Origin: a bacterium
Lineage (GTDB): Bacteria > Sumerlaeota > Sumerlaeia > SLMS01 > JAHLLQ01
Direction of reading: 5' to 3'
NCBI GenBank assembly: GCA_020444065.1
Contig: JAHLLQ010000006.1
Coordinates: forward strand, 186,001-250,000
DNA: 64,000 nt
The notes below the pieces were generated by a model that had not been told where the DNA came from, did not search any database, and was given only the letters and a program-made list of their open reading frames with translations. Below, in pieces: positions 1 through 64,000 of the stretch. A program made the translations under genes and the position numbers. Positions within the stretch are counted from its first letter, which is position 1. Each line of letters starts with the position of its first letter.

Positions 1-606
1 GGCAAAATCCAGCCCGACCTCTTCGTAAGCGGCCTTTGCTTCCAGCATCCCGTTGCGGGTTTCTTTCGTGCCGCCGGACTTGCTGATCACAACCGCCAAC
101 GTCTCTCCGAGGACGGGTTCGAGGCCCTGCAGGACAACATCCATGCCGTCCGGGTCCGTATTGTCCAGGAAGAAGACGGCCATCGCATCGTCATTGCCGC
201 CGAGGGCTTCCTTGACAAACTGCGGTCCGAGTGCGCTGCCGCCGATTCCGATCACCAGCACGTTCAGGAATCGGTCTGCATTCGGGGGCTTGATGGCGCC
301 GGAATGCACGTCGGCGGCGACCTTTTTGACGGTTTCGAGGGTCGACATGACTTCCTGGCGGCGCTCCTGGTCGGGAGCGATGGCCGCATTGCGCAGCCAA
401 TAGTGGCCAACCTGGCGCTTCTCGTCGGGATTGGCGATAGCGCCGCCTTCCAGCGCTTCCATGTCGCTGTACGCCTTCTCCATCTTCGCCTTCATCGAGT
501 CGAAGAAGTCCGCCGGAAAATCCATTCGGCTGATATCGAGCGCCAGCCCCAAGCCCTTGGGTGCGCAGTAATAGTCCTTGAAGCGTTGCCAATTGGTCGA
601 AGCCAT
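1..606 (-). CDS. pgi: Glucose-6-phosphate isomerase, N-terminal part (3' end outside window)
   Basis: This is the first 202 codons of phosphoglucose isomerase, which interconverts glucose-6-phosphate and fructose-6-phosphate in cytosolic glycolysis and gluconeogenesis. The SIS-fold sugar-phosphate site is visible: VIGIGGSALGP, then the SKSGGTKET stretch that holds phosphate. The ATG at 606 begins MASTNWQRFKDYY, and the frame runs open to base 1. The gene is divergent from the phosphotransferase at 736, leaving about 130 bp for two promoters. The family is clear from the two motifs; whether it is the short or the long PGI form cannot be judged from this part. Confidence 0.93.
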   Translation of the reverse strand, partial: MASTNWQRFKDYYCAPKGLGLALDISRMDFPADFFDSMKAKMEKAYSDMEALEGGAIANPDEKRQVGHYWLRNAAIAPDQERRQEVMSTLETVKKVAADVHSGAIKPPNADRFLNVLVIGIGGSALGPQFVKEALGGNDDAMAVFFLDNTDPDGMDVVLQGLEPVLGETLAVVISKSGGTKETRNGMLEAKAAYEEVGLDFA

Positions 607-735
607 GTGTGTCCTCGCTTGCGGTGATCTCAAAAACGGTGTCGGACCTACGCGCCGGGGGGCGGGGACGCAAGCCCTAGACGGGGGATGACGCTCCCAC
701 TTGCGTCGCCGGAGGGCGTCGCTTAGGCGAAGACC

Positions 736-1533
736 ATGATGAATGGACCATTTCTGCAGGATTTCTCTACAGAATTGCGGCGGATCTGCTCTTCTTTTGA
801 CTGGAGCCGCATGGAAATCGGCATGTCTGGGCATTCGACCTGGCGGGGCGCTCGCGACGGGCGGGCCGAGGTCTTCCTGAAGCTCTCCGGCGAAAAGGGG
901 ATGCTCCCCCTCTCGGACGAAGCGGAGCGATTGCGCTGGCTGGCGGGAAGACTGCCGGCGCCGCGGCTCCTGCACTTCGAGACGGATGATCACAGGGAGG
1001 CTCTGCTAATGTCCGCCGTTCCGGGCGTCGATGCGACGCGTGTCATCGAAGGCAAGCCGCGTGAGACCGCTCGTGTTCTCGGCGAAGCCCTTCGGCTTTG
1101 GCACGAGACTCCAGCCGCGGACTGTCCGTTCGATGAGCGCCTGGACGTGGAACTCGAGCTTGCCCGCCGGCATGTGGAACTTGGGAAGGTCGATGTGGAA
1201 GACTTCGACGACTGCCGCCTCGGCCGCTCGGCGGATGAAGTGTTTGCGGAGTTGCTGCAGACTCGTCCGATTCAGGATGGCGAATTCCTGACGCACGGCG
1301 ATTACTGCGTCCCCAATATCATGATCGATCCGGATACCATGAAGGCAACGGGTTTCGTCGACATCGGCCGGGCGGGTATCGGTTCCATCTACCGCGATGT
1401 TGCGCTCGCGCTCCGTAGTTTGGGCTACAATGGAGCAGGCGATTGCCAGCAGGATTTCCTGGCGGCGTATGGACTGACGGAAGTGAATGAAGAGTTAGTG
1501 GAGTACTACCAACTGCTGGACGAGTTCTTCTGA
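736..1533 (+). CDS. APH(3')-type aminoglycoside phosphotransferase-like kinase
   Basis: This 265-aa protein has the usual length of aminoglycoside 3'-phosphotransferases, which move the ATP gamma-phosphate to the 3'-hydroxyl of kanamycin-type drugs. Lys49 (VFLKL) fits the ATP-binding lysine. HGDYCVPN at 187-194 supplies catalytic Asp189 and Mg-binding Asn194, and GFVDIGRAG at 206-214 supplies the second metal ligand, Asp209. The last residues, LLDEFF, match the C-terminal signature of APH(3') enzymes such as NptII, where this end shapes the drug pocket. No transposon or integron surrounds it, so it looks like a resident chromosomal gene. Its true substrate is unknown. Confidence 0.88.
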   Translation: MMNGPFLQDFSTELRRICSSFDWSRMEIGMSGHSTWRGARDGRAEVFLKLSGEKGMLPLSDEAERLRWLAGRLPAPRLLHFETDDHREALLMSAVPGVDATRVIEGKPRETARVLGEALRLWHETPAADCPFDERLDVELELARRHVELGKVDVEDFDDCRLGRSADEVFAELLQTRPIQDGEFLTHGDYCVPNIMIDPDTMKATGFVDIGRAGIGSIYRDVALALRSLGYNGAGDCQQDFLAAYGLTEVNEELVEYYQLLDEFF

Positions 1534-1534
1534 G

Positions 1535-1855
1535 CTACTCGAGTTCCTGGAGCGCCGCCCGCACAGTTTCTTCCTCGATCACACCGATGTAGCGCCGCGC
1601 GAGATTTCCTCGGTGGAAGATCAACACGGTCGGCGTTCCGAAGCTCCGATGCCGGCGCGCCCAACGACGGTAGGCCGTGAATCCGAGGTGAAGCAATTGC
1701 ACGCCGGCCTGCGGTTCGCAAATCGCCCGTACGCGATCCACCATCATGAGGCCGCCGGGATGATGGGGCTCGGAAAGACAAACGACAAGAAGCTCTTCCG
1801 CGCGCGCAATCAGTTCATCGAGCGCTTGCTCGTCGCGACTGAGATGGCTGCTCAT
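1535..1855 (-). CDS. Thioredoxin-fold protein without a CxxC motif
   Basis: This 106-aa protein ends in a recognisable thioredoxin half: a cis-proline segment (FGTPTVLIF), then a beta hairpin and a helix (RGNLARRYIGVI). The first half has no CxxC. Its nearest cysteine is in VVCLSEP, where the active site would fall. It is therefore probably not a disulfide oxidoreductase and may bind or sense a partner. It is the second gene of a pair: its ATG overlaps the stop of the sigma-54 activator by 4 bp on the same strand. The stop lies 1 bp from the convergent phosphotransferase. Confidence 0.65.
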   Translation of the reverse strand: MSSHLSRDEQALDELIARAEELLVVCLSEPHHPGGLMMVDRVRAICEPQAGVQLLHLGFTAYRRWARRHRSFGTPTVLIFHRGNLARRYIGVIEEETVRAALQELE

Positions 1856-3336
1856 AGCAACTCCTCCAGTTCCTCGCGCGAAATGCCGAGTTGCTTCATG
1901 TTCCGATAGAGCGTCGACTTATGCACGCCGAGATCGCGTGCGGCCTGCGTCAGATTGCCGCCAGCCGCGCGGAAAGCCTCACGGATGTTCTCCGGAGTCA
2001 ATTCTGACGGCTCTTCCGTGCGCGATTCCGTGAAATCGGTATATTCGATCGCTTCCTGGGGAGGCGGCAGAGAGGGCCAACTCATTCGCGGTCCCTGCGC
2101 GGGAATTATAGGAGCGCGTTGCGCGAAGGATGTCTCAACCGACCAGTCGCCCGGCATCAGGAAGTCGCGTTCATCGATCCATCGTTGCACGGCATTGCCG
2201 CCGATCGCTTCGCCTTGGGTTTCAACGACGAGGCGCTCGACGACGTTGCGAAGTTCGCGGATGTTGCCTGGCCAGGGGTATTGCTCGAGCAAGCGCAGAG
2301 CCTCGGGTGTGAATCGCTTCACATTGCGGCGATAGCGTTCGTTGAACGTCGCGAGGAATGAGTCTGCGAGGATCGCGAGATCGCCCTTTCGATCGCGCAG
2401 CGGCGGGAGATGAATACGGAAGACCGAGAGGCGGTGATAGAGATCGGAGCGGAACCGCCCTGTGGCGACAGCGTGCTCCAGCGCCACATTCGTCGCCGCG
2501 ACGACGCGGACATCGACCTCGCGCTCGCGCTCTCCACCAACGCGTTCGATTACGCCTTCCTCCAGCGCACGCAACATCTTCGACTGCGTGATGGGCGGCA
2601 TGTCGCCGATCTCGTCGAGGAACAACGTCCCGCCGTCGGCGCGTTCAAAACGGCCTTTGTGTTCGCGATAGGCGCCGGTGAAGGAGCCCTTCTCGTGGCC
2701 AAAGAGTTCGCTTTCGAAAAGCTCCGGCGTCAGTGCGCAGCAATTCACCGGCACAAATGGCCCGTCGCCGCGTGGGCTTCGATCATGCAGCGCACGCGCC
2801 ACCAGTTCCTTTCCCGTTCCCGTCTCGCCGGTGATGATGACGGGGGCTTCCGTCGGGCCGTACATGGCGATCTTCTGAAAAACGTCAAGCATCGGCAGCG
2901 ATTGGCCGATGATCCCGTGAAACGCCCCGACCGCGGCTGCACGACGGCGCTCGCGAACAATCTCCGTTACGTCCTGGAGCTTCAATTCGACGTAAGGCGT
3001 ACCGTCGTACTCGCCCGGTTCCGCGTCGATCAGAACATCTCGGGAATCGCCGCCGGGGATCTCGATGTCGGTCAGGAATTCGCGAACCGGACGTCCGGAA
3101 TCGATCACGTCACCGGCCACGCCCTCCAGAACCTGCAGCGCTTCTCGCTCTTCATTCGGATCGATCGTGAATGGCGGTTGTTGGTCGATGCGTGCGGCAT
3201 CAAGCAGCCAGCGCGGCGCCGACTCCAGAACCATCCCCCCGTCTGAGGGGCGCAGGACGGCCCGATTCGCCTGGGGGGACAGGATCACGGGATAAGCGTG
3301 TCGATTTGTCATGCCTGCACCTATCCGGGAGGACAT
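1852..3336 (-). CDS. Sigma-54-dependent transcriptional activator (PAS-like, AAA+, Fis-type HTH)
   Basis: This 494-aa enhancer-binding protein would use ATP hydrolysis to open promoters held by sigma-54 RNA polymerase. A PAS-like sensor seems to span about residues 20-130, ending in VELKLQDVTEIVRERR. The AAA+ domain follows: Walker A GETGTGKE at 170-177, the sigma-54 contact loop as GSFTGA at 217-222 (the usual form is GAFTGA), Walker B GTLFLDEIGD at about 236-245, and the arginine-finger region near RFRSDLYHRL. A linker precedes a Fis-type helix-turn-helix at about 450-482. No receiver domain is present, so it may sense a ligand directly. M9 is a possible alternative start. The neighbouring thioredoxin-fold gene is translationally coupled. 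Confidence 0.93.
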   Translation of the reverse strand: MSSRIGAGMTNRHAYPVILSPQANRAVLRPSDGGMVLESAPRWLLDAARIDQQPPFTIDPNEEREALQVLEGVAGDVIDSGRPVREFLTDIEIPGGDSRDVLIDAEPGEYDGTPYVELKLQDVTEIVRERRRAAAVGAFHGIIGQSLPMLDVFQKIAMYGPTEAPVIITGETGTGKELVARALHDRSPRGDGPFVPVNCCALTPELFESELFGHEKGSFTGAYREHKGRFERADGGTLFLDEIGDMPPITQSKMLRALEEGVIERVGGEREREVDVRVVAATNVALEHAVATGRFRSDLYHRLSVFRIHLPPLRDRKGDLAILADSFLATFNERYRRNVKRFTPEALRLLEQYPWPGNIRELRNVVERLVVETQGEAIGGNAVQRWIDERDFLMPGDWSVETSFAQRAPIIPAQGPRMSWPSLPPPQEAIEYTDFTESRTEEPSELTPENIREAFRAAGGNLTQAARDLGVHKSTLYRNMKQLGISREELEELL

Positions 3337-3393
3337 CTGGGGTTTCCGGACTCACTTGCGAAGTTACGCCCGCGGCCCGCAAAGGGGAAAGAG

Positions 3394-3415
3394 CAAAATC
3401 CGTGGCGTCCACGGA
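3394..3415 (-). terminator. Rho-independent terminator of the 3.4-8.6 kb minus-strand unit
   Basis: On the minus strand the sequence reads TCCGTGG-ACG-CCACGGA (3415-3399), a perfect 7-bp stem with a triloop, followed by TTTT. It lies just downstream of the stop at 3429, where a terminator for the 683-aa gene is expected. Confidence 0.75.
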
Positions 3416-3428
3416 CCCACGGGCAAGT

Positions 3429-5480
3429 TCACATGCCAAGGAAGCGCAGCGCCTCAACGGCTTTGCTCCAGACGAGGTCGCTCTTCGAGCGCTTGCCGTG
3501 ACGCAGGCGGTCGAGCGCGCGGTGGCGGAACGCCTCATCGTCGCCCATGAAAGCGGCGCGACCGCAGAACTGCACGACGAACGCCTGCAGTTGCTCGTCG
3601 TCGCCCTCCCCCGCCTCCAGCATGTCCAGCGTTTGCGGAAATGGCGAATTCCATCCCAACAATTCCGCCGCCCAGTACAGGCTGGCCGGGTCACGTTTCT
3701 TCTCCAGCCGATCGAACACGTAGCCGCACACGAGATCGAATTCCTCGGTGCTCATACCGATCGAGAGACCCATCAGGAGCTTCACGAACAACCCATCGAA
3801 GATGCCGCCGGGCCATTCGGGTGATTCTGCCAGATCGATCATGCCCTGCAACGCCGCCCGCGAGATTCCCTCCGGATCGTACAGGCAATCGGGTTGCTCG
3901 TGATGAGAAAGCAGCAGGAGCGTCAGGAACCGGCCGTGCTCATCGTATCTGAAGCGTGGATGGAAGAAGTAGGAGCTCTCGATGGGTTCAGTACGAGGCG
4001 GAGAAGGATCGGCAACGGGCTGGAGGAGTTGCCGCGCGATGGCTTCGGAGGTCAATGCCTCCGACCAGAGGCCGTCGACGAAGAGCTTCTGCCAAGCCAG
4101 TCTCTCTGTGAAGAAACAGACGGGCTCCGAGTCAATCGCCTGTCCGCAAAGAGGCATCAGGGTTTTCAGGAAGCCGTTCACGATTCTCCGGCGGTCGTGC
4201 TTGGGTGCGGATTCGAGAATACCGGGGGCCTCAGGGCGAATGAGTTCCGATGCTCGTGTCTGAATCAGCGCGCGAGAAAAGAAAAAGCGCTCCCGAACGC
4301 CGGCCTGAATCAGACTGCACTGCTTCTCGGGCCATTTGCGCAATTGCCGGCGATACGACGGCAGGTGAGGCACTTCGCGTCGCGGCTGGGGCTTGTATTT
4401 CTCCGTGTGAGGTGGTGCCGGATCGACGAGAAGATCGAGGATCTCTCGTGGATCTTCTACACGGAACCGGCGGATTGCCAATTCTGCCATCAGCGAGACC
4501 AACGGCGAATCGTCATCGAGATGTTCGAGGATGCGTTCCGATGCCTTCCGGCGCCAATCGGATCGCGGTTGCCGCAGTACGAAGGCAGCAAGTCCGTGCA
4601 CCGCAAAGGCGCGTCGCACCGGATCGCCCTCCAGCGAGGGGCGAATGATGTGCAGGACCTGGCGCTCCGACGCGGCACGGCCGAGTATCTCGTACCCGAA
4701 GCGCAACTCAGGCACTCGCTGCAGCGCGGGCAGCCACTCCAGCACCGCGTCGACGAGGTTGTTCTTTTGCCCCTCGCCGAGGCAGTCGATGACGTGCAGC
4801 AATCGGAACAAGACGGCGCCAAGATCCGGGCTGCCGAACGCCGCGCATGTCGATGCCGCCTCGAGCAAGAACGCGAAGATGCCCTGCGACAGGGTGCCGC
4901 CGTCGCACAAAGCCTCCAACAGTTGCGACGTGTCGAAAAGGCTCTGGAACAACGCTCCCTCGTCCGGATCGACTTCTCCGAACTCGATCAACCGCCGCAG
5001 GCCCGGCACGAGCTCTCGGGGGAACTCTGCGGGATAGCCAATCGTATCCGATCCCTGGCGCCACTCCTCTTTCCACGGCTGGCCTGGCTCGCGATTAAGC
5101 AGGGACGGAGAAGCCAGAAACTCAATTTGTTGGGGGAGGTGTGGGTAGAGCAGCCGACATTGGCTTGCCTGGATGTCCTCCTTGGGCACGGCCGGGATTG
5201 AGCCAAAGGAAACGGGAAACGCGACCTGTCCAATGCCGAGCAATCCCATCAGCAACGGCGAGGACTCTTCCGTGATGGTCATCAGCACGGGCTCGCGCAG
5301 GTAGGCCTCGAAGGTCTTCCGACCTTCCTTCGCCGAGGCGCCCAGTTCGAAGGCACGAATCCCGAACACACCCGCCATCGCGCGCGTCTGCTGCTCCAGC
5401 AACGATCCCGCCGCCCCGCGCGAGCGATCATTGCGATGCAACCGCATCAGCGTCGCAGCAATGTCGGGCCGCAAAGTCAT
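3429..5480 (-). CDS. Uncharacterised 683-aa soluble protein, possibly helical-repeat
   Basis: I do not recognise this family. The protein has no signal peptide and no membrane segment. It looks largely helical, with weak HEAT-like stretches around residues 255-345. No catalytic motif stands out. Its ATG lies inside the stop of the upstream membrane protein (ATGA at 5480-5477), so the two are translationally coupled. The first 37 codons (5480-5370) are nearly repeated at 6451-6341 and 7440-7330, where they start the 52-codon junction ORFs, so this gene's 5' end was copied when the cassette was duplicated. Context suggests it works with the three paralogous membrane proteins. What it does is unknown. 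Confidence 0.8.
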   Translation of the reverse strand: MTLRPDIAATLMRLHRNDRSRGAAGSLLEQQTRAMAGVFGIRAFELGASAKEGRKTFEAYLREPVLMTITEESSPLLMGLLGIGQVAFPVSFGSIPAVPKEDIQASQCRLLYPHLPQQIEFLASPSLLNREPGQPWKEEWRQGSDTIGYPAEFPRELVPGLRRLIEFGEVDPDEGALFQSLFDTSQLLEALCDGGTLSQGIFAFLLEAASTCAAFGSPDLGAVLFRLLHVIDCLGEGQKNNLVDAVLEWLPALQRVPELRFGYEILGRAASERQVLHIIRPSLEGDPVRRAFAVHGLAAFVLRQPRSDWRRKASERILEHLDDDSPLVSLMAELAIRRFRVEDPREILDLLVDPAPPHTEKYKPQPRREVPHLPSYRRQLRKWPEKQCSLIQAGVRERFFFSRALIQTRASELIRPEAPGILESAPKHDRRRIVNGFLKTLMPLCGQAIDSEPVCFFTERLAWQKLFVDGLWSEALTSEAIARQLLQPVADPSPPRTEPIESSYFFHPRFRYDEHGRFLTLLLLSHHEQPDCLYDPEGISRAALQGMIDLAESPEWPGGIFDGLFVKLLMGLSIGMSTEEFDLVCGYVFDRLEKKRDPASLYWAAELLGWNSPFPQTLDMLEAGEGDDEQLQAFVVQFCGRAAFMGDDEAFRHRALDRLRHGKRSKSDLVWSKAVEALRFLGM

Positions 5481-6292
5481 GGGGTCTCCTTGGCGCGCGG
5501 TTCATCATTTGGTTCAGGGTCTTCGGCGGATTCAAGCGCTTTGGCTCCCCGACTGCGCGATGGCACAGCCATCAGGAGAATGGCTGTTGCTTCTAATGCG
5601 ATCAGGATTGGGACACGATAGAGAATGTAGGCAGGCCAACCCATGTTCGGGAACTTCCGCGACCAGATCCAAGTGATTTCCCGTCCGGCATCATACCACC
5701 AAAGGAGAGCCCAAACCCCTGCGGCCGCAGAAAGAACGATGAGAATCTTCCGACGGAACATGCGCACGATGGCGAAGAACAATCCTGCCACCAGGACTCC
5801 CTCGAGTAGGAAGTCGAGGAGGTTCCACAAGAAGGGCGAATAGGTATAGGATTGAACGAAATCAGAGGGGAAGAAGTCATCCAGTAGCAATCCTCCCACA
5901 CCGGCGAGCAAGTAGAGGATAATTGGAGCCGGCAGCAGGCGCAAACAGATACGGATATTGCCGGTTGGGAAGACGAGAGCTTTCTTGGGTTGATACGCCG
6001 GAAGTGGCTTCGGCCACAGAATCCAACAGATTCCCATGAATGAGGAGAGGTACAGGAACTGGCCCCAATACGACCAGTTGACTGCGTAAAGTCCATCAAA
6101 GTCATCGACCGATTGAGGATTCACAATCCACCACATGAGGCGGTCACAGAAGCGAACGTAGCGAGTTTCCCAGGATATGAAGAGAAGGAGAGTGAATAGG
6201 GCACACAGAAGGATCCAGCGCCAAGGAAGTCCTTTGAGGAAGGCCCATGCCTGCCGTCGTGGGTCCTTTGTGTTTCCTCGCCAATCAATCAC
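5477..6292 (-). CDS. Tandem polytopic membrane protein, copy A
   Basis: This 271-aa integral membrane protein has about five or six hydrophobic segments, including an N-terminal one after the conserved PRRQAWAFLKGLPWRW. Another sits near the C-terminus in ALEATAILLMA, followed by a charged cytosolic-looking tail. The start is GTG, directly after the TAG that ends the upstream junction ORF. The stop overlaps the start of the 683-aa gene. It is closest to copy B, sharing the middle stretches KALVFPTGNIR and RRKILIVLSAAAGVWALLWWY. The family and function are unknown to me. Confidence 0.85.
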   Translation of the reverse strand: MIDWRGNTKDPRRQAWAFLKGLPWRWILLCALFTLLLFISWETRYVRFCDRLMWWIVNPQSVDDFDGLYAVNWSYWGQFLYLSSFMGICWILWPKPLPAYQPKKALVFPTGNIRICLRLLPAPIILYLLAGVGGLLLDDFFPSDFVQSYTYSPFLWNLLDFLLEGVLVAGLFFAIVRMFRRKILIVLSAAAGVWALLWWYDAGREITWIWSRKFPNMGWPAYILYRVPILIALEATAILLMAVPSRSRGAKALESAEDPEPNDEPRAKETP

Positions 6293-6451
6293 CTACGTTG
6301 TCCCCTCATCCACAAAGAGAATGCCTTCCAACAGAGTGCTGCCGGCCATCGCCCGCGTCTGCTGCTCCAGCAACGACCCCGCCGCCCCGCGCGAGCGATC
6401 GTTGCGGTGCAACCGCATCAGCGTCGCAGCAATGTCTGGCCGCAAGGTCAT
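6293..6451 (-). CDS. 52-codon chimeric ORF at cassette junction A/B
   Basis: Codons 1-37 are nearly those of the 683-aa gene (MTLRPDIAATLMRLHR...RAMAG). The last 15 residues instead read STLLEGILFVDEGTT, and this tail resembles the C-terminus of the 124-aa gene product (CFFVHVGTT). The ATG overlaps the stop of membrane copy B (ATGA), and its TAG is followed at once by the GTG of copy A. It is best explained as the fusion left at a duplication breakpoint. It may be translated simply to couple the two membrane genes. Whether the peptide has a function is unknown. Confidence 0.55.
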   Translation of the reverse strand: MTLRPDIAATLMRLHRNDRSRGAAGSLLEQQTRAMAGSTLLEGILFVDEGTT

Positions 6452-7281
6452 GGGCTCTCCTGGGTGGACTGTTCATCATTTGGCTCGTGCTCTTCAGGGG
6501 ACTCAAGCGCTTTGCCCCCCCGACTACGCGCCGGCGCAGCCATCAGGAGAATGGCTGTTGCTTCCAATGCGATCAGATTTGGAACGCGGAAGAGGATGTA
6601 GGCAGGCCAGCCCATGTTCGGGAACTTCCCCGCCCAGATCCAGGAGATTTCCATACCAACATCATACCACCAAAGGAGGGCCCAAACCCCTGCGGCCGCA
6701 GAAAGAACAATGAGAATCTTCCGACGGAACATGCGCACGATGGCGAAGAACAATCCTGACGCGAGGATTGCATCGAGCAGGAAATCGAAGAGATTCCACG
6801 AGAAGTCCGAGAAACTGGTGATTGAGTGCATTCGCAATTCAGTTTCGGGCCAGACAGGGAAGAACGTATTCAAGAAGGCTCCACCCATTCGGGCAATGAC
6901 GTAGATGATTACAGGAACCGGCATGATGCGGAGATACACACGAATGTTTCCGGTGGGAAACACGAGAGCCTTCCGGGGCTGATAGGGTGGAAGCGGCTTG
7001 GGCCACAGAACCCAACAGATTCCCATGGGTAGTAACAACTGCATGAAGTGGCGCCAGTAGATCCAGTCGATGAGATTCAACTTCTCGATATCTTCCCAAT
7101 AGCGAGGCTCTACCATCCTCAACTGGAATTCATAAAGGAACTCCTCACAACGGCTTTGCCAGGAGATGAGAAGGAGGATGATGAAGAGCAATGACACCAG
7201 AATCCAGCGCCAAGGAAGTCCTGTGATGAACGCCCATGCCTGCCGTCGTGGGTCCGTTGTGGTTACTTGGCGGTCAATCAC
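6448..7281 (-). CDS. Tandem polytopic membrane protein, copy B
   Basis: This 277-aa paralogue of copies A and C also starts with GTG directly after a TAG. The N-terminus (MIDRQVTTTDPRRQAWAF) is shared with copy C to the residue. The central part resembles copy A (KALVFPTGNIR, RRKILIVLSAAAG) but differs clearly in the periplasmic or loop region near residues 45-75 and 115-150. The C-terminal tail PEEHEPNDEQSTQESP is charged and proline-rich. Its function is unknown. The pattern of fixed ends and changing middle is typical of paralogues kept for diversity or homogenised at their edges by recombination. Confidence 0.85.
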   Translation of the reverse strand: MIDRQVTTTDPRRQAWAFITGLPWRWILVSLLFIILLLISWQSRCEEFLYEFQLRMVEPRYWEDIEKLNLIDWIYWRHFMQLLLPMGICWVLWPKPLPPYQPRKALVFPTGNIRVYLRIMPVPVIIYVIARMGGAFLNTFFPVWPETELRMHSITSFSDFSWNLFDFLLDAILASGLFFAIVRMFRRKILIVLSAAAGVWALLWWYDVGMEISWIWAGKFPNMGWPAYILFRVPNLIALEATAILLMAAPARSRGGKALESPEEHEPNDEQSTQESP

Positions 7282-7440
7282 CTACGTCGTCCCCTCATCC
7301 ACAAAGAGAATGCCTTCCAACAGAGTGCTGCCGGCCATCGCCCGCGTCCGCTGCTCCAGCAACGATCCCGCCGCCCCGCGCGAGCGATCAATGCGATGCA
7401 GCCGCATCAACGTCGCAGCAATGTCGGGACGCAAGGTCAT
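7282..7440 (-). CDS. 52-codon chimeric ORF at cassette junction B/C
   Basis: This is the second copy of the junction ORF and differs from the one at 6451 by only about two residues (N17 to I, Q31 to R). It starts inside the stop of copy C and ends in TAG immediately before the GTG of copy B. Keeping an open frame in both copies, with mostly silent changes between them, hints that translation through this stretch is selected. Recent duplication is an equally simple reason. Confidence 0.55.
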   Translation of the reverse strand: MTLRPDIAATLMRLHRIDRSRGAAGSLLEQRTRAMAGSTLLEGILFVDEGTT

Positions 7441-8273
7441 GGGCTCTCCTGGGTGGACTGTTCATCATTTGGTTCAGGGCCTTTGGCGGACTCAAGCGCT
7501 TTGGCCCCCCGACTGCGCGACGGAATAGCCATCAGAAGAATGGCTGTTGCTTCCAATGCGATCAGATTTGGGATTTGGTAGATGAGCGAAAGGATCCATC
7601 CGGAAACGCTCAGGTTCCAATTGAAGACGATATCATGCCCCAACCCCTGCCACCACGCGATCACCAGGGAACTCGCCAACGCTAAGGCTGCTATGAGAAG
7701 TCTTCTTCGAAACAGTCGCTGGATGGCAAAGAACAGTCCTGCCGCCACGATTCCCTCGACCACTGCGTCAATGAATTCCCAGAGAATCTGATACCAGTAG
7801 TTAGATCCATCGAAAGACGACCACACACCACTCCCCCAAATCCCAAGCGGGAGAGCAGTGTCGACAGCAATTGCCAGAAAGCGCGTGGCGAGATATGTGC
7901 ACAAAGGCAGAGGTAAAAGACGGAGCACGAGGCCAATATTGCCCGTGCGAAATACATGAGCCCGGTGATATCGGAAATCAGGGAGCGGCTTGGGCCACAG
8001 AATCCCGCAAATCGCCATGTACAGACAAAGGCGTGCAGGGAGAGACCATCGCCACGGATTCTGCAGGGATCGAAGAACGAAGTGATCATGACCCTGCAGA
8101 CTCTTGATCAGGTAGATTGTCTTTACTTCCGATATGCTGCAGAGACTCTCCCAAGAGAGGAGGAAGAGTAAGATAAACAAGAAGATGAGGATAATCCAGC
8201 GCCAAGGAAGTCCTTTGAGGAACGCCCATGCCTGCCGTCGTGGGTCCGTTGTGGTTACTTGGCGGTCAATCAC
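7437..8273 (-). CDS. Tandem polytopic membrane protein, copy C (most divergent core)
   Basis: This 278-aa membrane protein is the most upstream copy. Its N-terminal 27 residues and C-terminal 45 match copies A and B, but the region between about residues 30 and 220 is strongly changed, while LWPKPLP, TGNI and the AGLFFAI helix remain. It starts at GTG, right after the TAG of the 124-aa gene (8274). About six hydrophobic segments are visible. Its role is unknown. A divergent core between near-identical flanks suggests either cassette exchange or gene conversion acting only on the ends. Confidence 0.85.
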   Translation of the reverse strand: MIDRQVTTTDPRRQAWAFLKGLPWRWIILIFLFILLFLLSWESLCSISEVKTIYLIKSLQGHDHFVLRSLQNPWRWSLPARLCLYMAICGILWPKPLPDFRYHRAHVFRTGNIGLVLRLLPLPLCTYLATRFLAIAVDTALPLGIWGSGVWSSFDGSNYWYQILWEFIDAVVEGIVAAGLFFAIQRLFRRRLLIAALALASSLVIAWWQGLGHDIVFNWNLSVSGWILSLIYQIPNLIALEATAILLMAIPSRSRGAKALESAKGPEPNDEQSTQESP

Positions 8274-8648
8274 CTACGTCGTCCCCACATGAACGAAGAA
8301 GCACACGTCGTTCTCGTCGTAATACATGAAGATTGCAAATGTGGTGAAGCTGTAGACTTCGACGCTGCCTTCTCGCCCGGTATTAGGGGGCGCGGGATGG
8401 AAGTCGAGATTCGCAGCCTGCGCTTCCGTGACGGAATCGAACGCATAATCCGGCATCCCATTCGCCGTGTGACAGGTATGCTTCGTCATCCCGACCTGAT
8501 GATGCACAACCTTCGTGGGCAGCTCCTCTCCGCCGGTAACCGCAAAGATTCCCAACACGAGAGCGCTCCCCAGCCCGAACGCGATCAGGATCATCAAACC
8601 CCACGGGATGAGTTGCTTCAGGATTGGCGGGCGGTCGGTGTGGGTCAT
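8274..8648 (-). CDS. Single-pass membrane-anchored 124-aa protein of unknown function
   Basis: The protein has a short cytosolic start (THTDRPPILKQLIPW) and one long hydrophobic helix at about residues 15-37. The remaining soluble part has three cysteines, including HTCHTANG, and ends CFFVHVGTT. It is the first gene of the minus-strand unit, and its TAG touches the GTG of membrane copy C. Its last codons are the likely source of the tail of the 52-codon junction ORFs, so it was next to the original cassette before duplication. No family is recognised. Confidence 0.75.
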   Translation of the reverse strand: MTHTDRPPILKQLIPWGLMILIAFGLGSALVLGIFAVTGGEELPTKVVHHQVGMTKHTCHTANGMPDYAFDSVTEAQAANLDFHPAPPNTGREGSVEVYSFTTFAIFMYYDENDVCFFVHVGTT

Positions 8649-8786
8649 GGAAAGGCTCGTGTCGTCTTTGAGAAATCCATCGAATCATCATCTCGGACAC
8701 CCGTCAACGGATCTCTGCGGCAGTCATTGACACACATCCCCCCTCGCCGGACATCATCAAGTCACTCGCGTCGGGAGGAGCCAGCG

Positions 8787-9584
8787 ATGCAGCGAATGTC
8801 AGCCATGCCGGGGAAGGTCTCGTTGCAGGACGGAACGCGTGCGGTGTTTCGCGCGATCGGGTTTCTGGTCGCGCGGCCGAAGTATCTGGCGTTCTGCATG
8901 GCCCCGTTTGCGCTGAATCTGCTGATCACATTACCGCTGACGCTTTGGCTAGTGTTCCGCTTCATCTACGAACCCATCACCGGCACGCTGCCGCAGGATG
9001 GGAACTGGTTCATGACGGCGCTCGGCAGCGCCGCCAGCTTTCTGCTGTTCGTCGTGCTGATCGTCGTGGCGCTGATTGTGTTCCTGGTGATGTCGATTAT
9101 CCTCAGCGCACCGTTCCACGACAAGATCAGCGAATGGGTCGAGCGCGAACGCTTTGCGCTGTACCCCGATCTGATGCCGCCGCAATTGCCGATCTCGTCC
9201 GGCATTCGGCACGCCCTCTTCGAGGCCGTGAAACGCGTCTCGATCGCACTGCCGCCGATGATCTTTGTTCTGGCGCTGGGGTTCATCCCCGTCGCGGGAT
9301 CGATCATCGCCGTGCTGCTGAACACGATCCTGGCCGCGCAATTCCTGACGCTCGACGCGATGAGTTACTCCATGGATCGCCGCGAGATTCCGATGGGCGC
9401 GAAGGTGAAGTTCCTTCGCAACAACGTGCGTTACTCAATCGGATTCGGCCTGCCATTCCTGGCACTGCCTTGCGCGATCTTCATCGTCCCGCCGATTTCC
9501 GCCGTGGCGGGATCGCTCGTGTTCTGCGATTTGATGCTCGAGGCGTATGAGAAGAAGGAGTTGGAGACGGAAGACCAGGGCTGA
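8787..9584 (+). CDS. EI24/CysZ-like integral membrane protein
   Basis: This 265-aa protein has the EI24 (DUF540/CysZ) pattern. After an amphipathic start (LQDGTRAVFRAIGFLVARPKYLAF) come paired long hydrophobic helices at about 35-60, 75-105, 145-185 and 225-250. Between them lie the typical SAPFHDKISEWVE and DAMSYSMDRREIPMGAKVKFLR segments. E. coli CysZ takes up sulfate, but most relatives are uncharacterised, so no transport role is assigned. The ATG at 8787 is preceded by GGGAGGAG at a good distance. The gene is divergent from the 124-aa gene and convergent with lnt. Confidence 0.8.
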   Translation: MQRMSAMPGKVSLQDGTRAVFRAIGFLVARPKYLAFCMAPFALNLLITLPLTLWLVFRFIYEPITGTLPQDGNWFMTALGSAASFLLFVVLIVVALIVFLVMSIILSAPFHDKISEWVERERFALYPDLMPPQLPISSGIRHALFEAVKRVSIALPPMIFVLALGFIPVAGSIIAVLLNTILAAQFLTLDAMSYSMDRREIPMGAKVKFLRNNVRYSIGFGLPFLALPCAIFIVPPISAVAGSLVFCDLMLEAYEKKELETEDQG

Positions 9585-9634
9585 CGCGGCGTGCCGATGG
9601 ATCGGCCGCAGGACGACTCTTGGACAGGGATGTC

Positions 9635-9670
9635 CAAGTCACCTCGAAATGCGTCCCCTGAGGTGACTTG
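9635..9670. repeat. Perfect 11-bp inverted repeat between convergent genes
   Basis: CAAGTCACCTC at 9635-9645 pairs exactly with GAGGTGACTTG at 9660-9670 across a 14-nt loop. A smaller GGACA/TGTCC hairpin overlaps its left edge. It lies between the convergent 265-aa membrane protein and lnt, where a bidirectional terminator would fit, but there is no clear U-tract on either strand. It could instead be a dispersed palindromic element. Confidence 0.6.
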
Positions 9671-9726
9671 AGCGACATTGCCTGCCTATGAACGTATCGC
9701 GGTTGCCAGAGACCAAACCTAATGCG

Positions 9727-11565
9727 CTACGCCCGGCGCTCGCGGTTCCACAGCAGCCATGTCCACATGATTAGTGACGCGAACCATGCGAGCAGACCGA
9801 ACCAGTCGCCCAGCCGTGCGTAGATCGTCGGCTTCGGATCGATGGGGACGGAGATCGTGCCGATCAGCGTGGCGGGCTCCCGGCGCTCTGCCCGGGCAAT
9901 GACTTCACCGGTACCACTGATCAATGCGGACACGCCGGAGTTCGTGCTGCGAATCATCGGCAGGCGTGTTTCGACGCATCGCATCGGCACGTGCAGGAAG
10001 TGATAACGGCTACCGAGGGTCGGATCGTACCACGCGTCGTTGGTGATGTTCACAAAGACCTGGACGCCACGGCGGCTCATGCGCCGGTGCAGATAGGGGA
10101 ACATGTCCTCGAAGCAGATGTTCGGCCCAAGGTGCACCTGAGGAAGATCGCCGACGAAAGAACTGGCAGTCGCGGGGACTTTGATGAAGACAGGTGGCTG
10201 ATGTTTGTCGCCGCGCAGGAAACTTGAAATCTGCACGAGTTTTTCCTGCAGGCCTGGAATCAGGTGGAAGTACGGCACCGTCTCGCCAAACGGCATCAAG
10301 TGAATCTTCTGGTAGTCGGCCACGCGATGCATCTCGGTTTCGCCTGGCCGAAAAACGAACAGGCCGCCGTAGTGCTCTTCCGAACTCATTGGCGACGGAT
10401 TTTCTGAGTACTCTCCATCCGGATCGACAAAGATTGTGTCGTCGGCGCCGACGATGATCGTGGCTCGCAACTCGTCGGCGCGCAGTTGCAATTCGCGCTG
10501 CAGCGCTTCGCTGTGATCGAAGCCCCCCTGTGTGAAGGCCGATTCCGGCGTGACGACCAGGTCGACGGTGTCCGGTTCGATCGCGTCGAGCATGTCGAAC
10601 ATCTGCAGCGTCAGCTTGTCCTGCGTGGCCTCCATCTTCGCGACGGCGGCCTGCAGTTCCGCCTGCGTCATCTCCTGCCAACCGATGATCGCGTAGCTGG
10701 AGATTTTCTCCATCTGCTCGACATTGGGTTGAATCAAAGCGACGCGAATCGGAATGCCGGCCTCTTCGGCTTCGGCTGTGGCGGACATCACGCGGCTGCC
10801 CCAGACGGCTCCGCCGATGATGACAAGAACGGCGACTGCGAGGCGCGACAACACCCATGCGTCCAGCATGCGCTGTTTCGCCGCGGCGATCGTTTCCATC
10901 AGCGCCAGGTTCATCGCCAGCACAACGGCCGACACGAGAACCATTCCGCCGATCGACGCCAACTGCGCCAGCGGCAGGAAGCCGCGAACCGTGTAGCCCA
11001 GCAGTGCGTACGGCACGCCCAGTTGACCGACAGAGCGGAACCACTCCCAGCCAACCCACCACAAAACCGCCGCCACCAGTGCCGTCCACGGCGAGAATCG
11101 GCGCGCAAAGAACACCATCCCGGCGCCGTTCAGTCCGTAGAAGAACCCCTTGAAAAGGCACAGCATTGGAATGCCCAGCCAGATGGCCGGGTTGAACTGG
11201 TCGAGCGACCGTAGCCAGAAGAACACCGTCAGGAAATGCACGGCCCCGAACAGCCACGAGTTCCAGAATGCCAGCCGCGGCGACGTGCGGCGAAGGCTCC
11301 ACAACCACGGCACCAACGCCACAAACCCGAGCGGCCAGGCGTTCAGCGGCGGATAACACATCCACAGCAGCACGACCGATCCGAGCGCCCAGAGAAGCGA
11401 CATCCGATGCGCCCACATCTCGCGCACAGGCGGGAACAGAAGCATCAGCATGCCCAGGCATCCGCGCCGTTTCGCAGGTCGCTCTGGAGAAGTCGCCGGC
11501 GCGCGCCTCACTTCTTCAAGCGGGCGCGCGGGGCGGGGCTTTCGCGATCGTTGTGGCCGAGCCAT
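9727..11565 (-). CDS. lnt: Apolipoprotein N-acyltransferase
   Basis: Lnt adds the third acyl chain to the N-terminal cysteine of lipoproteins in the inner membrane. The N-terminal half has about six membrane helices and the C-terminal half is a nitrilase-like domain. The expected Glu-Lys-Cys triad is present: Glu341 in VVTPESAF, Lys420 in YQKIHLMPFGE and Cys484 in GPNICFEDMFP, numbered from the chosen start. A final hydrophobic helix ends the protein. The ATG at 11565 has GGAG eight bases upstream; a start at 11619 would add 18 unlikely residues. The first 35 residues are rich in Arg and Pro, which is unusual. At 612 aa it is longer than E. coli Lnt (about 512). Confidence 0.95.
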   Translation of the reverse strand: MARPQRSRKPRPARPLEEVRRAPATSPERPAKRRGCLGMLMLLFPPVREMWAHRMSLLWALGSVVLLWMCYPPLNAWPLGFVALVPWLWSLRRTSPRLAFWNSWLFGAVHFLTVFFWLRSLDQFNPAIWLGIPMLCLFKGFFYGLNGAGMVFFARRFSPWTALVAAVLWWVGWEWFRSVGQLGVPYALLGYTVRGFLPLAQLASIGGMVLVSAVVLAMNLALMETIAAAKQRMLDAWVLSRLAVAVLVIIGGAVWGSRVMSATAEAEEAGIPIRVALIQPNVEQMEKISSYAIIGWQEMTQAELQAAVAKMEATQDKLTLQMFDMLDAIEPDTVDLVVTPESAFTQGGFDHSEALQRELQLRADELRATIIVGADDTIFVDPDGEYSENPSPMSSEEHYGGLFVFRPGETEMHRVADYQKIHLMPFGETVPYFHLIPGLQEKLVQISSFLRGDKHQPPVFIKVPATASSFVGDLPQVHLGPNICFEDMFPYLHRRMSRRGVQVFVNITNDAWYDPTLGSRYHFLHVPMRCVETRLPMIRSTNSGVSALISGTGEVIARAERREPATLIGTISVPIDPKPTIYARLGDWFGLLAWFASLIMWTWLLWNRERRA

Positions 11566-11662
11566 TGACAGAATCTCCGTAAACTCGCGGGAGACTGGCC
11601 CGGCCGAGGGGTGAGGCACAAGGGTTGTTCTGTCGGTTTGGAGGCAATCTGCCTCCCGACGA

Positions 11663-12457
11663 TCAGTGCGCGTGCTTGGCGGGCCGTTGCTCGAAGATCA
11701 GAATGCATGCAACGATGAAGTTCAGCAGAACGGCCGATGCGCCGAAGCGACTGAGTTCCAGTCCGCCCTCACTCAGAGGCTTGTCGAGGAGATCACCGAC
11801 GACGGCCCCAAGTGGCCGCGTCAGCACGAATGCCAGCCAGAACAGCGTGACCCGCGAAACGGAGCTGAAGAAGTAGGCTCCAGCGATGATCACCAGCAAG
11901 ACGCTGAAGAGAATCGTGCCGCCGACGAAACCGATCCCGGCCGTGTCTGCAGTCCAATCGCCCAAGGCTGTGCCGAGTGTCTGGGAGAACATGATTGTGA
12001 CCCAGTAGAAGATCTCGGCTCTGGCGGAGACGATTGTGTTCACGGAAATCGTGCCCATAACCCGGTGCCAGATGAACAGCGATGCCAGCAGACAGATCGT
12101 GAGGATCGTCGTTCCGCCGAAGTAACCGATTCCCAGCGATCGCGTGGCGAAATCGGCCAGAGTCGTTCCGACCGTTGTCGTGGCGATGATGGTGAACCAG
12201 TAGAGGTACGGGCGAAAAGACTTCGCTTTGATCTGGCCGATCACGGCACCGATGAAAATCGCGCCGAAGATGATTGTGCTGATCAGGTACCCGAGATTCA
12301 GCGACATCGACAAGGCGTCGCCGCCGGTTTCCCCCAACGTCGTAGCGGCGATCTTGATCAGCCAGAAAACGATCGTGACCTCCGGCACTTTGGTCAGGGT
12401 AAGCGTCCGGGGTGATTCCTCCGCCTCCAACAGCGGGGTCATGACTGTCTCGCTCAT
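11663..12457 (-). CDS. COG4705-type membrane protein with four internal repeats
   Basis: This 264-aa membrane protein has four related units. Each has a TLGE/TVGT/TLGT/PLGA motif followed by a conserved Asp and a short hydrophobic stretch, in the contexts GETGGDALS, GTTLADFATR, GTALGDWTAD and GAVVGDLLDK. This fourfold pattern is that of the COG4705 (DUF347) family of uncharacterised, perhaps metal-related, membrane proteins. The ATG at 12457 has AGGAG seven bases upstream, and the longer frame to 12499 lacks such a site. It is a monocistronic gene downstream of the two-component pair. Confidence 0.82.
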   Translation of the reverse strand: MSETVMTPLLEAEESPRTLTLTKVPEVTIVFWLIKIAATTLGETGGDALSMSLNLGYLISTIIFGAIFIGAVIGQIKAKSFRPYLYWFTIIATTTVGTTLADFATRSLGIGYFGGTTILTICLLASLFIWHRVMGTISVNTIVSARAEIFYWVTIMFSQTLGTALGDWTADTAGIGFVGGTILFSVLLVIIAGAYFFSSVSRVTLFWLAFVLTRPLGAVVGDLLDKPLSEGGLELSRFGASAVLLNFIVACILIFEQRPAKHAH

Positions 12458-12734
12458 AATGTCTCCTTCTGTGGCATTCCAGCTCGAATGCGAACGCATC
12501 CTGCTGCGGCGGGCCGAAGATTCCCCGGTCCGCAGGCGGCAGAATGAATACCCAAGCTGAAGCGACAGTTAATTTCGCGGTGCAAATCGGTCCCGCCGGG
12601 TCATTCGGGGGAATTTGGACCGTGAGAAGGAGAGGCACGGGGGAGATTACGGGCTCGCAGGGTCGGACAAGCCCCAAGGTGAACGAAACTGCGATAGCTC
12701 AAGCTGTGGGAGCTAACGACCAGAAAATGATCGA

Positions 12735-13178
12735 CTACACACGCTGGAATCTCTTGATCATCAGCCTGACGCTCTTGACGAGTTTGTCCATGTCGAAATC
12801 TTTGTGCATGAGCATGACCTGCCGATGGGTCAGCTCTCCAAGGTCAAATTGATCTTCTTCACTATCTGCCGCAAGAGCCGTGTAGATAATGATCGGCACA
12901 TCCGAACTGTGCTGTCCAATCAACTTCGCAGCCCTCGTCCCGGCCGACATGAAGCCCCATTCGCCATGGCGGGAAATCCCTGAAGTCGGGTCTGCCCAAC
13001 CGACCATCATGTCCAAGAGGAAAATATCGGGTGGCTCGATAAGCAGGCTTGCTATCTTCTCGTTGAACTCCGACTCTGTCAGGATTCGCAAGTAGGTCAG
13101 GTCCGGAAACGCGTTCCCGAGACCTCGTCGAACAAGTTCGCTGTGCGGATAGTCGTCTTCCAAGTGGATGATGCGCAT
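12735..13178 (-). CDS. Stand-alone response regulator receiver
   Basis: This 147-aa protein is a lone receiver domain. The acidic cluster Glu7-Asp8-Asp9 binds Mg. Asp56 in FLLDMMV is the phosphorylation site, Thr100 follows the fourth strand (IIIYTAL), and Lys126 (MHKDFD) is the conserved lysine. An insert at about residues 60-78 after the phosphorylation site makes it longer than usual. With no output domain it must act by protein contact, as CheY- or Spo0F-like regulators do. It lies 19 bp after the histidine kinase gene, which is its likely partner. Confidence 0.88.
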   Translation of the reverse strand: MRIIHLEDDYPHSELVRRGLGNAFPDLTYLRILTESEFNEKIASLLIEPPDIFLLDMMVGWADPTSGISRHGEWGFMSAGTRAAKLIGQHSSDVPIIIYTALAADSEEDQFDLGELTHRQVMLMHKDFDMDKLVKSVRLMIKRFQRV

Positions 13179-13197
13179 GTCTCCAGAACTCGCTTTC

Positions 13198-15660
13198 CTA
13201 TTGTGTTGGGATGATTACCCTGGCATCGGTCCGAGATTCTGAAGAGTCATGCGTGATCTCCAAATCTCCACCCATTGCCTTCATCATGTGCTTGGATATC
13301 CAAAGACCAATCCCAAGCCCCTCTCCTGTAGCGGCTCGAGCCGCCGCCCCTCTGAAACCCTGGTTAAATATCCGAGATAATTCCTCCTGTTGAATTGGTA
13401 TTCCTTGATTTGAAACGGTAATGATAAAATTCCCTGAGGTACGCTTCAGGGAGGCCTTCAGATGAATGGTGCTGTTCGCGTTTGCGTATTTGAATGCGTT
13501 ATCACACAGGCAATACAGCACTTGCTCTAGGAATGGCCTGTGAACCTGGAGGTCCACCGCCGGTCCTTCCGAAAAGGACTTGGAGTCAATGTGGAAATTC
13601 AGCCCCTTGACAGGTTCCGCAAGAATGCACTCGTTGTCTGCGATTTCGAATGCGAGCTTCTGCAGATCACCTGAGTTGATGGATTCCTGCCGTTTGGGTA
13701 GCAGGATGGCAGATTCTGACCGATCGAACAGACCTCGAAGAAACTGCATCGTCTCTGTGACGTTCTTTGCCTTTCCAATCTGGCCTCGAAGCACCCGAGC
13801 GTCCCGCTCCTCATCCCGCCCCTTCAGATCATCACAAAGGAGCTTTGCAAAGGCATACGCGGCCCCCACAGAGCCTCTGATTTGATGACGGTGGAGTTTC
13901 GAAATGTGGTCGAAGAATTCGATCTGTCGGCGAAGTTCTCCTTTTGTCGCGGCAGATTCTGCTGAACGCTCAGCCACGCGCGTATACAAGCCAAGCTGTG
14001 CTGCAAGCAATTGTAACAAATGCACATTATCGCTCGGCAGTAGCCCTGCTTCTCTCAGCGACACGGCCAGAACTCCCAGAGCCCGCTTCTCGCCCTCGAT
14101 GAGTATCGGTGTACCGATCCAGCCATAAATTCCGGGGAGCGTCCCTTTATAAAGCTTCCATTTATCAGGTTCGGTCGCCTGAAGAGCCAAAGGGATTCTA
14201 TCACGGATTATCTTGCCGGTAGCACTCTCCTCAATGAAGGGGTGCATCCCGGCCATGCGTTTCTTAATCCGGGCAGACAACTCCTCATCGCCGACGGCAG
14301 CCACGAAGTAGGTGGCCGAGCGCTCGTGATCAAGAAGCTCAATGCAGACAGCGCGAGCCTGTGGGATCGACTGGTAGACCAAGTCGACAGCCTCTTGGTA
14401 GAACGTTGTAATCTCGTATTCCCCTTCGGCTGTCCGTCGATCAATCTCGGCATTCAACTCTATCACTTTCCTGATAGAGTTCTTCCACAGGATATTCTCC
14501 TGAATTACTTGTATCTGCCGATGAGAGAGTCCCCAGAATGAACTGATGCGAGCTGCGACAAGGCCCAGTAGCTTCATATTCTCTTCTGTGAAGTAGTACG
14601 GACCGCTCTTGGAGCAACAACACCTGATGATTCCTACAACCGGAATCTGGTCATCTTCGCGAGGACCGGATGATTGCTCAGACGGAACTGGAACACCCAT
14701 CCAACTCAAAGGGGGGGTTGCTTCGTGATCCTGCAGCTTAAAAATATCCCTGATCCTCTCGGCGATACCGAGGGAATCCCCCCAGCGGACAGCCTGGTCC
14801 TTCTCCTGGCCGGCGATTCGATCTGGCAACCTCAGAAGATCAGGTATGAGCCTGGGCTCGCCTGCTCGAAGTACCCACTCGGTGATCCCGGAAATCTCCT
14901 CCCCATCTCCGAGAATATAGGTAGTTTTCTCAGGATCAGACTTTGTGGGCCAAGTACTCGCGCATTGTTCAAAACGCTGGTGAGGAAGCGTAGATGTCCG
15001 GAAGAACACCGATGTTTCGATGCAGTCGAAAACATCTGAGATCGCCTCACAGACCTGCTGAAGAACTTCATTCCGGGTATCCTCATCTATCAAAGCTCCC
15101 TGCTCAGCTCTGATACCATCAGAAATGATCTTGTTGATTCTTGCTAGCAACTCCAGTCCCACACGATCCTCGATCCCCTGCTGGAGTTCAGGAATCATGT
15201 CAGCATAGAGTTTCAGTCGGGAGACATGGTCATGGAGAAAATCAGGCTTGGGGATATCGGAGTATACTGTGAGGGCCCCTCGAACATTGCCGGAGAACAG
15301 AACCGGAGCCGCCCAACTCCATTCGAGGTGCTTCCCATCAAGAAGTCTGCAAACGCGTCGACCAAATGGTGCATTTGGTGGAACGAAGTTACCTGTATCA
15401 AGGCATTCCTGGGATGGAGAATTAGCGTCGTGAATCTCGTAGAGCCGTATTGACTCTCCGCCTCGGAAGTACTTGGCCATCATCCTCCCGAACGATTTCG
15501 AAGTCGGATTATCAGGAGCCTGCGGAGGCTGCACCCAGAGGACACATCCGTAGGTATCAAGATCTTCAGCGATCTTCTGAAGAACTCGCTCCAACCCGCG
15601 AAGAGTCGTCTGGCCCCGCGCAAGATTGAGAATCTTTCGTACCGGCTCTTCGAAAGGCAT
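13198..15660 (-). CDS. Soluble GAF-domain sensor histidine kinase
   Basis: This 820-aa protein has no membrane segment. Two or three GAF-like sensor regions occupy about residues 15-570, and phrases such as WMGVPVP and GWIGTPILIEGEKRALGVL are typical GAF cores. A helical dimerisation region follows, with the likely phospho-acceptor in LHRHQIRGSVGAAYAF; the usual HE is replaced by HQ. The ATPase domain is at about 680-820, with N-box CLCDNAFKYA, a G1-like box ITVSNQGIPI (Asn in place of Asp) and G2 box GEGLGIGLWIS. An RBS (GAGGGGAAAG) lies before the ATG. It is co-transcribed with the receiver gene at 12735-13178. Its ligand is unknown. Confidence 0.85.
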   Translation of the reverse strand: MPFEEPVRKILNLARGQTTLRGLERVLQKIAEDLDTYGCVLWVQPPQAPDNPTSKSFGRMMAKYFRGGESIRLYEIHDANSPSQECLDTGNFVPPNAPFGRRVCRLLDGKHLEWSWAAPVLFSGNVRGALTVYSDIPKPDFLHDHVSRLKLYADMIPELQQGIEDRVGLELLARINKIISDGIRAEQGALIDEDTRNEVLQQVCEAISDVFDCIETSVFFRTSTLPHQRFEQCASTWPTKSDPEKTTYILGDGEEISGITEWVLRAGEPRLIPDLLRLPDRIAGQEKDQAVRWGDSLGIAERIRDIFKLQDHEATPPLSWMGVPVPSEQSSGPREDDQIPVVGIIRCCCSKSGPYYFTEENMKLLGLVAARISSFWGLSHRQIQVIQENILWKNSIRKVIELNAEIDRRTAEGEYEITTFYQEAVDLVYQSIPQARAVCIELLDHERSATYFVAAVGDEELSARIKKRMAGMHPFIEESATGKIIRDRIPLALQATEPDKWKLYKGTLPGIYGWIGTPILIEGEKRALGVLAVSLREAGLLPSDNVHLLQLLAAQLGLYTRVAERSAESAATKGELRRQIEFFDHISKLHRHQIRGSVGAAYAFAKLLCDDLKGRDEERDARVLRGQIGKAKNVTETMQFLRGLFDRSESAILLPKRQESINSGDLQKLAFEIADNECILAEPVKGLNFHIDSKSFSEGPAVDLQVHRPFLEQVLYCLCDNAFKYANANSTIHLKASLKRTSGNFIITVSNQGIPIQQEELSRIFNQGFRGAAARAATGEGLGIGLWISKHMMKAMGGDLEITHDSSESRTDARVIIPTQ

Positions 15661-15895
15661 GCTTTCCCCTCAGCCCAGAGAACCTTCACTTGCAGAGTGG
15701 GATTGTCGTACGCAGCGGACCACTGGTGGGCAAGTGGAATATTACATTTGTTATCACACACCTGCACACAATACCCTTGTCGTTCTGTTCTCGGAAGAGG
15801 GCAGATGTGAGCCTCGTATCCTGGCATTGGTCTGCCCAATGCGATGGAAGAGTTTCATGGTCTGGCCCGCTGAGGGTTGCGCCCTGCCGCCTCGA

Positions 15896-16035
15896 GTGGG
15901 ATATCTCTGCGTTTCTGGCGCATACGGGCCGCTTCGACTGCGAGGGGCAGGTCCTGTCCGCCGCCACCGAGCAAAGCGGCTTCGATTCCCCAAACGCACG
16001 AACTGGCGGATAGGTCGTCACCCCCGCGATCCCAC
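15896..16035. ncRNA. Candidate structured RNA in a 450-bp non-coding stretch
   Basis: No convincing gene fills 15661-16113. Inside it are three nested, exactly complementary arm pairs: 15896-15902 with 16029-16035 (GTGGGAT/ATCCCAC), 15909-15914 with 15992-15997 (GCGTTT/AAACGC), and 15928-15934 with 15974-15980 (GCCGCTT/AAGCGGC). These make one long rod with an asymmetric bulge of 6 versus 31 nt. A separate hairpin (GCATTGG/CCAATGC) lies at 15824-15842. A long rod with an interior bubble is reminiscent of 6S RNA, but I see no sequence signature that proves it and cannot fix the strand. It might also be a leader of the gene at 16114. Confidence 0.4.
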
Positions 16036-16113
16036 AGGCACGCCGTTTGCACCGCAGCGCCCGGCGCCGGGAATTTGTTTCGACGCAATTACTCAGCACG
16101 GAAAGGTTCTTCC

Positions 16114-16449
16114 ATGAAACGCCCGTTAGGTTCGATCGCCATTGTGGGAATTCTGCTGGTTGGTTTGCTCGGCTCGTTTGCTTGGGCGGGTGCGCAGAGC
16201 AATTTGTTCGAGGGCTTCGGGCGAGTGCTCGATGAGCCATGGGGCGTTGTCGAGACAATCGATCTCTATCTCGGATTCGCGTTCGTGTCCGTGTGGATTG
16301 CTCTGCTGGAACGCCGACCGGGGCCCGCGATCGCCTGGATCGTCGCGCTGATGTTGCTGGGCAACGCGATTACGTTGGTCTACGTCGGCATTCGGCTGTG
16401 GCGATTCGGATCGTGGAGAAAGGCGATCCTGGTCGGCGCTAACGGATGA
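16114..16449 (+). CDS. Small membrane protein, DUF1475-like
   Basis: This 111-aa protein has three hydrophobic segments: a signal-like start (SIAIVGILLVGLLGSFAWA), a middle one around LYLGFAFVSVWIAL, and a third at IAWIVALMLLGNAITLVYV. The pattern DEPWG, then DLYLGF, then LLGNxxTxVYV matches what I remember of the bacterial DUF1475 family. The ATG follows GGAAAGG at a good distance. The stop overlaps the end of the convergent TPR gene by 11 bp. The function is unknown. Confidence 0.72.
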   Translation: MKRPLGSIAIVGILLVGLLGSFAWAGAQSNLFEGFGRVLDEPWGVVETIDLYLGFAFVSVWIALLERRPGPAIAWIVALMLLGNAITLVYVGIRLWRFGSWRKAILVGANG

Positions 16450-18211
16450 ACCAGCTCAACACGAAGGCGATCCAGCAAATCATCCGCGCGGCCTTGGCGG
16501 CCTGCAGGGTCTTCTCCCCCGCTTTTTCGCCGGTCGCCTTGATGTACGCGTGAGTCAGCACGCCACCGATCAGTGCAAGGAATCCCTTTCCGGTTCCGAG
16601 CGTGATCAGGACAATCACCACTGACGCAATCACCATCCCGATACCGATCTGGTTCGGCTCCAGTTCCTTCTTCACCGGCGGCATGTTGAAGTCGGTCTGG
16701 GCGGCGCGTTGGCGGCGCGCATCGTCGACATTCTGCGTCCGGGTGGGTGGCGGCGGCGGGCCGGCATTCAGATGCCCGCTGTGATCCTGATGCGAAGTCG
16801 TGCGCTTCGGCGGTGAGACACGTCCGAAAGTCTGGCCACCGATTGCCGGAGGCGGCGGAGGCGGCGACGAAGAACGCGTCGAGGACGATGAGGCAGACAT
16901 GCCCATCTCGCGCTCTGTCCGGCGGATTTCCTCCTCAACCTGCGTGTGCGAGGGATCCATCACGTGCAGACGCTTCAGGGCGTTCAGCAATTTGGGGCGA
17001 TCATTCCGGCGGCGATAGATGTCGGCGGCCGTCTTGGTCGCGGCAATGGCCAAGCCGATACCGCCGGCCGATCCAACAATTGCTGCCAGGTCCAGCAACA
17101 GATCGCCGTTCTCCTTCGCCAGGTGGAACGCCTCCTGGTAAGAGCGATTGGCGCGGTCTTCTGCGCCACGCTGAACGGCTTTGCGATACGTCTCCGCGTA
17201 GGCCTTTACGGCCTCTTCGATGTGGCCGGCCTTTGCCAGAGCGCGGGCGCGAACTTCCTCAAGGCGCGAGCTGTTCGGGAACTGCGACAGCGCCTCGTTA
17301 ACGCGACCGAGTGCCTCGTGCGCCTTTCCTCGACGCAGCATGTCGTCAATTTCCGATTCCCACCGATCCCACTGCTGGGCGGCACGATCCACGGGTTTGT
17401 CGGCGGGCTTGGGTGCAGCCGGCTTCGGCGGCGCGGCGGGCTTCGGGGCACCACCGACAGGTCGCGGCGGACGCGCTTCCCGTGTCGGCTCCGGGGGAGA
17501 TTCCTGCCAGTGCGGTCTCGTTGATCGGGGCGCGGACGACGGCGCATGGTGAGATGTCGGCGGCTTGTGAGTTTGTGCGATGGGGGGCCGTGGAGGTCCC
17601 TCGATAATCGGCGCGATGTCCAGCGCCCTTGATCTATCGATGATGATTTCGCCAGGCTTCTCGATGTGAATATTGAGATCTTTGCCAAGCAGGGACCGCA
17701 TGCTGTCGCGCTGAACGGGTTCGACTTTCAACTCGCCGCTCAACACGCCGCTGAGGAGCGATCCGAGCGCCCGCGGCGGCAAAGGAGTCACTCGGCCGAG
17801 CGGCTTGTTGCCGATTCCGGCCAATGCGACGGGCATCGTGCGAATGGAATCCGGATCCGCCAGCCAAGCATAGGCTGCTTTCGGGGCGGACTGCAGGCGC
17901 TTGCTCTCAAGTTCCTCGAGCAGAGTCGCCACGCAAGGGCCGAGGTTCTTGAATACGCCGCCGCGCGGGCGAATGCCCTGGCCGGAGGTGAGCTTATCGG
18001 CCAGCGTCTGGAAGACCTCCTGTGCGCCGCGAACGTCGCGCAGGGCCAAATTCGTAATCCCGAGGGCGTATAGCGCGTGCAGGGACTCCGGATGGCGTTC
18101 GGTGGCATCCAGGGCAGTGTGCTTCGCCAGCATGTACGTGCGGTTGCGATAGTTCTCCTCCCACTCTTCGAGGAGTTCTTCGATGGACCGAACAGTGCCG
18201 AGAGCTGACAT
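16439..18211 (-). CDS. TPR-like protein with disordered linkers and C-terminal membrane helices
   Basis: The 590-aa protein starts with helical pairs that look like tetratricopeptides (about residues 10-95: ALDATERHPESLHALYALG). A Pro/Ala-rich low-complexity segment follows at about 225-270. A second TPR-like block spans about 280-435, then a second Pro/Ser-rich linker from about 440 to 515. It ends in two hydrophobic stretches, around VIASVVIVLITLGTGKGFLALIGG and at the extreme C-terminus. Such tail-anchored scaffold proteins organise complexes, but no partner is indicated. The gene is alone on its strand. Confidence 0.75.
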   Translation of the reverse strand: MSALGTVRSIEELLEEWEENYRNRTYMLAKHTALDATERHPESLHALYALGITNLALRDVRGAQEVFQTLADKLTSGQGIRPRGGVFKNLGPCVATLLEELESKRLQSAPKAAYAWLADPDSIRTMPVALAGIGNKPLGRVTPLPPRALGSLLSGVLSGELKVEPVQRDSMRSLLGKDLNIHIEKPGEIIIDRSRALDIAPIIEGPPRPPIAQTHKPPTSHHAPSSAPRSTRPHWQESPPEPTREARPPRPVGGAPKPAAPPKPAAPKPADKPVDRAAQQWDRWESEIDDMLRRGKAHEALGRVNEALSQFPNSSRLEEVRARALAKAGHIEEAVKAYAETYRKAVQRGAEDRANRSYQEAFHLAKENGDLLLDLAAIVGSAGGIGLAIAATKTAADIYRRRNDRPKLLNALKRLHVMDPSHTQVEEEIRRTEREMGMSASSSSTRSSSPPPPPPAIGGQTFGRVSPPKRTTSHQDHSGHLNAGPPPPPTRTQNVDDARRQRAAQTDFNMPPVKKELEPNQIGIGMVIASVVIVLITLGTGKGFLALIGGVLTHAYIKATGEKAGEKTLQAAKAARMICWIAFVLSWFIR

Positions 18212-18522
18212 GGCATCACCACCATTGGAGACCCCGGCCGAGCAGCCGGAATCGTCTGCGATTTACAGGGACGCAACAATCACCGAAATCTCTATCCTCG
18301 TGGACGCCGGATATTCAATGCAATTGCCCGAATTCGACGAATCTTGGGCACTTGCGTGTATCTGAATCCCGGGACCGGCTGGATTCTCCCCGCTGCGCAA
18401 CGGGGGGTAAAGGATTTCTGTGCCTCTATCAGCGTCAGGGGCAGACAGGACGCAAGGACTTGACGCCCATGCTGCGATGAGCAAGAAATGACATGTGTTC
18501 CAGAAGGGAAGGACCAAGCCTG
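18212..18522. other. Intergenic stretch, 311 bp
   Basis: This region separates the start of the TPR gene (minus) from a small membrane protein gene (plus), so it should hold two divergent promoters, although none is clear by eye. A short hairpin (CCCCG/CGGGG) spans 18386-18403. GC-rich direct and inverted bits around 18430-18475 (GCGTC...GACGC...GACGCCC) could fold, but they match no riboswitch that I recognise. Confidence 0.5.
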
Positions 18523-18714
18523 ATGGGCGAAGCCATCGTTGTATTATTCTTTCTCCTCCCAGCCGCCCTCTTCGCGCGGGCAGGCGAACGCAGTTTCAAG
18601 CACGACGGCATCTGGCATCGAATCTTCGGCGCACTGGCGTATGCTGCTTGTCTGGGATGCATCGGAATGTTTGTGCTGTACCTGGGTTCGATGCACTATG
18701 GATGGTTTGACTAG
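18523..18714 (+). CDS. Small two-helix membrane protein
   Basis: This 63-aa frame begins MGEAIVVLFFLLPAALFARAG and ends with a second hydrophobic helix (AYAACLGCIGMFVLYLGSM), with a short basic loop (ERSFKHDGIWHR) between them. An in-frame ATG at 18493 would add ten residues. The upstream GGAAGGACC is a modest RBS for 18523. The stop overlaps queG on the other strand by 4 bp. No family is recognised. The strong hydrophobic periodicity argues for a real gene. Confidence 0.5.
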   Translation: MGEAIVVLFFLLPAALFARAGERSFKHDGIWHRIFGALAYAACLGCIGMFVLYLGSMHYGWFD

Positions 18715-19784
18715 CAAGCATCCCGCGGCGAGTCGAGCAGCCTCTCAAATGCCTGCCGCGCGGTTTCGCGCAGCCAATCCGGTTGCGACGCGTCTTCGGC
18801 GATGCGTTGGAGTTCGCGCGCTTCGGCTTCGCCGCCGCGTTCGCTGGCGACGATGGCGGCGTTCCGGATGAGCGATTCGTGACCCGCGCGCCTCAATGGA
18901 TTGCCCCACATCGCATCGTCCAGTTTGTCTTCATCCAACTGTAGCATTTCAACGAGCGACCATCCCGCCGGAGCCTTGCGCGGGGCGAATGCGTCTTCTG
19001 CCGCGACGCGTGCGCGCTTGCGATTGTATGGGCACACGTCCTGGCAGATATCGCAGCCGAAAACCCAGCCCGCAAAATGCGACCAGAGCTCTTCGTCGAT
19101 CGGGCCGGAATGCTCAATCGTCAAGTAGGACAGGCACCTTCGCGCATCGAATCGCCACGGCGCCTCGATCGCTCCGGTTGGGCATGCATCGATGCAAAGG
19201 CGGCAATCTCCGCAGCCGCATGAAGATTCAAGCGGCGGCGTTGGCTCCAACTCGACCGTGGACAGCACGACCGCCAGAAAGAAGTACGATCCCTGTTCGG
19301 GATTGATCAGCAGCGTGTGCTTGCCGATGAAGCCGAGGCCGGCACGTTGGGCCCATTGGCGCTCCATCACCGGGCCATAGTCGACATAGGCGCGCGACTG
19401 TGTCCCCGCGGGGCCATGGTGATCGATGAAGCGACAGAGCTTCTTGAGTCGCTTCTCGAAGACGCGATGATAGTCGCGGCCGCGTGCATAGCGCGAAATC
19501 TTCCCAACCGGCGGCGCATCGCGCCGTTCGATGTCGTCAGGTTGCTGGTAGTTGATTCCGAGTACAATGACGCTGCGACACTCGGGCAGCACGCGCTCCG
19601 GGTCAGCACGACGCTCCGGATCGCGCGCCAGCCACTCCATCGAACCATGGCGATCTTCGTCGAGAAACTCGCGCAGCTCGGCCAACTCGCTTTCCAACGC
19701 TTCGGCACGCGCAATGCCGAACCAGTCGAAACCCAACTGGCGCACACGCTCTTCGATGAGGCTTTGAAGGGAGGCGTCGGTCAT
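18711..19784 (-). CDS. queG: Epoxyqueuosine reductase
   Basis: QueG carries out the last step of queuosine synthesis in tRNA, reducing epoxyqueuosine to queuosine with cobalamin and two [4Fe-4S] clusters. The 357-aa length is normal. The iron-sulfur ligands appear as CGCGDCRLCIDACPTGAI and the second CDICQDVCPYN. Upstream are family stretches such as VIVLGINYQ and YARGRDYH, and GLGFIGKHTLLINPEQGSYFFLA in the cobalamin-binding half. Its start lies inside the stop of the neighbouring HExxH gene (ATGA at 19784). The B12 requirement is notable given the cobalamin riboswitch at 37.4 kb. Confidence 0.95.
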   Translation of the reverse strand: MTDASLQSLIEERVRQLGFDWFGIARAEALESELAELREFLDEDRHGSMEWLARDPERRADPERVLPECRSVIVLGINYQQPDDIERRDAPPVGKISRYARGRDYHRVFEKRLKKLCRFIDHHGPAGTQSRAYVDYGPVMERQWAQRAGLGFIGKHTLLINPEQGSYFFLAVVLSTVELEPTPPLESSCGCGDCRLCIDACPTGAIEAPWRFDARRCLSYLTIEHSGPIDEELWSHFAGWVFGCDICQDVCPYNRKRARVAAEDAFAPRKAPAGWSLVEMLQLDEDKLDDAMWGNPLRRAGHESLIRNAAIVASERGGEAEARELQRIAEDASQPDWLRETARQAFERLLDSPRDAC

Positions 19785-20464
19785 TGGGGCAAAGGCTCTC
19801 CGGCCTTCTCTGCCAGATCATCATGGCTCCGCCCCACCGGCCGGTAGTTTTCGTTGGAGGACATCTCTGTGTAGTTCACGTTCACCCAGTCCCAGATGGG
19901 CTCGTTGTCTCGCAGCACAGGATAGCGCGGTTTGCGCCCGGCGACTGCGGCGGAGGCTTCCTCGGCGGCGGTGAAGGCGTCGCATTCTTCTTCGAGGCAG
20001 ACGACCTTCGAATTCTGCTCGGCGTGCAGGGCTTCGTGATAGAGGCGTTTCGCGAGACGTTCCGCGTTCGGAAACGTTGCCCCGCGCGGCGATTCCATCG
20101 CGCCGATGTAGATCATCTGCGGCAAACCCGGCTGGTCCCACAGGATGGATTCGGCTCGCAGGTCCGGCGAGAATCTCAGGTGGCCGGATGCGATGAACTT
20201 CCGGAGGCGCGCCGTCAGAATCTGCCCGCGCTCGGTCTGGCCGAAGTCCGAGGCATCGATCTTCTCTAGCACGGCCTCGACCTGGGCGATGCCTTGCTTC
20301 GCGTGTTCGGGGGTGACTTCGGGGGGACGCTTCGAGAGGCGCCAGGCCCACACGGCGCCAATCGCCACAACGCCGATCAGCAATAGAATCGCCACGCGAA
20401 CAGGCGACGTGCGCGGGCGTTCCTTCGGCTCGGGCGGGCTAGACGGTGTGGGCTCTTCGGACAA
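19781..20464 (-). CDS. Membrane-anchored protein with an HExxH motif
   Basis: The protein has a short Pro/Glu-rich cytosolic start, one membrane helix (VAILLLIGVVAIGAVWAW) and an external domain of about 180 residues containing YHEALHAEQ. HEALH fits the zinc-metalloprotease HExxH pattern. A third ligand is not obvious, though several Glu and His residues follow. CLEEECDAF directly after could be a further metal site. The TTG at 20464 is chosen because GGAGG sits seven bases upstream; the longer frames from 20515 (TTG) and 20497 (ATG) lack an RBS. It is translationally coupled to queG. The substrate is unknown, and HExxH alone is weak evidence. Confidence 0.7.
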   Translation of the reverse strand: MSEEPTPSSPPEPKERPRTSPVRVAILLLIGVVAIGAVWAWRLSKRPPEVTPEHAKQGIAQVEAVLEKIDASDFGQTERGQILTARLRKFIASGHLRFSPDLRAESILWDQPGLPQMIYIGAMESPRGATFPNAERLAKRLYHEALHAEQNSKVVCLEEECDAFTAAEEASAAVAGRKPRYPVLRDNEPIWDWVNVNYTEMSSNENYRPVGRSHDDLAEKAGEPLPQ

Positions 20465-20521
20465 GGCATGGCCTCCCTGGGGGGCCATTGAACGCATGTG
20501 GCCTGGATACGGCAATGCAAT

Positions 20522-21190
20522 TCAGAGAGGGAGTTGAGGAACGTGGTGAGCATTCACTGTCGCCGCAATCGTCCAGACGATCAGTCCCACGATGGAGATC
20601 GCAAAAACTGCGAGGGAGCATACGCGAGCCGCCTTCTCGCCCCGGCTGAGTTGCCTGAGCGCGAGATTCTCGACTCCCGCGGACACTGGGAAGCGAGTCC
20701 CGAATCCCCACGTCCGTGCCAGTTCCTGGACGGAACGAACTTGTGAAGGAGTTGGCTCCTTCGGCAGGAATTTCGGAATCAATCCAGGTTTCGGGTAGTT
20801 GAATATTGCGTACGCGACATGAAAGGCGACAGGCACGCCGTAGAGGATCAGGCGCAAGTAAGACATCCCCACATCATCCGGATGACGAATCATGCACGCG
20901 AAGAACATCGCCTCACCCACTATGCCGGCCGGCAATGTCGCCAGGTAATCCGACTTCCACCATGCGGGCCAATCAATCCACTGGGAAATCTTCGCGAACT
21001 TCATCGTAGCCGCATATGCGGTCATTCCTGCCAAGATGAATAGCATTGCTTCGACAATCAAGAGTAGCCAAGCCAAGTCGTCCGGCAACAAAGGCGCCGA
21101 GATAGCCACAGCGGCCGCCATGTATGCGAACGCAATCAGATGGCGATTCGTCTGCTCCTTCGTATTCGTGAGGCTGGCATTCCGTGCCAT
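20522..21190 (-). CDS. Polytopic membrane protein of unknown function
   Basis: This 222-aa protein has five or so hydrophobic segments: about residues 18-35, 40-62, 82-105, 110-130 and a C-terminal one in CSLAVFAISIVGLIVW. Between the fourth and fifth is a soluble loop with KEPTPSQVRSVQELARTWGFGTRFPVS. The ATG at 21190 is preceded by GGAGGG at a suitable distance. It heads the minus-strand group with the HExxH gene and queG. No family is recognised. Confidence 0.75.
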   Translation of the reverse strand: MARNASLTNTKEQTNRHLIAFAYMAAAVAISAPLLPDDLAWLLLIVEAMLFILAGMTAYAATMKFAKISQWIDWPAWWKSDYLATLPAGIVGEAMFFACMIRHPDDVGMSYLRLILYGVPVAFHVAYAIFNYPKPGLIPKFLPKEPTPSQVRSVQELARTWGFGTRFPVSAGVENLALRQLSRGEKAARVCSLAVFAISIVGLIVWTIAATVNAHHVPQLPL

Positions 21191-21344
21191 TCTGCGGGCT
21201 CCCTCCTATCCGTACCGGTAATCGTCACCGCTCATTCATCAGAAACGTACTCCGCCGTCAAAGAGTAACGCACTCCAAGGTTGCCCCTTGCCGTTGGGGG
21301 GCAATCCCGCTTCAATCGCCGCCACTCTTGGCTGGAGGCCCCGG

Positions 21345-22079
21345 TTGATTACTTCCGCGCTACTGCTGCAAGCCTACATCATCGGATGGACCGTTGCGGC
21401 GCCAATCGGGCCGGTGAATCTGGAGATCATTCGTCGGTCGTTGCGCCATCGTTTGCTCGCCGGGTTCCTGGTGGGCGTCGGGGCAACGATGATCGACACG
21501 ATGTACCTGCTCCTGACAGGTTTCGGGCTGGCATCGGCGCTGCAGAAGAAGCCGGTTCTGCTGACGAGCCTCGTTCTCGGCGGCGGGCTGATGGGGTGGC
21601 TGGCGTGGATGGCGCTCGTCGAGGCATGGCGCGAGTGGCACAAGATGCATGAGGCGCCGGGCGAGCACGATCCGTTAACCGAACACGCCGCCTCGGACGA
21701 TCTCGGGTCGGGGGAGACTCCCCCACCGGCAAAGCGCGTCACGCTCGTCCGCAGTTGGCTCGTCGGCCTCGGGATGACGGCGTCCAACCCGATGACGCTG
21801 GTGTTCTGGGCGACGCTGCCGAGTCTGCTCTTCGGCGCGGGCAAGCCGGCGACTCCGGTGGTCCTGGTGGCGGCGCTGGCGGTGTGGGCGGGCACGCTGT
21901 CGTGGGTGGGAACGCTCATGGCCGTCCTGGCATTTGCGCGCCGTTGGGTCGGACCGCGACTGTTCGCCGTGGCATCCGGATTGGGCGGTCTAGGCATGGG
22001 GTATTTCGCGCTGAGATTCCTATGGATGGCCGCGCATATTGGGGAATTCATGGAAAAAATGGCCAATGGCGTGCAATGA
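21345..22079 (+). CDS. LysE/RhtB-family exporter
   Basis: This 244-aa inner membrane protein belongs to the LysE superfamily, which exports amino acids and similar small solutes. The family's N-terminal signature appears as APIGPVNLEIIRRSL. Six hydrophobic helices are seen, with an acidic loop in the middle (about residues 107-135, HEAPGEHDPLTEHAASDD) that is longer than usual. The second half carries GMTASNPMTLVFWATL, which mirrors the first half. The TTG at 21345 has GGAGG upstream and gives a normal N-terminus; an earlier TTG at 21288 adds 19 unlikely residues. The exported substrate cannot be deduced. Confidence 0.85.
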   Translation: MITSALLLQAYIIGWTVAAPIGPVNLEIIRRSLRHRLLAGFLVGVGATMIDTMYLLLTGFGLASALQKKPVLLTSLVLGGGLMGWLAWMALVEAWREWHKMHEAPGEHDPLTEHAASDDLGSGETPPPAKRVTLVRSWLVGLGMTASNPMTLVFWATLPSLLFGAGKPATPVVLVAALAVWAGTLSWVGTLMAVLAFARRWVGPRLFAVASGLGGLGMGYFALRFLWMAAHIGEFMEKMANGVQ

Positions 22080-22126
22080 TGGCTTGACAGCCGGGGGGTC
22101 TGTGAGTTGACTGCGGGCCCTGAAGC

Positions 22127-22202
22127 GCCGACGTAGCTCAGTTGGCAGAGCAGCTCACTCGTAATGAGCAGGTCGTCAGTTCGAATCTGACCGTCGGCTC
22201 CA
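22127..22202 (+). tRNA. tRNA-Thr (anticodon CGU)
   Basis: All four arms fold. The acceptor stem pairs GCCGACG with CGTCGGC, the D-arm pairs GCTC with GAGC, and the anticodon stem pairs GCTCA with TGAGC around loop CTCGTAA (anticodon CGT, reading ACG). The T-arm pairs GTCAG with CTGAC around TTCGAAT. The 3' CCA is encoded. Length is 76 nt. A TTGACA lies at 22084, but no good -10 box follows. Confidence 0.96.
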
Positions 22203-22208
22203 GAATTC

Positions 22209-22234
22209 GCCCCGGCTTCGCGCTGGGGCCTTTT
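22209..22234 (+). terminator. Terminator after tRNA-Thr
   Basis: GCCCC (22209-22213) pairs with GGGGC (22225-22229), extended by GC pairs inside, and is followed by CTTTTCT. It begins seven bases after the tRNA CCA and ends the tRNA transcript before aroC. Confidence 0.8.
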
Positions 22235-22310
22235 CTATGCTCCCATCCGGTTGACACAGCGCCCCCCCGGCGCGGAACGTCGAAGCCACTTCACGCGCGC
22301 GGGAGCGACA

Positions 22311-23408
22311 ATGGGTTCCACCTTCGGCCGGTTTTTCCGCATCACGACGTTCGGCGAAAGCCACGGCGGCGCCGTCGGCGTGGTCGTCGATGGTTGCCCC
22401 TCGGGGATCGCGATCGATCTGGAGGAAATCCAGGCGGAACTGGATCGTCGGCGCCCCGGCCAGTCGAAGATCACAACCGCCCGTGGCGAGACGGACCAGG
22501 CGGAGATTCTCTCCGGCATGTTCGAAGGCAAGACCACAGGCACTCCGATCGCCATCGTCGTTCGCAACAAGGACGCGCGCAGCACGGATTACGAGTCCTT
22601 CAAGGATCTCTATCGGCCCTCGCACGCGGACTTCACCTACGACCAGAAGTACGGCCTCCGCAACTGGGCGGGGGGCGGACGTTCTTCGGCGCGCGAGACG
22701 ATCGGCCGTGTGGCCGCCGGCGCGATCGCAAAGAAGTGGCTCAGCCTATACCACGGAATCGAAATCGTCGCGTGGGTTTCGCGCGTTGCCGATATCGAAG
22801 CGGCCGTGAATTCCGATGATGTCACGCAGGAAGCGGTCGAGCAGAACATCGTGCGGTGCCCCGACGGTCCGGTCGCGGAGCGCATGATCGATCTGATCCA
22901 GAAGGTGAAGTCGGAGGGCGATTCCGTCGGCGGAACGGTCGATGTCGTTGCGCGCGGTGTACCGACGGGGCTCGGCGATCCGATTTTCGACAAACTGGAG
23001 GCGGATCTGGCGAAGGCCATGATGTCCTTGCCAGCCAGCAAATCCTTCGAAGTCGGTTCGGGCCTGGAGGGCACGTACCAGCGCGGAACGGAACATAACG
23101 ACGAGTTCATCAACAAGGACGGACGCATCGGCACGACGACAAACCGCAGTGGAGGAATCCAAGGCGGAATCAGCAACGGCGAGCCGATTCTTCTGCGCGT
23201 CGGATTCAAACCGGTCGCCACGATTCTGAAGCCGCAGAACACTGTCGACAAGAACGCCAATCCGGCGGAGCTGATGCCGCGCGGGCGCCACGATCCGTGC
23301 GTCCTGCCGCGTGCCGTTCCGATCGTCGAGGCAATGATGGCGGTGGTGCTGGCGGATCACCTGTTGCAGCAGCAAGCCCAGGGCTATCTCAAAGATCTGC
23401 CCTTCTGA
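22311..23408 (+). CDS. aroC: Chorismate synthase
   Basis: AroC makes chorismate from 5-enolpyruvylshikimate-3-phosphate using reduced FMN, the last common step of aromatic synthesis. The 365-aa length is normal. Signatures present are the N-terminal [15 protein letters not shown], then [30 protein letters not shown] in the flavin pocket, and [13 protein letters not shown]. The ATG at 22311 has GGGAG six bases upstream. The glycosyltransferase gene starts 4 bp after the stop, so the two are probably co-transcribed. Confidence 0.97.
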
Positions 23409-23412
23409 TCAG

Positions 23413-25830
23413 ATGAAGCGCATCGCGATCCTCAATTTCTTCCCGGCGTTTTCGCCGCCTCGGTCCGGAGGCGAATTGCGCTATTGGAATCTGTCCACGC
23501 GACTGGCGGAACGATTCAGCGTCAATATGGCGGATCCGACGCACGCCGACGCGGAGCCGGAGACTGTCGAGCATACACCCAACTGCATCGAGAAGCGCAT
23601 TCCAAAAACCGGGCGCTACATGTGGTGGCATCGCTTCCTGAATCGCACGTCGAAGTTCGCGGAGTGCTCGGCGCTTGTGGCGACGCTGGCGGCTCCGCGA
23701 CATCGTGAACTGCGCGCCGAGGCAAGACGTATCACGCGCGACGCGGACATCGTCATCCATTCGTGCCCGTTTCTCTGGAAGCTCTATCCGCGTCCGCGCC
23801 GGGGGCAGTTGCTTGTCTACGATTCGTACAACGTGGAAGCCAACATGGCGCGAGACATGTTCGGCAGTGGGTTGTGGGCGAAATGGGCAGTCGGGCGGAT
23901 TCGTCGATTGGAAGGTGGGCTCTGCCGCGCGGCGCACGTGATCCTGGCCTGTAGCCACGAGGATGCCGAAGGCTTCGTTGAATTGTACGGTGTTGATCGG
24001 TCGAAAATCGTCATCGTCCCGAACGGAGTGGATGTCGAAGCCGTTCGCCCTGCGCCGGAACAACGCGAGGCCGGCCGTGAACGCCTTGGCCTTTCTGCAG
24101 ATCGTCCGGCTGCGTTCTTCATCGGCAGCTTCCACCCGCCAAACACCGAAGCTGCCGAGTACATCGTCGGTTCGGTCGCTCCGCAGGTTCCCGAAGCGGA
24201 TTTCCTCATCGCCGGAAGGGTCTGCCAGTCCTTCGAAGGACTCGAACTGCCGCCCAATGTTCGAATGCTGGGCCTGGTCGACGAGCAGACGAAGGCTGAC
24301 CTGTTTGCGGCCACCGATGTGGCTCTGAACCCGATGTTCTCCGGCAGCGGTACGAATCTGAAGATGCTGGAGCACCTGGCCGCAGGCCAGCCGATCCTGA
24401 CGACTCCACTTGGCGCCCGCGGCCTGGATCTGGAGCACGGCCGACACGCCTGGATTCTGCCGGAGCGACGGTACGTTAGAGGGCTGAAAGAACTCCTCGC
24501 CAACGCAGGCGCGCGGCGGGCCCTCGGTCACCATGGGCGGGAACTGGCGGAATCGCGATTCTCGTGGCAAGTCATCGGCCGGGAACTGGCCGATCTGCTG
24601 GAGATGAAGATCAGCCCGCGCATTCTATACTTGAATGACTACCAGGTAAGCCCTGTGATTTCAGGTGGCTGTCAGCGACTCAACGCCGTCGCGACAGAGC
24701 TCTCCAAGAACGTCCTGCCGGTGACTTTGCTAACGCTGACGACGGAGGAGTCGGCAAGACGGGTTTCGCATTCGGCTCGTTATGAGGAGCTCAACATCCC
24801 GCGATCCGGCGCCCATCGAGCCGTCGATGCGTTCCTCAATCGGCGTCTGGGCGTCGCGCCGGATGATGCGACGGCGATCGCATTTCATTGGCTGACCCCA
24901 GCCTATCGCCGCGCGCTGGAGCGCGAAACGATCGCGCCCGCCTTGATTGTGCTGGGGCATACATTCATGGTCCGCCAGGCTGAGCGTTTCCGCGATCGCC
25001 TGCCCATCTTCTACGATTCACACAACGCGGAGTTCTCCCTGAAGCGCCAACTCTACCCCAGCAGCCTGGTCGGACGGTGGCTGAAGTCGGTGGTCCGGCG
25101 CGGCGAGCGCGATGCCCTTCAGATGTCGTTCGCCGCCTCTTGCGTCGCCCAGGGCGACCTGGAGGCATTCGTTTCAGAACTTGGGGCCGGTCCAGAGAAG
25201 CTCTTCATCGCTGATAACGGCGTGGATTGCTCGCGCCTGACGCCGGTCGATGTGGACGTTCGGCCGCGTCTGAGACAGGCTATTGGAATGGGAACGCGGC
25301 CTGCGGCGATCTTCCTCGGCAGCGGGCATCCACCCAACGCCGACGCGGCTCGCTTTCTATTCGAGGAAGTCGCTCCGGCCAACCCCGATGCGCTCTTCCT
25401 GATTGCAGGCGGAGTCTGCGGCTGGTTCAGCCCCAATCAGGTGCCGAAGAATGTCGTCCTTATGGGCATGGTGTCGGATGCCGTGAAGGACTTCCTGCTT
25501 CTGACCGCGGACGTCGCGCTGAACCCGGTATTTCGAGGCTCCGGGACGAACATCAAACTGATGGATTACCTTAGTGCCGGACTGCCAGTGATCTGTACGC
25601 CGGTCGGCGCACGGGGACTGCCGGCGAATGCCAACGGAGTCGTCGTCAGCGAGCCCGATGAATTCGGACCGGCGCTGGCGGAATTGCTGGGCGATCTGGA
25701 TCGGCGCCGTGAACTCGCCCTGGGCGCCCGCGAACTGGCCGTTCGCCAGTTTGACTGGCCAATTGCCCTGGGTCCTCAGGTCAACCACATCCGGGGCGAA
25801 TTGCAGGAGATCGACGAGAGTCGGTCCTGA
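23413..25830 (+). CDS. Tandem (double) GT4-type glycosyltransferase
   Basis: The 805-aa protein is two complete homologous GT-B glycosyltransferases in one chain, residues 1-396 and about 398-805. Each half repeats the same landmarks: YDSYNVEANM / YDSHNAEFSL near the domain hinge, VPNGVDVEAV / ADNGVDCSRL, FIGSFHPPNTEAA / FLGSGHPPNADAA, and the donor-binding LNPMFSGSGTNLKMLEHL / LNPVFRGSGTNIKLMDYL. The second half begins MKISPRILYLN with GGAG upstream, like the start of a once-separate gene. It is soluble, probably at the inner membrane face, adding two sugars or one disaccharide unit to a surface glycan. The acceptor is unknown. Confidence 0.9.
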   Translation: MKRIAILNFFPAFSPPRSGGELRYWNLSTRLAERFSVNMADPTHADAEPETVEHTPNCIEKRIPKTGRYMWWHRFLNRTSKFAECSALVATLAAPRHRELRAEARRITRDADIVIHSCPFLWKLYPRPRRGQLLVYDSYNVEANMARDMFGSGLWAKWAVGRIRRLEGGLCRAAHVILACSHEDAEGFVELYGVDRSKIVIVPNGVDVEAVRPAPEQREAGRERLGLSADRPAAFFIGSFHPPNTEAAEYIVGSVAPQVPEADFLIAGRVCQSFEGLELPPNVRMLGLVDEQTKADLFAATDVALNPMFSGSGTNLKMLEHLAAGQPILTTPLGARGLDLEHGRHAWILPERRYVRGLKELLANAGARRALGHHGRELAESRFSWQVIGRELADLLEMKISPRILYLNDYQVSPVISGGCQRLNAVATELSKNVLPVTLLTLTTEESARRVSHSARYEELNIPRSGAHRAVDAFLNRRLGVAPDDATAIAFHWLTPAYRRALERETIAPALIVLGHTFMVRQAERFRDRLPIFYDSHNAEFSLKRQLYPSSLVGRWLKSVVRRGERDALQMSFAASCVAQGDLEAFVSELGAGPEKLFIADNGVDCSRLTPVDVDVRPRLRQAIGMGTRPAAIFLGSGHPPNADAARFLFEEVAPANPDALFLIAGGVCGWFSPNQVPKNVVLMGMVSDAVKDFLLLTADVALNPVFRGSGTNIKLMDYLSAGLPVICTPVGARGLPANANGVVVSEPDEFGPALAELLGDLDRRRELALGARELAVRQFDWPIALGPQVNHIRGELQEIDESRS

Positions 25831-25949
25831 TGACCCGCCGCCGTGGATTACAGCGCTCCAACGTCTTGACGCCTCCCCCACCATGCCCTAGCCAACAGGG
25901 GAATTCCTGAACGAGGCATCATACTCTGCCCTTAAGAGGATTTAACATC

Positions 25950-28472
25950 GTGAAGAAGATGAGACACTTCACTCTGAAGCTTGCCGGGACGGCAGTGCTG
26001 GGATTGCTGCTGACGGCGTGCGAGACAACGGGAGGGACACAGTCCGCCAAGACTCTGCCAGCGGTCATCGATCGCGACCCGTCTGTCCCAATTTGGCGAC
26101 CAAACCAGGTCCCTGTTCCGCTGCCGGCCGTGAACCTGACTTCCGGCGAAGTGCGGACCGTTTCGCTCGACGGCTGCGTGCCGGGACAAATCGCAACGGT
26201 GAAAGTCGATGCGGTCGAGGGAGATCAGTCGCTCGTTGTGTCGATGCTTGAGCCAACAATCTTGGAGCTTTCTGCGCCGCGCGGCACAACTGGCGATGGC
26301 GTTGTGCATCTTGAAATCGAGTCGATCGATGGTGTGGAATCCGAAGTTGGATTCCCCGTCCGCTGGTCGCCAAAGCCGGAAGTCGAATTCACCTTCCGCA
26401 CGCTGACCCCTGAAGAAACGCACAACGTTTATGTGGCAGGAACGTTCAACGGCTGGAATTCAAGCGCCGATCGCCTGACCGACGAGGATGGGGACGGAAC
26501 GTACACGGGAATCCTGATGATTGCCCCGGGCACGTACGCGTACAAGTACGTCGTGGACGGACACTGGATGCTGGATCCGGGGAATACAAAGGTCCTGGAA
26601 GAAGGCGGAATCAGCAACTCGCGACTCGACGTCGCCGGCAGCGGCGGCGTGGCCCAGGAGCCATTGCACATATCAGTCTTGCCGGCAAACACGCCGGGTA
26701 TTGGCTCCCAGGGCGGCTTCATGGTGGATCTCGCTGCTGGGGCTCGACTGGAGCCGAGTAGCACGAACCTGTTCGTGAACAACAAGCCGGTCGAAGCATC
26801 GGGCTATCAGATCAACCCCGTGACCGGCAAGATCAGCCTTAACATCCCACCAGACTCGTGGGGCAGTCAGCAGTTTGTCTCGGTGACCGTCACGGATTCG
26901 ACCGGCCGCACGGGCAGCCTCGTTGCGCCGTTCGACTTCGCCGATGCGCCTCGCTCCCCCCGCGACGAGGTAATCTATTACGCGGTCGTCGATCGTTTCA
27001 TCGATGGCGATGCTTCGCTGAACGATCCAGTCAATGATCCTGACGTTGCGCCAATCGCAAACTACATGGGCGGCGACTTCGCCGGTCTGAAGAAAGCCAT
27101 CAACGAAGGCTACTTCAACGATTTGGGCGCTTCGCTGATCTGGGTTTCGCCGGTCAACAAGCAGCCGGATAAGGCCTACAAAGATGCCCTTCCTCCGCAT
27201 CGCAAGTTCACCGGCTATCATGGCTACTGGCCTGTCTCGAACACGGAAACAAACGAGCGCTATGGCTCGATGGCGGATCTTCGGAATGTGGTGTCCGCTG
27301 CGCACCAGCATGGCGTCGCGGTGATTCTCGACTACGTCAGCAATCACGTGCACGAAGACAATCCGATCCTGAAGGAACATCCGGATTGGATCGTTCCGCT
27401 CGAACTGCCGAACGGACAGAAGAACATCCGCCAGTTCGACGCGCATCCTTTCACGACCTGGTTCGACGAGTTCCTGCCGAGCCTGGATTATGAGCACCAT
27501 CCTGAGGTCATCGACTTCATGTCCGATAACGCCGTGTGGTGGCTGGAGCAAACCGGCGCCGACGGCTTCCGTCATGACGCTGTGAAGCACGTCCCGACAC
27601 CGTTCTGGCGGACTCTGACCCAGAAGCTGAAGGACAAGATCATTCACCCCGAGCACAAGGGCCTCTACCAGGTCGGGGAAACGATCTCGTCGCGCGGAAC
27701 GATCAACGAGTTCATCGGTCCCGACATGCTGGATGGGCAGTTTGACTTCCCGCTGCTCTGGGTCGCACGTGATGTGCTGGCGCTGGAGTCGCAGCCGATG
27801 AGCAAACTCGAAACCGGCGTGATGGAATCCGCCCGCGACTATCCGATCTACGCCACAATGAGCCCGTTGATCGGCAATCACGATACGCCGCGCTTCATGG
27901 CGTTCGCCGACGGCGATCTGCATGGAGGCGACGACACGCTGGCGAAGGAAATGGCCTTCAACAATCCGCCCAAGGTCGATAACGCGAAGTCCTACGACAA
28001 GATCCAATTGGGCATGGCGTTTCTGATGACCATTCCGGGCGCTCCGTTGATTTATTATGGCGACGAAATCGGCATGACTGGCGCGCACGACCCTGACAAC
28101 CGTCGCATGTTCATTCCGCGCGACCACTGGAATAAGAACAACAAGCGAACGTTCGATGTTGTCAGCCAGTGGGCCAAGCGCCGCGCAGAATCCGTTGCGC
28201 TGCGTCGCGGAACGTTCGAGCCGCTCTACAGCGATGACGAACGCATGGTATTTGCCCGCGTGGCGCCGGAGGAAGTCGTCGTCGTTGCTCTCTCTCGGGC
28301 ACCGCTCGACAATTCTGTAACGATTCCTTTGCCGAAGGCATGGGGCGAACCGAAGACCTTCGAAATCCTCGCCCTCAATAACCTCGACGATAAGGCTGCC
28401 ACTCTGCGGAACGGAACGCTCGTTCTGCGCGACGGGCAGTACAGCGCAGGAATGTGGCGTTTCACTTGGTAA
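25950..28472 (+). CDS. GH13 alpha-amylase-family lipoprotein with CBM48-like module
   Basis: A lipoprotein signal (LLLTAC) makes this 840-aa enzyme a surface or periplasmic alpha-glucan hydrolase. After an N-terminal domain, a CBM48/E-set module (VAGTFNGWN, YAYKYVVDGHW) spans about residues 145-240. The GH13 barrel follows, with DYVSNHVH, nucleophile Asp543 in GFRHDAVKH, acid/base Glu577 in VGETIS and stabiliser Asp645 in IGNHDT. A C-terminal beta domain ends the chain. The GTG at 25950 follows AGAGGA. It ends at a strong terminator. It fits use of starch, glycogen or maltodextrin; linkage specificity is not readable. Confidence 0.92.
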   Translation: MKKMRHFTLKLAGTAVLGLLLTACETTGGTQSAKTLPAVIDRDPSVPIWRPNQVPVPLPAVNLTSGEVRTVSLDGCVPGQIATVKVDAVEGDQSLVVSMLEPTILELSAPRGTTGDGVVHLEIESIDGVESEVGFPVRWSPKPEVEFTFRTLTPEETHNVYVAGTFNGWNSSADRLTDEDGDGTYTGILMIAPGTYAYKYVVDGHWMLDPGNTKVLEEGGISNSRLDVAGSGGVAQEPLHISVLPANTPGIGSQGGFMVDLAAGARLEPSSTNLFVNNKPVEASGYQINPVTGKISLNIPPDSWGSQQFVSVTVTDSTGRTGSLVAPFDFADAPRSPRDEVIYYAVVDRFIDGDASLNDPVNDPDVAPIANYMGGDFAGLKKAINEGYFNDLGASLIWVSPVNKQPDKAYKDALPPHRKFTGYHGYWPVSNTETNERYGSMADLRNVVSAAHQHGVAVILDYVSNHVHEDNPILKEHPDWIVPLELPNGQKNIRQFDAHPFTTWFDEFLPSLDYEHHPEVIDFMSDNAVWWLEQTGADGFRHDAVKHVPTPFWRTLTQKLKDKIIHPEHKGLYQVGETISSRGTINEFIGPDMLDGQFDFPLLWVARDVLALESQPMSKLETGVMESARDYPIYATMSPLIGNHDTPRFMAFADGDLHGGDDTLAKEMAFNNPPKVDNAKSYDKIQLGMAFLMTIPGAPLIYYGDEIGMTGAHDPDNRRMFIPRDHWNKNNKRTFDVVSQWAKRRAESVALRRGTFEPLYSDDERMVFARVAPEEVVVVALSRAPLDNSVTIPLPKAWGEPKTFEILALNNLDDKAATLRNGTLVLRDGQYSAGMWRFTW

Positions 28473-28499
28473 GACTTGGCCGGGAAGCTGAGAACCAAG

Positions 28500-28529
28500 G
28501 GGCCGCGGTCGTTACGATCGCGGCCCTTT
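28500..28529. terminator. Strong hairpin terminator shared by convergent genes
   Basis: GGGCCGCG (28500-28507) pairs with CGCGGCCC (28519-28526), followed on the plus strand by TTTCC. It serves the GH13 gene and overlaps the last codons of the convergent ubiX gene, whose C-terminal residues (KGPRS) are encoded by the hairpin. Confidence 0.8.
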
Positions 28530-29120
28530 CCATTCCATGGCGAATTCGTTGTCGATGCCGGCTGACTCCAAAACCTTCATCACCATGAAGTTCACCAGAT
28601 CGTCGACAGTCTGAGGATCATGATAGAATCCCGGCATGGCCGGGATGATGTGTGCGCCGGCCTCTGCCAGGGTCGTCAGATTGCGCAGGTGAATCAGCGA
28701 AAACGGCGTCTCTCTCGGCACAACGAGAAGCGGGCGCTTCTCCTTCAGAAAACAGTCCGCACATCGCGTCAGCAGATTGTCCGAGTACCCATGCGCCATC
28801 GCCGCGACGGTCTTCATCGATGCGGGCATGACGATCATGGCGTGCGCACGGAAGGTGCCGGATGCCATCGGGGCGGCGATATCCCGGTTGTTGTAAGTGC
28901 GAATCTGGGCATCGGCCTGTTCGGCGGTGATGTCCAGCCAGTCCGTCAAGGCCATGCCGGGGCCGGCCGCGCTCAGGCCCATCTCCGACTGCATTACCTT
29001 CCAGGCGCTGGAGGTCACGAGAAGGTGCACTTCCCAGCGCAGGTGAACAAGGGTCTCAACCAGCCGGGTCCCGTACACAATGCCGGAAGCCCCGGAGATG
29101 CCGACAACGATGCGTTTCAT
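28512..29120 (-). CDS. ubiX: Flavin prenyltransferase UbiX
   Basis: UbiX joins dimethylallyl phosphate to FMN, giving the prenylated flavin cofactor of UbiD-type decarboxylases used in quinone synthesis. The 202-aa protein has the flavodoxin-like start GISGASGIVYGTRL, then MIVMPASMKTVAAMAHGYSDNLLTRCAD, PLLVVPRETPFSLIHLRN and PAMPGFYHDPQTVDDLV, all characteristic. An RBS (GGAGAAAGC) precedes the ATG, which overlaps the stop of ubiE by 4 bp. The UbiD partner is not in the window. Confidence 0.95.
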   Translation of the reverse strand: MKRIVVGISGASGIVYGTRLVETLVHLRWEVHLLVTSSAWKVMQSEMGLSAAGPGMALTDWLDITAEQADAQIRTYNNRDIAAPMASGTFRAHAMIVMPASMKTVAAMAHGYSDNLLTRCADCFLKEKRPLLVVPRETPFSLIHLRNLTTLAEAGAHIIPAMPGFYHDPQTVDDLVNFMVMKVLESAGIDNEFAMEWKGPRS

Positions 29121-29806
29121 GCTTTCTCCTTCTCCGCGATGTGCAGGGCCGCGATTCCGAACGTCAACTGACGGTGGCGGACGCGCGAGAATCCTTCCGC
29201 GCGAATCCAGCGCGCCAGTTCCGGCCGGCCGGGCCACTCCAAGACCGAATCGGTGAGGTACCGATAGGCCCGGGATCCAGATACCAGGTTTCCGGCAAAT
29301 GGCAGGATGTGCTTGAAATACGCCAGGTAAAGTCCTTTGAAAACAGCATTCTGCGGCGTTGTGAATTCCAGGATTGCGAGCCGTCCGCCTGGGCGAATTA
29401 CTCGTCCCATCTCCCGGATGCCGGCCTTTGGATCGGCCATGTTGCGCAGCCCGAAGGCTATCGTCACGAGGTCGAAGGAGGCGTCCGCAAAGGGAAGGCA
29501 CAGGCCGTCGGCCTGGACAAACGAGAGCGGTGCCTTGCGATCCGCGATCTTCAGCATTGGCATACAGAAGTCCGCGCCGATCACTTCCGCCTCCGGGTCG
29601 GCGTGCTTTCGCAACGTAATCGCCAAGTCTCCCGTCCCACACGCTAGATCCAAGACGCGCCGATCGCTGGCACGCAATGCCTTACGCGTCGTGTAGCGAC
29701 GCCACGCCTGATCGATGTTCATGCTGAGAGCGTGGTTCAACAGATCGTAAGTGGGGGCAATCCGCCCGAACATCGATTGAATACGGGCGGGGTCCTTCGA
29801 TGGCAT
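29117..29806 (-). CDS. ubiE: Demethylmenaquinone/ubiquinone C-methyltransferase (MenG/UbiE)
   Basis: This SAM-dependent enzyme methylates the quinone ring late in menaquinone or ubiquinone synthesis. The 229-aa chain carries the family signature YDLLNHALSMNIDQAWRR, the SAM-binding LDLACGTGDLAI, and FGLRNMADPKAGIREMGRV. The ATG at 29806 starts MPSKDPARIQ and gives normal length; the frame stays open 67 codons further upstream without likely coding. Pairing with ubiX points to quinone biosynthesis. Which quinone is made cannot be decided here. Confidence 0.93.
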   Translation of the reverse strand: MPSKDPARIQSMFGRIAPTYDLLNHALSMNIDQAWRRYTTRKALRASDRRVLDLACGTGDLAITLRKHADPEAEVIGADFCMPMLKIADRKAPLSFVQADGLCLPFADASFDLVTIAFGLRNMADPKAGIREMGRVIRPGGRLAILEFTTPQNAVFKGLYLAYFKHILPFAGNLVSGSRAYRYLTDSVLEWPGRPELARWIRAEGFSRVRHRQLTFGIAALHIAEKEKA

Positions 29807-30037
29807 CGCGAGTCCTTGGCAGTCGAATGACAGGGGCGATTCCGCCTTGCGGCGGGTGTGAAACTCCCCTAGCGTCCCTGTTCCGCAGCCGAGGTCAACA
29901 GGGACCATCGCTGCGGGCCAAACTGGTCGACAAGAAGCCAAACAGTTTTTGTGCCCACTGGGTCCAGTTTGCCGAAAGCGCCCCGTGCGCCAGCCCAGTG
30001 CCAACAAACCTCAGAATCAGGAGCCGTGAATCCGATA

Positions 30038-32785
30038 ATGGGAGTTCCGACCGGAAATCAGCCCTCCGCGAAGGGGAAGATTCTCTTCGCTATCACAACC
30101 TTGCTATCAATTTCACTTCTCGCGCCTGCGCCGGCCCAGAAACCACCGGCCGAAGTCGCCCCCCCCGAGGAAATCACGCTCAACGTGGTGTCGAACAAAG
30201 GGAAGCGCGAATTCAAAGACTCCGAATCCGGCAGGGTCACAGATCTGGAGCAAATGCCGAAGGGCTTCTGGTCCCACGGCGTTGTGAACGATACGTACCT
30301 GAAGAACGATCTGTCGCTCTTCGTCTTCGGCCAGGTTCAAGGCGGAGGAACGGCGACGGAGGCCACCCCACGTGATGGCGGCCTTCTGGATGTGACTTCC
30401 TCTCCCGCTTCGCCGGAGAAATTCCAGCTGTTCCAGCCCAATACCGGTGGCGGCGGAAAGCTGTACCTCCAGGCGGACAGCATCGATCAGTATCCCGAGG
30501 CCAACGGCAAGGCAGTCGTCGTGGTGACCTCACACGATATCCGCTATCCTGATCTGGAAGCGCGTACAGAATATACCCTTGAGAAGGACATGCCCGGCGT
30601 ACTTGTGACGACAACGCTGACGAACAATAGCGACGAGCAGATCGCCGAGTACGTCCATCCCTCCGACTATATCCGTTGGGGCGCTACGATCCCGTTCATT
30701 CCCGGCCACGGTCCGATGCCCATGGGAGGAACGACGGCCGAGGTCGAATTCATGTTCGGGCGCCAGGATGACGTCTGGGTGCTGATCGCTCCCGAAACCG
30801 GCACGATGAACATCACGCACAATACGGACTTCACGACAGTGCGGTACGGCGAATTGCTGAACATGGAACCGGGCGAGACGCGCAGCTTTCGCCGCTGGGT
30901 GCTGACGTCGACGCAAGACCCCGCGCATCTGTTCTCTTACGTGCTTCAGCGTCGCACAAACCAGGAATACGGGACATTGGTCGGCCGTGTGGTGGAACGG
31001 CAGCAGGCTCCGGACGGCGCCATGATCGACAAGGGCCCGATTCCGAACTGCAACATCCGCATTCTGCCGATCAAGCGCCCCGACTGGGATCCCACCGTCG
31101 AGCGCGATATGCGGAACAAGCCGTACCTGCTGGCTCAGACACGTGCGAATGGACAATTCGAGTGCGTGCTGCCCGTTGGCGAATACCGCGTCTATCCTGC
31201 ACCCGATGCGCGCCTCGCCCCGCGGCCGAACTACGCCAGTCGCATCAAGGCAGGCGAAGTCGAAGCGATCGATTTTGGCGTATCGCCCCCAGTTCAACTC
31301 GTCTATGAGATAGTCGATGCAGATACCGGAGAGCGGATGCCCGGCAAGTTGACGTTCGAGCCGCTGCGCGGTTCCAACTCTCCCGAGTTCGGCCCTCCTG
31401 GCGACGTGCTTTCGATGAATACGGTGCTGTCTTCGCACGGTGCCGGGACTGTCGATGTGCCGCCCGGAAACTACCGCATCGTGGCTTCACATGGTCCCGA
31501 GTACCACACCACTGAAGAGCGCATGTCGTTCAATTCCATCGGCCAGGTTCAGAAGACGTTTGAACTGCGCCGCGCCTACGAGACGCCCGGCTGGATTTCT
31601 GCCGATGTCGGTGTACGTACGAACAACTCGCCGGCCTCTCGCGTTTCTCCCGAGGCCCGTGTCGTTTCGGCTGTTGCAGAGGGCGTTGAGTGGCTGGTCA
31701 CCGGCGATCCCGGTCAGGCGACCGATCTCTCCCCCGCCGTCGCACGCCTGGGCGTTGGCAAGTGGCTGACGACTACTCCCGGCTATCGCCACACGGGCGA
31801 AACAGAACCGTTCCTTGGCGACTTCCTGATGTTCCCAACAACAATCTGCTCAACGGGCATGGAGCCGGATTTCTCGCTGATCCAGAATGCGGACACGAGC
31901 GAAGGCGTGATTGAAGCAATGCGCGCGCTGTGCCCCGAGGCAGCGATTCTATTGAGCCGTCCAATCTGGCCAACGATCGGCTACCTGTCGCTGCAGGGCT
32001 ACTCGATGCAGGAGAGCACGAAGTTGCCCGGAGGCGATTGGACGAAGGACTTCGACGCATTCCAGATCTGGGAAGGCAAGCGTCAGCGCGCCATGCAGCC
32101 TGCTTACAATGCCTATCATCAAATGCTGCGCCGCGGAGGACGCTTGACCGCATTCGGAAACTCGAACAGCTACGGAACTTGGAATGAAGAGACCGGCTAC
32201 CCGCGCGTGTACATTCGCTCGGAGACGGACGATCCGGCTGCAATCAATCCGGAGGAGTTGGCCCGCAATATCAAGCTCGGCCAGGTGACCGTCACGAACG
32301 GCCCGTTCGTGAATGTCAAAGTCAACGATCGCCCGATGGGCTCGCTGATTACGGATACCGACGGTTCGGTGGATCTGGATATCGAAGTCTACGCAGCGAA
32401 CTGGGTCCAGATTTCCTCAATCAGCATCAACATCAACGGCCAGTTCGTCCGGCGCATCCTGCTGCCGTCAGGAACATTGGATACCGAAGCCGGCAAGGTC
32501 TTCCCGCCGGCGGACAAGCCTGAGGACGGACGCCTGACCGTGAAGGTGAAGGAAGATTCGATTCTGGACGTTGTCGTTCAGGGCGACTCGAATCTGCCGA
32601 TGGATCCAGTGAATCCGTTCATCCTGCCGACACGAGACTCAACCGTTCCGCGCGGCCAATATGCGCTGGCCGTCAGCGCCCCCGTCCTGATCGATACGGA
32701 CGGAAACGGGCAGCTCGATCCGCCTGCGCCGGATGAAGACACTGGTCCACTCTTGCCTGCCGAGGAGACCGACCCGGTCTTCTAA
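30038..32785 (+). CDS. Secreted CehA/McbA-like protein lacking the PHP metal ligands
   Basis: The product, about 915 aa, has a signal peptide (ILFAITTLLSISLLAPAPAQ), a beta-rich N-terminal half, and a C-terminal half patterned like the CehA/McbA branch of PHP-fold metallohydrolases. The frame reads GWISADVGVRTNNSPASRV where the family has ADLHVHT, and TGDPGQATD where it has TDH. Later it reads GDFLMFP and GNSNSYG in place of GH and GNSDSH. PRVYI and VTNGPFV remain. The fold seems kept while the metal-binding His residues are gone, so it is probably a non-catalytic binding protein. The start is uncertain: GTG at 30026 and ATG at 30038 share an imperfect AGGAG. Confidence 0.7.
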   Translation: MGVPTGNQPSAKGKILFAITTLLSISLLAPAPAQKPPAEVAPPEEITLNVVSNKGKREFKDSESGRVTDLEQMPKGFWSHGVVNDTYLKNDLSLFVFGQVQGGGTATEATPRDGGLLDVTSSPASPEKFQLFQPNTGGGGKLYLQADSIDQYPEANGKAVVVVTSHDIRYPDLEARTEYTLEKDMPGVLVTTTLTNNSDEQIAEYVHPSDYIRWGATIPFIPGHGPMPMGGTTAEVEFMFGRQDDVWVLIAPETGTMNITHNTDFTTVRYGELLNMEPGETRSFRRWVLTSTQDPAHLFSYVLQRRTNQEYGTLVGRVVERQQAPDGAMIDKGPIPNCNIRILPIKRPDWDPTVERDMRNKPYLLAQTRANGQFECVLPVGEYRVYPAPDARLAPRPNYASRIKAGEVEAIDFGVSPPVQLVYEIVDADTGERMPGKLTFEPLRGSNSPEFGPPGDVLSMNTVLSSHGAGTVDVPPGNYRIVASHGPEYHTTEERMSFNSIGQVQKTFELRRAYETPGWISADVGVRTNNSPASRVSPEARVVSAVAEGVEWLVTGDPGQATDLSPAVARLGVGKWLTTTPGYRHTGETEPFLGDFLMFPTTICSTGMEPDFSLIQNADTSEGVIEAMRALCPEAAILLSRPIWPTIGYLSLQGYSMQESTKLPGGDWTKDFDAFQIWEGKRQRAMQPAYNAYHQMLRRGGRLTAFGNSNSYGTWNEETGYPRVYIRSETDDPAAINPEELARNIKLGQVTVTNGPFVNVKVNDRPMGSLITDTDGSVDLDIEVYAANWVQISSISININGQFVRRILLPSGTLDTEAGKVFPPADKPEDGRLTVKVKEDSILDVVVQGDSNLPMDPVNPFILPTRDSTVPRGQYALAVSAPVLIDTDGNGQLDPPAPDEDTGPLLPAEETDPVF

Positions 32786-32808
32786 GACAAGTCTTATCAA
32801 CATTCTCT

Positions 32809-32851
32809 GGTGCCCGTGGCGATTGTTTCGCCTCGGGCACCTCTCGTTTTT
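32809..32851 (+). terminator. Terminator after the CehA-like gene
   Basis: GGTGCCCG (32809-32816) pairs with CGGGCACC (32834-32841), with an inner GGCGA/TCGCC extension, followed by TCTCGTTTTT. It is a strong rho-independent terminator. Confidence 0.85.
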
Positions 32852-32959
32852 CACTACCGGTCCAAACCCCACGGGCCTTGACACCCCGGCCGCCAGGTCC
32901 AGGCTACAGCCACAATCGCGTGGCGATGGCGACTTCCACCTCAAGGTGATTCACTGCTT

Positions 32960-34726
32960 ATGAGTGAGATCCTTCCCATCACGGAATGGGGAAATGAACT
33001 GACAGAAGACCTCGATATTTCCGAACCCCTCGGAATTGCGCGGATTCTGCGCCAGGTCGACGAGCAGCTTTTCACCGGGTGGCAGAGCTACGATGCCCTG
33101 CTGGACACACCGGTGATCGAGCGCGCCGCGCAGATTGCACACAACGCCGCGCTGGCAATGCGAGCTGGTGAGGACGGCGCAATCCTGATCGCCGGGGCCG
33201 GAACCAGCGGGCGGCTGGCATCGCTTGTTTGTCGTCAATTCAACCGATTGCTGCGAGCATCCCATCTGCCGGAAGTCTTTCGCCCGCTCGTCGCTGGCGG
33301 CCCGCTGGCCTTGGTGCGCGCCCAGGAAGGCGCCGAAGACGATCCAACGGCCGCAGTAGAAGATCTCCAGAAAGCCATTCCGGAAAGCAGCAAGCAGGTG
33401 CTCTACGTCGGCATCACTTGCGGATTCTCGGCGGCTTACGTAGCCGGGCAGATGGATGCGTTGAAAGCCGATTCGCGTGCAAACATTGTGCTCCTCGGAT
33501 TCAATCCGATTCACCAGGCGCGAGACATGAAGGTGGAAGGTTGGGACAAGACCTTCGCAGGCGTCGTTCGTGAACTGACGAAGGAAGGCGATCGCTTCGA
33601 TATTCTGAACCCGGTCTACGGACCGGAAGCAGTCATGGGTTCGACGCGCATGAAGGGCGGTAGCGCGACGAAGATGCTGCTCGAGGCGATCTTCTACACG
33701 GCTCTGGAGATGGCGGGGCACGGCGCACCGGAGGCAAAAGCTGGTAGTGCGAAGATGGACGAACCGGCTTCCGCTCGTCGCCGAATCCGCGAATTGCTGC
33801 GGCGCTATCGTTCAGCGATCCAGGCCATCTATGAGAAGACCGATGTGCTGGCCGAGATGATCAAACTGGCCGGCGCCGCACTGCGTTCCGGTGGACAAAT
33901 CAGCTACATCGGACGAGACACGGCCGGCATCGTGGCAATGATCGACGCGGCAGAGTGTCCGCCGACATTCGGCGCGGGCTACGACGATCTTCGCGGTTAC
34001 ATCCGCAGCGGTTGGCCCGAGTTGCTGGATGAAGAGCGCGACTTGGCATCCTCCGGCTCGGGTTACGCCATCGATCACGAAACCTTCGAGAAGTCAAAGC
34101 TGCCGGATCTGGCGAAGGGCGACCTTGTGCTCGGCGTGGCGGTTGGAGAAATCGGCCCGAACACGCGACGCCTACTCGAGGAAGCCCAGAAGACCAAGGC
34201 GACTGTTGGTGTGATTACGGTTTGCACGGTGCCACCGAAATCGGGCGACCTGCCCGAAGGACTCGAGAACATCTTCATTCTCGAAGTTCCCTCGTTGGGC
34301 TTCCAGCCGGGCTTCTTCAACGAAGCGGAACTGGGTTTGAAGATTGCGCTGAACGCGATGTCGACCGGCGCGCATGTCCTGACCGGCAAGGTCTTCCACA
34401 ACCAGATGATCGACTTGCGCATCTCGAATACGAAGCTTTATCTGCGCGCGATTGAGACGATTCAGACGATCACGGGCGCTGAAAAGGACGACGCGCGACG
34501 CGCGTTGCATCGAGCGATCTTCAAGACCGATAGCCTGACCACCGAGGAGGACGAGGCTCCCCCCAGCGCTATCATCAAGGCCGCGGGCGAGCGCCTACGG
34601 ATCGTCCCAATGGCTATCCTCCTGGCGACAGGTCAGCAGACGTACGAGAGCGCGGGCGAACTGCTTGCGCAGGACCCGGTTGTCCGACGCGTAATCGAGA
34701 GCCAGATCGAAGAAGACAGCGAGTAG
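32960..34726 (+). CDS. Double-SIS protein of the MurQ / glucokinase regulatory protein family
   Basis: The 588-aa protein contains two MurQ-like SIS domains, about residues 1-255 and 285-520, arranged as in vertebrate glucokinase regulatory protein (GKRP) rather than in the ~300-aa MurQ etherase. Shared landmarks are PITEWGNELTEDLD, GAGTSGRLASL (79-89), GFSAAYVAGQMDA, GSTRMKGGSATKMLLE, and near the end STGAHVLTGKVFHNQMIDLRISN. MurQ uses two glutamates. The first domain keeps the EGAED glutamate (Glu126) but not the SECPPTFG one. The second keeps AECPPTFG (Glu332) but lacks EGAED. It may form one composite site or only bind a sugar phosphate. The gene is monocistronic. Confidence 0.88.
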   Translation: MSEILPITEWGNELTEDLDISEPLGIARILRQVDEQLFTGWQSYDALLDTPVIERAAQIAHNAALAMRAGEDGAILIAGAGTSGRLASLVCRQFNRLLRASHLPEVFRPLVAGGPLALVRAQEGAEDDPTAAVEDLQKAIPESSKQVLYVGITCGFSAAYVAGQMDALKADSRANIVLLGFNPIHQARDMKVEGWDKTFAGVVRELTKEGDRFDILNPVYGPEAVMGSTRMKGGSATKMLLEAIFYTALEMAGHGAPEAKAGSAKMDEPASARRRIRELLRRYRSAIQAIYEKTDVLAEMIKLAGAALRSGGQISYIGRDTAGIVAMIDAAECPPTFGAGYDDLRGYIRSGWPELLDEERDLASSGSGYAIDHETFEKSKLPDLAKGDLVLGVAVGEIGPNTRRLLEEAQKTKATVGVITVCTVPPKSGDLPEGLENIFILEVPSLGFQPGFFNEAELGLKIALNAMSTGAHVLTGKVFHNQMIDLRISNTKLYLRAIETIQTITGAEKDDARRALHRAIFKTDSLTTEEDEAPPSAIIKAAGERLRIVPMAILLATGQQTYESAGELLAQDPVVRRVIESQIEEDSE

Positions 34727-34728
34727 CC

Positions 34729-35910
34729 TCAGCGCATCAGAATCCCGGTTGGTGAAGGCTGCGGCGCGGGATTCTCGTAGATTGCCAGTAAGCCCACATG
34801 GTCGCTGACGCGCGGCTGGTAGGTATTCGCATCGGCGTTGCGATTGAACGTGCGAATAACGGATTGCGGACTCGGAGCACTCGCTACGTCGTGCGCCTTC
34901 AGGAACTGATAATCGATCCGGCTGCCCGGCGGATCGCCGATGGTTCCGTTTGTATTGCCAACGCTCGCTCCCACGTCCACGAATCCCGCTGCGAGGACGC
35001 GCTGAATCTGCGGGTCGGTTGTGCTGGCGTTGAAGTCGCCGCCGATCAGCGTTGCATCGACTCCTTCTGTCAGATCTCCATCGAGAAATTCAATCAGCTT
35101 GCGAACCTCCTCATCGCCTCCCGCGGACGGCCATGATGTGTGCGCCGTGCAGAAGCGCATGTGAACGCCTTTCACCTCCGACTCAACGGCGAGCGCATTG
35201 CGCCGCAGCGCTCCCCCACTGAGTTCGTACTCGTTCACATTTGAAAGCGGCGTGCGTGATAGAATGCCCAACCCCTCACGATAGACGTCGAAGCCGATGT
35301 GCGCCATCCGCCACTCGTAGTGCCACGTGTCGCCGGTCAGTTGCTCGAGGTGATCCTTGATAACGCCGCCGGCATTCGGACGCGAAGAGTCGGAAACGTG
35401 CTCTCCGACTTCCTGCAGGATCGCGACGTCGATGTTCATCGCATCGAATGCAAAGGCGATCTGTTCGAGTTTCAGAAGGGCGTCTTCCTCCTGGTAAGTG
35501 TGCAAGTTGAGCGATGCGATGCGAATCACGTTGTCTCCTCCCAGGTCGCGGCCACCGATTCCGAATGCTGAATTCGTTCCGGAAAAGCCATCATCCTCAC
35601 CCATTGGATTGGCTGGATCGGGAATCCAGGATCCATCGACGATGTACTTATAGAAATGTGCGCCTTCGGCCAACGGCGCAGTGTCCACGGTCCAGTCTTC
35701 ACCGTTCTGAACCATATCGAGCGGAGAGGTGCTCCAGTCCGTAAAATCGCCTGCAACCTTCACGGACGAAGCAGTCGCATTCTGGTAGGCGAAGTGAACC
35801 GAGTTGTCCGGCTGAACGTTGTAACCGGGTTCGGAGAGTGCAGGAACTGAAAAGGAAACCAGGAGTACGAGAGCGCACAGCCACCTGGCAATAAGACGAA
35901 AATTGGCCAT
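34729..35910 (-). CDS. Secreted CBM48 plus endonuclease/exonuclease/phosphatase protein
   Basis: After a signal peptide (WLCALVLLVSFSVPALS), the 393-aa protein has a CBM48-like glycogen-binding module (VKVAGDFTDWS, AHFYKYIVDGSWIPDP). An EEP-fold hydrolase follows: VIRIASLNLHT, ILQEVGEH with the metal-binding Glu, TAHTSWPS, GGDFNAST, and RVSDHVGLLA with the final Asp-His. EEP enzymes cleave phosphodiesters in nucleic acids, lipids or inositol phosphates. The fusion to a glucan-binding module is unusual. The ATG at 35910 has GGGAGG upstream. The gene nearly touches the convergent double-SIS gene. Confidence 0.85.
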   Translation of the reverse strand: MANFRLIARWLCALVLLVSFSVPALSEPGYNVQPDNSVHFAYQNATASSVKVAGDFTDWSTSPLDMVQNGEDWTVDTAPLAEGAHFYKYIVDGSWIPDPANPMGEDDGFSGTNSAFGIGGRDLGGDNVIRIASLNLHTYQEEDALLKLEQIAFAFDAMNIDVAILQEVGEHVSDSSRPNAGGVIKDHLEQLTGDTWHYEWRMAHIGFDVYREGLGILSRTPLSNVNEYELSGGALRRNALAVESEVKGVHMRFCTAHTSWPSAGGDEEVRKLIEFLDGDLTEGVDATLIGGDFNASTTDPQIQRVLAAGFVDVGASVGNTNGTIGDPPGSRIDYQFLKAHDVASAPSPQSVIRTFNRNADANTYQPRVSDHVGLLAIYENPAPQPSPTGILMR

Positions 35911-35994
35911 CGAGCAGCCTCCCCGAAGCGCATTGCTGGAAATGATGGGGGATGCTGCCAAGGGAGGCGGGCGGTGTCACTCGGAATAGCGAGG

Positions 35995-36026
35995 AAAAGG
36001 CGGCGGGCCTGAGCAAACCCGCCGCC
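35995..36026 (-). terminator. Terminator of the riboswitch-controlled gene
   Basis: On the minus strand GGCGGCGGG (36026-36018) pairs with CCCGCCGCC (36007-35999), with a 10-nt loop and TTTTCC after it. It is located just after the stop at 36034. Confidence 0.88.
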
Positions 36027-36033
36027 AATTGTC

Positions 36034-37272
36034 CTACCGGGAGAACTCGCGCCAGTCGGGAACGGCGCTGAAGTCGCTTGGCGTGATAACGTTCACACCG
36101 TTTTCCGAATCGATCACAACCAGCCGTTTGGAACCGGCACGCGCTATGCCGGCCTCGAAGGTGTTCGCGCTCGAATCGAAGGCCACTCCCTGGACGAACT
36201 GGAAGAACTGCTTCGGGAAGTCCGCGAATGGCGTCACAACTCCAGTCGCGGGATCGACAGCCACGACCTGATATGCTTCGGGGAAGAAGCTGTTAGTGCT
36301 GACGTAGAGCAGACCGGAGGCCGCGTCGAAGGTGACGTCGCTGATCGGTGCGAGCGCATCGGTAATCAGAACGGTCTCGCCCGCATCCAGCGCGTCGCCA
36401 TCGGCGTTTATATCGACCGCCTTGTAGAGCGTGCCGCTGGTGAACGCGTCGTTGCTATCGCCGAAGTACACCGTGTCAGTGTTGCGATCGACAGCCACAC
36501 CACTGCCGTAGTCGAGACCGGCGAAGAAGACGGATTGGCTGGTCGCGCCATCGGCGATGCGAAGGACTTCCCCATTTCCACCGCCATCAGTTGTGACGAC
36601 GTAGAGGTTGCCGGCGGAGTCGAAGTCGCCCTGCGCGCCAGTGAAGTTCCCGGCCGTCGTCGCAATCGGCGTTGCGTAAAGGGCTGCTTCGGGGGAGCCG
36701 CTGATGTCGCGGAAGTCGTTGTCCACGGTGATATCCGTGAGCTCGATCACTGCGTCGCCGATCACTCCGCTCAGACCGGATGTCGTGCCGAAGTCGTTGT
36801 CGATAACCAGCGCCGTTCCGTCGGCCCGCATCGAAATCGATGGCGAGCCGAAGTGATTGTCCAGCCGATCGTTTCCATCGCTGAGATCACCTGCGCTGCT
36901 GGTCGTGCCGGTCGCGATGGGGGTCCAGGTTGCGTTGAATGGATCGCCAACGGGAGACAGTTCGAGTCGGTAGATGTCGATGTCGCGGAAATACCCCCAG
37001 CCGGTCGTGACGCTGACGAAGAATGAGTTCGGATCGTTCGGATCGGCGGAGACGGCTCCGGCCGCAGCGCCGACTGGCGTGCTGATGCTGTCGACAATGT
37101 AGCCGGTCGGTAAGCCGACGACGACAGAGCGCGAAACGTGCTCTGTCTGCTTGATTTTCGCGGCCTCCGCCTGCTGGTCGCGAATCGATTCCAGCGGCGA
37201 GGCGTTGAGTGTGGCGGCAGCGAGAATCGCCGCGCCGAGAACGGCGGTCGTGCGTGGAGTGGTTGGCATCAT
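36034..37272 (-). CDS. Secreted beta-propeller-like protein under a cobalamin riboswitch
   Basis: The 412-aa protein has a signal peptide (TTAVLGAAILAAATLNA) and a chain of repeated beta blades with phrases such as GDFDSAGNLYVVTTDGG, GSGVAVDRNTDTVYFGDSN, ISDVTFDAASGLLYVSTN and VQGVAFDSSANTFEAGI. These resemble NHL/SMP-30-type six-bladed propellers. No catalytic residues or sorting signal are evident. The ATG at 37272 is preceded by GGAGGG with a 4-base spacer. The transcript leader carries a cobalamin aptamer (37565-37394), so the gene should respond to B12. A role in binding or handling a corrinoid outside the cytoplasm is a hypothesis from that position only. Confidence 0.75.
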   Translation of the reverse strand: MMPTTPRTTAVLGAAILAAATLNASPLESIRDQQAEAAKIKQTEHVSRSVVVGLPTGYIVDSISTPVGAAAGAVSADPNDPNSFFVSVTTGWGYFRDIDIYRLELSPVGDPFNATWTPIATGTTSSAGDLSDGNDRLDNHFGSPSISMRADGTALVIDNDFGTTSGLSGVIGDAVIELTDITVDNDFRDISGSPEAALYATPIATTAGNFTGAQGDFDSAGNLYVVTTDGGGNGEVLRIADGATSQSVFFAGLDYGSGVAVDRNTDTVYFGDSNDAFTSGTLYKAVDINADGDALDAGETVLITDALAPISDVTFDAASGLLYVSTNSFFPEAYQVVAVDPATGVVTPFADFPKQFFQFVQGVAFDSSANTFEAGIARAGSKRLVVIDSENGVNVITPSDFSAVPDWREFSR

Positions 37273-37393
37273 GTTGCCCTCCAGAGATTGGATTGGCGAC
37301 AGGACACGGATGCTACGCGATGTCGATGAGTCAGAGGGAGAACTTGCCATTCGCCTCGTCTTCTCAGTCCACGGAGAAGTGCGCAAGCATGCG

Positions 37394-37565
37394 CCGAGGA
37401 GGGTCTTCCGGCTTCCGGATCATCCTACTTGCCGCGCCTTCCCGGGCCTTGTGGCCCAGTGGCGAACGTGCGGCGTTCGTTCCCGGTTACGGCGGCGGGT
37501 CCGCGACGGATTCTCACCGTCTTCCCGGCCTGCGAGCCTTTGCGCTCTGCGGGCCGTCTCCTCGG
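37394..37565 (-). promoter_or_regulatory. Cobalamin (B12) riboswitch aptamer
   Basis: Read on the minus strand, the conserved elements appear in the right order: GGTGAGAATCC (37518-37508), the GACCCGCC-GCCGTAACCGGGA block (37501-37481), GCCACTG (37463-37457), GGGAAGGC (37443-37436), GGATGATCC, and the B12-box form AAGCCGGAAGACC (37414-37402). CCGAGGAG (37565-37558) and CTCCTCGG (37401-37394) form a perfect 8-bp closing P1 stem. A CTTCTC/GAGAAG hairpin follows at 37379-37360, and the next gene starts at 37272. The CCCTCC at 37404-37399 is exactly complementary to the gene's GGAGGG ribosome binding site, so translation control is likely. The rest of 37273-37703 holds no gene. Confidence 0.9.
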
Positions 37566-37648
37566 AGCCCGATAACCTTGTCGGGTGCGTGATGCTCCTG
37601 GGGCGCCTCGGGGTCAATCGCGATTCCGGCGATTGACGAAAAGGAAAT

Positions 37649-37677
37649 GGGCCGCGAAGAGAAAATCTCCGCGGCCC
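37649..37677 (-). terminator. Hairpin after the endonuclease/lamin-tail gene
   Basis: GGGCCGCG (37649-37656) and CGCGGCCC (37670-37677) pair, with a further AGAG/CTCT-type extension inside. The following tract on the minus strand is only ATTTCC. It separates the nuclease gene from the riboswitch unit. Confidence 0.65.
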
Positions 37678-37703
37678 GGCGTACTGGCTGAATTGACCGT
37701 CTC

Positions 37704-39773
37704 TTAGTACAGAGCCCAATCCATGACACTCGAGGGCGGTGTGAGGTCATGAGCACCCAGATCACCGAAGGAGTTGAAACCTGCGTCGGTCCATTCGATT
37801 GTTGGGTCGAAGGTGTCGCTGCTGTCTGTGTCGCCTTGATAGACATCCGAGTTGCGGATCAGTGTATGATCGGCGGTCAGACCGCCCCATCCGGTCGCGC
37901 CGGGATCGTTCCCCACTTGGCCGAATGAATCCACCACCCCCGCGCGGCGCGTCGCATTGTTGTAGAGTTCAATCGCATCGTTGCCGTTGAAGCTCAGCGC
38001 GTTATCCGTCAGGTCTGCGACGGCGAGAACCGGGGCATCGGCGCTCGGATGCGCCACAACGTACGCAATGCCGCTGTCCAGCGTTCCGGTCAGGTTAACC
38101 GTGTTCGAAACCGATGTACCCCCGTTGGCGTAGATCAGGATGCTGTAAGTGCTCAGGTCGATCGTTGTCCCCGTTCCGTTGTATATCTCGATAGCCTTGT
38201 TATAACTGGTGCCTTCAACATACTCGCTCAGAATCAGGTCCGTCGGGGTACCGGGCACGGGTGTCGGAGTTGGCGTCGGAGTGTCCGAAGGAGTCGGCGT
38301 GGGCGTATCGGTCGGCGTCGGAGTCGGCGTGTCGGTCGGAGTTGCCGTTGGTGCCGTGAACGTATGCGATCCAATATAGCTGAACGTGTCCGATGCATAG
38401 CCATCCCATTCAGTGGCGGGATCGAATGCATCGCTGCTGTCGGCGTCACCCTGCGTAATGGTCGACTTGCGCACGAGGGTGTGGTTTTCGGTCGTTACGG
38501 GCTCGGTACCCCAGAAACCGGAAGCAGGTGCCTCTCCAACGCGTCCGATCGAGTCGATGACGGTGGTACCATTCTTCACAAGTTCGATGGCATCGTCGCC
38601 ATTAAAGTTAACATTGCCGCTCGTCTGGTCGGTCTCGGCCAGGATCGCTCCGTCTGCCGATGGATTCGCCATGACAAACACATCCCCAGACGCAACACTG
38701 CCCGTCAGTGAGATTGTGCTGTTCGGAGTTGCGGCGCCATTCGCGTAGATAAGCACTGAGTAACTCGTCAAATCGATTGTGCCAGCAGTAGGATTGTAGA
38801 TTTCAAGAGCCTTATTGAAGCTGGTGCCCTCGATGTACTCGCTGAAGAACAGATCGCTTGCCGGGCCCGGCGTCGGTGACGGAGTGGGTGTGGGTGACGG
38901 CGTCGGCGTTGCGCCGGAGCCAAAGAGCGTTTCAACCCATTCGGGATGATCAATGAATGGGTTTCGGTTGCCCTGGATGGCGTAAACCGCATCGTTGCGC
39001 AACATCTCATTCGGGTCGGCACCCGGCAAATCGCTGTTGTGCCATTGAACTAACGTTGTCAGCTTGCCCATGTAGCCATGCAGGCCATCGTCGATCGCAA
39101 CGATCAGAGCAGTATTGTCGGTCAATTCCAGGTCGGGCTCGTTTGTCGCATCGCCTTCATAGCGAACGTCCATGTAGAACAATCCGCGGGCGACATCGCC
39201 CTTCTTGCCATCCCAAACCTGCCATGTCGTGCTGCCCGACTCGTAATTGAAGAGGGCCGGATCTGTGTTGTCGACGCTCCAAGGGGTACACGAGGAGAGG
39301 CAATCGTCGTAGTACTCATTGCTTCGCGCGTTGTTATACTGTTCTACCGAAGCACGCAAGTGGTGGAGATCGGTGTAGGGTGCCCAGGAATCATGATCGA
39401 AACCAAAAGACTTCGGCCAGGTGTGTTCGCGGTTCCACAGGCTCGGATCCGCCCCTCCGGTCGCGTGGGCCGACTTGGCCAGCGTGCGATTGGCGTACAC
39501 GCAAAGCACATTCGAGGAATTTCCGGGATCTTCGTCCACGGCCTCGAGGCCATCCCATACGTCAAAAGCGGTGCTGGTGTAAGGCAGCTTCGTCGTGCCG
39601 CTACTGATGATCGCGTGCAGCGTCGAACGGAGCGACGCGGCGCTGCTGGCATCGACGGTGTCGTAGTAGCCCGGGGGGGCGTCTGCCGTCGCAATCCCCG
39701 CGACAAGCAGGAGCGCGCTCGATGCCACCAGGAGGGGGCGCCGGCGCGGGAAAATCTTCGAATGTTTCTTCAT
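37704..39773 (-). CDS. Secreted endonuclease I-like protein with two lamin-tail domains
   Basis: The 689-aa protein has a signal peptide (LLVASSALLLVAGIATA) followed by an endonuclease I-type His-Me finger domain at about 35-285, with core NREHTWPKSFG and DLHHLRAS. Thr/Pro-rich linkers then separate two lamin-tail (LTD) domains at about 307-465 and 510-680. Each starts with LFFSEYIEGTS or LILSEYVEGTS and contains NKALEIYN or NKAIEIYN and GDDAIELV or GNDAIELY. The two LTDs are clear duplicates. Such proteins degrade extracellular DNA, and LTDs probably attach them to surfaces or DNA. No type IX sorting domain is seen at the C-terminus. Confidence 0.9.
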   Translation of the reverse strand: MKKHSKIFPRRRPLLVASSALLLVAGIATADAPPGYYDTVDASSAASLRSTLHAIISSGTTKLPYTSTAFDVWDGLEAVDEDPGNSSNVLCVYANRTLAKSAHATGGADPSLWNREHTWPKSFGFDHDSWAPYTDLHHLRASVEQYNNARSNEYYDDCLSSCTPWSVDNTDPALFNYESGSTTWQVWDGKKGDVARGLFYMDVRYEGDATNEPDLELTDNTALIVAIDDGLHGYMGKLTTLVQWHNSDLPGADPNEMLRNDAVYAIQGNRNPFIDHPEWVETLFGSGATPTPSPTPTPSPTPGPASDLFFSEYIEGTSFNKALEIYNPTAGTIDLTSYSVLIYANGAATPNSTISLTGSVASGDVFVMANPSADGAILAETDQTSGNVNFNGDDAIELVKNGTTVIDSIGRVGEAPASGFWGTEPVTTENHTLVRKSTITQGDADSSDAFDPATEWDGYASDTFSYIGSHTFTAPTATPTDTPTPTPTDTPTPTPSDTPTPTPTPVPGTPTDLILSEYVEGTSYNKAIEIYNGTGTTIDLSTYSILIYANGGTSVSNTVNLTGTLDSGIAYVVAHPSADAPVLAVADLTDNALSFNGNDAIELYNNATRRAGVVDSFGQVGNDPGATGWGGLTADHTLIRNSDVYQGDTDSSDTFDPTIEWTDAGFNSFGDLGAHDLTPPSSVMDWALY

Positions 39774-39920
39774 CGGGATGTGGGGTCCTTTCGGAGGGGA
39801 TGAACTCTCTTCAAACCGGGTCTGTTAAGGGTATGTCCCCTTCCTGGTTGAAGTTTTACTGATTTAGTTATCGCGGAGTGGGAAAGCAAGCAATCTCTCG
39901 TGAGTTCAAGACCAGAATTC

Positions 39921-41168
39921 TTAGTAGGAATCCCATTGCTCGACGTCTGCATAGCCGGTTGTGGCTCGTAACTCTACTGAATTCAATTCTCCGAAGACAT
40001 GCCAGCCGCGCCCATCGGCGTCATCCCCTTCGACGTTCACATGGGAATCGATGATCGTGTCGAGTGAGGGCATGACAGCGGGCACGGCAAGCTGTGGATT
40101 CGGATTGATGGCGGTGAGGAACCCCCGGGGAACACCATACTTCTCGACGACCTCGAGGCGCGAATCCTCGTCCAGGGCGGCCTGGCTGTAGTCATGCTTC
40201 CCGTTCTCGATGGTTCCAAGAAGGAAGTCCCACCCGACCTCGACGTTGGGAAACTCCGGGTCGGCGGACAGCAGCCCAGGACGGACAGTCTCTACCGCGG
40301 AGCTGTAGTCGAGCAGGTGCTGGTAGTCGACAATGTCGTCATCCGTTCCGTGGAATACGAAGTAACGCGAAATCCCATTCGGATCCATGGGGACAGTCCG
40401 GAGCGTGCGCTGCGGGGATCGGAGATATCGTTCGGCAGCGCGATAGGCGAGTTCGAAGGTCGGAAGACTGCTGGATGGCTGCAACCAGACGTTGGCGGCC
40501 ACCCATCCCCAAGGATCGTCTTCGCTCTCGTACCCACTGTTTTGTACTTCCGCCGATGTAGTGATGAGGGTAATGGCTGAGTTCACAAATACGCCTGCAA
40601 ACAGTCCCCCATATTCACCGGATGGATCGCCCGATACTCGCGACATTGCCATCATGCAGAGGGCGATCTGCCCACCACCGGAGTTCCCGTACAGGTAAAT
40701 CCGGCGCCGATCGATCTGGGGGTAAAGCGTCAACGTTTCGCCGATAGCACGGTACATATCAATGCTCTGAAACTTGCCCAAGTCGTACGGAGAATTATCC
40801 CGATACCGAGCGGACATGTAGACTACGTCGTAGGTATCTGCGAAGTGCGCCCCATTTGCGTTGGCCAAATCCAGATGCAGGGTTGGCCCAGGGCAAAGGC
40901 ATCCGACTTCGACCAGCAAGCCGGTGGATTCCGTCACCCCCGCCGTAGGCTCTACGATGGCCATCGGAATGTCGGATGTGAACATCTGGTCCGGTGGATC
41001 GGCCATCGGCAGGAGCTGAGTTGTGGCCGTGGCCGCAATGACATCCGCTCGGACGCGCGGGACGATGCCGCTGAATGCGTCGGAGCAATCGGTGGCCGGA
41101 ACTGGCGCTTCGGCCCAAGCGGCCGATGTGAAGCAGACAACCAACACAAGAGCGATGGTGCGGATCAT
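39921..41168 (-). CDS. Secreted alpha/beta hydrolase
   Basis: The 415-aa protein has a signal peptide (IALVLVVCFTSAAWA) and an alpha/beta-hydrolase fold. The nucleophile elbow is YGNSGGGQIAL, the acid is in FHGTDDDIVDYQH, and the catalytic His is probably in ENGKHDYSQ. Position and spacing resemble prolyl-oligopeptidase or feruloyl-esterase-like enzymes, but the substrate is not clear. The ATG at 41168 lies right after a run of nine G on the minus strand (41180-41172) that includes its ribosome binding site. A longer frame to 41291 lacks a signal peptide at its start and is rejected. Confidence 0.8.
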   Translation of the reverse strand: MIRTIALVLVVCFTSAAWAEAPVPATDCSDAFSGIVPRVRADVIAATATTQLLPMADPPDQMFTSDIPMAIVEPTAGVTESTGLLVEVGCLCPGPTLHLDLANANGAHFADTYDVVYMSARYRDNSPYDLGKFQSIDMYRAIGETLTLYPQIDRRRIYLYGNSGGGQIALCMMAMSRVSGDPSGEYGGLFAGVFVNSAITLITTSAEVQNSGYESEDDPWGWVAANVWLQPSSSLPTFELAYRAAERYLRSPQRTLRTVPMDPNGISRYFVFHGTDDDIVDYQHLLDYSSAVETVRPGLLSADPEFPNVEVGWDFLLGTIENGKHDYSQAALDEDSRLEVVEKYGVPRGFLTAINPNPQLAVPAVMPSLDTIIDSHVNVEGDDADGRGWHVFGELNSVELRATTGYADVEQWDSY

Positions 41169-41350
41169 TCTCCCCCCCCCAGGCGGACGAACTGAATTCG
41201 ACAACCGCTTTCTCCCCGGAAGCCAAGCGGATTTCAAGGCGGAACTCGGAAGATTGACCCCAGTCCGCAGACAATTTGGACCGTGCGTCAAAATCTGGCA
41301 TGATCAACGCTCCCTCACTTTCACCCTTCCGGGCGAATAGCATGTAAACC

Positions 41351-42397
41351 ATGAGAGCGGGATCAATGAGGACAAACGAAGCGGCAGGATCAAAGACCCC
41401 TGATTGGCGAAAACTCGTAGCACCGTTTGGCGGAGCCGACACGCGGCGCAGCCTTTTTCAACTCATCACGACACTTCTTCTCTTCGCAGGCTCCTGGGCG
41501 GCGATGTACTTCAGCCTGGCGGTCAGCTATTGGCTGACACTCGCACTGGCGATTCCGACGGCGGCTCTTCTGGTGCGCCTGTTCATGATCCAGCACGACT
41601 GTGGGCACGGATCCTACTTCCGGTCCCGTCGGGCGCGCGATCTGACGGGGTTCTTCCTCGGGGTGCTGACGCTAACACCCTACAGATACTGGCAGAAGAC
41701 TCACGCCTACCATCATTCGCATTCTGGAGACCTGGACTTCCGTGGCTTCGGCGATATCGACACTTACACGGTCGAGGAATACCGAGCTCTGAGCAAGTGG
41801 CGTCGCATTGCCTATCGATTCTACCGGCATCCGGCGGTCCTTTTCGGAGGCGGCGCGGCGTTCCACTTCCTCGTCAAGCACCGGTACCCATGGGACATCC
41901 CCCGTTCCTGGAAGGCCGCATGGCGCGGCGTTTGGCTGACCAACGCGGTCCTGGCCGCGCTGATCGTCGGCGTCGGAATGACGATTGGTTTCCGCGAACT
42001 GCTGATGATCCAACTGCCGATCACGCTTCTTTCCAGCGCCATCGGCGTCTGGTTATTCTATGTCCAGCATCAGTTCGAGAACACCTACTGGCACCGCCAT
42101 GACGATTGGAACTACTACGAGGCCGCGATCTTCGGCAGTTCGCACCTGGTTCTTCCGAAGCCTCTGCAATGGCTGACCGCAAGCATCGGCCTGCATCACG
42201 TCCATCACCTCAGCAGCATGATCCCGAACTATCGCCTGGAGGAGTGCCTGAATGCGAATCCGGACTTCCAGAAGGCGACGCGGATCAATATGCGCGAGAC
42301 ATGGCGGCTGATGAAGCTGACGTTGTGGGACGAGGCGAATGAGCGGCTGATTTCGTTTCGCGAAGCCCGGCAATTACTTACTGCCGCTGCCCAATGA
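41351..42397 (+). CDS. Membrane fatty acid desaturase
   Basis: This 348-aa integral membrane di-iron desaturase carries the three histidine boxes HDCGH (82-86), HAYHH (118-122) and HHVHH (282-286), and at least four membrane helices. The arrangement is that of acyl-lipid delta-12/omega-6 type desaturases acting on membrane lipids with O2 and reduced ferredoxin, so the organism should meet oxygen. The start could also be the ATG at 41366. The 3' end overlaps the convergent permease gene by 20 bp. Confidence 0.93.
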   Translation: MRAGSMRTNEAAGSKTPDWRKLVAPFGGADTRRSLFQLITTLLLFAGSWAAMYFSLAVSYWLTLALAIPTAALLVRLFMIQHDCGHGSYFRSRRARDLTGFFLGVLTLTPYRYWQKTHAYHHSHSGDLDFRGFGDIDTYTVEEYRALSKWRRIAYRFYRHPAVLFGGGAAFHFLVKHRYPWDIPRSWKAAWRGVWLTNAVLAALIVGVGMTIGFRELLMIQLPITLLSSAIGVWLFYVQHQFENTYWHRHDDWNYYEAAIFGSSHLVLPKPLQWLTASIGLHHVHHLSSMIPNYRLEECLNANPDFQKATRINMRETWRLMKLTLWDEANERLISFREARQLLTAAAQ

Positions 42398-44573
42398 CGA
42401 TCACCGGGCAGTCGGTTGTGCTGACGATCCCGGTAACGAGTTTTCCAAACACCTGACGCGAGCGATCGACGCGGTTCAGTCCGAGGATCAGGAGATCGGA
42501 CTGAGCCGCTTCGTTTACAATGACCTCTCCGGGGTCGCTCCCCCGCACAATATCGATATGGGGATCGACGCCGGATTCGTCGCGGACGAGAACCTCCCAG
42601 TTCGCGCGGAGGCGCTTGGCCTCGCGCTCAGACGCATCATCGCGAATCACAATCAAGTAGCGGACTTCCAGATTCGTCCCCGTGCGTGAATCCAACGCGG
42701 TCAACAGCCGCGCGCGCAGCGCATTGTGCACGCCACGGCCGCCAATGGGAACCAGAACGCGCTGCACATGATCCGGACGCCAGCCGATTGGTGCGCGCAG
42801 AATCGCGGCGTTGCCAGGCAAGGCGCTTACGAGCCGTTCCAGGCGTTCCCGCACTCGATCATCCCGCAGATCTGTCATGCCCATCAGCGCCAAAGCACAC
42901 CGGTGCGTGTCGGCCACGCGGGCGATTTCGCTCCATGGATCGGCGGAGAAAGTCGCCAAACACTCGACTCGAACACTGGAGCCGAGCGATGCCGCCATCG
43001 AACGTCGCAGAACGGCCGACATGACTTCCAGATTCTCGTCCACCCTCTCTGGAGCGGCAGGCTTGACGATGTTCAGCAGCAGAATTCTCCCGGCCCGCGG
43101 GGACATGAACGAGGCCATTGTCGCGAGCGATCCGGCCGACGCCGGGTTTGCAATCGGCACGAGGACGAGGGGGCTCTGGCCACGAAGCTCCAGAAGATCG
43201 GGATCGGCCAGTTCGCTGGCGGCGTCGGAGACCTGGGCGCGGTGGCGAAAGATCCACTGGTAGCAGAAGAACCCGAGCACCAGCCATCCGCCGGTGATCA
43301 TTCCTGCGCTGGGAACAACAGCGCCCTGGAAGATCGCCAGCGCGATGCACGCAGTCCCACCAACGGCGGGGACGTACGGCCAGATGGGAACTCGGAAGCC
43401 ATCGTGATTGGGCCGGCGGCGACGCGCCAGAATGCAGATCAGGTGTGCGATGGCGAACGTGAGCAGGAAGATCAACGATGATGCGGCGCCGGCTGCCGAG
43501 ACGTCTCGGATCGCCAGAAGGAGAACACATATGACCGCCGCGGTGACCAGAAGGGCCATCAGCGGCGTACCGTAGCTGACGTGAACGGCTTCCATATTGG
43601 CCGGCAGTGTTCTGTCGCGCGCCATGGCCTGGGCAATGCGCGACGCGGCAAACACGTTCGCCAACATCGCCGACCACATGGCGAGCAAACCGCTGGCCAT
43701 GACGATCCAGAAACCGGTCCTGCCGAGGTAAATGCCGGCGGCTTCGGCCACGACCGTATCGGGGTTGCGTTCGGCCATCTGGCGGATCGTCTCCCCTGCC
43801 GGCGTGCCGAGCACGACAACGATCAGCAGCAGCGGCAGGTAAACGACGAGTGCCGCGCCCAACGACATCAGCATTGCCCGGGGCAGCACCCGGCGCGGTT
43901 CTTTGACCTCGCCCGCCGCCGCCGCGATCAGGTCGAAGCCTTGCAGCGCGATGAATGTGAAGCCCATCGCGCTCAGAACACCGCCCATTCCCAGCGGCAG
44001 AAAGGGAGTGAGGCGCTCGACGACCGGGGGGCGATCCTGAATCCACACGACGACGCCGCCGACGATGAGGATGCTGAAGACGATGATCTTCAGCACGTTC
44101 ACCCAGTTCCCGCCGGAGCCGGGCTTCCTCGCCAAGAGACCGAATCCGAGAACGACTGAGAGAATCGCGATGACCTTCAATCCGGCCGGGGTTGTGATCC
44201 ACGCCGGCGTCTCGGGATAGGCCGCGGCCAGCGATCCAATCAGGAACGAGGCGAATCCCATGGCGTAAAGCGCCGCGGCCACGATCGAGGCGAACCAGAC
44301 GATCCATCCGACAACGAATGCCGCGCCGACCGAGAGAACGCGCTTGGAGAATAGATAGGTTCCGCCGGATTCGGGGAACGCCGTCGAGAGTTCGGCGAAT
44401 GTCAGCGCCGTCAGCACCGCGATCACGCCGTTGAGCGCGAAAGCCACGATCGCACCGGGGCCGGCTTCGACAAAGGCCGTGCCGGCCAATGCAAGAATGC
44501 CGCCTCCAACGATCGCACCGATTCCGATGCTGGTCGCCGAGAAGAGACCGATATGTCGTTCCTGTGTGGACAT
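42378..44573 (-). CDS. APC-superfamily amino acid permease fused to two Usp domains
   Basis: The first ~450 residues form an amino acid/polyamine/organocation permease of about 12 helices, with the family start SIGIGAIVGGGILALAG and GFDLIAAAAGEV in helix 6. Two universal-stress-protein domains follow at about 465-600 and 605-731. The second ends in IVRGSDPGEVIVNEAAQSDLLILGLNR and VTGIVSTTDCPVIVIG, the typical Usp nucleotide-binding tail. Transporters with C-terminal Usp domains are known, and the Usp part is thought to gate or tune uptake. ATG 44573 is chosen over a TTG three codons earlier. The substrate is unknown. Confidence 0.9.
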   Translation of the reverse strand: MSTQERHIGLFSATSIGIGAIVGGGILALAGTAFVEAGPGAIVAFALNGVIAVLTALTFAELSTAFPESGGTYLFSKRVLSVGAAFVVGWIVWFASIVAAALYAMGFASFLIGSLAAAYPETPAWITTPAGLKVIAILSVVLGFGLLARKPGSGGNWVNVLKIIVFSILIVGGVVVWIQDRPPVVERLTPFLPLGMGGVLSAMGFTFIALQGFDLIAAAAGEVKEPRRVLPRAMLMSLGAALVVYLPLLLIVVVLGTPAGETIRQMAERNPDTVVAEAAGIYLGRTGFWIVMASGLLAMWSAMLANVFAASRIAQAMARDRTLPANMEAVHVSYGTPLMALLVTAAVICVLLLAIRDVSAAGAASSLIFLLTFAIAHLICILARRRRPNHDGFRVPIWPYVPAVGGTACIALAIFQGAVVPSAGMITGGWLVLGFFCYQWIFRHRAQVSDAASELADPDLLELRGQSPLVLVPIANPASAGSLATMASFMSPRAGRILLLNIVKPAAPERVDENLEVMSAVLRRSMAASLGSSVRVECLATFSADPWSEIARVADTHRCALALMGMTDLRDDRVRERLERLVSALPGNAAILRAPIGWRPDHVQRVLVPIGGRGVHNALRARLLTALDSRTGTNLEVRYLIVIRDDASEREAKRLRANWEVLVRDESGVDPHIDIVRGSDPGEVIVNEAAQSDLLILGLNRVDRSRQVFGKLVTGIVSTTDCPVIVIGQRQ

Positions 44574-44707
44574 GGCCAACAATTAGGACAGAAGAGGTCC
44601 GGGAAGGAAAGGGCGAAATGGGCTTTCGTGCAGTTTCGCTGCGAACCCCTTGCTTCCTCCGGTTGTGGGATGTAGACAACAGTCATTGAGGAAGGGCAAT
44701 CGACGAC

Positions 44708-45859
44708 ATGACTCGCCGCCGGAAGATCATCCTGGGACTCTCGATCGCCGCATTCGTGGCCGTGGTCGGCGGGCTGGGGGGATGGATCTACGCACGGTAC
44801 TTCTATGTTCCGTCTGATCTTCGTACGAGATACGGCGCATTCATCGATGAAATGCCCCCTGGCCCCATCGGGGGGACTCCAGGGGGCGAACTGGCTGTCC
44901 GAGTCGCGCGCAAAATTGAAGGCACACACTGGGTAGAAGGAGGCCCGATCGAGGGCGCGATTGTGGAAATGCATCGAGACTACGACGAGTACACCCTCTT
45001 GATGCTCGAAAGAAACGAGCCATTCCAACCTCCCGTCTTTCGGGGGGTCACGGATGAACACGGACTCCTCTACCTCCCAGCGGCCTATTCAACTTGGGAT
45101 GCTGCCGTATTGATGGTTACTGCCGATGGATACTCGAGTGCCTTCCCAAGGTACAACTTCGCGACCTTCGCAGTGCCTCCGATTGATGGGGTCCGTACAG
45201 AACGAATCCTCCTTCACAGGATCGAAAGCGCAGCATGCAAGGTCGTGGACCAACGGGGCAGGGCGGTCGCAGACGCTCGCGTTGGTGTCTTCGGGTTCTT
45301 CGAGCAGGACTACTTCTACGATCCAGATCCATCTGCCCGGATGTCCGCCTTGTGTCGGACAGATGAGAGAGGATGGTTCAAGTTCGGGGTAATCCTCCCG
45401 GAGGAGAAGGCCTGTCTTGTGGTGATTGCTCCTGGTTATGCCCGCAGAATGGCTGGGCCATTCCTGCTAAAGCATGCCCCTCGCCGGATCGTGTTGGAAC
45501 CGGCAGTGGATGGCGAAGTTGCTGGGATCGTGACGAGTCCGGATGGCGAAGCACTAGAGAATGTGAAGATAGAACTGTGGCCCAGAGGATTGGCGAAACT
45601 GGAGAGTTGGCCCGAGCCCAGAGACGATGAGCGGGCCTGGCTGTACCGCGTCCACCACTACACACATATGTACGCGGCAGCATCCGATGCAAATGGCCTT
45701 GTTGCGTTTATGGACATCCCTCCCGGAACATGGGAATGGCAGGCACTTCACAAGAATGGATGGGCGGAACCGCCTTCGGGAGAGGTCGTGATCGATGCGG
45801 AGTCTCCGGGGGTCCTGAAGTTCCAGGTTCCCCCCGCACGTGACCCGCACCATTGGTGA
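44708..45859 (+). CDS. Anchored protein with carboxypeptidase-regulatory-like domains
   Basis: The 383-aa protein begins with Arg/Lys residues and one membrane helix (IILGLSIAAFVAVVGGLGGWIY). The external part is a series of beta-sandwich units of the carboxypeptidase-regulatory-like kind, with repeated phrases such as GGPIEGAIVEM...TDEHGLLYLP, DQRGRAVADARVGVF...DERGWFKFG and SPDGEALENVKIEL...DANGLVAFMDIPPG. No enzyme domain is present. It probably acts as a periplasmic binding or structural protein. It precedes, but is 190 bp away from, the C25 peptidase operon. Confidence 0.75.
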   Translation: MTRRRKIILGLSIAAFVAVVGGLGGWIYARYFYVPSDLRTRYGAFIDEMPPGPIGGTPGGELAVRVARKIEGTHWVEGGPIEGAIVEMHRDYDEYTLLMLERNEPFQPPVFRGVTDEHGLLYLPAAYSTWDAAVLMVTADGYSSAFPRYNFATFAVPPIDGVRTERILLHRIESAACKVVDQRGRAVADARVGVFGFFEQDYFYDPDPSARMSALCRTDERGWFKFGVILPEEKACLVVIAPGYARRMAGPFLLKHAPRRIVLEPAVDGEVAGIVTSPDGEALENVKIELWPRGLAKLESWPEPRDDERAWLYRVHHYTHMYAAASDANGLVAFMDIPPGTWEWQALHKNGWAEPPSGEVVIDAESPGVLKFQVPPARDPHHW

Positions 45860-46049
45860 ACGGTTGATAATCGTCGTCTGAGGTACCCCCAAACTCTGCT
45901 TGAATCCTGCTGGTCGGATGCCTGGGGGACGGTGGCTTGGCTTGACGTCCGGTGCGGTGCCATCCTGTCATGGGCGGCGCTTGGCGCCTCGCTGCTGCGA
46001 TTTGGCGCGATGTCGGGCAAACACTCTCCGCGAAGGCAACCCGCACACG

Positions 46050-49000
46050 ATGGGCCTTAGAAAAGCACTCCTGTTCACATTCCTGCTCCTGGGGATTCTG
46101 CTCCCGCCGGGCCTGCACGCAGAAGATATCGGCGATATCGTCTATGCGAAGGGCTTCAGCATCAAGGTGCTGGATTTCGATGAGTCCTCGCTGCGCGTGG
46201 AGTTGACGAACAGCAGCAAGGAGCCTCCCACCAGCGCTCAGCGCCGTGTGACGGCGAATTTCTGGATTGCTGTCCCGCCGGGATCGCTTGCGCGGTACTC
46301 GCAGGAATCTGCCGAATACATTGCCTATCCTGAAGAGGGGGAGCCGTCGGATCCGTTCTCGTCGGATGAAGAGTGTCCCCTCGGCACGATCCCCACTGGA
46401 TTGGCTCGCCCGACGGGCAGCGTAATCGATTCGTTCCGAACGATCGGCCTCACCCAGTTCAGCGTTCCGGTTACGGCCTGGGTCTCGAACGGTGGCGAGA
46501 ATGGCGAGAGCGGAACCGTCGTTCTGAACAAGGGCGTGTTCAGCATCAAGTTCGAGGGCGGCAAGCTCGATGAGCCGCCCTCTCCAACAAACCTCGAAGA
46601 GCGCGACCCCTACCTGCTCGATTTCGGCGGTCGAATCGTCGCAAACCCCGAGCAGATCCCGCTGGTAACGCGCGCGCCGGATCCGATCAAGGACCTCGAT
46701 AAGATCAAGGAGTGGGCTGATCTTCTGAAGAAGGCTTCGGAGAACGGACCCGTCGTGATGTTCAAGATCGGGCGGTCAGGCGTCTATAAGATCACGCCGT
46801 CGGAACTGAGTCGCCTGGGGTTAGATCCTGCGAACTTCAATCCGAATCGCATGCGAATGCTGGTTGGAAACAGAGAGATCCCGATCAACTTCGAGCAGCT
46901 CGTCGACGGGCCATTTGTCGGTGACACAAGCATTACGTTCTTTGTTCCGGAGCCCTCCGAGTATCGCACTCCGTACCAGCCTCTCTGGTTGTTTCAGGTT
47001 TCGGAAGACGATCCACAGTTTCGCGAGCCGAAGGCAATGGAGAGGCAGCCGGATCGAGGGATTAAGGCTGATGTCATTGAGGGTGAAGGCAGGACGACAC
47101 TCCACTTGTTCCAGCCGAACGTCTTCGAGTTGCGGCATCCTTTCACCGATGAGACGGGCCGCTGGGCACTCGGGACATGCACACCAGGGACGTATTTCAA
47201 GCATGAGTTCGACGTCGAGGGCCTGAAGCCGGAAAGCGAGGCGGTGATCGAGCTTTCATACGGCGGCTATTACTCGCAGCGTTCTCGCCAGTCGCAGCTC
47301 TACATCAATGGTGAACGAGTCGGTCCGCAGGAGGAGTTCTTCGGTCAGGGACCGAACGTGAAACAATATACGCTGCCGCCTGGTCTCCTCCAGGAAGGAC
47401 GCAATACTCTGGCAGTGTTCTTCCCGGACTCCGGCGACAGCACGCAGGATGAAGTCCTCGCTGTGAGTTACGCCAACGTCACGTACTCTGTCGACCTGAA
47501 GAACTTCCCCATTAATCAGAAGGTAGAAGTGTCCTCCCCCAAGGCAGGGAAATTCCAGATCGAGATTCCGCGCCCCTCAGAAAGCTACAAAACACAAACC
47601 TTCTTCCTCGATGTCACCGATCCCTACACGCCGTTTGCGCTGCCCTTGCGGTCGAGCGCCCCCCTTTCGGCGGGTCATCGTTTCATGGGTTGGATGGAGG
47701 CGACTGAAGAGCCCCGCACACTGATCTACTCGGATCAGAATTCTGTCATGTATCCGGGCGCGGCCCGCGTCTTCAAATACGATGAGTTGCTCTTCCCGAG
47801 TGAGGCGACCGACTATCTCGTCATCGCCAGTGAAGATACAATCACCGGCGTGGACGATTTGATGAAGATGCGCGAGGACGATGATTTTGCCGTCCGCAAG
47901 GTGGACGTCGATTCGATCTACGCGATCTTCTCATACGGATACATGAAGTACGAGCCGATCCATACGTTCCTGCGCCAGGCGTTCAATGACTGGCCGGGAG
48001 CTCGCCTGCAGAGAGTTCTGCTGGTCGGCGAGGCGAGCGAATTCTGGTGGCAGTACTCTTTCCCGACCGCTGGGATTTCGCCGAATCAGATTCCTATTTT
48101 CGGATGGGGCCAGCGCGGCGTCACAATTCGAGGCGACGATAGTTATGCACTGATCTGCGGAAATGGTCCATTGGCAGATATCGAAATCGGACGAATCCCC
48201 TCATCCGATTACGAGGAAACGGTGAAAGCCGGCAAGCGTATCCAGGAGTACGAGGATGCTCCTCCAGCCGGCCCATGGAGCACACGCCATCTCTTCATCA
48301 CTGATGATGAGCCGGAGTTCGCACGGGTCTCGGAACGTGTTATCCGTTCTGAACTGACTGACGTGAATCGACCGGAACGCATTTACCTGCAGGACTTCCC
48401 TTACGAAGACTACTTCCGCATCATCTCTCGGAAGCGCAGTACGGCCATGACTGAGGCTATCATCGATGCGCTTTCGCGAGGCGGCTTGACAGCGACGTAC
48501 TTCGGGCATGGAGGTCCGAACCTGTGGTCGGCAGAACGTATCTTCCATTACCGCGATATCGAGGATCTACATACAGAGGGCCGCCGTCCGGTGATGGCGG
48601 CAGCATCCTGCGATACGGCTTGGGTCGACTATCCGGTCGAGCCTGTCCGCCGCAGCCTGGCGGAACGATTCCTCCTCTCCGAAAACGGCGGTGCAATCGG
48701 CATCTTCGCGCCTGTCGCGGGCACGAGTTCCTTCGAGCACGATTACATTATTCGCCCGTTCTACAAAGCATTCGAGGACCCCGCATTCAAGACACTGGGC
48801 GAGATCACACTGTACGCAAAACTGGAGTACATGCTTGATCGCAACCAGTCCTATGTGCCGAATCAATTCATCCTGCTGGGCGATCCGGGATTGAAGATCT
48901 ACCGCCCGTCGCGCCAGATCGGACTGGAGATTTCTCCCGCCGGTGTCTTTGCAAACGAGCAGGCCGAAATCGTGGTAAAGGGACGCGCTCCGCGCATAGC

Positions 49001-51446
49001 TTGGGGACTTGCAGAGGTCACTCTGCTGGACGAAGAGGGGCGACCCGTCGACGGCGTGGCACGCGCTCGTGTCGTCCAATCCCAGTTTGAAGCGAAGCTC
49101 CAACTGCCGCCTTTCGTCAAGCCAGGCAGCTATCGACTGATCGTTCAAGCTTACAACAAGAGCGAGGGCTACTTCGAGACGATCGAGCAGGATTTCCCGG
49201 TGCGCGAACCCGATGTCCGCCTGGAGTGGAGTTCCGATGCTCCGACGGACAAGGCCATTCCGTCCGGCGCCGTCGTGAACTTGAAGCTCGAAGCCGAGAA
49301 TCGTTCCGAGGGTTTCATGCAGAATCTCGTGTTGGAACTGCGCGATGCGACTGCAGATGCCAGCCTGACATCCCATCCGCTCTCTCTCGCGCCCGGCCAG
49401 GAACTGGAGTGGGAATTCCCAGTCCCCGCTCCTCCCGGAGTTCGCATCTTCTCCGCGAAGGTGGACTACGAACGCACCGAGCCGGGTCAGGCGCCCTTAG
49501 CCGAATCTGCCATCGTTGTTCGCGCAGTTCCCGACAAGGATATCAGTGTCGCCGTTCCGGACAAGATTGTCGAGATCCAGCGCATTGCCGCGCCGCCGCA
49601 GACGTCCTTCGAGATTCCAGTTTACAACTTGAAAGACAAGCCGCTTGTCGAGGTGACGGCGGACTTCCTCCTCTTGGACACGGAAAAGGGAACGGCCGTC
49701 GGGAAAACGATCCGCGCAGGCAGAATCCCGCCGCTGGGCAAGGGGATTCTGAAGTTCAGTTCAAACTCGCGGTTCCCGGAAGGCACACTGCCCTTCCGCC
49801 TGACCATCAATGGTCGGGAAGGCGAGAATGGCAAGGCGATCACCCAGACCGTGGACATGGGGCTTCGAATGCCGGTGGGGTGCGACATCGAGGTCGTGCC
49901 CGGATCCGTTCGTCCTGAGCGTGATGCCTATGTTCGTGGCGAGACAGTCTTTATCCGGGCAGATGTTCGGAATCGAGGTGGCGATCCCGCGGAGAATCTG
50001 CTGACGACATTGTATGTGGGGGCTCCATGGTGGGAGCAGAACAAGGCACCGTCTGCCACCAATGAAGCGGAGGTGACATTCGAGAAGCCACTACTGCCGG
50101 GCGAGACGCGTGAGGTTCGCCTGCGCTGGGATCCGCCTTCGGGCTTTGGTCGCCAGGCCGCGTTGTTTGTAGTGACCAATTCGAGCCGCAAGATCGTCGA
50201 GAGCGATTACCGCAATAACGTCGGCGACACGATTGTCTCCATGGCCAGCCTTCCAAATCTTGCGATCGATGGAAAAGACATCATTGCCTCGCAGGACTAC
50301 GTTGCCGACGGCGAAGTGATCAGCCTCACGATCCCGTACTGGAATACGTCTGCATTCGATTTCTCGCATCCGTTTGTCATCGAAGTTGATGCCGAAGGTC
50401 CCGAGACGGAACCGATGCTGGTCTATCGCGGCGTTCTGGATCGACTGGATGCCGGGGAACGGGGAATGATCCAAATTCCGTGGCATGTGACGGGGATGCG
50501 AGACCGTGTAACAGTCTCCGTCAATTCAGAGCGCGAGTACGGCGAATCTGTCCTGGCGGACAACACGGCCCTACTGGACTTCGAGTATGTACTGAACCAG
50601 AAGTATCTCGGTGGAGATCCGGACTTCTGGACATTCAATAACACCATGCCGTTCGGCTCGATGGACTCGTTGTTTGTTTCTCCCGACAACTCGCTGGAAC
50701 TCATCGCATTCCCGGAAGCAGGCGAGCGAATCACATTCAAGAACGAGTACGTCGTCGGCGAACCGCTCCCCAAGCCGTCACTCCTTGCCGATTCTGACAA
50801 CATGATGGCCCTGGACGACCAGGGAGCAATCAGTTGGACGCCGTATGAGACGCCCGCCCCCGTGCAACTTCGGATTCCCATGCCGAAAGACGATGGCACA
50901 ACGCTCTACGATGTGTATGTCGAGCAGATGGGCGCGAACTCGCCGGACGATAAGCCTTCGAACTTCTACCGCTACCGCAGCGAGGACCAGGACGTCTGGA
51001 AAGATATCAAGGACCGCTTCTCCGCCATGGTCTATCTCGATCGAGTCGAGACGAAGGACGACTTCCTGGATATTTCTTTCACGTCGCACTCGATCGTGTC
51101 TTGGAACAAACTGCGTGCCCTGCAGATTCGACCGGTCAAGGGCCGCTACACTTCGCCTCTCTTCGAGGTCGATGGCCTGCGCGCGTTCACCTTCGAGCCC
51201 GATTACCGAGCCGGTGGAGAGGCCAAGGTGCTTTTCGACTTCCGTGTGGGGACGGGAAATCGGTACGATCCCCAATTTGGGGATTGGCAGCCGCTCCAGA
51301 GTGGTGAGAGGGTTGCTGCAAATCCGGATGCGACAGCCCTTCAGTGGCGTTGTACCATCTTCGGCGATCGAAAGACATTGCCGAAACTCAGAAACGTAAT
51401 CTTCCGGTTCGCCGGAGAAAGCGAAATCGCGGAGGCGAATCCTTGA
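46050..51446 (+). CDS. Giant C25 (gingipain/PorU-like) cysteine peptidase
   Basis: The 1798-aa secreted protein starts with a signal peptide (ALLFTFLLLGILLPPGLHA). An N-terminal region with the phrase FKIGRSGVYKITPSELSRLGL recalls the propeptide side of PorU-type C25 proteins. The peptidase domain lies at about 590-960, with the catalytic pair His820 in YFGHGGPNLW and Cys854 in AASCDTAWVDYP, and ends near LGDPGLKIYRP. The remaining ~840 residues are Ig-like and CARDB-like beta domains. In type IX secretion, PorU cleaves sorting domains and links cargo to lipopolysaccharide. The O-antigen ligase in the same operon makes a related job attractive but unproven. The ribosome binding site is weak. 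Confidence 0.88.
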   Translation: MGLRKALLFTFLLLGILLPPGLHAEDIGDIVYAKGFSIKVLDFDESSLRVELTNSSKEPPTSAQRRVTANFWIAVPPGSLARYSQESAEYIAYPEEGEPSDPFSSDEECPLGTIPTGLARPTGSVIDSFRTIGLTQFSVPVTAWVSNGGENGESGTVVLNKGVFSIKFEGGKLDEPPSPTNLEERDPYLLDFGGRIVANPEQIPLVTRAPDPIKDLDKIKEWADLLKKASENGPVVMFKIGRSGVYKITPSELSRLGLDPANFNPNRMRMLVGNREIPINFEQLVDGPFVGDTSITFFVPEPSEYRTPYQPLWLFQVSEDDPQFREPKAMERQPDRGIKADVIEGEGRTTLHLFQPNVFELRHPFTDETGRWALGTCTPGTYFKHEFDVEGLKPESEAVIELSYGGYYSQRSRQSQLYINGERVGPQEEFFGQGPNVKQYTLPPGLLQEGRNTLAVFFPDSGDSTQDEVLAVSYANVTYSVDLKNFPINQKVEVSSPKAGKFQIEIPRPSESYKTQTFFLDVTDPYTPFALPLRSSAPLSAGHRFMGWMEATEEPRTLIYSDQNSVMYPGAARVFKYDELLFPSEATDYLVIASEDTITGVDDLMKMREDDDFAVRKVDVDSIYAIFSYGYMKYEPIHTFLRQAFNDWPGARLQRVLLVGEASEFWWQYSFPTAGISPNQIPIFGWGQRGVTIRGDDSYALICGNGPLADIEIGRIPSSDYEETVKAGKRIQEYEDAPPAGPWSTRHLFITDDEPEFARVSERVIRSELTDVNRPERIYLQDFPYEDYFRIISRKRSTAMTEAIIDALSRGGLTATYFGHGGPNLWSAERIFHYRDIEDLHTEGRRPVMAAASCDTAWVDYPVEPVRRSLAERFLLSENGGAIGIFAPVAGTSSFEHDYIIRPFYKAFEDPAFKTLGEITLYAKLEYMLDRNQSYVPNQFILLGDPGLKIYRPSRQIGLEISPAGVFANEQAEIVVKGRAPRIAWGLAEVTLLDEEGRPVDGVARARVVQSQFEAKLQLPPFVKPGSYRLIVQAYNKSEGYFETIEQDFPVREPDVRLEWSSDAPTDKAIPSGAVVNLKLEAENRSEGFMQNLVLELRDATADASLTSHPLSLAPGQELEWEFPVPAPPGVRIFSAKVDYERTEPGQAPLAESAIVVRAVPDKDISVAVPDKIVEIQRIAAPPQTSFEIPVYNLKDKPLVEVTADFLLLDTEKGTAVGKTIRAGRIPPLGKGILKFSSNSRFPEGTLPFRLTINGREGENGKAITQTVDMGLRMPVGCDIEVVPGSVRPERDAYVRGETVFIRADVRNRGGDPAENLLTTLYVGAPWWEQNKAPSATNEAEVTFEKPLLPGETREVRLRWDPPSGFGRQAALFVVTNSSRKIVESDYRNNVGDTIVSMASLPNLAIDGKDIIASQDYVADGEVISLTIPYWNTSAFDFSHPFVIEVDAEGPETEPMLVYRGVLDRLDAGERGMIQIPWHVTGMRDRVTVSVNSEREYGESVLADNTALLDFEYVLNQKYLGGDPDFWTFNNTMPFGSMDSLFVSPDNSLELIAFPEAGERITFKNEYVVGEPLPKPSLLADSDNMMALDDQGAISWTPYETPAPVQLRIPMPKDDGTTLYDVYVEQMGANSPDDKPSNFYRYRSEDQDVWKDIKDRFSAMVYLDRVETKDDFLDISFTSHSIVSWNKLRALQIRPVKGRYTSPLFEVDGLRAFTFEPDYRAGGEAKVLFDFRVGTGNRYDPQFGDWQPLQSGERVAANPDATALQWRCTIFGDRKTLPKLRNVIFRFAGESEIAEANP

Positions 51447-52507
51447 GCGAGCCCGCAGCACCCGCCGGCAAGTCGCTGGCAACTGATATCAAACGTATGG
51501 CCCCCGTGTGGGCAGTCGTCTTTCTGGCCGCGGCCGGATCGCTTCTGGCGATTCGCTACCAGGGAACATCCTATCTTCAGAAGGGACTCTACGAGTCCTC
51601 AGATTCCTGCCAGGTGGCCGAGATCCACTACGAGGCGGGTATGAAACTCTGGAGCCAATTGAACCGTCAGGCTGCGGAGAATCAACTTGAACGCATGGGT
51701 GGCAGCTCGCTCGGCTATCTTGCGGATAGCCAGATCGTCTCAGATGCCCAGGAACGCTTCTGGAAGGCCCTGGAATTGTGCCCGACGATCCATGGGGCGA
51801 ATGACGCCCTGGCGGATCTGGCCTGGTGGTCGGGTGACGAGGCTCTCGCCCACTATCGGCTCGGCCTTGCGCACGCAGAGCGCAATGAACTCGATCAGGC
51901 GCAGGTGGAACTGCGGACGGCGCTTGAGATCGCTGACGACAAGTCCCGGCCCGCCGTGGCTCTCGCGGAGATTTCTGCCCTCCTGTCCGATTGGGATGCC
52001 GTCAAGGATGCAATGGCTGCGGCCGGCGATGCAGTGCGCAAGACGCCGAGTGGTCTGCTCGCGATCGCGCAGATGGCCTTCAACGATGGAGACAGCGAGG
52101 CGGGCGTCGAGGCGCTGAAGTCCGCTCTGGATCTCGATCCTGGCAATCCCGAAGCGATTCGACTTGTGATCAGCCACTTCGAGAGCATTGAGCAGCCCGA
52201 AGCAGGTGCCGACCTGGCAGCGAGCTATCTGGCGAAGGCCAAGGCCCCCACTGCGACCAGCTATCACCTCGTAGGCCTCGATTACATGTATGTCCAGCAG
52301 TGGGACAAAGCGTTAGCAGCGCTGGATAAGGCGCTGGAGATCGCCCCGGGTGCCGTCGTCCTGCACTATGATCGTGCCGTCATTCTGTTCAATCTGGGAA
52401 GGTACGATGCTGCCCGTGCCGCTGCGGAAACCGCGATGAATCAGGACTATCGCCAGTATCAGGCATTGGTCAGCCAGAATCGGCTGGATCCAACGAAGGG
52501 ACCCTGA
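51443..52507 (+). CDS. Membrane-anchored TPR protein
   Basis: The 354-aa protein has one N-terminal helix (APVWAVVFLAAAGSLLAI) and then about seven TPR units, for instance EALAHYRLGLAHAERNELDQAQVELRTALEI and KALAALDKALEIAPGAVVLHYDRAVILFNLGRYDAA. It starts at TTG 51443, overlapping the stop of the peptidase gene (TTGA), with GGAGG seven bases upstream, so it is translationally coupled. It is likely a scaffold for the peptidase or glycan machinery. Confidence 0.85.
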   Translation: MSEPAAPAGKSLATDIKRMAPVWAVVFLAAAGSLLAIRYQGTSYLQKGLYESSDSCQVAEIHYEAGMKLWSQLNRQAAENQLERMGGSSLGYLADSQIVSDAQERFWKALELCPTIHGANDALADLAWWSGDEALAHYRLGLAHAERNELDQAQVELRTALEIADDKSRPAVALAEISALLSDWDAVKDAMAAAGDAVRKTPSGLLAIAQMAFNDGDSEAGVEALKSALDLDPGNPEAIRLVISHFESIEQPEAGADLAASYLAKAKAPTATSYHLVGLDYMYVQQWDKALAALDKALEIAPGAVVLHYDRAVILFNLGRYDAARAAAETAMNQDYRQYQALVSQNRLDPTKGP

Positions 52508-52548
52508 TCGATCAGTGGCGACTCGTATCGCCGCCGGATTTCAAACCC

Positions 52549-54537
52549 ATGGCCGAAACCCCCTCGCCAAGATCGCCGAGCAGTACCGCGCTCGCCGTCG
52601 CGGGGGATCGTTCGGAAATGAGCTTCCGAACGAAGCTCCTGCCATACATTCCGCTCCTGCCCATTCTGCTGCTGGCTTTCCTGATCGCCTCGCCCGGCCT
52701 GCGGGCGGGCTTCTATGCAGATGACTGGTTCCAGGTTCTCCCGCGCAGTCCATTGGAGATTCTGCGCACATTCACCGGCGATTGGAGCACCGGCACCCAC
52801 ACGCCGGGCGGGCTGTATCGTCCGCTGATTCGCGTGACGTTCGGAATCGATGAGTGGATATGGGGATCGAATCCCTTTGGGTATCATCTGACCAACATGG
52901 TCATGTGGCTGCTGTTGATTGCCGGTGTCTACACGGCTGGTATTGTGTTGACCGACGGAAAGAAGTCTCACGCTTCCTTCGCGGCGGTCTTTGTGACTCT
53001 GTTCCCCACGAATGCGGAAGCCGTTACCTGGTTGAGCGGCCGAACAGATCTGCAGGCAGGGTGCGCGCTGATCTGGGCATTTGTGGGACTACTGTGGTTC
53101 CTTCGGACTGAGAAGATACGGCATCTGCTCCTGTGCCTGGGGCTATTTATGGCGGCTCTCCTCACAAAGGAGATAGCCATTGCTGCCTCGGCGGTTCTTC
53201 CGCTGGCCATTCTGCTCCTCTCGCCCAAGACATTCAGCCGATGGTTGTGGCGTGTTGGCATTGTGGCTCCGATTATGATCGGCATCATCTACCTGATCGT
53301 TCGATTCGCATCTATCGGCGGCCTGGGAGGTTATCATGCGGAACGCGGTCGGGCGCTCACAATTTCCGAGCTTTGGCATGCCGCTGCTTCGCAGATTGCG
53401 GCGCTGGGATTTCCTCGCTGGGGCTTGTCCGAGGGCTTCTATTCGACAACTGCCGCTTGGGGCGCCTTGCTGTTTTTGGGACTGATTCTCGTGATGGGAC
53501 GATTTCGCCGCCCGGTCGTGTTCTGCTTTGTGGCCGCTCTTCTCTTCCTTGCACCGATGGCCGGACTCGGAGTCGGAGGTGGAATGGGCGGACGAATGCT
53601 GCTGGTGCCGGAGATGTTCGTCGCGCTGGGGCTGGCCAGTTTCGCGGGGCTCAGCCTGGTCGGTCGAGTTGTCAAATGGCCGCTTCTGCTCGTATATCTT
53701 TACGTGTTTCTGGCTTGGGCAGCAGATTCTTTGGACGCGCACTTGGCCTGGAAACGAGCCTGGCCGGCAAACAGGGATCTTATGAATCAGATCGTTACCC
53801 AGATCGAATCGACGTCTGTCCCTCGCCAGTTCGCCTACGAGGAGCCCCCATTCGGCGAGGGCAATCGCCTTCTGGTGCCGGGTATGACAGGGGCACTCGC
53901 GGTCCGCACGATGTGGCAATGGAAGGGCCTGCAGGCGTATTTCGAGGATCCGAAGCCGGATGAGCCGTATGGAATCTTGATTTTGGAGTTGCCCGACGGC
54001 GGCTCACACCGTCTGATTCCGGCCTTGGCGCCTCCCGCGGGTGAAGGCACGTTAATCTTCAGGGGTTCACCAACTGGCGAGTTGGAGGTCTTTGAGGTTG
54101 CCGTGGAGAACGAAATCCGCTTGGTTGGACCAGAAGTGGAGAGTGCTGCCATCGAAGTCGATGGTTCGACCTCGTTCCAAGTGGGAGAAGGGGGCGAGTT
54201 GTCGGGATACAAACTGGGTCCGAGTGGGGGGATCCTGTTTGGGCTGGACACGACACTGTCGGATTTGGTTCTGACGGGGCGCGCTCGGGTGGACGCCGGC
54301 ACAGGCGCTGTGCGGATTCAGCAGGCCCAGGGGGAATCGTTCACGATTCCATTCAGCTATCCTCCGGACTTCTGGGGGACGGACGTGTTTGCCGTGCGAA
54401 TCCCGGGGATTTCAAGCGGCCCGGTGGGACTGACATGGATTCCAGCGCCTGAGTCTGTCCGCTTCGAGCTCGATGAGCTGACATTGCATGAGTATGAATT
54501 GACGAGACTATCCGATCAGGAGCACGCCCAGCAGTGA
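52549..54537 (+). CDS. Polytopic glycosyltransferase, TMTC/GT39-like
   Basis: The 662-aa protein has about 10-12 membrane helices. The first external loop holds the catalytic-type acid pair ADDW (Asp58-Asp59), then GLYRPLIRVTFGIDEWIWGSNPFGYHLTNM and TNAEAVTWLSGRTDL, the pattern of GT-C enzymes related to TMTC and PMT mannosyltransferases. A soluble C-terminal beta domain follows from about residue 420. Such enzymes move sugars from lipid carriers to proteins or lipids on the outer face of the membrane. An internal ATG at 52618 is an alternative start. The operon context suggests work on the same surface glycan as the ligase. Confidence 0.82.
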   Translation: MAETPSPRSPSSTALAVAGDRSEMSFRTKLLPYIPLLPILLLAFLIASPGLRAGFYADDWFQVLPRSPLEILRTFTGDWSTGTHTPGGLYRPLIRVTFGIDEWIWGSNPFGYHLTNMVMWLLLIAGVYTAGIVLTDGKKSHASFAAVFVTLFPTNAEAVTWLSGRTDLQAGCALIWAFVGLLWFLRTEKIRHLLLCLGLFMAALLTKEIAIAASAVLPLAILLLSPKTFSRWLWRVGIVAPIMIGIIYLIVRFASIGGLGGYHAERGRALTISELWHAAASQIAALGFPRWGLSEGFYSTTAAWGALLFLGLILVMGRFRRPVVFCFVAALLFLAPMAGLGVGGGMGGRMLLVPEMFVALGLASFAGLSLVGRVVKWPLLLVYLYVFLAWAADSLDAHLAWKRAWPANRDLMNQIVTQIESTSVPRQFAYEEPPFGEGNRLLVPGMTGALAVRTMWQWKGLQAYFEDPKPDEPYGILILELPDGGSHRLIPALAPPAGEGTLIFRGSPTGELEVFEVAVENEIRLVGPEVESAAIEVDGSTSFQVGEGGELSGYKLGPSGGILFGLDTTLSDLVLTGRARVDAGTGAVRIQQAQGESFTIPFSYPPDFWGTDVFAVRIPGISSGPVGLTWIPAPESVRFELDELTLHEYELTRLSDQEHAQQ

Positions 54538-55493
54538 GAATCCTAGTAACAGGGATGGGGGGATTCGTTGCCTCGCACTTGGTGCGAGAGTTGGCATCGC
54601 ATGGCCATGAGGTTTGGGGCACGGGCCTGGCACCTGAGAGTCATGATCTTCTGGCCGGCGGCGAAATCATGGCCGCCGATCTGCGCCATCCGGACGCCGT
54701 TCGCCGGGTGATGGAGAAGGCCCATCCCGAAGCGGTGATTCACCTGGCAGGGCAGAGCAGCCCTGCAAAGAGCTGGAAGATTCCGCAGACAACGTTCGAA
54801 GTAAACGTTCTGGCAACGATGGAAGTGGTCCGTTGGGCGACCGAGTTCAGTGACAATCCGCTCATCACCTACATCAGTTCCGCCGAGGTCTATGGGATTC
54901 CCGATCCGGAGGAACTTCCGCTGCGCGAGACGAGTCCGCTTCGTCCTGAAACCCCCTACGCAGTCAGCAAGATCGCTGCGGAAGAAATCACGAAGCTGTA
55001 TGCCCGCCGTTATGGCGCGCGCTGGTTGATCCTGCGTTCCTTCAGCCACACTGGCCCGCATCAATCGACGGACTTTGTGGTGCCCGCGTTTGCCCGCCAG
55101 GTGGCGCTCTACGAAGAGGGCAAGGCCGACAGTCTGCAGCACGGCGACTTGCGCGCTTTCCGCGATTTCTCCGATGTTCGCGATGTGGCGCGCGCTTATC
55201 GGCTGGCGGTCGAGAACCAGTTGTGCGAGCAGACATTCAATGTGTGTTCCGGCGAGAGCGTTCGAATTCAGCGTCTGTTGGACATTCTGCTCAGCCTGAG
55301 TGAACGCGAAGTTCCATGCCGACGGGATGCCGCCCGCGTTCGCGCGGAAAAAGTCACGGAAGTTCGAGGCGACAGCACCGCACTCCGCGACGCAGTTGGG
55401 TGGGAACCTCGAATCTCGCTCGAGCAGATGGTCAAAGACGTTCTGGAGGAACAGAGGGAGTTGGTCGGACACCTTGCCGACAAGATCGGATGA
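54534..55493 (+). CDS. NAD-dependent nucleotide-sugar epimerase/reductase (extended SDR)
   Basis: The 319-aa enzyme has the Rossmann motif GMGGFVASH (7-15), catalytic Ser in YISSAEVYG, and Tyr142/Lys146 in PYAVSKIAAEE. Overall it is closest in look to GDP-4-dehydro-6-deoxy-mannose reductases and GDP-mannose 4,6-dehydratases. It would provide a deoxy- or epimerised activated sugar for the surface glycan. The GTG start at 54534 lies inside the stop of the glycosyltransferase gene (GTGA), with AGGAG upstream, and its own stop overlaps the next start (ATGA). Confidence 0.88.
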   Translation: MRILVTGMGGFVASHLVRELASHGHEVWGTGLAPESHDLLAGGEIMAADLRHPDAVRRVMEKAHPEAVIHLAGQSSPAKSWKIPQTTFEVNVLATMEVVRWATEFSDNPLITYISSAEVYGIPDPEELPLRETSPLRPETPYAVSKIAAEEITKLYARRYGARWLILRSFSHTGPHQSTDFVVPAFARQVALYEEGKADSLQHGDLRAFRDFSDVRDVARAYRLAVENQLCEQTFNVCSGESVRIQRLLDILLSLSEREVPCRRDAARVRAEKVTEVRGDSTALRDAVGWEPRISLEQMVKDVLEEQRELVGHLADKIG

Positions 55494-57436
55494 GTTCGGC
55501 GTTTTTCAGTGCATTCCGCGATGAGCCTCGCTCTTCGGCACTGCCATTCTGGTGGTTGGCAGTGCTGGTTGCGGGGCTTCCTCTTTTTGTGTGGCCGTCG
55601 GCACAGGATGCCTTCGTGCTCCCGAAGGTCGGGGCCTTCGGCGCGGGCACGTGGATTCTCTTCGGGCTAATTCTGCTGGCGGCCTGCCTCGGTCGTTCGC
55701 TGCGAATCCTCCTGCATCCTGTCAATGGACTGCTGGTTCTCTTCCTGGGATGGCAGTTGCTGAGCGTTCTGTGGGCCGAAGCTCCGGCGATGGCTTGGGA
55801 TCAGGTGCGATCGACGGGATTACTCGTTCTATTCGCGCTGCTGGCCCAAAGCACGCTCGCAGATGATCGGCGGAAGATCATCGCGCTCGGGTGGTTGTTG
55901 ATCGTGTCCTCCACGGCCATAGCGATCTGGGCTCTGATCCTGGATTTCTCGTCTGTCTTTGCTCCGAACCTGATTCCTGTTCGCCAAACGCTGAACGATT
56001 GGCGCGACTTCGTTTCTGCAGCAAGTTTGGGGAACAGCGGTCACGTGGCGGACTTCATCGTCGCCGGCTTTCTGGTCACGTTGGGTTTCGCACTGATTGC
56101 CCGCAGCAAGAAGGCGCTTTGGCTGTTGGCGCCGTGCCTTTGGATTCAATCTGCTGCACTCATTGTGGCGTGGTCGGTGCATTCTAACCTGAGCCTTATC
56201 ATCGCAGCTGGCTTGCTGGTTTTCCTGATGCGCGACCGCTGGGATCTGGCGTGGTGGCGGAGGCGCGTGCCGCGCCTCGGCGTACTGATGGCCGGCTGGA
56301 TTGTGGTCACGCTCTTCTTTGTGGTTGGGAATCCGGCGAATCCGCATCGTTCGAGTGAAGGCGGCGGCATTGTCGCCCAGGCCTTCGACTCCTCGCGCTG
56401 GCACGAAGGCGGTTCGACACGATTAGCGATCTGGGCAACCACGCTGGCAATCATCCAGGACAACGCGTGGCTGGGGACCGGCGCGGGCACCTTCACGTGG
56501 GTCTACCCCGCCACCGAGGCGCCTCTACTTGAAGGCCACCCGGAATTGGAAATCTACGCCGGCACGTGGACAAACGCCGCGCACAATACGCTGCTGCAGA
56601 CGTGGAGCGAAACCGGCTGCATTGGAGCGTTCCTGCTGATTTCTCTGATCGGAACGGCTTTCTACGCGATGAATCGTCGCCGCCAATCGGAAGCCCACGG
56701 AAATGCCGCCCTGCTCTCGATCGCGATGGCGATGCTGGCCGCGTGGTGCGTGCAGTCCATGATGAATTTCCCGCTGGAACTGCCACTCTCTTCGATGCTG
56801 CTGGTGCTGCTGATTTCGATTCCAGCCATTCTTCCGCAGCGTGGGGAGGATGCCGACTTGTTGCTGCCGGTCTCTCGCCAGTACCCAGGCATTCGTCTCG
56901 GAATCATCCTGAAGAACATGCAGATCCCGACGGAACTGCAGTTGGCACCGACCCCGCCTCGAGCGGCTGCGCCGATCGTTGGCCTTGTCCTGGCGGTCGC
57001 GATGCTCTTCCCCGCCTGGAAGTCCACTGCCGAGCTTCGCGCCAGCGTCCGCTATCGACCGGTCTACGAACAGAATCGGCAGCTCCGCGGGGGCTCGCTG
57101 ACGGCCCCCGAGGCGGCCGGACTGGTCTCCGGCTGTCGCGCAGCTCTGGCCATCGATCCAACGTACACGGATTGCCGCTCGGCGCTGTCCGATTTGCTGG
57201 TGCGCAGCCAGCAGTACAGCGCGGCCCTGGCCGAACTGGAGCTGGTGCAGAAACGCCTGAACGCCATCGAGGTCCATTTGCGAGAGGCAATTTGCCTCGA
57301 TGCACTCGGGCGGCCGGACGAGGCACTCCCGGCATGGAACCAGGTCTTCACCCGCCAGCCCCAACTCTCGGCGAGCTTCCCGGGTCCATTTAGACGGTGG
57401 GCATCGTGGATCGAGGCACAGCAAGGCACTCCCTGA
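55490..57436 (+). CDS. O-antigen ligase-like protein (Wzy_C) with TPR tail
   Basis: The 648-aa protein has about 12 membrane helices. The large external loop ends in AAHNTLLQTWSETGCIG, the hallmark His-Asn segment of WaaL/Wzy_C ligases, which join polymer from undecaprenyl carriers to lipid A core or to proteins. A loop with DSSRWHEGGSTRLAIW and WLGTGAGTFTWVYP is also typical. The C-terminal ~110 residues are soluble TPR-like helices. Its start overlaps the epimerase stop, and a terminator follows the gene. Confidence 0.9.
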   Translation: MSSAFFSAFRDEPRSSALPFWWLAVLVAGLPLFVWPSAQDAFVLPKVGAFGAGTWILFGLILLAACLGRSLRILLHPVNGLLVLFLGWQLLSVLWAEAPAMAWDQVRSTGLLVLFALLAQSTLADDRRKIIALGWLLIVSSTAIAIWALILDFSSVFAPNLIPVRQTLNDWRDFVSAASLGNSGHVADFIVAGFLVTLGFALIARSKKALWLLAPCLWIQSAALIVAWSVHSNLSLIIAAGLLVFLMRDRWDLAWWRRRVPRLGVLMAGWIVVTLFFVVGNPANPHRSSEGGGIVAQAFDSSRWHEGGSTRLAIWATTLAIIQDNAWLGTGAGTFTWVYPATEAPLLEGHPELEIYAGTWTNAAHNTLLQTWSETGCIGAFLLISLIGTAFYAMNRRRQSEAHGNAALLSIAMAMLAAWCVQSMMNFPLELPLSSMLLVLLISIPAILPQRGEDADLLLPVSRQYPGIRLGIILKNMQIPTELQLAPTPPRAAAPIVGLVLAVAMLFPAWKSTAELRASVRYRPVYEQNRQLRGGSLTAPEAAGLVSGCRAALAIDPTYTDCRSALSDLLVRSQQYSAALAELELVQKRLNAIEVHLREAICLDALGRPDEALPAWNQVFTRQPQLSASFPGPFRRWASWIEAQQGTP

Positions 57437-57456
57437 AGCCTCGCACGAGGCTTTTC
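57436..57456 (+). terminator. Terminator of the peptidase/glycan operon
   Basis: AAGCCTC (57436-57442) and GAGGCTT (57447-57453) pair around GCAC, with TTCC after. This marks the end of the 46.0-57.4 kb operon right after the ligase stop. Confidence 0.7.
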
Positions 57457-57531
57457 CTTGCCCTACCCCCCCCTCGGGGCCGTTGAATCGGAGTGCAAAA
57501 TCTGACTGCGGAAGGAACTCTGCCGCTGAAC

Positions 57532-58887
57532 ATGCGAAACGACTGGTCGAAGCTGAGAAACGGATTCCTCGCCATTGCGGTCGGTTTGCTGCTGATCGCG
57601 GGATCGGCGCGCGCCGAGGATGAGGCGAGCGACGGCCCCTCACGCATGGCGCAGCAGGTTACGAAGCCGGAAGCACAGGCTCTGATTCCGCTGACCGAAC
57701 CGATTTTGGACGAGTTGGATCCCGATCGCCGGTTCTCACTGGGAGTCGATCGCCTGATTCGCGATGAGTTTGTCCAACTCGATCACAAGCACATTCTGGT
57801 GGCGACAAGCCGTCTGGCACTGGACAGCGAAGGCAAGAACCTGCTGGAGACGCTGCTGGAGGCCAGGAAGCCGATCGTACAGCGCGTACTGATTTTCGAT
57901 GATGAACTTCCTCAGCCCGCCCGCAGCCGGAAGCTGGATCGCGTGCTCGCCCGGCACCCGGATGTGCGGATTTTTCAACGCACCGCGCGCAATTTCCGTC
58001 CAACCAAGGGTATGCTGGAAGGCATCGATCGGATTGTGATCGACATTCCGATGCGCGGCGCCCGGTTCTATCCCGAAGTCGCTTTCATGGGCGCCGTGCT
58101 CGAAGAAGCCGGCCTGGAAGATATCCCCGTCCTTTTCCTCGATCGCCCTCTGCCAATGAGTGGACTTCTGATGGAAGGTCCCGTTGGCGATCCGAAACTG
58201 TACGATACGGCGAACTGCTTCCTGCCGGCCGTTCCGCTGCCTGGGCTAACCGGCGGTGAACTAGCAGACCTATTCAACACCTACTACGGGCTTGAAGCCG
58301 AGCTGGAAATCGTCGAGATGAAGAACTGGCGCCGGACCGCGGGCTACGGACCGCTGCTCGAAGCCTACGCCCGGTTGGACATTCATCCCGAAGAGGAACT
58401 GAGCGAGTGGCCGGTCTACGCACCCGCATCGACGGAAGTTGCGGCGTGGCAGGCCGGAGCCGCCCTGGGTCCCGAGAAATATGTAGCAGGAGTCCGGGAA
58501 GAAAACCCCGCACTGCTGGTTTCGCCCATCGGTTACGAGGCAGAGGATTTTGCCCGACAGTTCAATTCGTTTGGCATAACGAAGCACCATGCGGAAGCCA
58601 CGACGACAACTCTCTCGAACGGCAGAGTCGGCGATGTGGTGGCCATTTCCAGCGACGACCTACCCGAGCCGGTAATGACCAGTGTCGTCATCTGGCACCT
58701 GGCCGCCCAGAAAGATGCGAAGATTCTGCCCCCGGAAGGTGAAGCTGGCCTTTACGGGACGACGTTTGTGTTCGATTCTCTGCGACAGGGCCGTGATCCG
58801 CGCGAGATTCAGCGGCTTTGGAAGATTCACCAACCTTATCGGGAGTTCGAAGCTCGACGCAACGACCTGCTTCGATACACACGATGA
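57532..58887 (+). CDS. Secreted DUF1343/NamZ-like protein with altered active site
   Basis: After a signal peptide (FLAIAVGLLLIAGSARA), the 451-aa protein follows the DUF1343 family, whose studied member NamZ is an exo-N-acetylmuramidase. Family landmarks are kept: LGVDRLI, RPTKGMLEGIDRIVIDIPMRGARFYPEV, VLFLDRPLPMSGLLMEGPV and GLTGGELADLFNTYYGL followed by NWRR. The PEHG segment that carries the NamZ catalytic residues instead reads FDDELPQ, and the second domain is quite divergent. Activity on peptidoglycan is therefore doubtful. The ATG at 57532 fits the signal peptide; a GTG at 57493 is also possible. It is coupled (ATGA) to the lipoprotein gene. Confidence 0.8.
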   Translation: MRNDWSKLRNGFLAIAVGLLLIAGSARAEDEASDGPSRMAQQVTKPEAQALIPLTEPILDELDPDRRFSLGVDRLIRDEFVQLDHKHILVATSRLALDSEGKNLLETLLEARKPIVQRVLIFDDELPQPARSRKLDRVLARHPDVRIFQRTARNFRPTKGMLEGIDRIVIDIPMRGARFYPEVAFMGAVLEEAGLEDIPVLFLDRPLPMSGLLMEGPVGDPKLYDTANCFLPAVPLPGLTGGELADLFNTYYGLEAELEIVEMKNWRRTAGYGPLLEAYARLDIHPEEELSEWPVYAPASTEVAAWQAGAALGPEKYVAGVREENPALLVSPIGYEAEDFARQFNSFGITKHHAEATTTTLSNGRVGDVVAISSDDLPEPVMTSVVIWHLAAQKDAKILPPEGEAGLYGTTFVFDSLRQGRDPREIQRLWKIHQPYREFEARRNDLLRYTR

Positions 58888-60854
58888 ACCGTTTCTTCTG
58901 TCTTCTCTCCGTTCTGTGCCTGGCCCTGGTGGGTTCGGCCTGTAAGCAGGAGGCGCCTCCGACGCCACCGCCAGAGCGCATTATTGAATATCACCTGCAG
59001 CCCACAGCGGCCGTCGAAGGTACTATTGATGTGCCGGACGGCGTGGAGCCTTTCGGCATCATGGTATTTGCCGAAGGAACCTCGAACATGAGTTTCACGG
59101 ACGCCAAGGGTGAGTTCCTGATCACGGATCTCGATCCGGGTGACTATGTGCTTCGTGCAATGCGCCACGACCTGCAGTCGCTGATGGTTGCTGAAATATC
59201 GATTCGAGATGCAGATCTGGAAAAGGATCAGCCGTTCCTGACTCTCAAGGGCGTCGAAATGAAGCCCCGCGAACTCGAGGGCAAGAGCGGCGCGGCGCCG
59301 GAGTTCGCGGCGCTTGGGAATCTGCGCGGGCTCGTACTCACAACGAACCCCACGGATTCAAAGGGGGTTCTGGTGGAAATCACCGGGACCGATATGCGGA
59401 CGGTGACCGACGCCAGTGGATCGTTTGTTTTCTACAATCTTCCGAGCGGCGATTATGGTCTTAACGTATCGCGCAGCGGCTACGAGACGAAGACGGCGCG
59501 CGTTCATGTGTTCCCAGGATTGGATAATCCAGCCGGCGAGATTCGCCTGGATGTGGTGGATATTGCTGCCGGCCAGGGGCGAACGATCTTCGGGCGCGTC
59601 GAGATGTTCGATGCGCAGGAGAATCCGGTCGCCGAGTTCGACGCCGTGACGGTTTACCTGGAAGGAACCGAGTTCCAGGCGCGCCCCGACGCCGCTGGCC
59701 AGTACCAGTTCGGTGGAATTCCCGCAGGACGATACGTTGTCACAGCCTCAGCCCCCGGCTATGCGATCGCCCAGCGCTACGAGGTCGATCTGACCGAGAT
59801 CGAAGCCGTAGAAGTGAACCCGATCCTGCGCCCGACGGAGGACCAGGTCACGGATATCGGCTCGGTCGTCGGACGCGTCATCCTCGAGGAATCCCCCACC
59901 GGCGGTAACGGTGGCGTTGCCGTATCGCTGGCGGGAACCAGTTCGATCGCGATCACGGATCAGCAGGGCACGTTCCGGCTGCTCGATATTCCGGAAGGGA
60001 TGTACGATCTCGTGGCTACAATGACCGGCTATGAGACCGCCTACATCGAAGGGATCGAGGTGGTGGCGGCTCAGGAAACGCAGGTCGGCACGATCGAGAT
60101 GAAGCTGGAGCGCCTCGCGCCGGAAGTCGTCGGCACGTTGCCGGAGCCGGGAGCGTTGGATGTCCCGATCGAGCAGCCGACAGAAGTCATTATCCAATTC
60201 AACATGAAGATGAATCAACGGTCGCTGGTGGACGCCATCAACGTCTCGCCGGATGTGGATTATCGCGTCGCGACGGCGGGACGCCACGCGCGCGCAAGCG
60301 AAGATCGCGTCGTCGTGCTGCTGTCCGGCTATTCGAGGGAAGGCAAAGTGCTGCGCTTCGATACGAAGTACACTGTCGAGGTTGGGACTGCAGTGACGAG
60401 CATCGACGGCGTTCCCATGAAGGAGCCGTACAGTTTTTCGTTCACCACGGGATCCGCCCGAGTGATCGCAACCCGGCCCGACGACGGTGCGGAAGGCGCC
60501 TACGTCTCCCCCACCGAGCCGATTCTGATTCACTTCAACGCGCCGATCAGTGTTTCAAAGTTCAACGCAGATGACATCCGCATCCGTCCAGATATTGGAA
60601 CGGTTCCGAGCTTTGAGGTGCAACATGACTCGCGGACGGGCTGGGGCACGCTGCAAATCGTGGGGCGATTCGAATGGGAAACCGAGTATACGGTGCGAAT
60701 CGGCAAGGGCATCGAGACCATCACCGGCGATCGGATCGAGAATCTTCCGTACACATTCAAGTTCACCACGCGTGAGGTGACCGAGAATTTCCCGTACAAC
60801 TCGGATGACGTCGACACGATCGAGCGCCAGCGCAAAGAACGCGATCGGCATTAG
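58884..60854 (+). CDS. Lipoprotein with stacked carboxypeptidase-regulatory-like and Big_5 domains
   Basis: A lipobox (LVGSAC) is followed by four beta-sandwich repeats at about residues 35-420. Each has the shape AEGTSNMSFTDAKGEFLITDLDPGDYVL, as in carboxypeptidase-regulatory-like domains. Two Big_5/SbsA-type Ig-like domains then follow, starting PEPGALDVPIEQPTEVIIQF and RPDDGAEGAYVSPTEPILIHF. There is no catalytic motif. It should be a surface or periplasmic structural or binding lipoprotein. The start overlaps the NamZ-like gene's stop, so the two products probably act together. Confidence 0.85.
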   Translation: MNRFFCLLSVLCLALVGSACKQEAPPTPPPERIIEYHLQPTAAVEGTIDVPDGVEPFGIMVFAEGTSNMSFTDAKGEFLITDLDPGDYVLRAMRHDLQSLMVAEISIRDADLEKDQPFLTLKGVEMKPRELEGKSGAAPEFAALGNLRGLVLTTNPTDSKGVLVEITGTDMRTVTDASGSFVFYNLPSGDYGLNVSRSGYETKTARVHVFPGLDNPAGEIRLDVVDIAAGQGRTIFGRVEMFDAQENPVAEFDAVTVYLEGTEFQARPDAAGQYQFGGIPAGRYVVTASAPGYAIAQRYEVDLTEIEAVEVNPILRPTEDQVTDIGSVVGRVILEESPTGGNGGVAVSLAGTSSIAITDQQGTFRLLDIPEGMYDLVATMTGYETAYIEGIEVVAAQETQVGTIEMKLERLAPEVVGTLPEPGALDVPIEQPTEVIIQFNMKMNQRSLVDAINVSPDVDYRVATAGRHARASEDRVVVLLSGYSREGKVLRFDTKYTVEVGTAVTSIDGVPMKEPYSFSFTTGSARVIATRPDDGAEGAYVSPTEPILIHFNAPISVSKFNADDIRIRPDIGTVPSFEVQHDSRTGWGTLQIVGRFEWETEYTVRIGKGIETITGDRIENLPYTFKFTTREVTENFPYNSDDVDTIERQRKERDRH

Positions 60855-60887
60855 CCTGCCAGTGCAGACATTTCTGCCAAGAGATTA

Positions 60888-60925
60888 TCGGCCTGTCCTC
60901 ATTCTGGACGGGCCGACTTCTTTTT
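60888..60925 (+). terminator. Terminator after the lipoprotein gene
   Basis: TCGGCCTGTCC (60888-60898) pairs with GGACGGGCCGA (60906-60916) with one G-U, 7-nt loop, then CTTCTTTTT. It is a strong rho-independent terminator. Confidence 0.9.
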
Positions 60926-61098
60926 ACGCCTGTCCTTGGCAACGCAATCGTGATGGCATGTGAAGTGACTTCGCAACCTTTCGGGCTTGCGGTACGTTCC
61001 CCTGAATTCTAGAGTGCAGCGCGGTCAATCGCTCCGGCCTCGCGAGAGGCGGGCGGAGCTTGTATGTGCCGCAGTCTCCAGGGAGCCTGCCGCCGAAC

Positions 61099-64000
61099 AT
61101 GTCGAACGGCGAAAGTGATGCCATTCAAGCGCTTTGCGAGCGTGTGGACGCGCGTAAACTCCTGGAAGCCATCGGCTTTCATGTTGAGAAGCTGCGCGTG
61201 CTCGGCAACACGCTAAAGACGCCCTGTCCCATTCACAAAGACGAACGCTTGGCGACCCTGATCGTCTATCCGGATCGCGGAACCTACAAGTGCATGGTCT
61301 CGTCCTGCGATGCTTTCAAGGGCGGGACACTGCTGGACCTCTACTGCCTGTGGTCGGGCGAGAAGGGCCCCGCGGCGGCTCTCGGGATGGCGCGCTTGGC
61401 AGGAGTGGAGATCGATAAGGAGATTCTCCAAAGCGTCAGCCAAGCCTATCTGCGCGAAGCGGAGCAGGCAATCGAGGGCGGCGATCTGGCGGATGCGCAT
61501 GAGTCTCTTGAGGAAGCACGCAAGATCGATTCGACATCGTTGCTGGTTCCGCTCGTCGGGGCGCGATTGGCAGAACACGAGGGCCGTCCGGAAGACGCTT
61601 GCGAGGACTACGCAATCGCTTCGCGACTGGCTCGCCGCCAGGGAGATCTGGAAGAGGCCGAACGCATCGTTCGCGAGAACCTTATTCGGCTGCGCCCGGA
61701 TGATGAGCGCACTCTTCTTGAACTGGCCGATGTTCTTCACGCGCTCCAGCGCTTCGACGATCGCAACGAGTACCTTGTGCGGGTGTGCGATCTGAACGAG
61801 CGGGAAGGGCGGTTGGCGGAGTGCCTGCCGCACTACGAGCGCATGAAGGATCACGTGCAGGGCGATGCGCATCTGCGTTTGCGATATGGAAAGGCTCTGG
61901 CCGCTGCACACGAGACGCAACGTGCCGCTGAAGAATTGAGAGCTGCCGCGGATGTGTTGGCGAGCGGCGAAGACCAAGAAGCGCTGATCGAGGCACTGGC
62001 TGGTATTCGTGACTGCGAACCGGGAAACACAGAAGTCCGCGAGCGACTGGCTGAAGCCTACGACCGTGCCGGCCAGCACGTAGAGTACATCTCTGAGCTT
62101 TCTTCGTTGGGGACCGAAGCACTCGGGACCGGCGATATCGATCGTGCCGAAGGGCTCTTCCGCAGAATTCTGGAACGTGATGCCGAGTCCATCTCGGCGC
62201 GTGAAGGACTGGTCGAAGTCTACGCTACCCGTGGCGATAAGCAGGCCGAAGCGGGAGAACATCGTCACATCGCCAGGCTCTACGGAGATATGGGCTTGGA
62301 GGATCAAGTAGCGGATCACTTGATCGCCGCGCGCGACGCGGATCCAGACGATCCTGAGCTTCGCGTGCTGCTCGCTGAGCGCATGGTGAGCGACTCGAAT
62401 CCGACAGCCGCGATGAAGGAGTTCTTCGACGCCGGCCGGCTCTTCTTCGAACGGGAGAATCCGGATGAAGGCGAGAAGATCTTCGCGCGATTGATCGAAG
62501 CCAATCCGACGGATCGAAACACGATCGATCGCATCGCCGGCTGCTATACAGAACACGATCGCCAGAATGCTGCACGGGATCTTTATCGCGATCTTGCCCG
62601 TCGTCAGTTGGATGCGGGGAACGCCGATCACGCCGAAGAGGCCTGCAACAAGGCGCTGGAATTCGATCCCGGCAGTCCGGAACTGATGCAGTTGCGCTTT
62701 GAGAGCCTGATGCAGTTGGAGGCCTATGTGCCTGCCTGCGATCTGGCGCTGGAGTTGCACGAGAAGCTGGCCGAGAATGAACAGATCGACCAGTCCCTGG
62801 AGAACCTGGAAAGCATGCATCAGACCGGGGAGGCGAGCCCGGCGTTGCTGATGGTTCTGGGGCGTATCCTGCGCGATGCCGGACGGCGCGACGAAGCGCT
62901 CGAAGTCTTCCACGGACTGCTTGAAGGCGCCACGGATGCATGTGCAGAAGAGCGGGCCGAAATCGCCGGTGAAGTCCTGGAACTGAAGCCGGCGGATGCC
63001 CCCGCTCGGCGCGGACTGGCACAGGCGCAGGAAGAACTGGGGCAAACCGAGGAGGCGACGAAGTCATTCCTCTGGGCGGCCTCGGACTTCCGACTGGATG
63101 ATCAGTTGAAGTACGCCCTCGAGTGCTTCGAAGCGGCTGCGGCGCTGGCTCCGGAGCACGCCGAGGCACTTCGAGGAATCGCCGACCTGCAGTACGAGAA
63201 CGGAAACGATGAGGAAGCGCTCGCAACGTTCCATAAGTTGCTCGATGCGCTGAAATCGCAGAATGATGAAGAAGCGATCCGCAAACTCTACGACCACATG
63301 CTCGAGCTCTTCGAGCCGGGAACGGAAATTCGGGTCGAGTTCGCAGAGTGGCTCGCGTCGATTGAAAAGAACGACGAGGCAATTACGCAGTTTGAGGCGA
63401 TCGAAAAGGATCTTCTGAAGAACGAAGAGGAACTCGATCGAGTCGTCGATGTTCTTTTGCGAATTCTCGCAATCGATTCTTCGCGACGTGAAGTGCGTCT
63501 GCGCCTGGCCGACACCTGCGAGAAGATCGGCGATACGGAAGCTGCTGCGAAGCAATACGCCAAGGCAGCCGAGGAAGCAGCCGAGGCTGGCGAAGCGGCC
63601 AAGGCTATCGAGTTGTTCCGCACGGTGCTGCGCATCGACCCGCAGGATGAGAATGCATGCCTTCGCCTGGCTGAAATCTATGCCGAAGATGGCGAGACGG
63701 ACCTCGCGGTCGGGGCCTTCCAACGAGTTTCACACATTCGTCGTGAAGAAGATCGAGAAGCAGAGAATATCGACATCTTCAGGCGCATTCTGGCTCTCGA
63801 TCCGGCAACCCCCGGCGCACGAAAGCGCCTGGCAGAGGCGTATGAAGCTGCGGAAGATGTGGCGAGCGCGATCAAGGAATGGGAAAGGGTTGCGTCGGAT
63901 CTGCTAGGCCAGTCGCCCCCCGGCGATCCTGTTCCAATTTACGCGCACCTGAAAGGTCTCGATCCAAAACGCCGCGAACCGCGGATGGCCCTGATCGAGT
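61099..64000 (+). CDS. CHC2-type zinc finger fused to a very long TPR array (3' end outside window)
   Basis: The open frame gives at least 967 residues. The N-terminal ~100 residues look like the DnaG primase zinc-binding domain: Cys43 and His46 in TPCPIHKDE, then Cys65 and Cys70 in YKCMVSSCDAFKGGTLLDLY, with a C-x4-C spacing where DnaG has C-x2-C. From about residue 115 onward the protein is continuous TPR units, more than twenty, for example DADPDDPELRVLLAERM and RIDPQDENACLRLAEIYAEDG. No primase catalytic domain is seen. It may bind nucleic acid at one end and scaffold proteins along the array. It stands alone after a terminator. Confidence 0.85.
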   Translation, partial: MSNGESDAIQALCERVDARKLLEAIGFHVEKLRVLGNTLKTPCPIHKDERLATLIVYPDRGTYKCMVSSCDAFKGGTLLDLYCLWSGEKGPAAALGMARLAGVEIDKEILQSVSQAYLREAEQAIEGGDLADAHESLEEARKIDSTSLLVPLVGARLAEHEGRPEDACEDYAIASRLARRQGDLEEAERIVRENLIRLRPDDERTLLELADVLHALQRFDDRNEYLVRVCDLNEREGRLAECLPHYERMKDHVQGDAHLRLRYGKALAAAHETQRAAEELRAAADVLASGEDQEALIEALAGIRDCEPGNTEVRERLAEAYDRAGQHVEYISELSSLGTEALGTGDIDRAEGLFRRILERDAESISAREGLVEVYATRGDKQAEAGEHRHIARLYGDMGLEDQVADHLIAARDADPDDPELRVLLAERMVSDSNPTAAMKEFFDAGRLFFERENPDEGEKIFARLIEANPTDRNTIDRIAGCYTEHDRQNAARDLYRDLARRQLDAGNADHAEEACNKALEFDPGSPELMQLRFESLMQLEAYVPACDLALELHEKLAENEQIDQSLENLESMHQTGEASPALLMVLGRILRDAGRRDEALEVFHGLLEGATDACAEERAEIAGEVLELKPADAPARRGLAQAQEELGQTEEATKSFLWAASDFRLDDQLKYALECFEAAAALAPEHAEALRGIADLQYENGNDEEALATFHKLLDALKSQNDEEAIRKLYDHMLELFEPGTEIRVEFAEWLASIEKNDEAITQFEAIEKDLLKNEEELDRVVDVLLRILAIDSSRREVRLRLADTCEKIGDTEAAAKQYAKAAEEAAEAGEAAKAIELFRTVLRIDPQDENACLRLAEIYAEDGETDLAVGAFQRVSHIRREEDREAENIDIFRRILALDPATPGARKRLAEAYEAAEDVASAIKEWERVASDLLGQSPPGDPVPIYAHLKGLDPKRREPRMALIE

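Follow-up and report, generated by a model that had tools for sequence, protein, structure and literature searches.

A cobalamin riboswitch and an exported-type beta-propeller in a predicted class-wide B12-uptake regulon of Sumerlaeia

In Bacteroidetes, B12 riboswitches are known to control exported propellers, the BtuG proteins (PMC6143338), and the 2018 study on them reported BtuG homologs in no other phylum (PMC6143338). Bacteroides BtuG1, a propeller with a fused BtuH domain, is likewise encoded in riboswitch-controlled loci (PMC10404256). DUF4465/BtuJ proteins are exported B12-binding jelly-roll proteins, which occur in several phyla and often have propellers, TonB receptors, and ABC importers as neighbours (PMC13398666). 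In this study, we found that a genome of the class Sumerlaeia, in the little-known phylum Sumerlaeota, carries an exported-type propeller gene directly behind a cobalamin riboswitch. The system resembles that of BtuG1-3 of Bacteroides thetaiotaomicron (PMC6143338, PMC10404256) in its exported propeller, its cobalamin riboswitch, its apparently B12-auxotrophic Gram-negative hosts, and the presence of BtuH-type and BtuFCD proteins in the loci. Riboswitch control together with B12 transport genes is common to both, although here the propeller of the analysed genome is linked to the transport genes at the class level, these being in another operon.

The window, by which we mean the whole stretch of 64,000 nucleotides analysed (G000:C6:186001-250000), comes from a genome of 5.2 Mb that is 97% complete. 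In a cmscan search, the cobalamin riboswitch model RF00174 matched positions 37579..37381 of the minus strand over its full length (model 1-189) with 90.3 bits (E 4.8e-21), far above its gathering cut-off of 31.5 bits, and a whole-genome search with RF00174 found the same aptamer again. The arms of the P1 stem, CCGAGGAG (37565-37558, minus) and CTCCTCGG (37401-37394, minus), pair perfectly at 8/8 positions. The propeller gene (36034..37272, minus, ATG start) begins 109 bases past the aptamer, with a Shine-Dalgarno sequence GGAGGG at 37277..37282 (minus). Terminator-like hairpins lie on the minus strand at the end of the propeller transcript (36026-35999) and, as a strong hairpin, at the end of the upstream nuclease/LTD gene (37677-37649). 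Since these hairpins flank the aptamer and the propeller gene and none lies between aptamer and start codon, the two form a unit of one riboswitch and one gene, and the aptamer thus occupies the leader of a putatively co-transcribed gene, as it does in 17/19 relatives. The original prediction, which was made from the DNA letters alone, had claimed a B12 aptamer with a perfect 8-bp P1 stem before a gene that stands alone, and had proposed the covariance search; these claims are confirmed. The leader between aptamer and start codon (37273..37380, minus) contains no terminator-like hairpin, and its 3' part does not fold better than shuffled sequences (z-score -0.21). Because an intrinsic terminator is missing from the leader, control of the propeller gene at the level of translation seems likelier.

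Two neighbouring genes on the minus strand encode putatively exported proteins of other kinds, one (37704-39773) with endonuclease I and two lamin-tail (LTD) domains joined by a Thr/Pro linker, and the other (34729-35910) with an exo/endonuclease/phosphatase domain behind an AMPK/CBM48 glycogen-binding domain. C-termini resembling W-x-x-Y (SSVMDWALY, VEQWDSY, PDWREF) recur on exported-type proteins of unrelated folds and may be a sorting or anchoring signal. Such ends were seen at 36034-37272, 37704-39773, and 39921-41168 of the window (all minus), in a BtuH-like protein at L020:8621-9397, and in alignments A3, A5, and A6. Among the gene calls at the loci of the window genome, they were found on 4/23 secreted-type proteins vs 0/42 others (Fisher p 0.013). 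Genome-wide, the strict pattern (DWxLY followed by TAA or TAG) was not enriched, with 3 matches vs 2 in a reversed control, and W-x-x-Y is therefore not established as a general sorting signal.

The propeller protein has 412 aa, and its N-terminus has a hydrophobic stretch of putative signal-peptide type, after which no lipobox cysteine is found in the sequence. Pfam and NCBIfam contained no family above its cut-off for this protein, SMP-30/gluconolactonase/Drp35 models included, and we keep a simple SMP-30/lactonase reading as a rival to capture. PDB searches with the single sequence and with a profile matched the PknD NHL domain and 'Pizza' propellers, which are designed proteins of the NHL type. 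The AlphaFold2 model, built with 18 homologs (mean pLDDT 78, pTM 0.78), has 24 strands, that is, six blades of four. Thus, the guess of a secreted NHL/SMP-30 propeller was right as to fold, on which PDB profile, AlphaFold2, and Foldseek agree, and a putative signal peptide is also present. In two related genera, homologs consist of two propeller domains in tandem in one chain (L016:2-2029 and L017:2695-4335).

Despite its likeness to BtuG in setting, the window propeller differs from BtuG in several respects. BtuG, as seen in BtuG2, has seven blades, whereas the model has six. BtuG is a surface lipoprotein that acts with BtuB, whereas the window propeller has no lipobox cysteine and is encoded in a genome with no detected plug or barrel domain. 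The propeller family profile retrieved no BtuG entry from the PDB at E <= 1, and BtuG was absent from the 50 best Foldseek matches to the model. Membership in BtuG is therefore ruled out by sequence, blade number, and the missing lipobox and BtuB, and we retain BtuG only as a protein that the propeller may resemble in how it works.

The pairing of riboswitch and propeller was compared across 39 genomes of the class, mostly draft MAGs, a check which had also been proposed at the outset. A profile search found a propeller homolog in 20/39 genomes, and RF00174 lies directly upstream of it in 17/19 assessable ones (G000, G007, G009, G013, G014, G015, G018, G020, G021, G023, G024, G026, G028, G029, G032, G035, and G036), which span at least eight families. 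The two exceptions, both without a riboswitch, are a strong homolog in G010 and a weak match in G001 (E 4e-4); G022 was left out because its contig ends. Beyond the class, a distant propeller homolog (profile 77.9 bits) in a Planctomycetota record (L027) is likewise preceded by RF00174 (76.4 bits), and the same scan found no RF00174 upstream of four other distant homologs.

Cobalamin riboswitches are not confined to these propeller genes; RF00174 is present in 36/39 genomes of the class. When the ORFs downstream of 52 riboswitch sites were scored with one profile per family, 46 sites were found to head operons with at least one exported-type family, among which are propellers of three families, jelly-roll proteins of one, and a pseudopilin. 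The NHL-type propeller occurs in 17 of the riboswitch operons, a BNR-type propeller in 18, a PQQ/BamB-type propeller in 8 (PF13360 E 7.7e-18), a BtuH-like jelly-roll protein in 12, the pseudopilin in 27, and BtuF, BtuC, or BtuD types in 11. The usual gene order is one or more propellers, then a BNR propeller or BtuH-like gene, then the pseudopilin, BtuF, BtuD, and BtuC. The slot just before the pseudopilin is taken by a BNR propeller in 10 operons and by a BtuH-like protein in 11; the two never occur there together and may stand in for each other. At two sites the riboswitch heads other genes: NrdD, the anaerobic ribonucleotide reductase, at L110 (G019:C41; PF13597, E 3e-189), and an ORF with a MetE-looking N-terminus at L124 (G030:C211). 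NrdD and MetE are classical B12-independent isozymes, and a riboswitch before the anaerobic ribonucleotide reductase agrees with the view that these RNAs sense B12.

In the window's own genome this regulon is split. A second riboswitch (C3:172076-172221, 42.3 bits with RF00174) heads an operon for a pseudopilin, a protein with a PduO-type adenosyltransferase at its end (PF01923 E 3e-55), a BtuF-like protein, an ABC ATPase (BtuD), and a FecCD permease (BtuC) whose best NCBIfam matches, below cut-off, are BtuC. The BtuH-like gene of this genome (C1:354623-355396) is unlinked and has no riboswitch. The window propeller gene is thus one detached piece of the class regulon, with the importer in another operon. 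In the B12 operon, L018:8057-9841 encodes a protein of 594 aa in which a PduO-type cobalamin adenosyltransferase follows a methionine-synthase-like N-terminal part (PF01717, sub-threshold).

The jelly-roll family of these operons connects the regulon to known B12 binders. Against 177,635 distinct PDB sequences, its profile ranked first 8blw_B (residues 393-498, E 0.0056), which is BtuG1 of B. thetaiotaomicron and whose matched residues are the fused BtuH part (PMC10404256), and second 7biz_A (E 0.055), which is B12-bound BtuH2 (PMC8941943). For the AlphaFold2 model of the family (pLDDT 82), the best Foldseek match among 350,542 chains was again 8blw_B (E 2.9e-4). The two profile E-values are singly marginal, and weight comes from the agreement of sequence and fold searches on the same known B12 binders, although these results overlap in part, since the Foldseek score draws on sequence as well. 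Judged by sequence and predicted fold together, the family is distantly related to the B12-binding BtuH domain. Unlike BtuH, it has no PKD/Ig-like part, and, whereas BtuG1 fuses propeller and BtuH domain, several Sumerlaeia operons encode them as adjacent separate genes; the BtuH-like gene adjoins the propeller gene in G014, G023, G028, and G032. The family shares with DUF4465/BtuJ the character of an exported-type jelly-roll encoded near propellers and importers, but no member matched Pfam DUF4465.

The pseudopilin also appears to be specific to the regulon. Although each genome of the class has 17-65 pseudopilin-like matches, the operon family gives one full-length match per genome in 35/39 genomes at 180-363 bits, whereas all others score 96 bits or less and align mostly via the N-terminal helix. 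Thus, the operon family, which shares an N-methylation motif and the N-terminal helix with GspG/DUF1559-type pseudopilins, is a separate, full-length, single-copy family. Twenty-seven of its 35 members lie in cobalamin-riboswitch operons. Four more (G013, G022, G012, and G033) have a propeller, BtuH-like, or BtuF gene as neighbour and lie close to a contig end, and those of G008, G016, G020, and G026 show no link. In several operons the single-copy pseudopilin (L018:7374-8060 and class operons, alignment A4) is encoded directly before BtuF.

Sumerlaeia appear to be B12 users without corrin-ring synthesis, and hence auxotrophs, as CbiC was absent from 39/39 genomes and B12-binding domains are present in 39/39. 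The window itself encodes QueG (18711-19784, minus; TIGR00276, 330 bits against a cut-off of 200), as the original prediction had noted. These are outer-membrane bacteria, given that secretins occur in 39/39 genomes and that genes for a lipid A acyltransferase and LptC are found on a contig of a relative. Ordinary porins do not admit a molecule the size of B12, whose known route across the outer membrane is the TonB-dependent BtuB. Like the E. coli-type system of BtuB-TonB and BtuFCD, the Sumerlaeia regulon has BtuF, BtuC, and BtuD types under a cobalamin riboswitch, but no TonB-dependent receptor was detected in most genomes: the plug domain is missing in 35/39 genomes, the barrel in 35/39, and both in 34/39, including the 97% complete window genome. 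Both searches matched in the control genomes of E. coli, Caulobacter, and Bacteroides.

Taken together with the auxotrophy, these results make it likely that the window propeller is an exported corrinoid-capture protein of a class-wide, riboswitch-controlled B12-uptake regulon. The exported proteins of this regulon probably trap the vitamin on the outer side of the inner membrane, in cells which appear not to synthesize it and mostly do not have the usual receptor. According to the original prediction, the gene would encode a B12-responsive exported protein of a new kind, which might bind corrinoids or act in their salvage. A role in acquisition is favoured by the 17/19 linkage and by the BtuH relatives and BtuFCD-type transporters in operons elsewhere, whereas its isolated novelty does not stand, as the gene is part of a class-wide regulon and BtuG is a precedent (PMC6143338). 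In the most likely scenario, sufficient intracellular B12 would let the riboswitch turn off the propeller, and falling B12 would release its translation. Located in the periplasm or on the cell surface, the propeller would then bind corrinoids and pass them to BtuFCD, either directly or via the BtuH-like protein or BNR propeller and the dedicated pseudopilin.

How B12 would cross the outer membrane can be read in two ways, both compatible with the capture role. The exported proteins may serve, as in Bacteroides, as lids or feeders for a receptor in the outer membrane that went undetected by the profiles, so that no new crossing mechanism would be needed. In favour of this, BtuG forms a working complex with BtuB (PMC10404256), divergent barrels can go unrecognized by Pfam models, and the genomes are mostly draft MAGs. 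However, the control genomes were matched by the same searches that found neither domain in 34/39 genomes, and the few receptors detected are never on contigs carrying cobalamin riboswitches, so we regard a missed receptor as possible though doubtful. Alternatively, B12 import may be free of TonB receptors, with propellers and BtuH-like proteins catching B12 and the single-copy, riboswitch-controlled pseudopilin, together with a secretin-based pilus or type II apparatus, moving or presenting it to BtuF. This we offer tentatively and as rather unlikely; we know of no vitamin for which pseudopilus-assisted import is a known route.

A different reading concerns the propeller itself: instead of capturing corrinoids, it could act on them or on other compounds, as an SMP-30/Drp35/paraoxonase-type enzyme of salvage or remodelling. 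The best Foldseek matches to the model, Drp35, strictosidine synthase, paraoxonase, and SMP-30, speak for such an enzyme. However, identity to them is 11-14%, and six-bladed propellers match one another by fold alone. Moreover, the most conserved positions fall in calcium-loop-like segments of the DxNxDGDxxDxGE type and in TxDGxGxGE strands, with no evident metal catalytic tetrad, and unrelated propellers (BNR, PQQ) fill the same slot in other operons, all of which makes an enzyme improbable. That the riboswitch is a relic or incidentally regulates a surface protein, as the solitary position of the gene beside unrelated nucleases might suggest, is very improbable given a pairing kept in 17/19 assessable genomes of at least eight families and a regulon that includes BtuFCD and BtuH-like proteins.

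In summary, the propeller is best regarded as a likely corrinoid-capture protein of a B12-uptake regulon. A literature search, conducted outside subscription journals, found no earlier description of riboswitches or cobalamin in Sumerlaeota, of a pseudopilin under a cobalamin riboswitch or in B12 uptake, or of BtuB-independent uptake. As far as this search goes, what is new is the occurrence in this phylum, together with the propeller families, a pseudopilin specific to the regulon, and the fact that TonB receptors are lacking. Riboswitch-controlled extracytoplasmic B12 capture, as described in Bacteroidetes, would thus be extended to another phylum, one that uses other propellers and, unexpectedly, a pseudopilin. 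Named genes are now available for asking how Gram-negative cells lacking the receptor acquire B12, and since one of them encodes a dedicated pseudopilin, a route independent of TonB can be put to the test.
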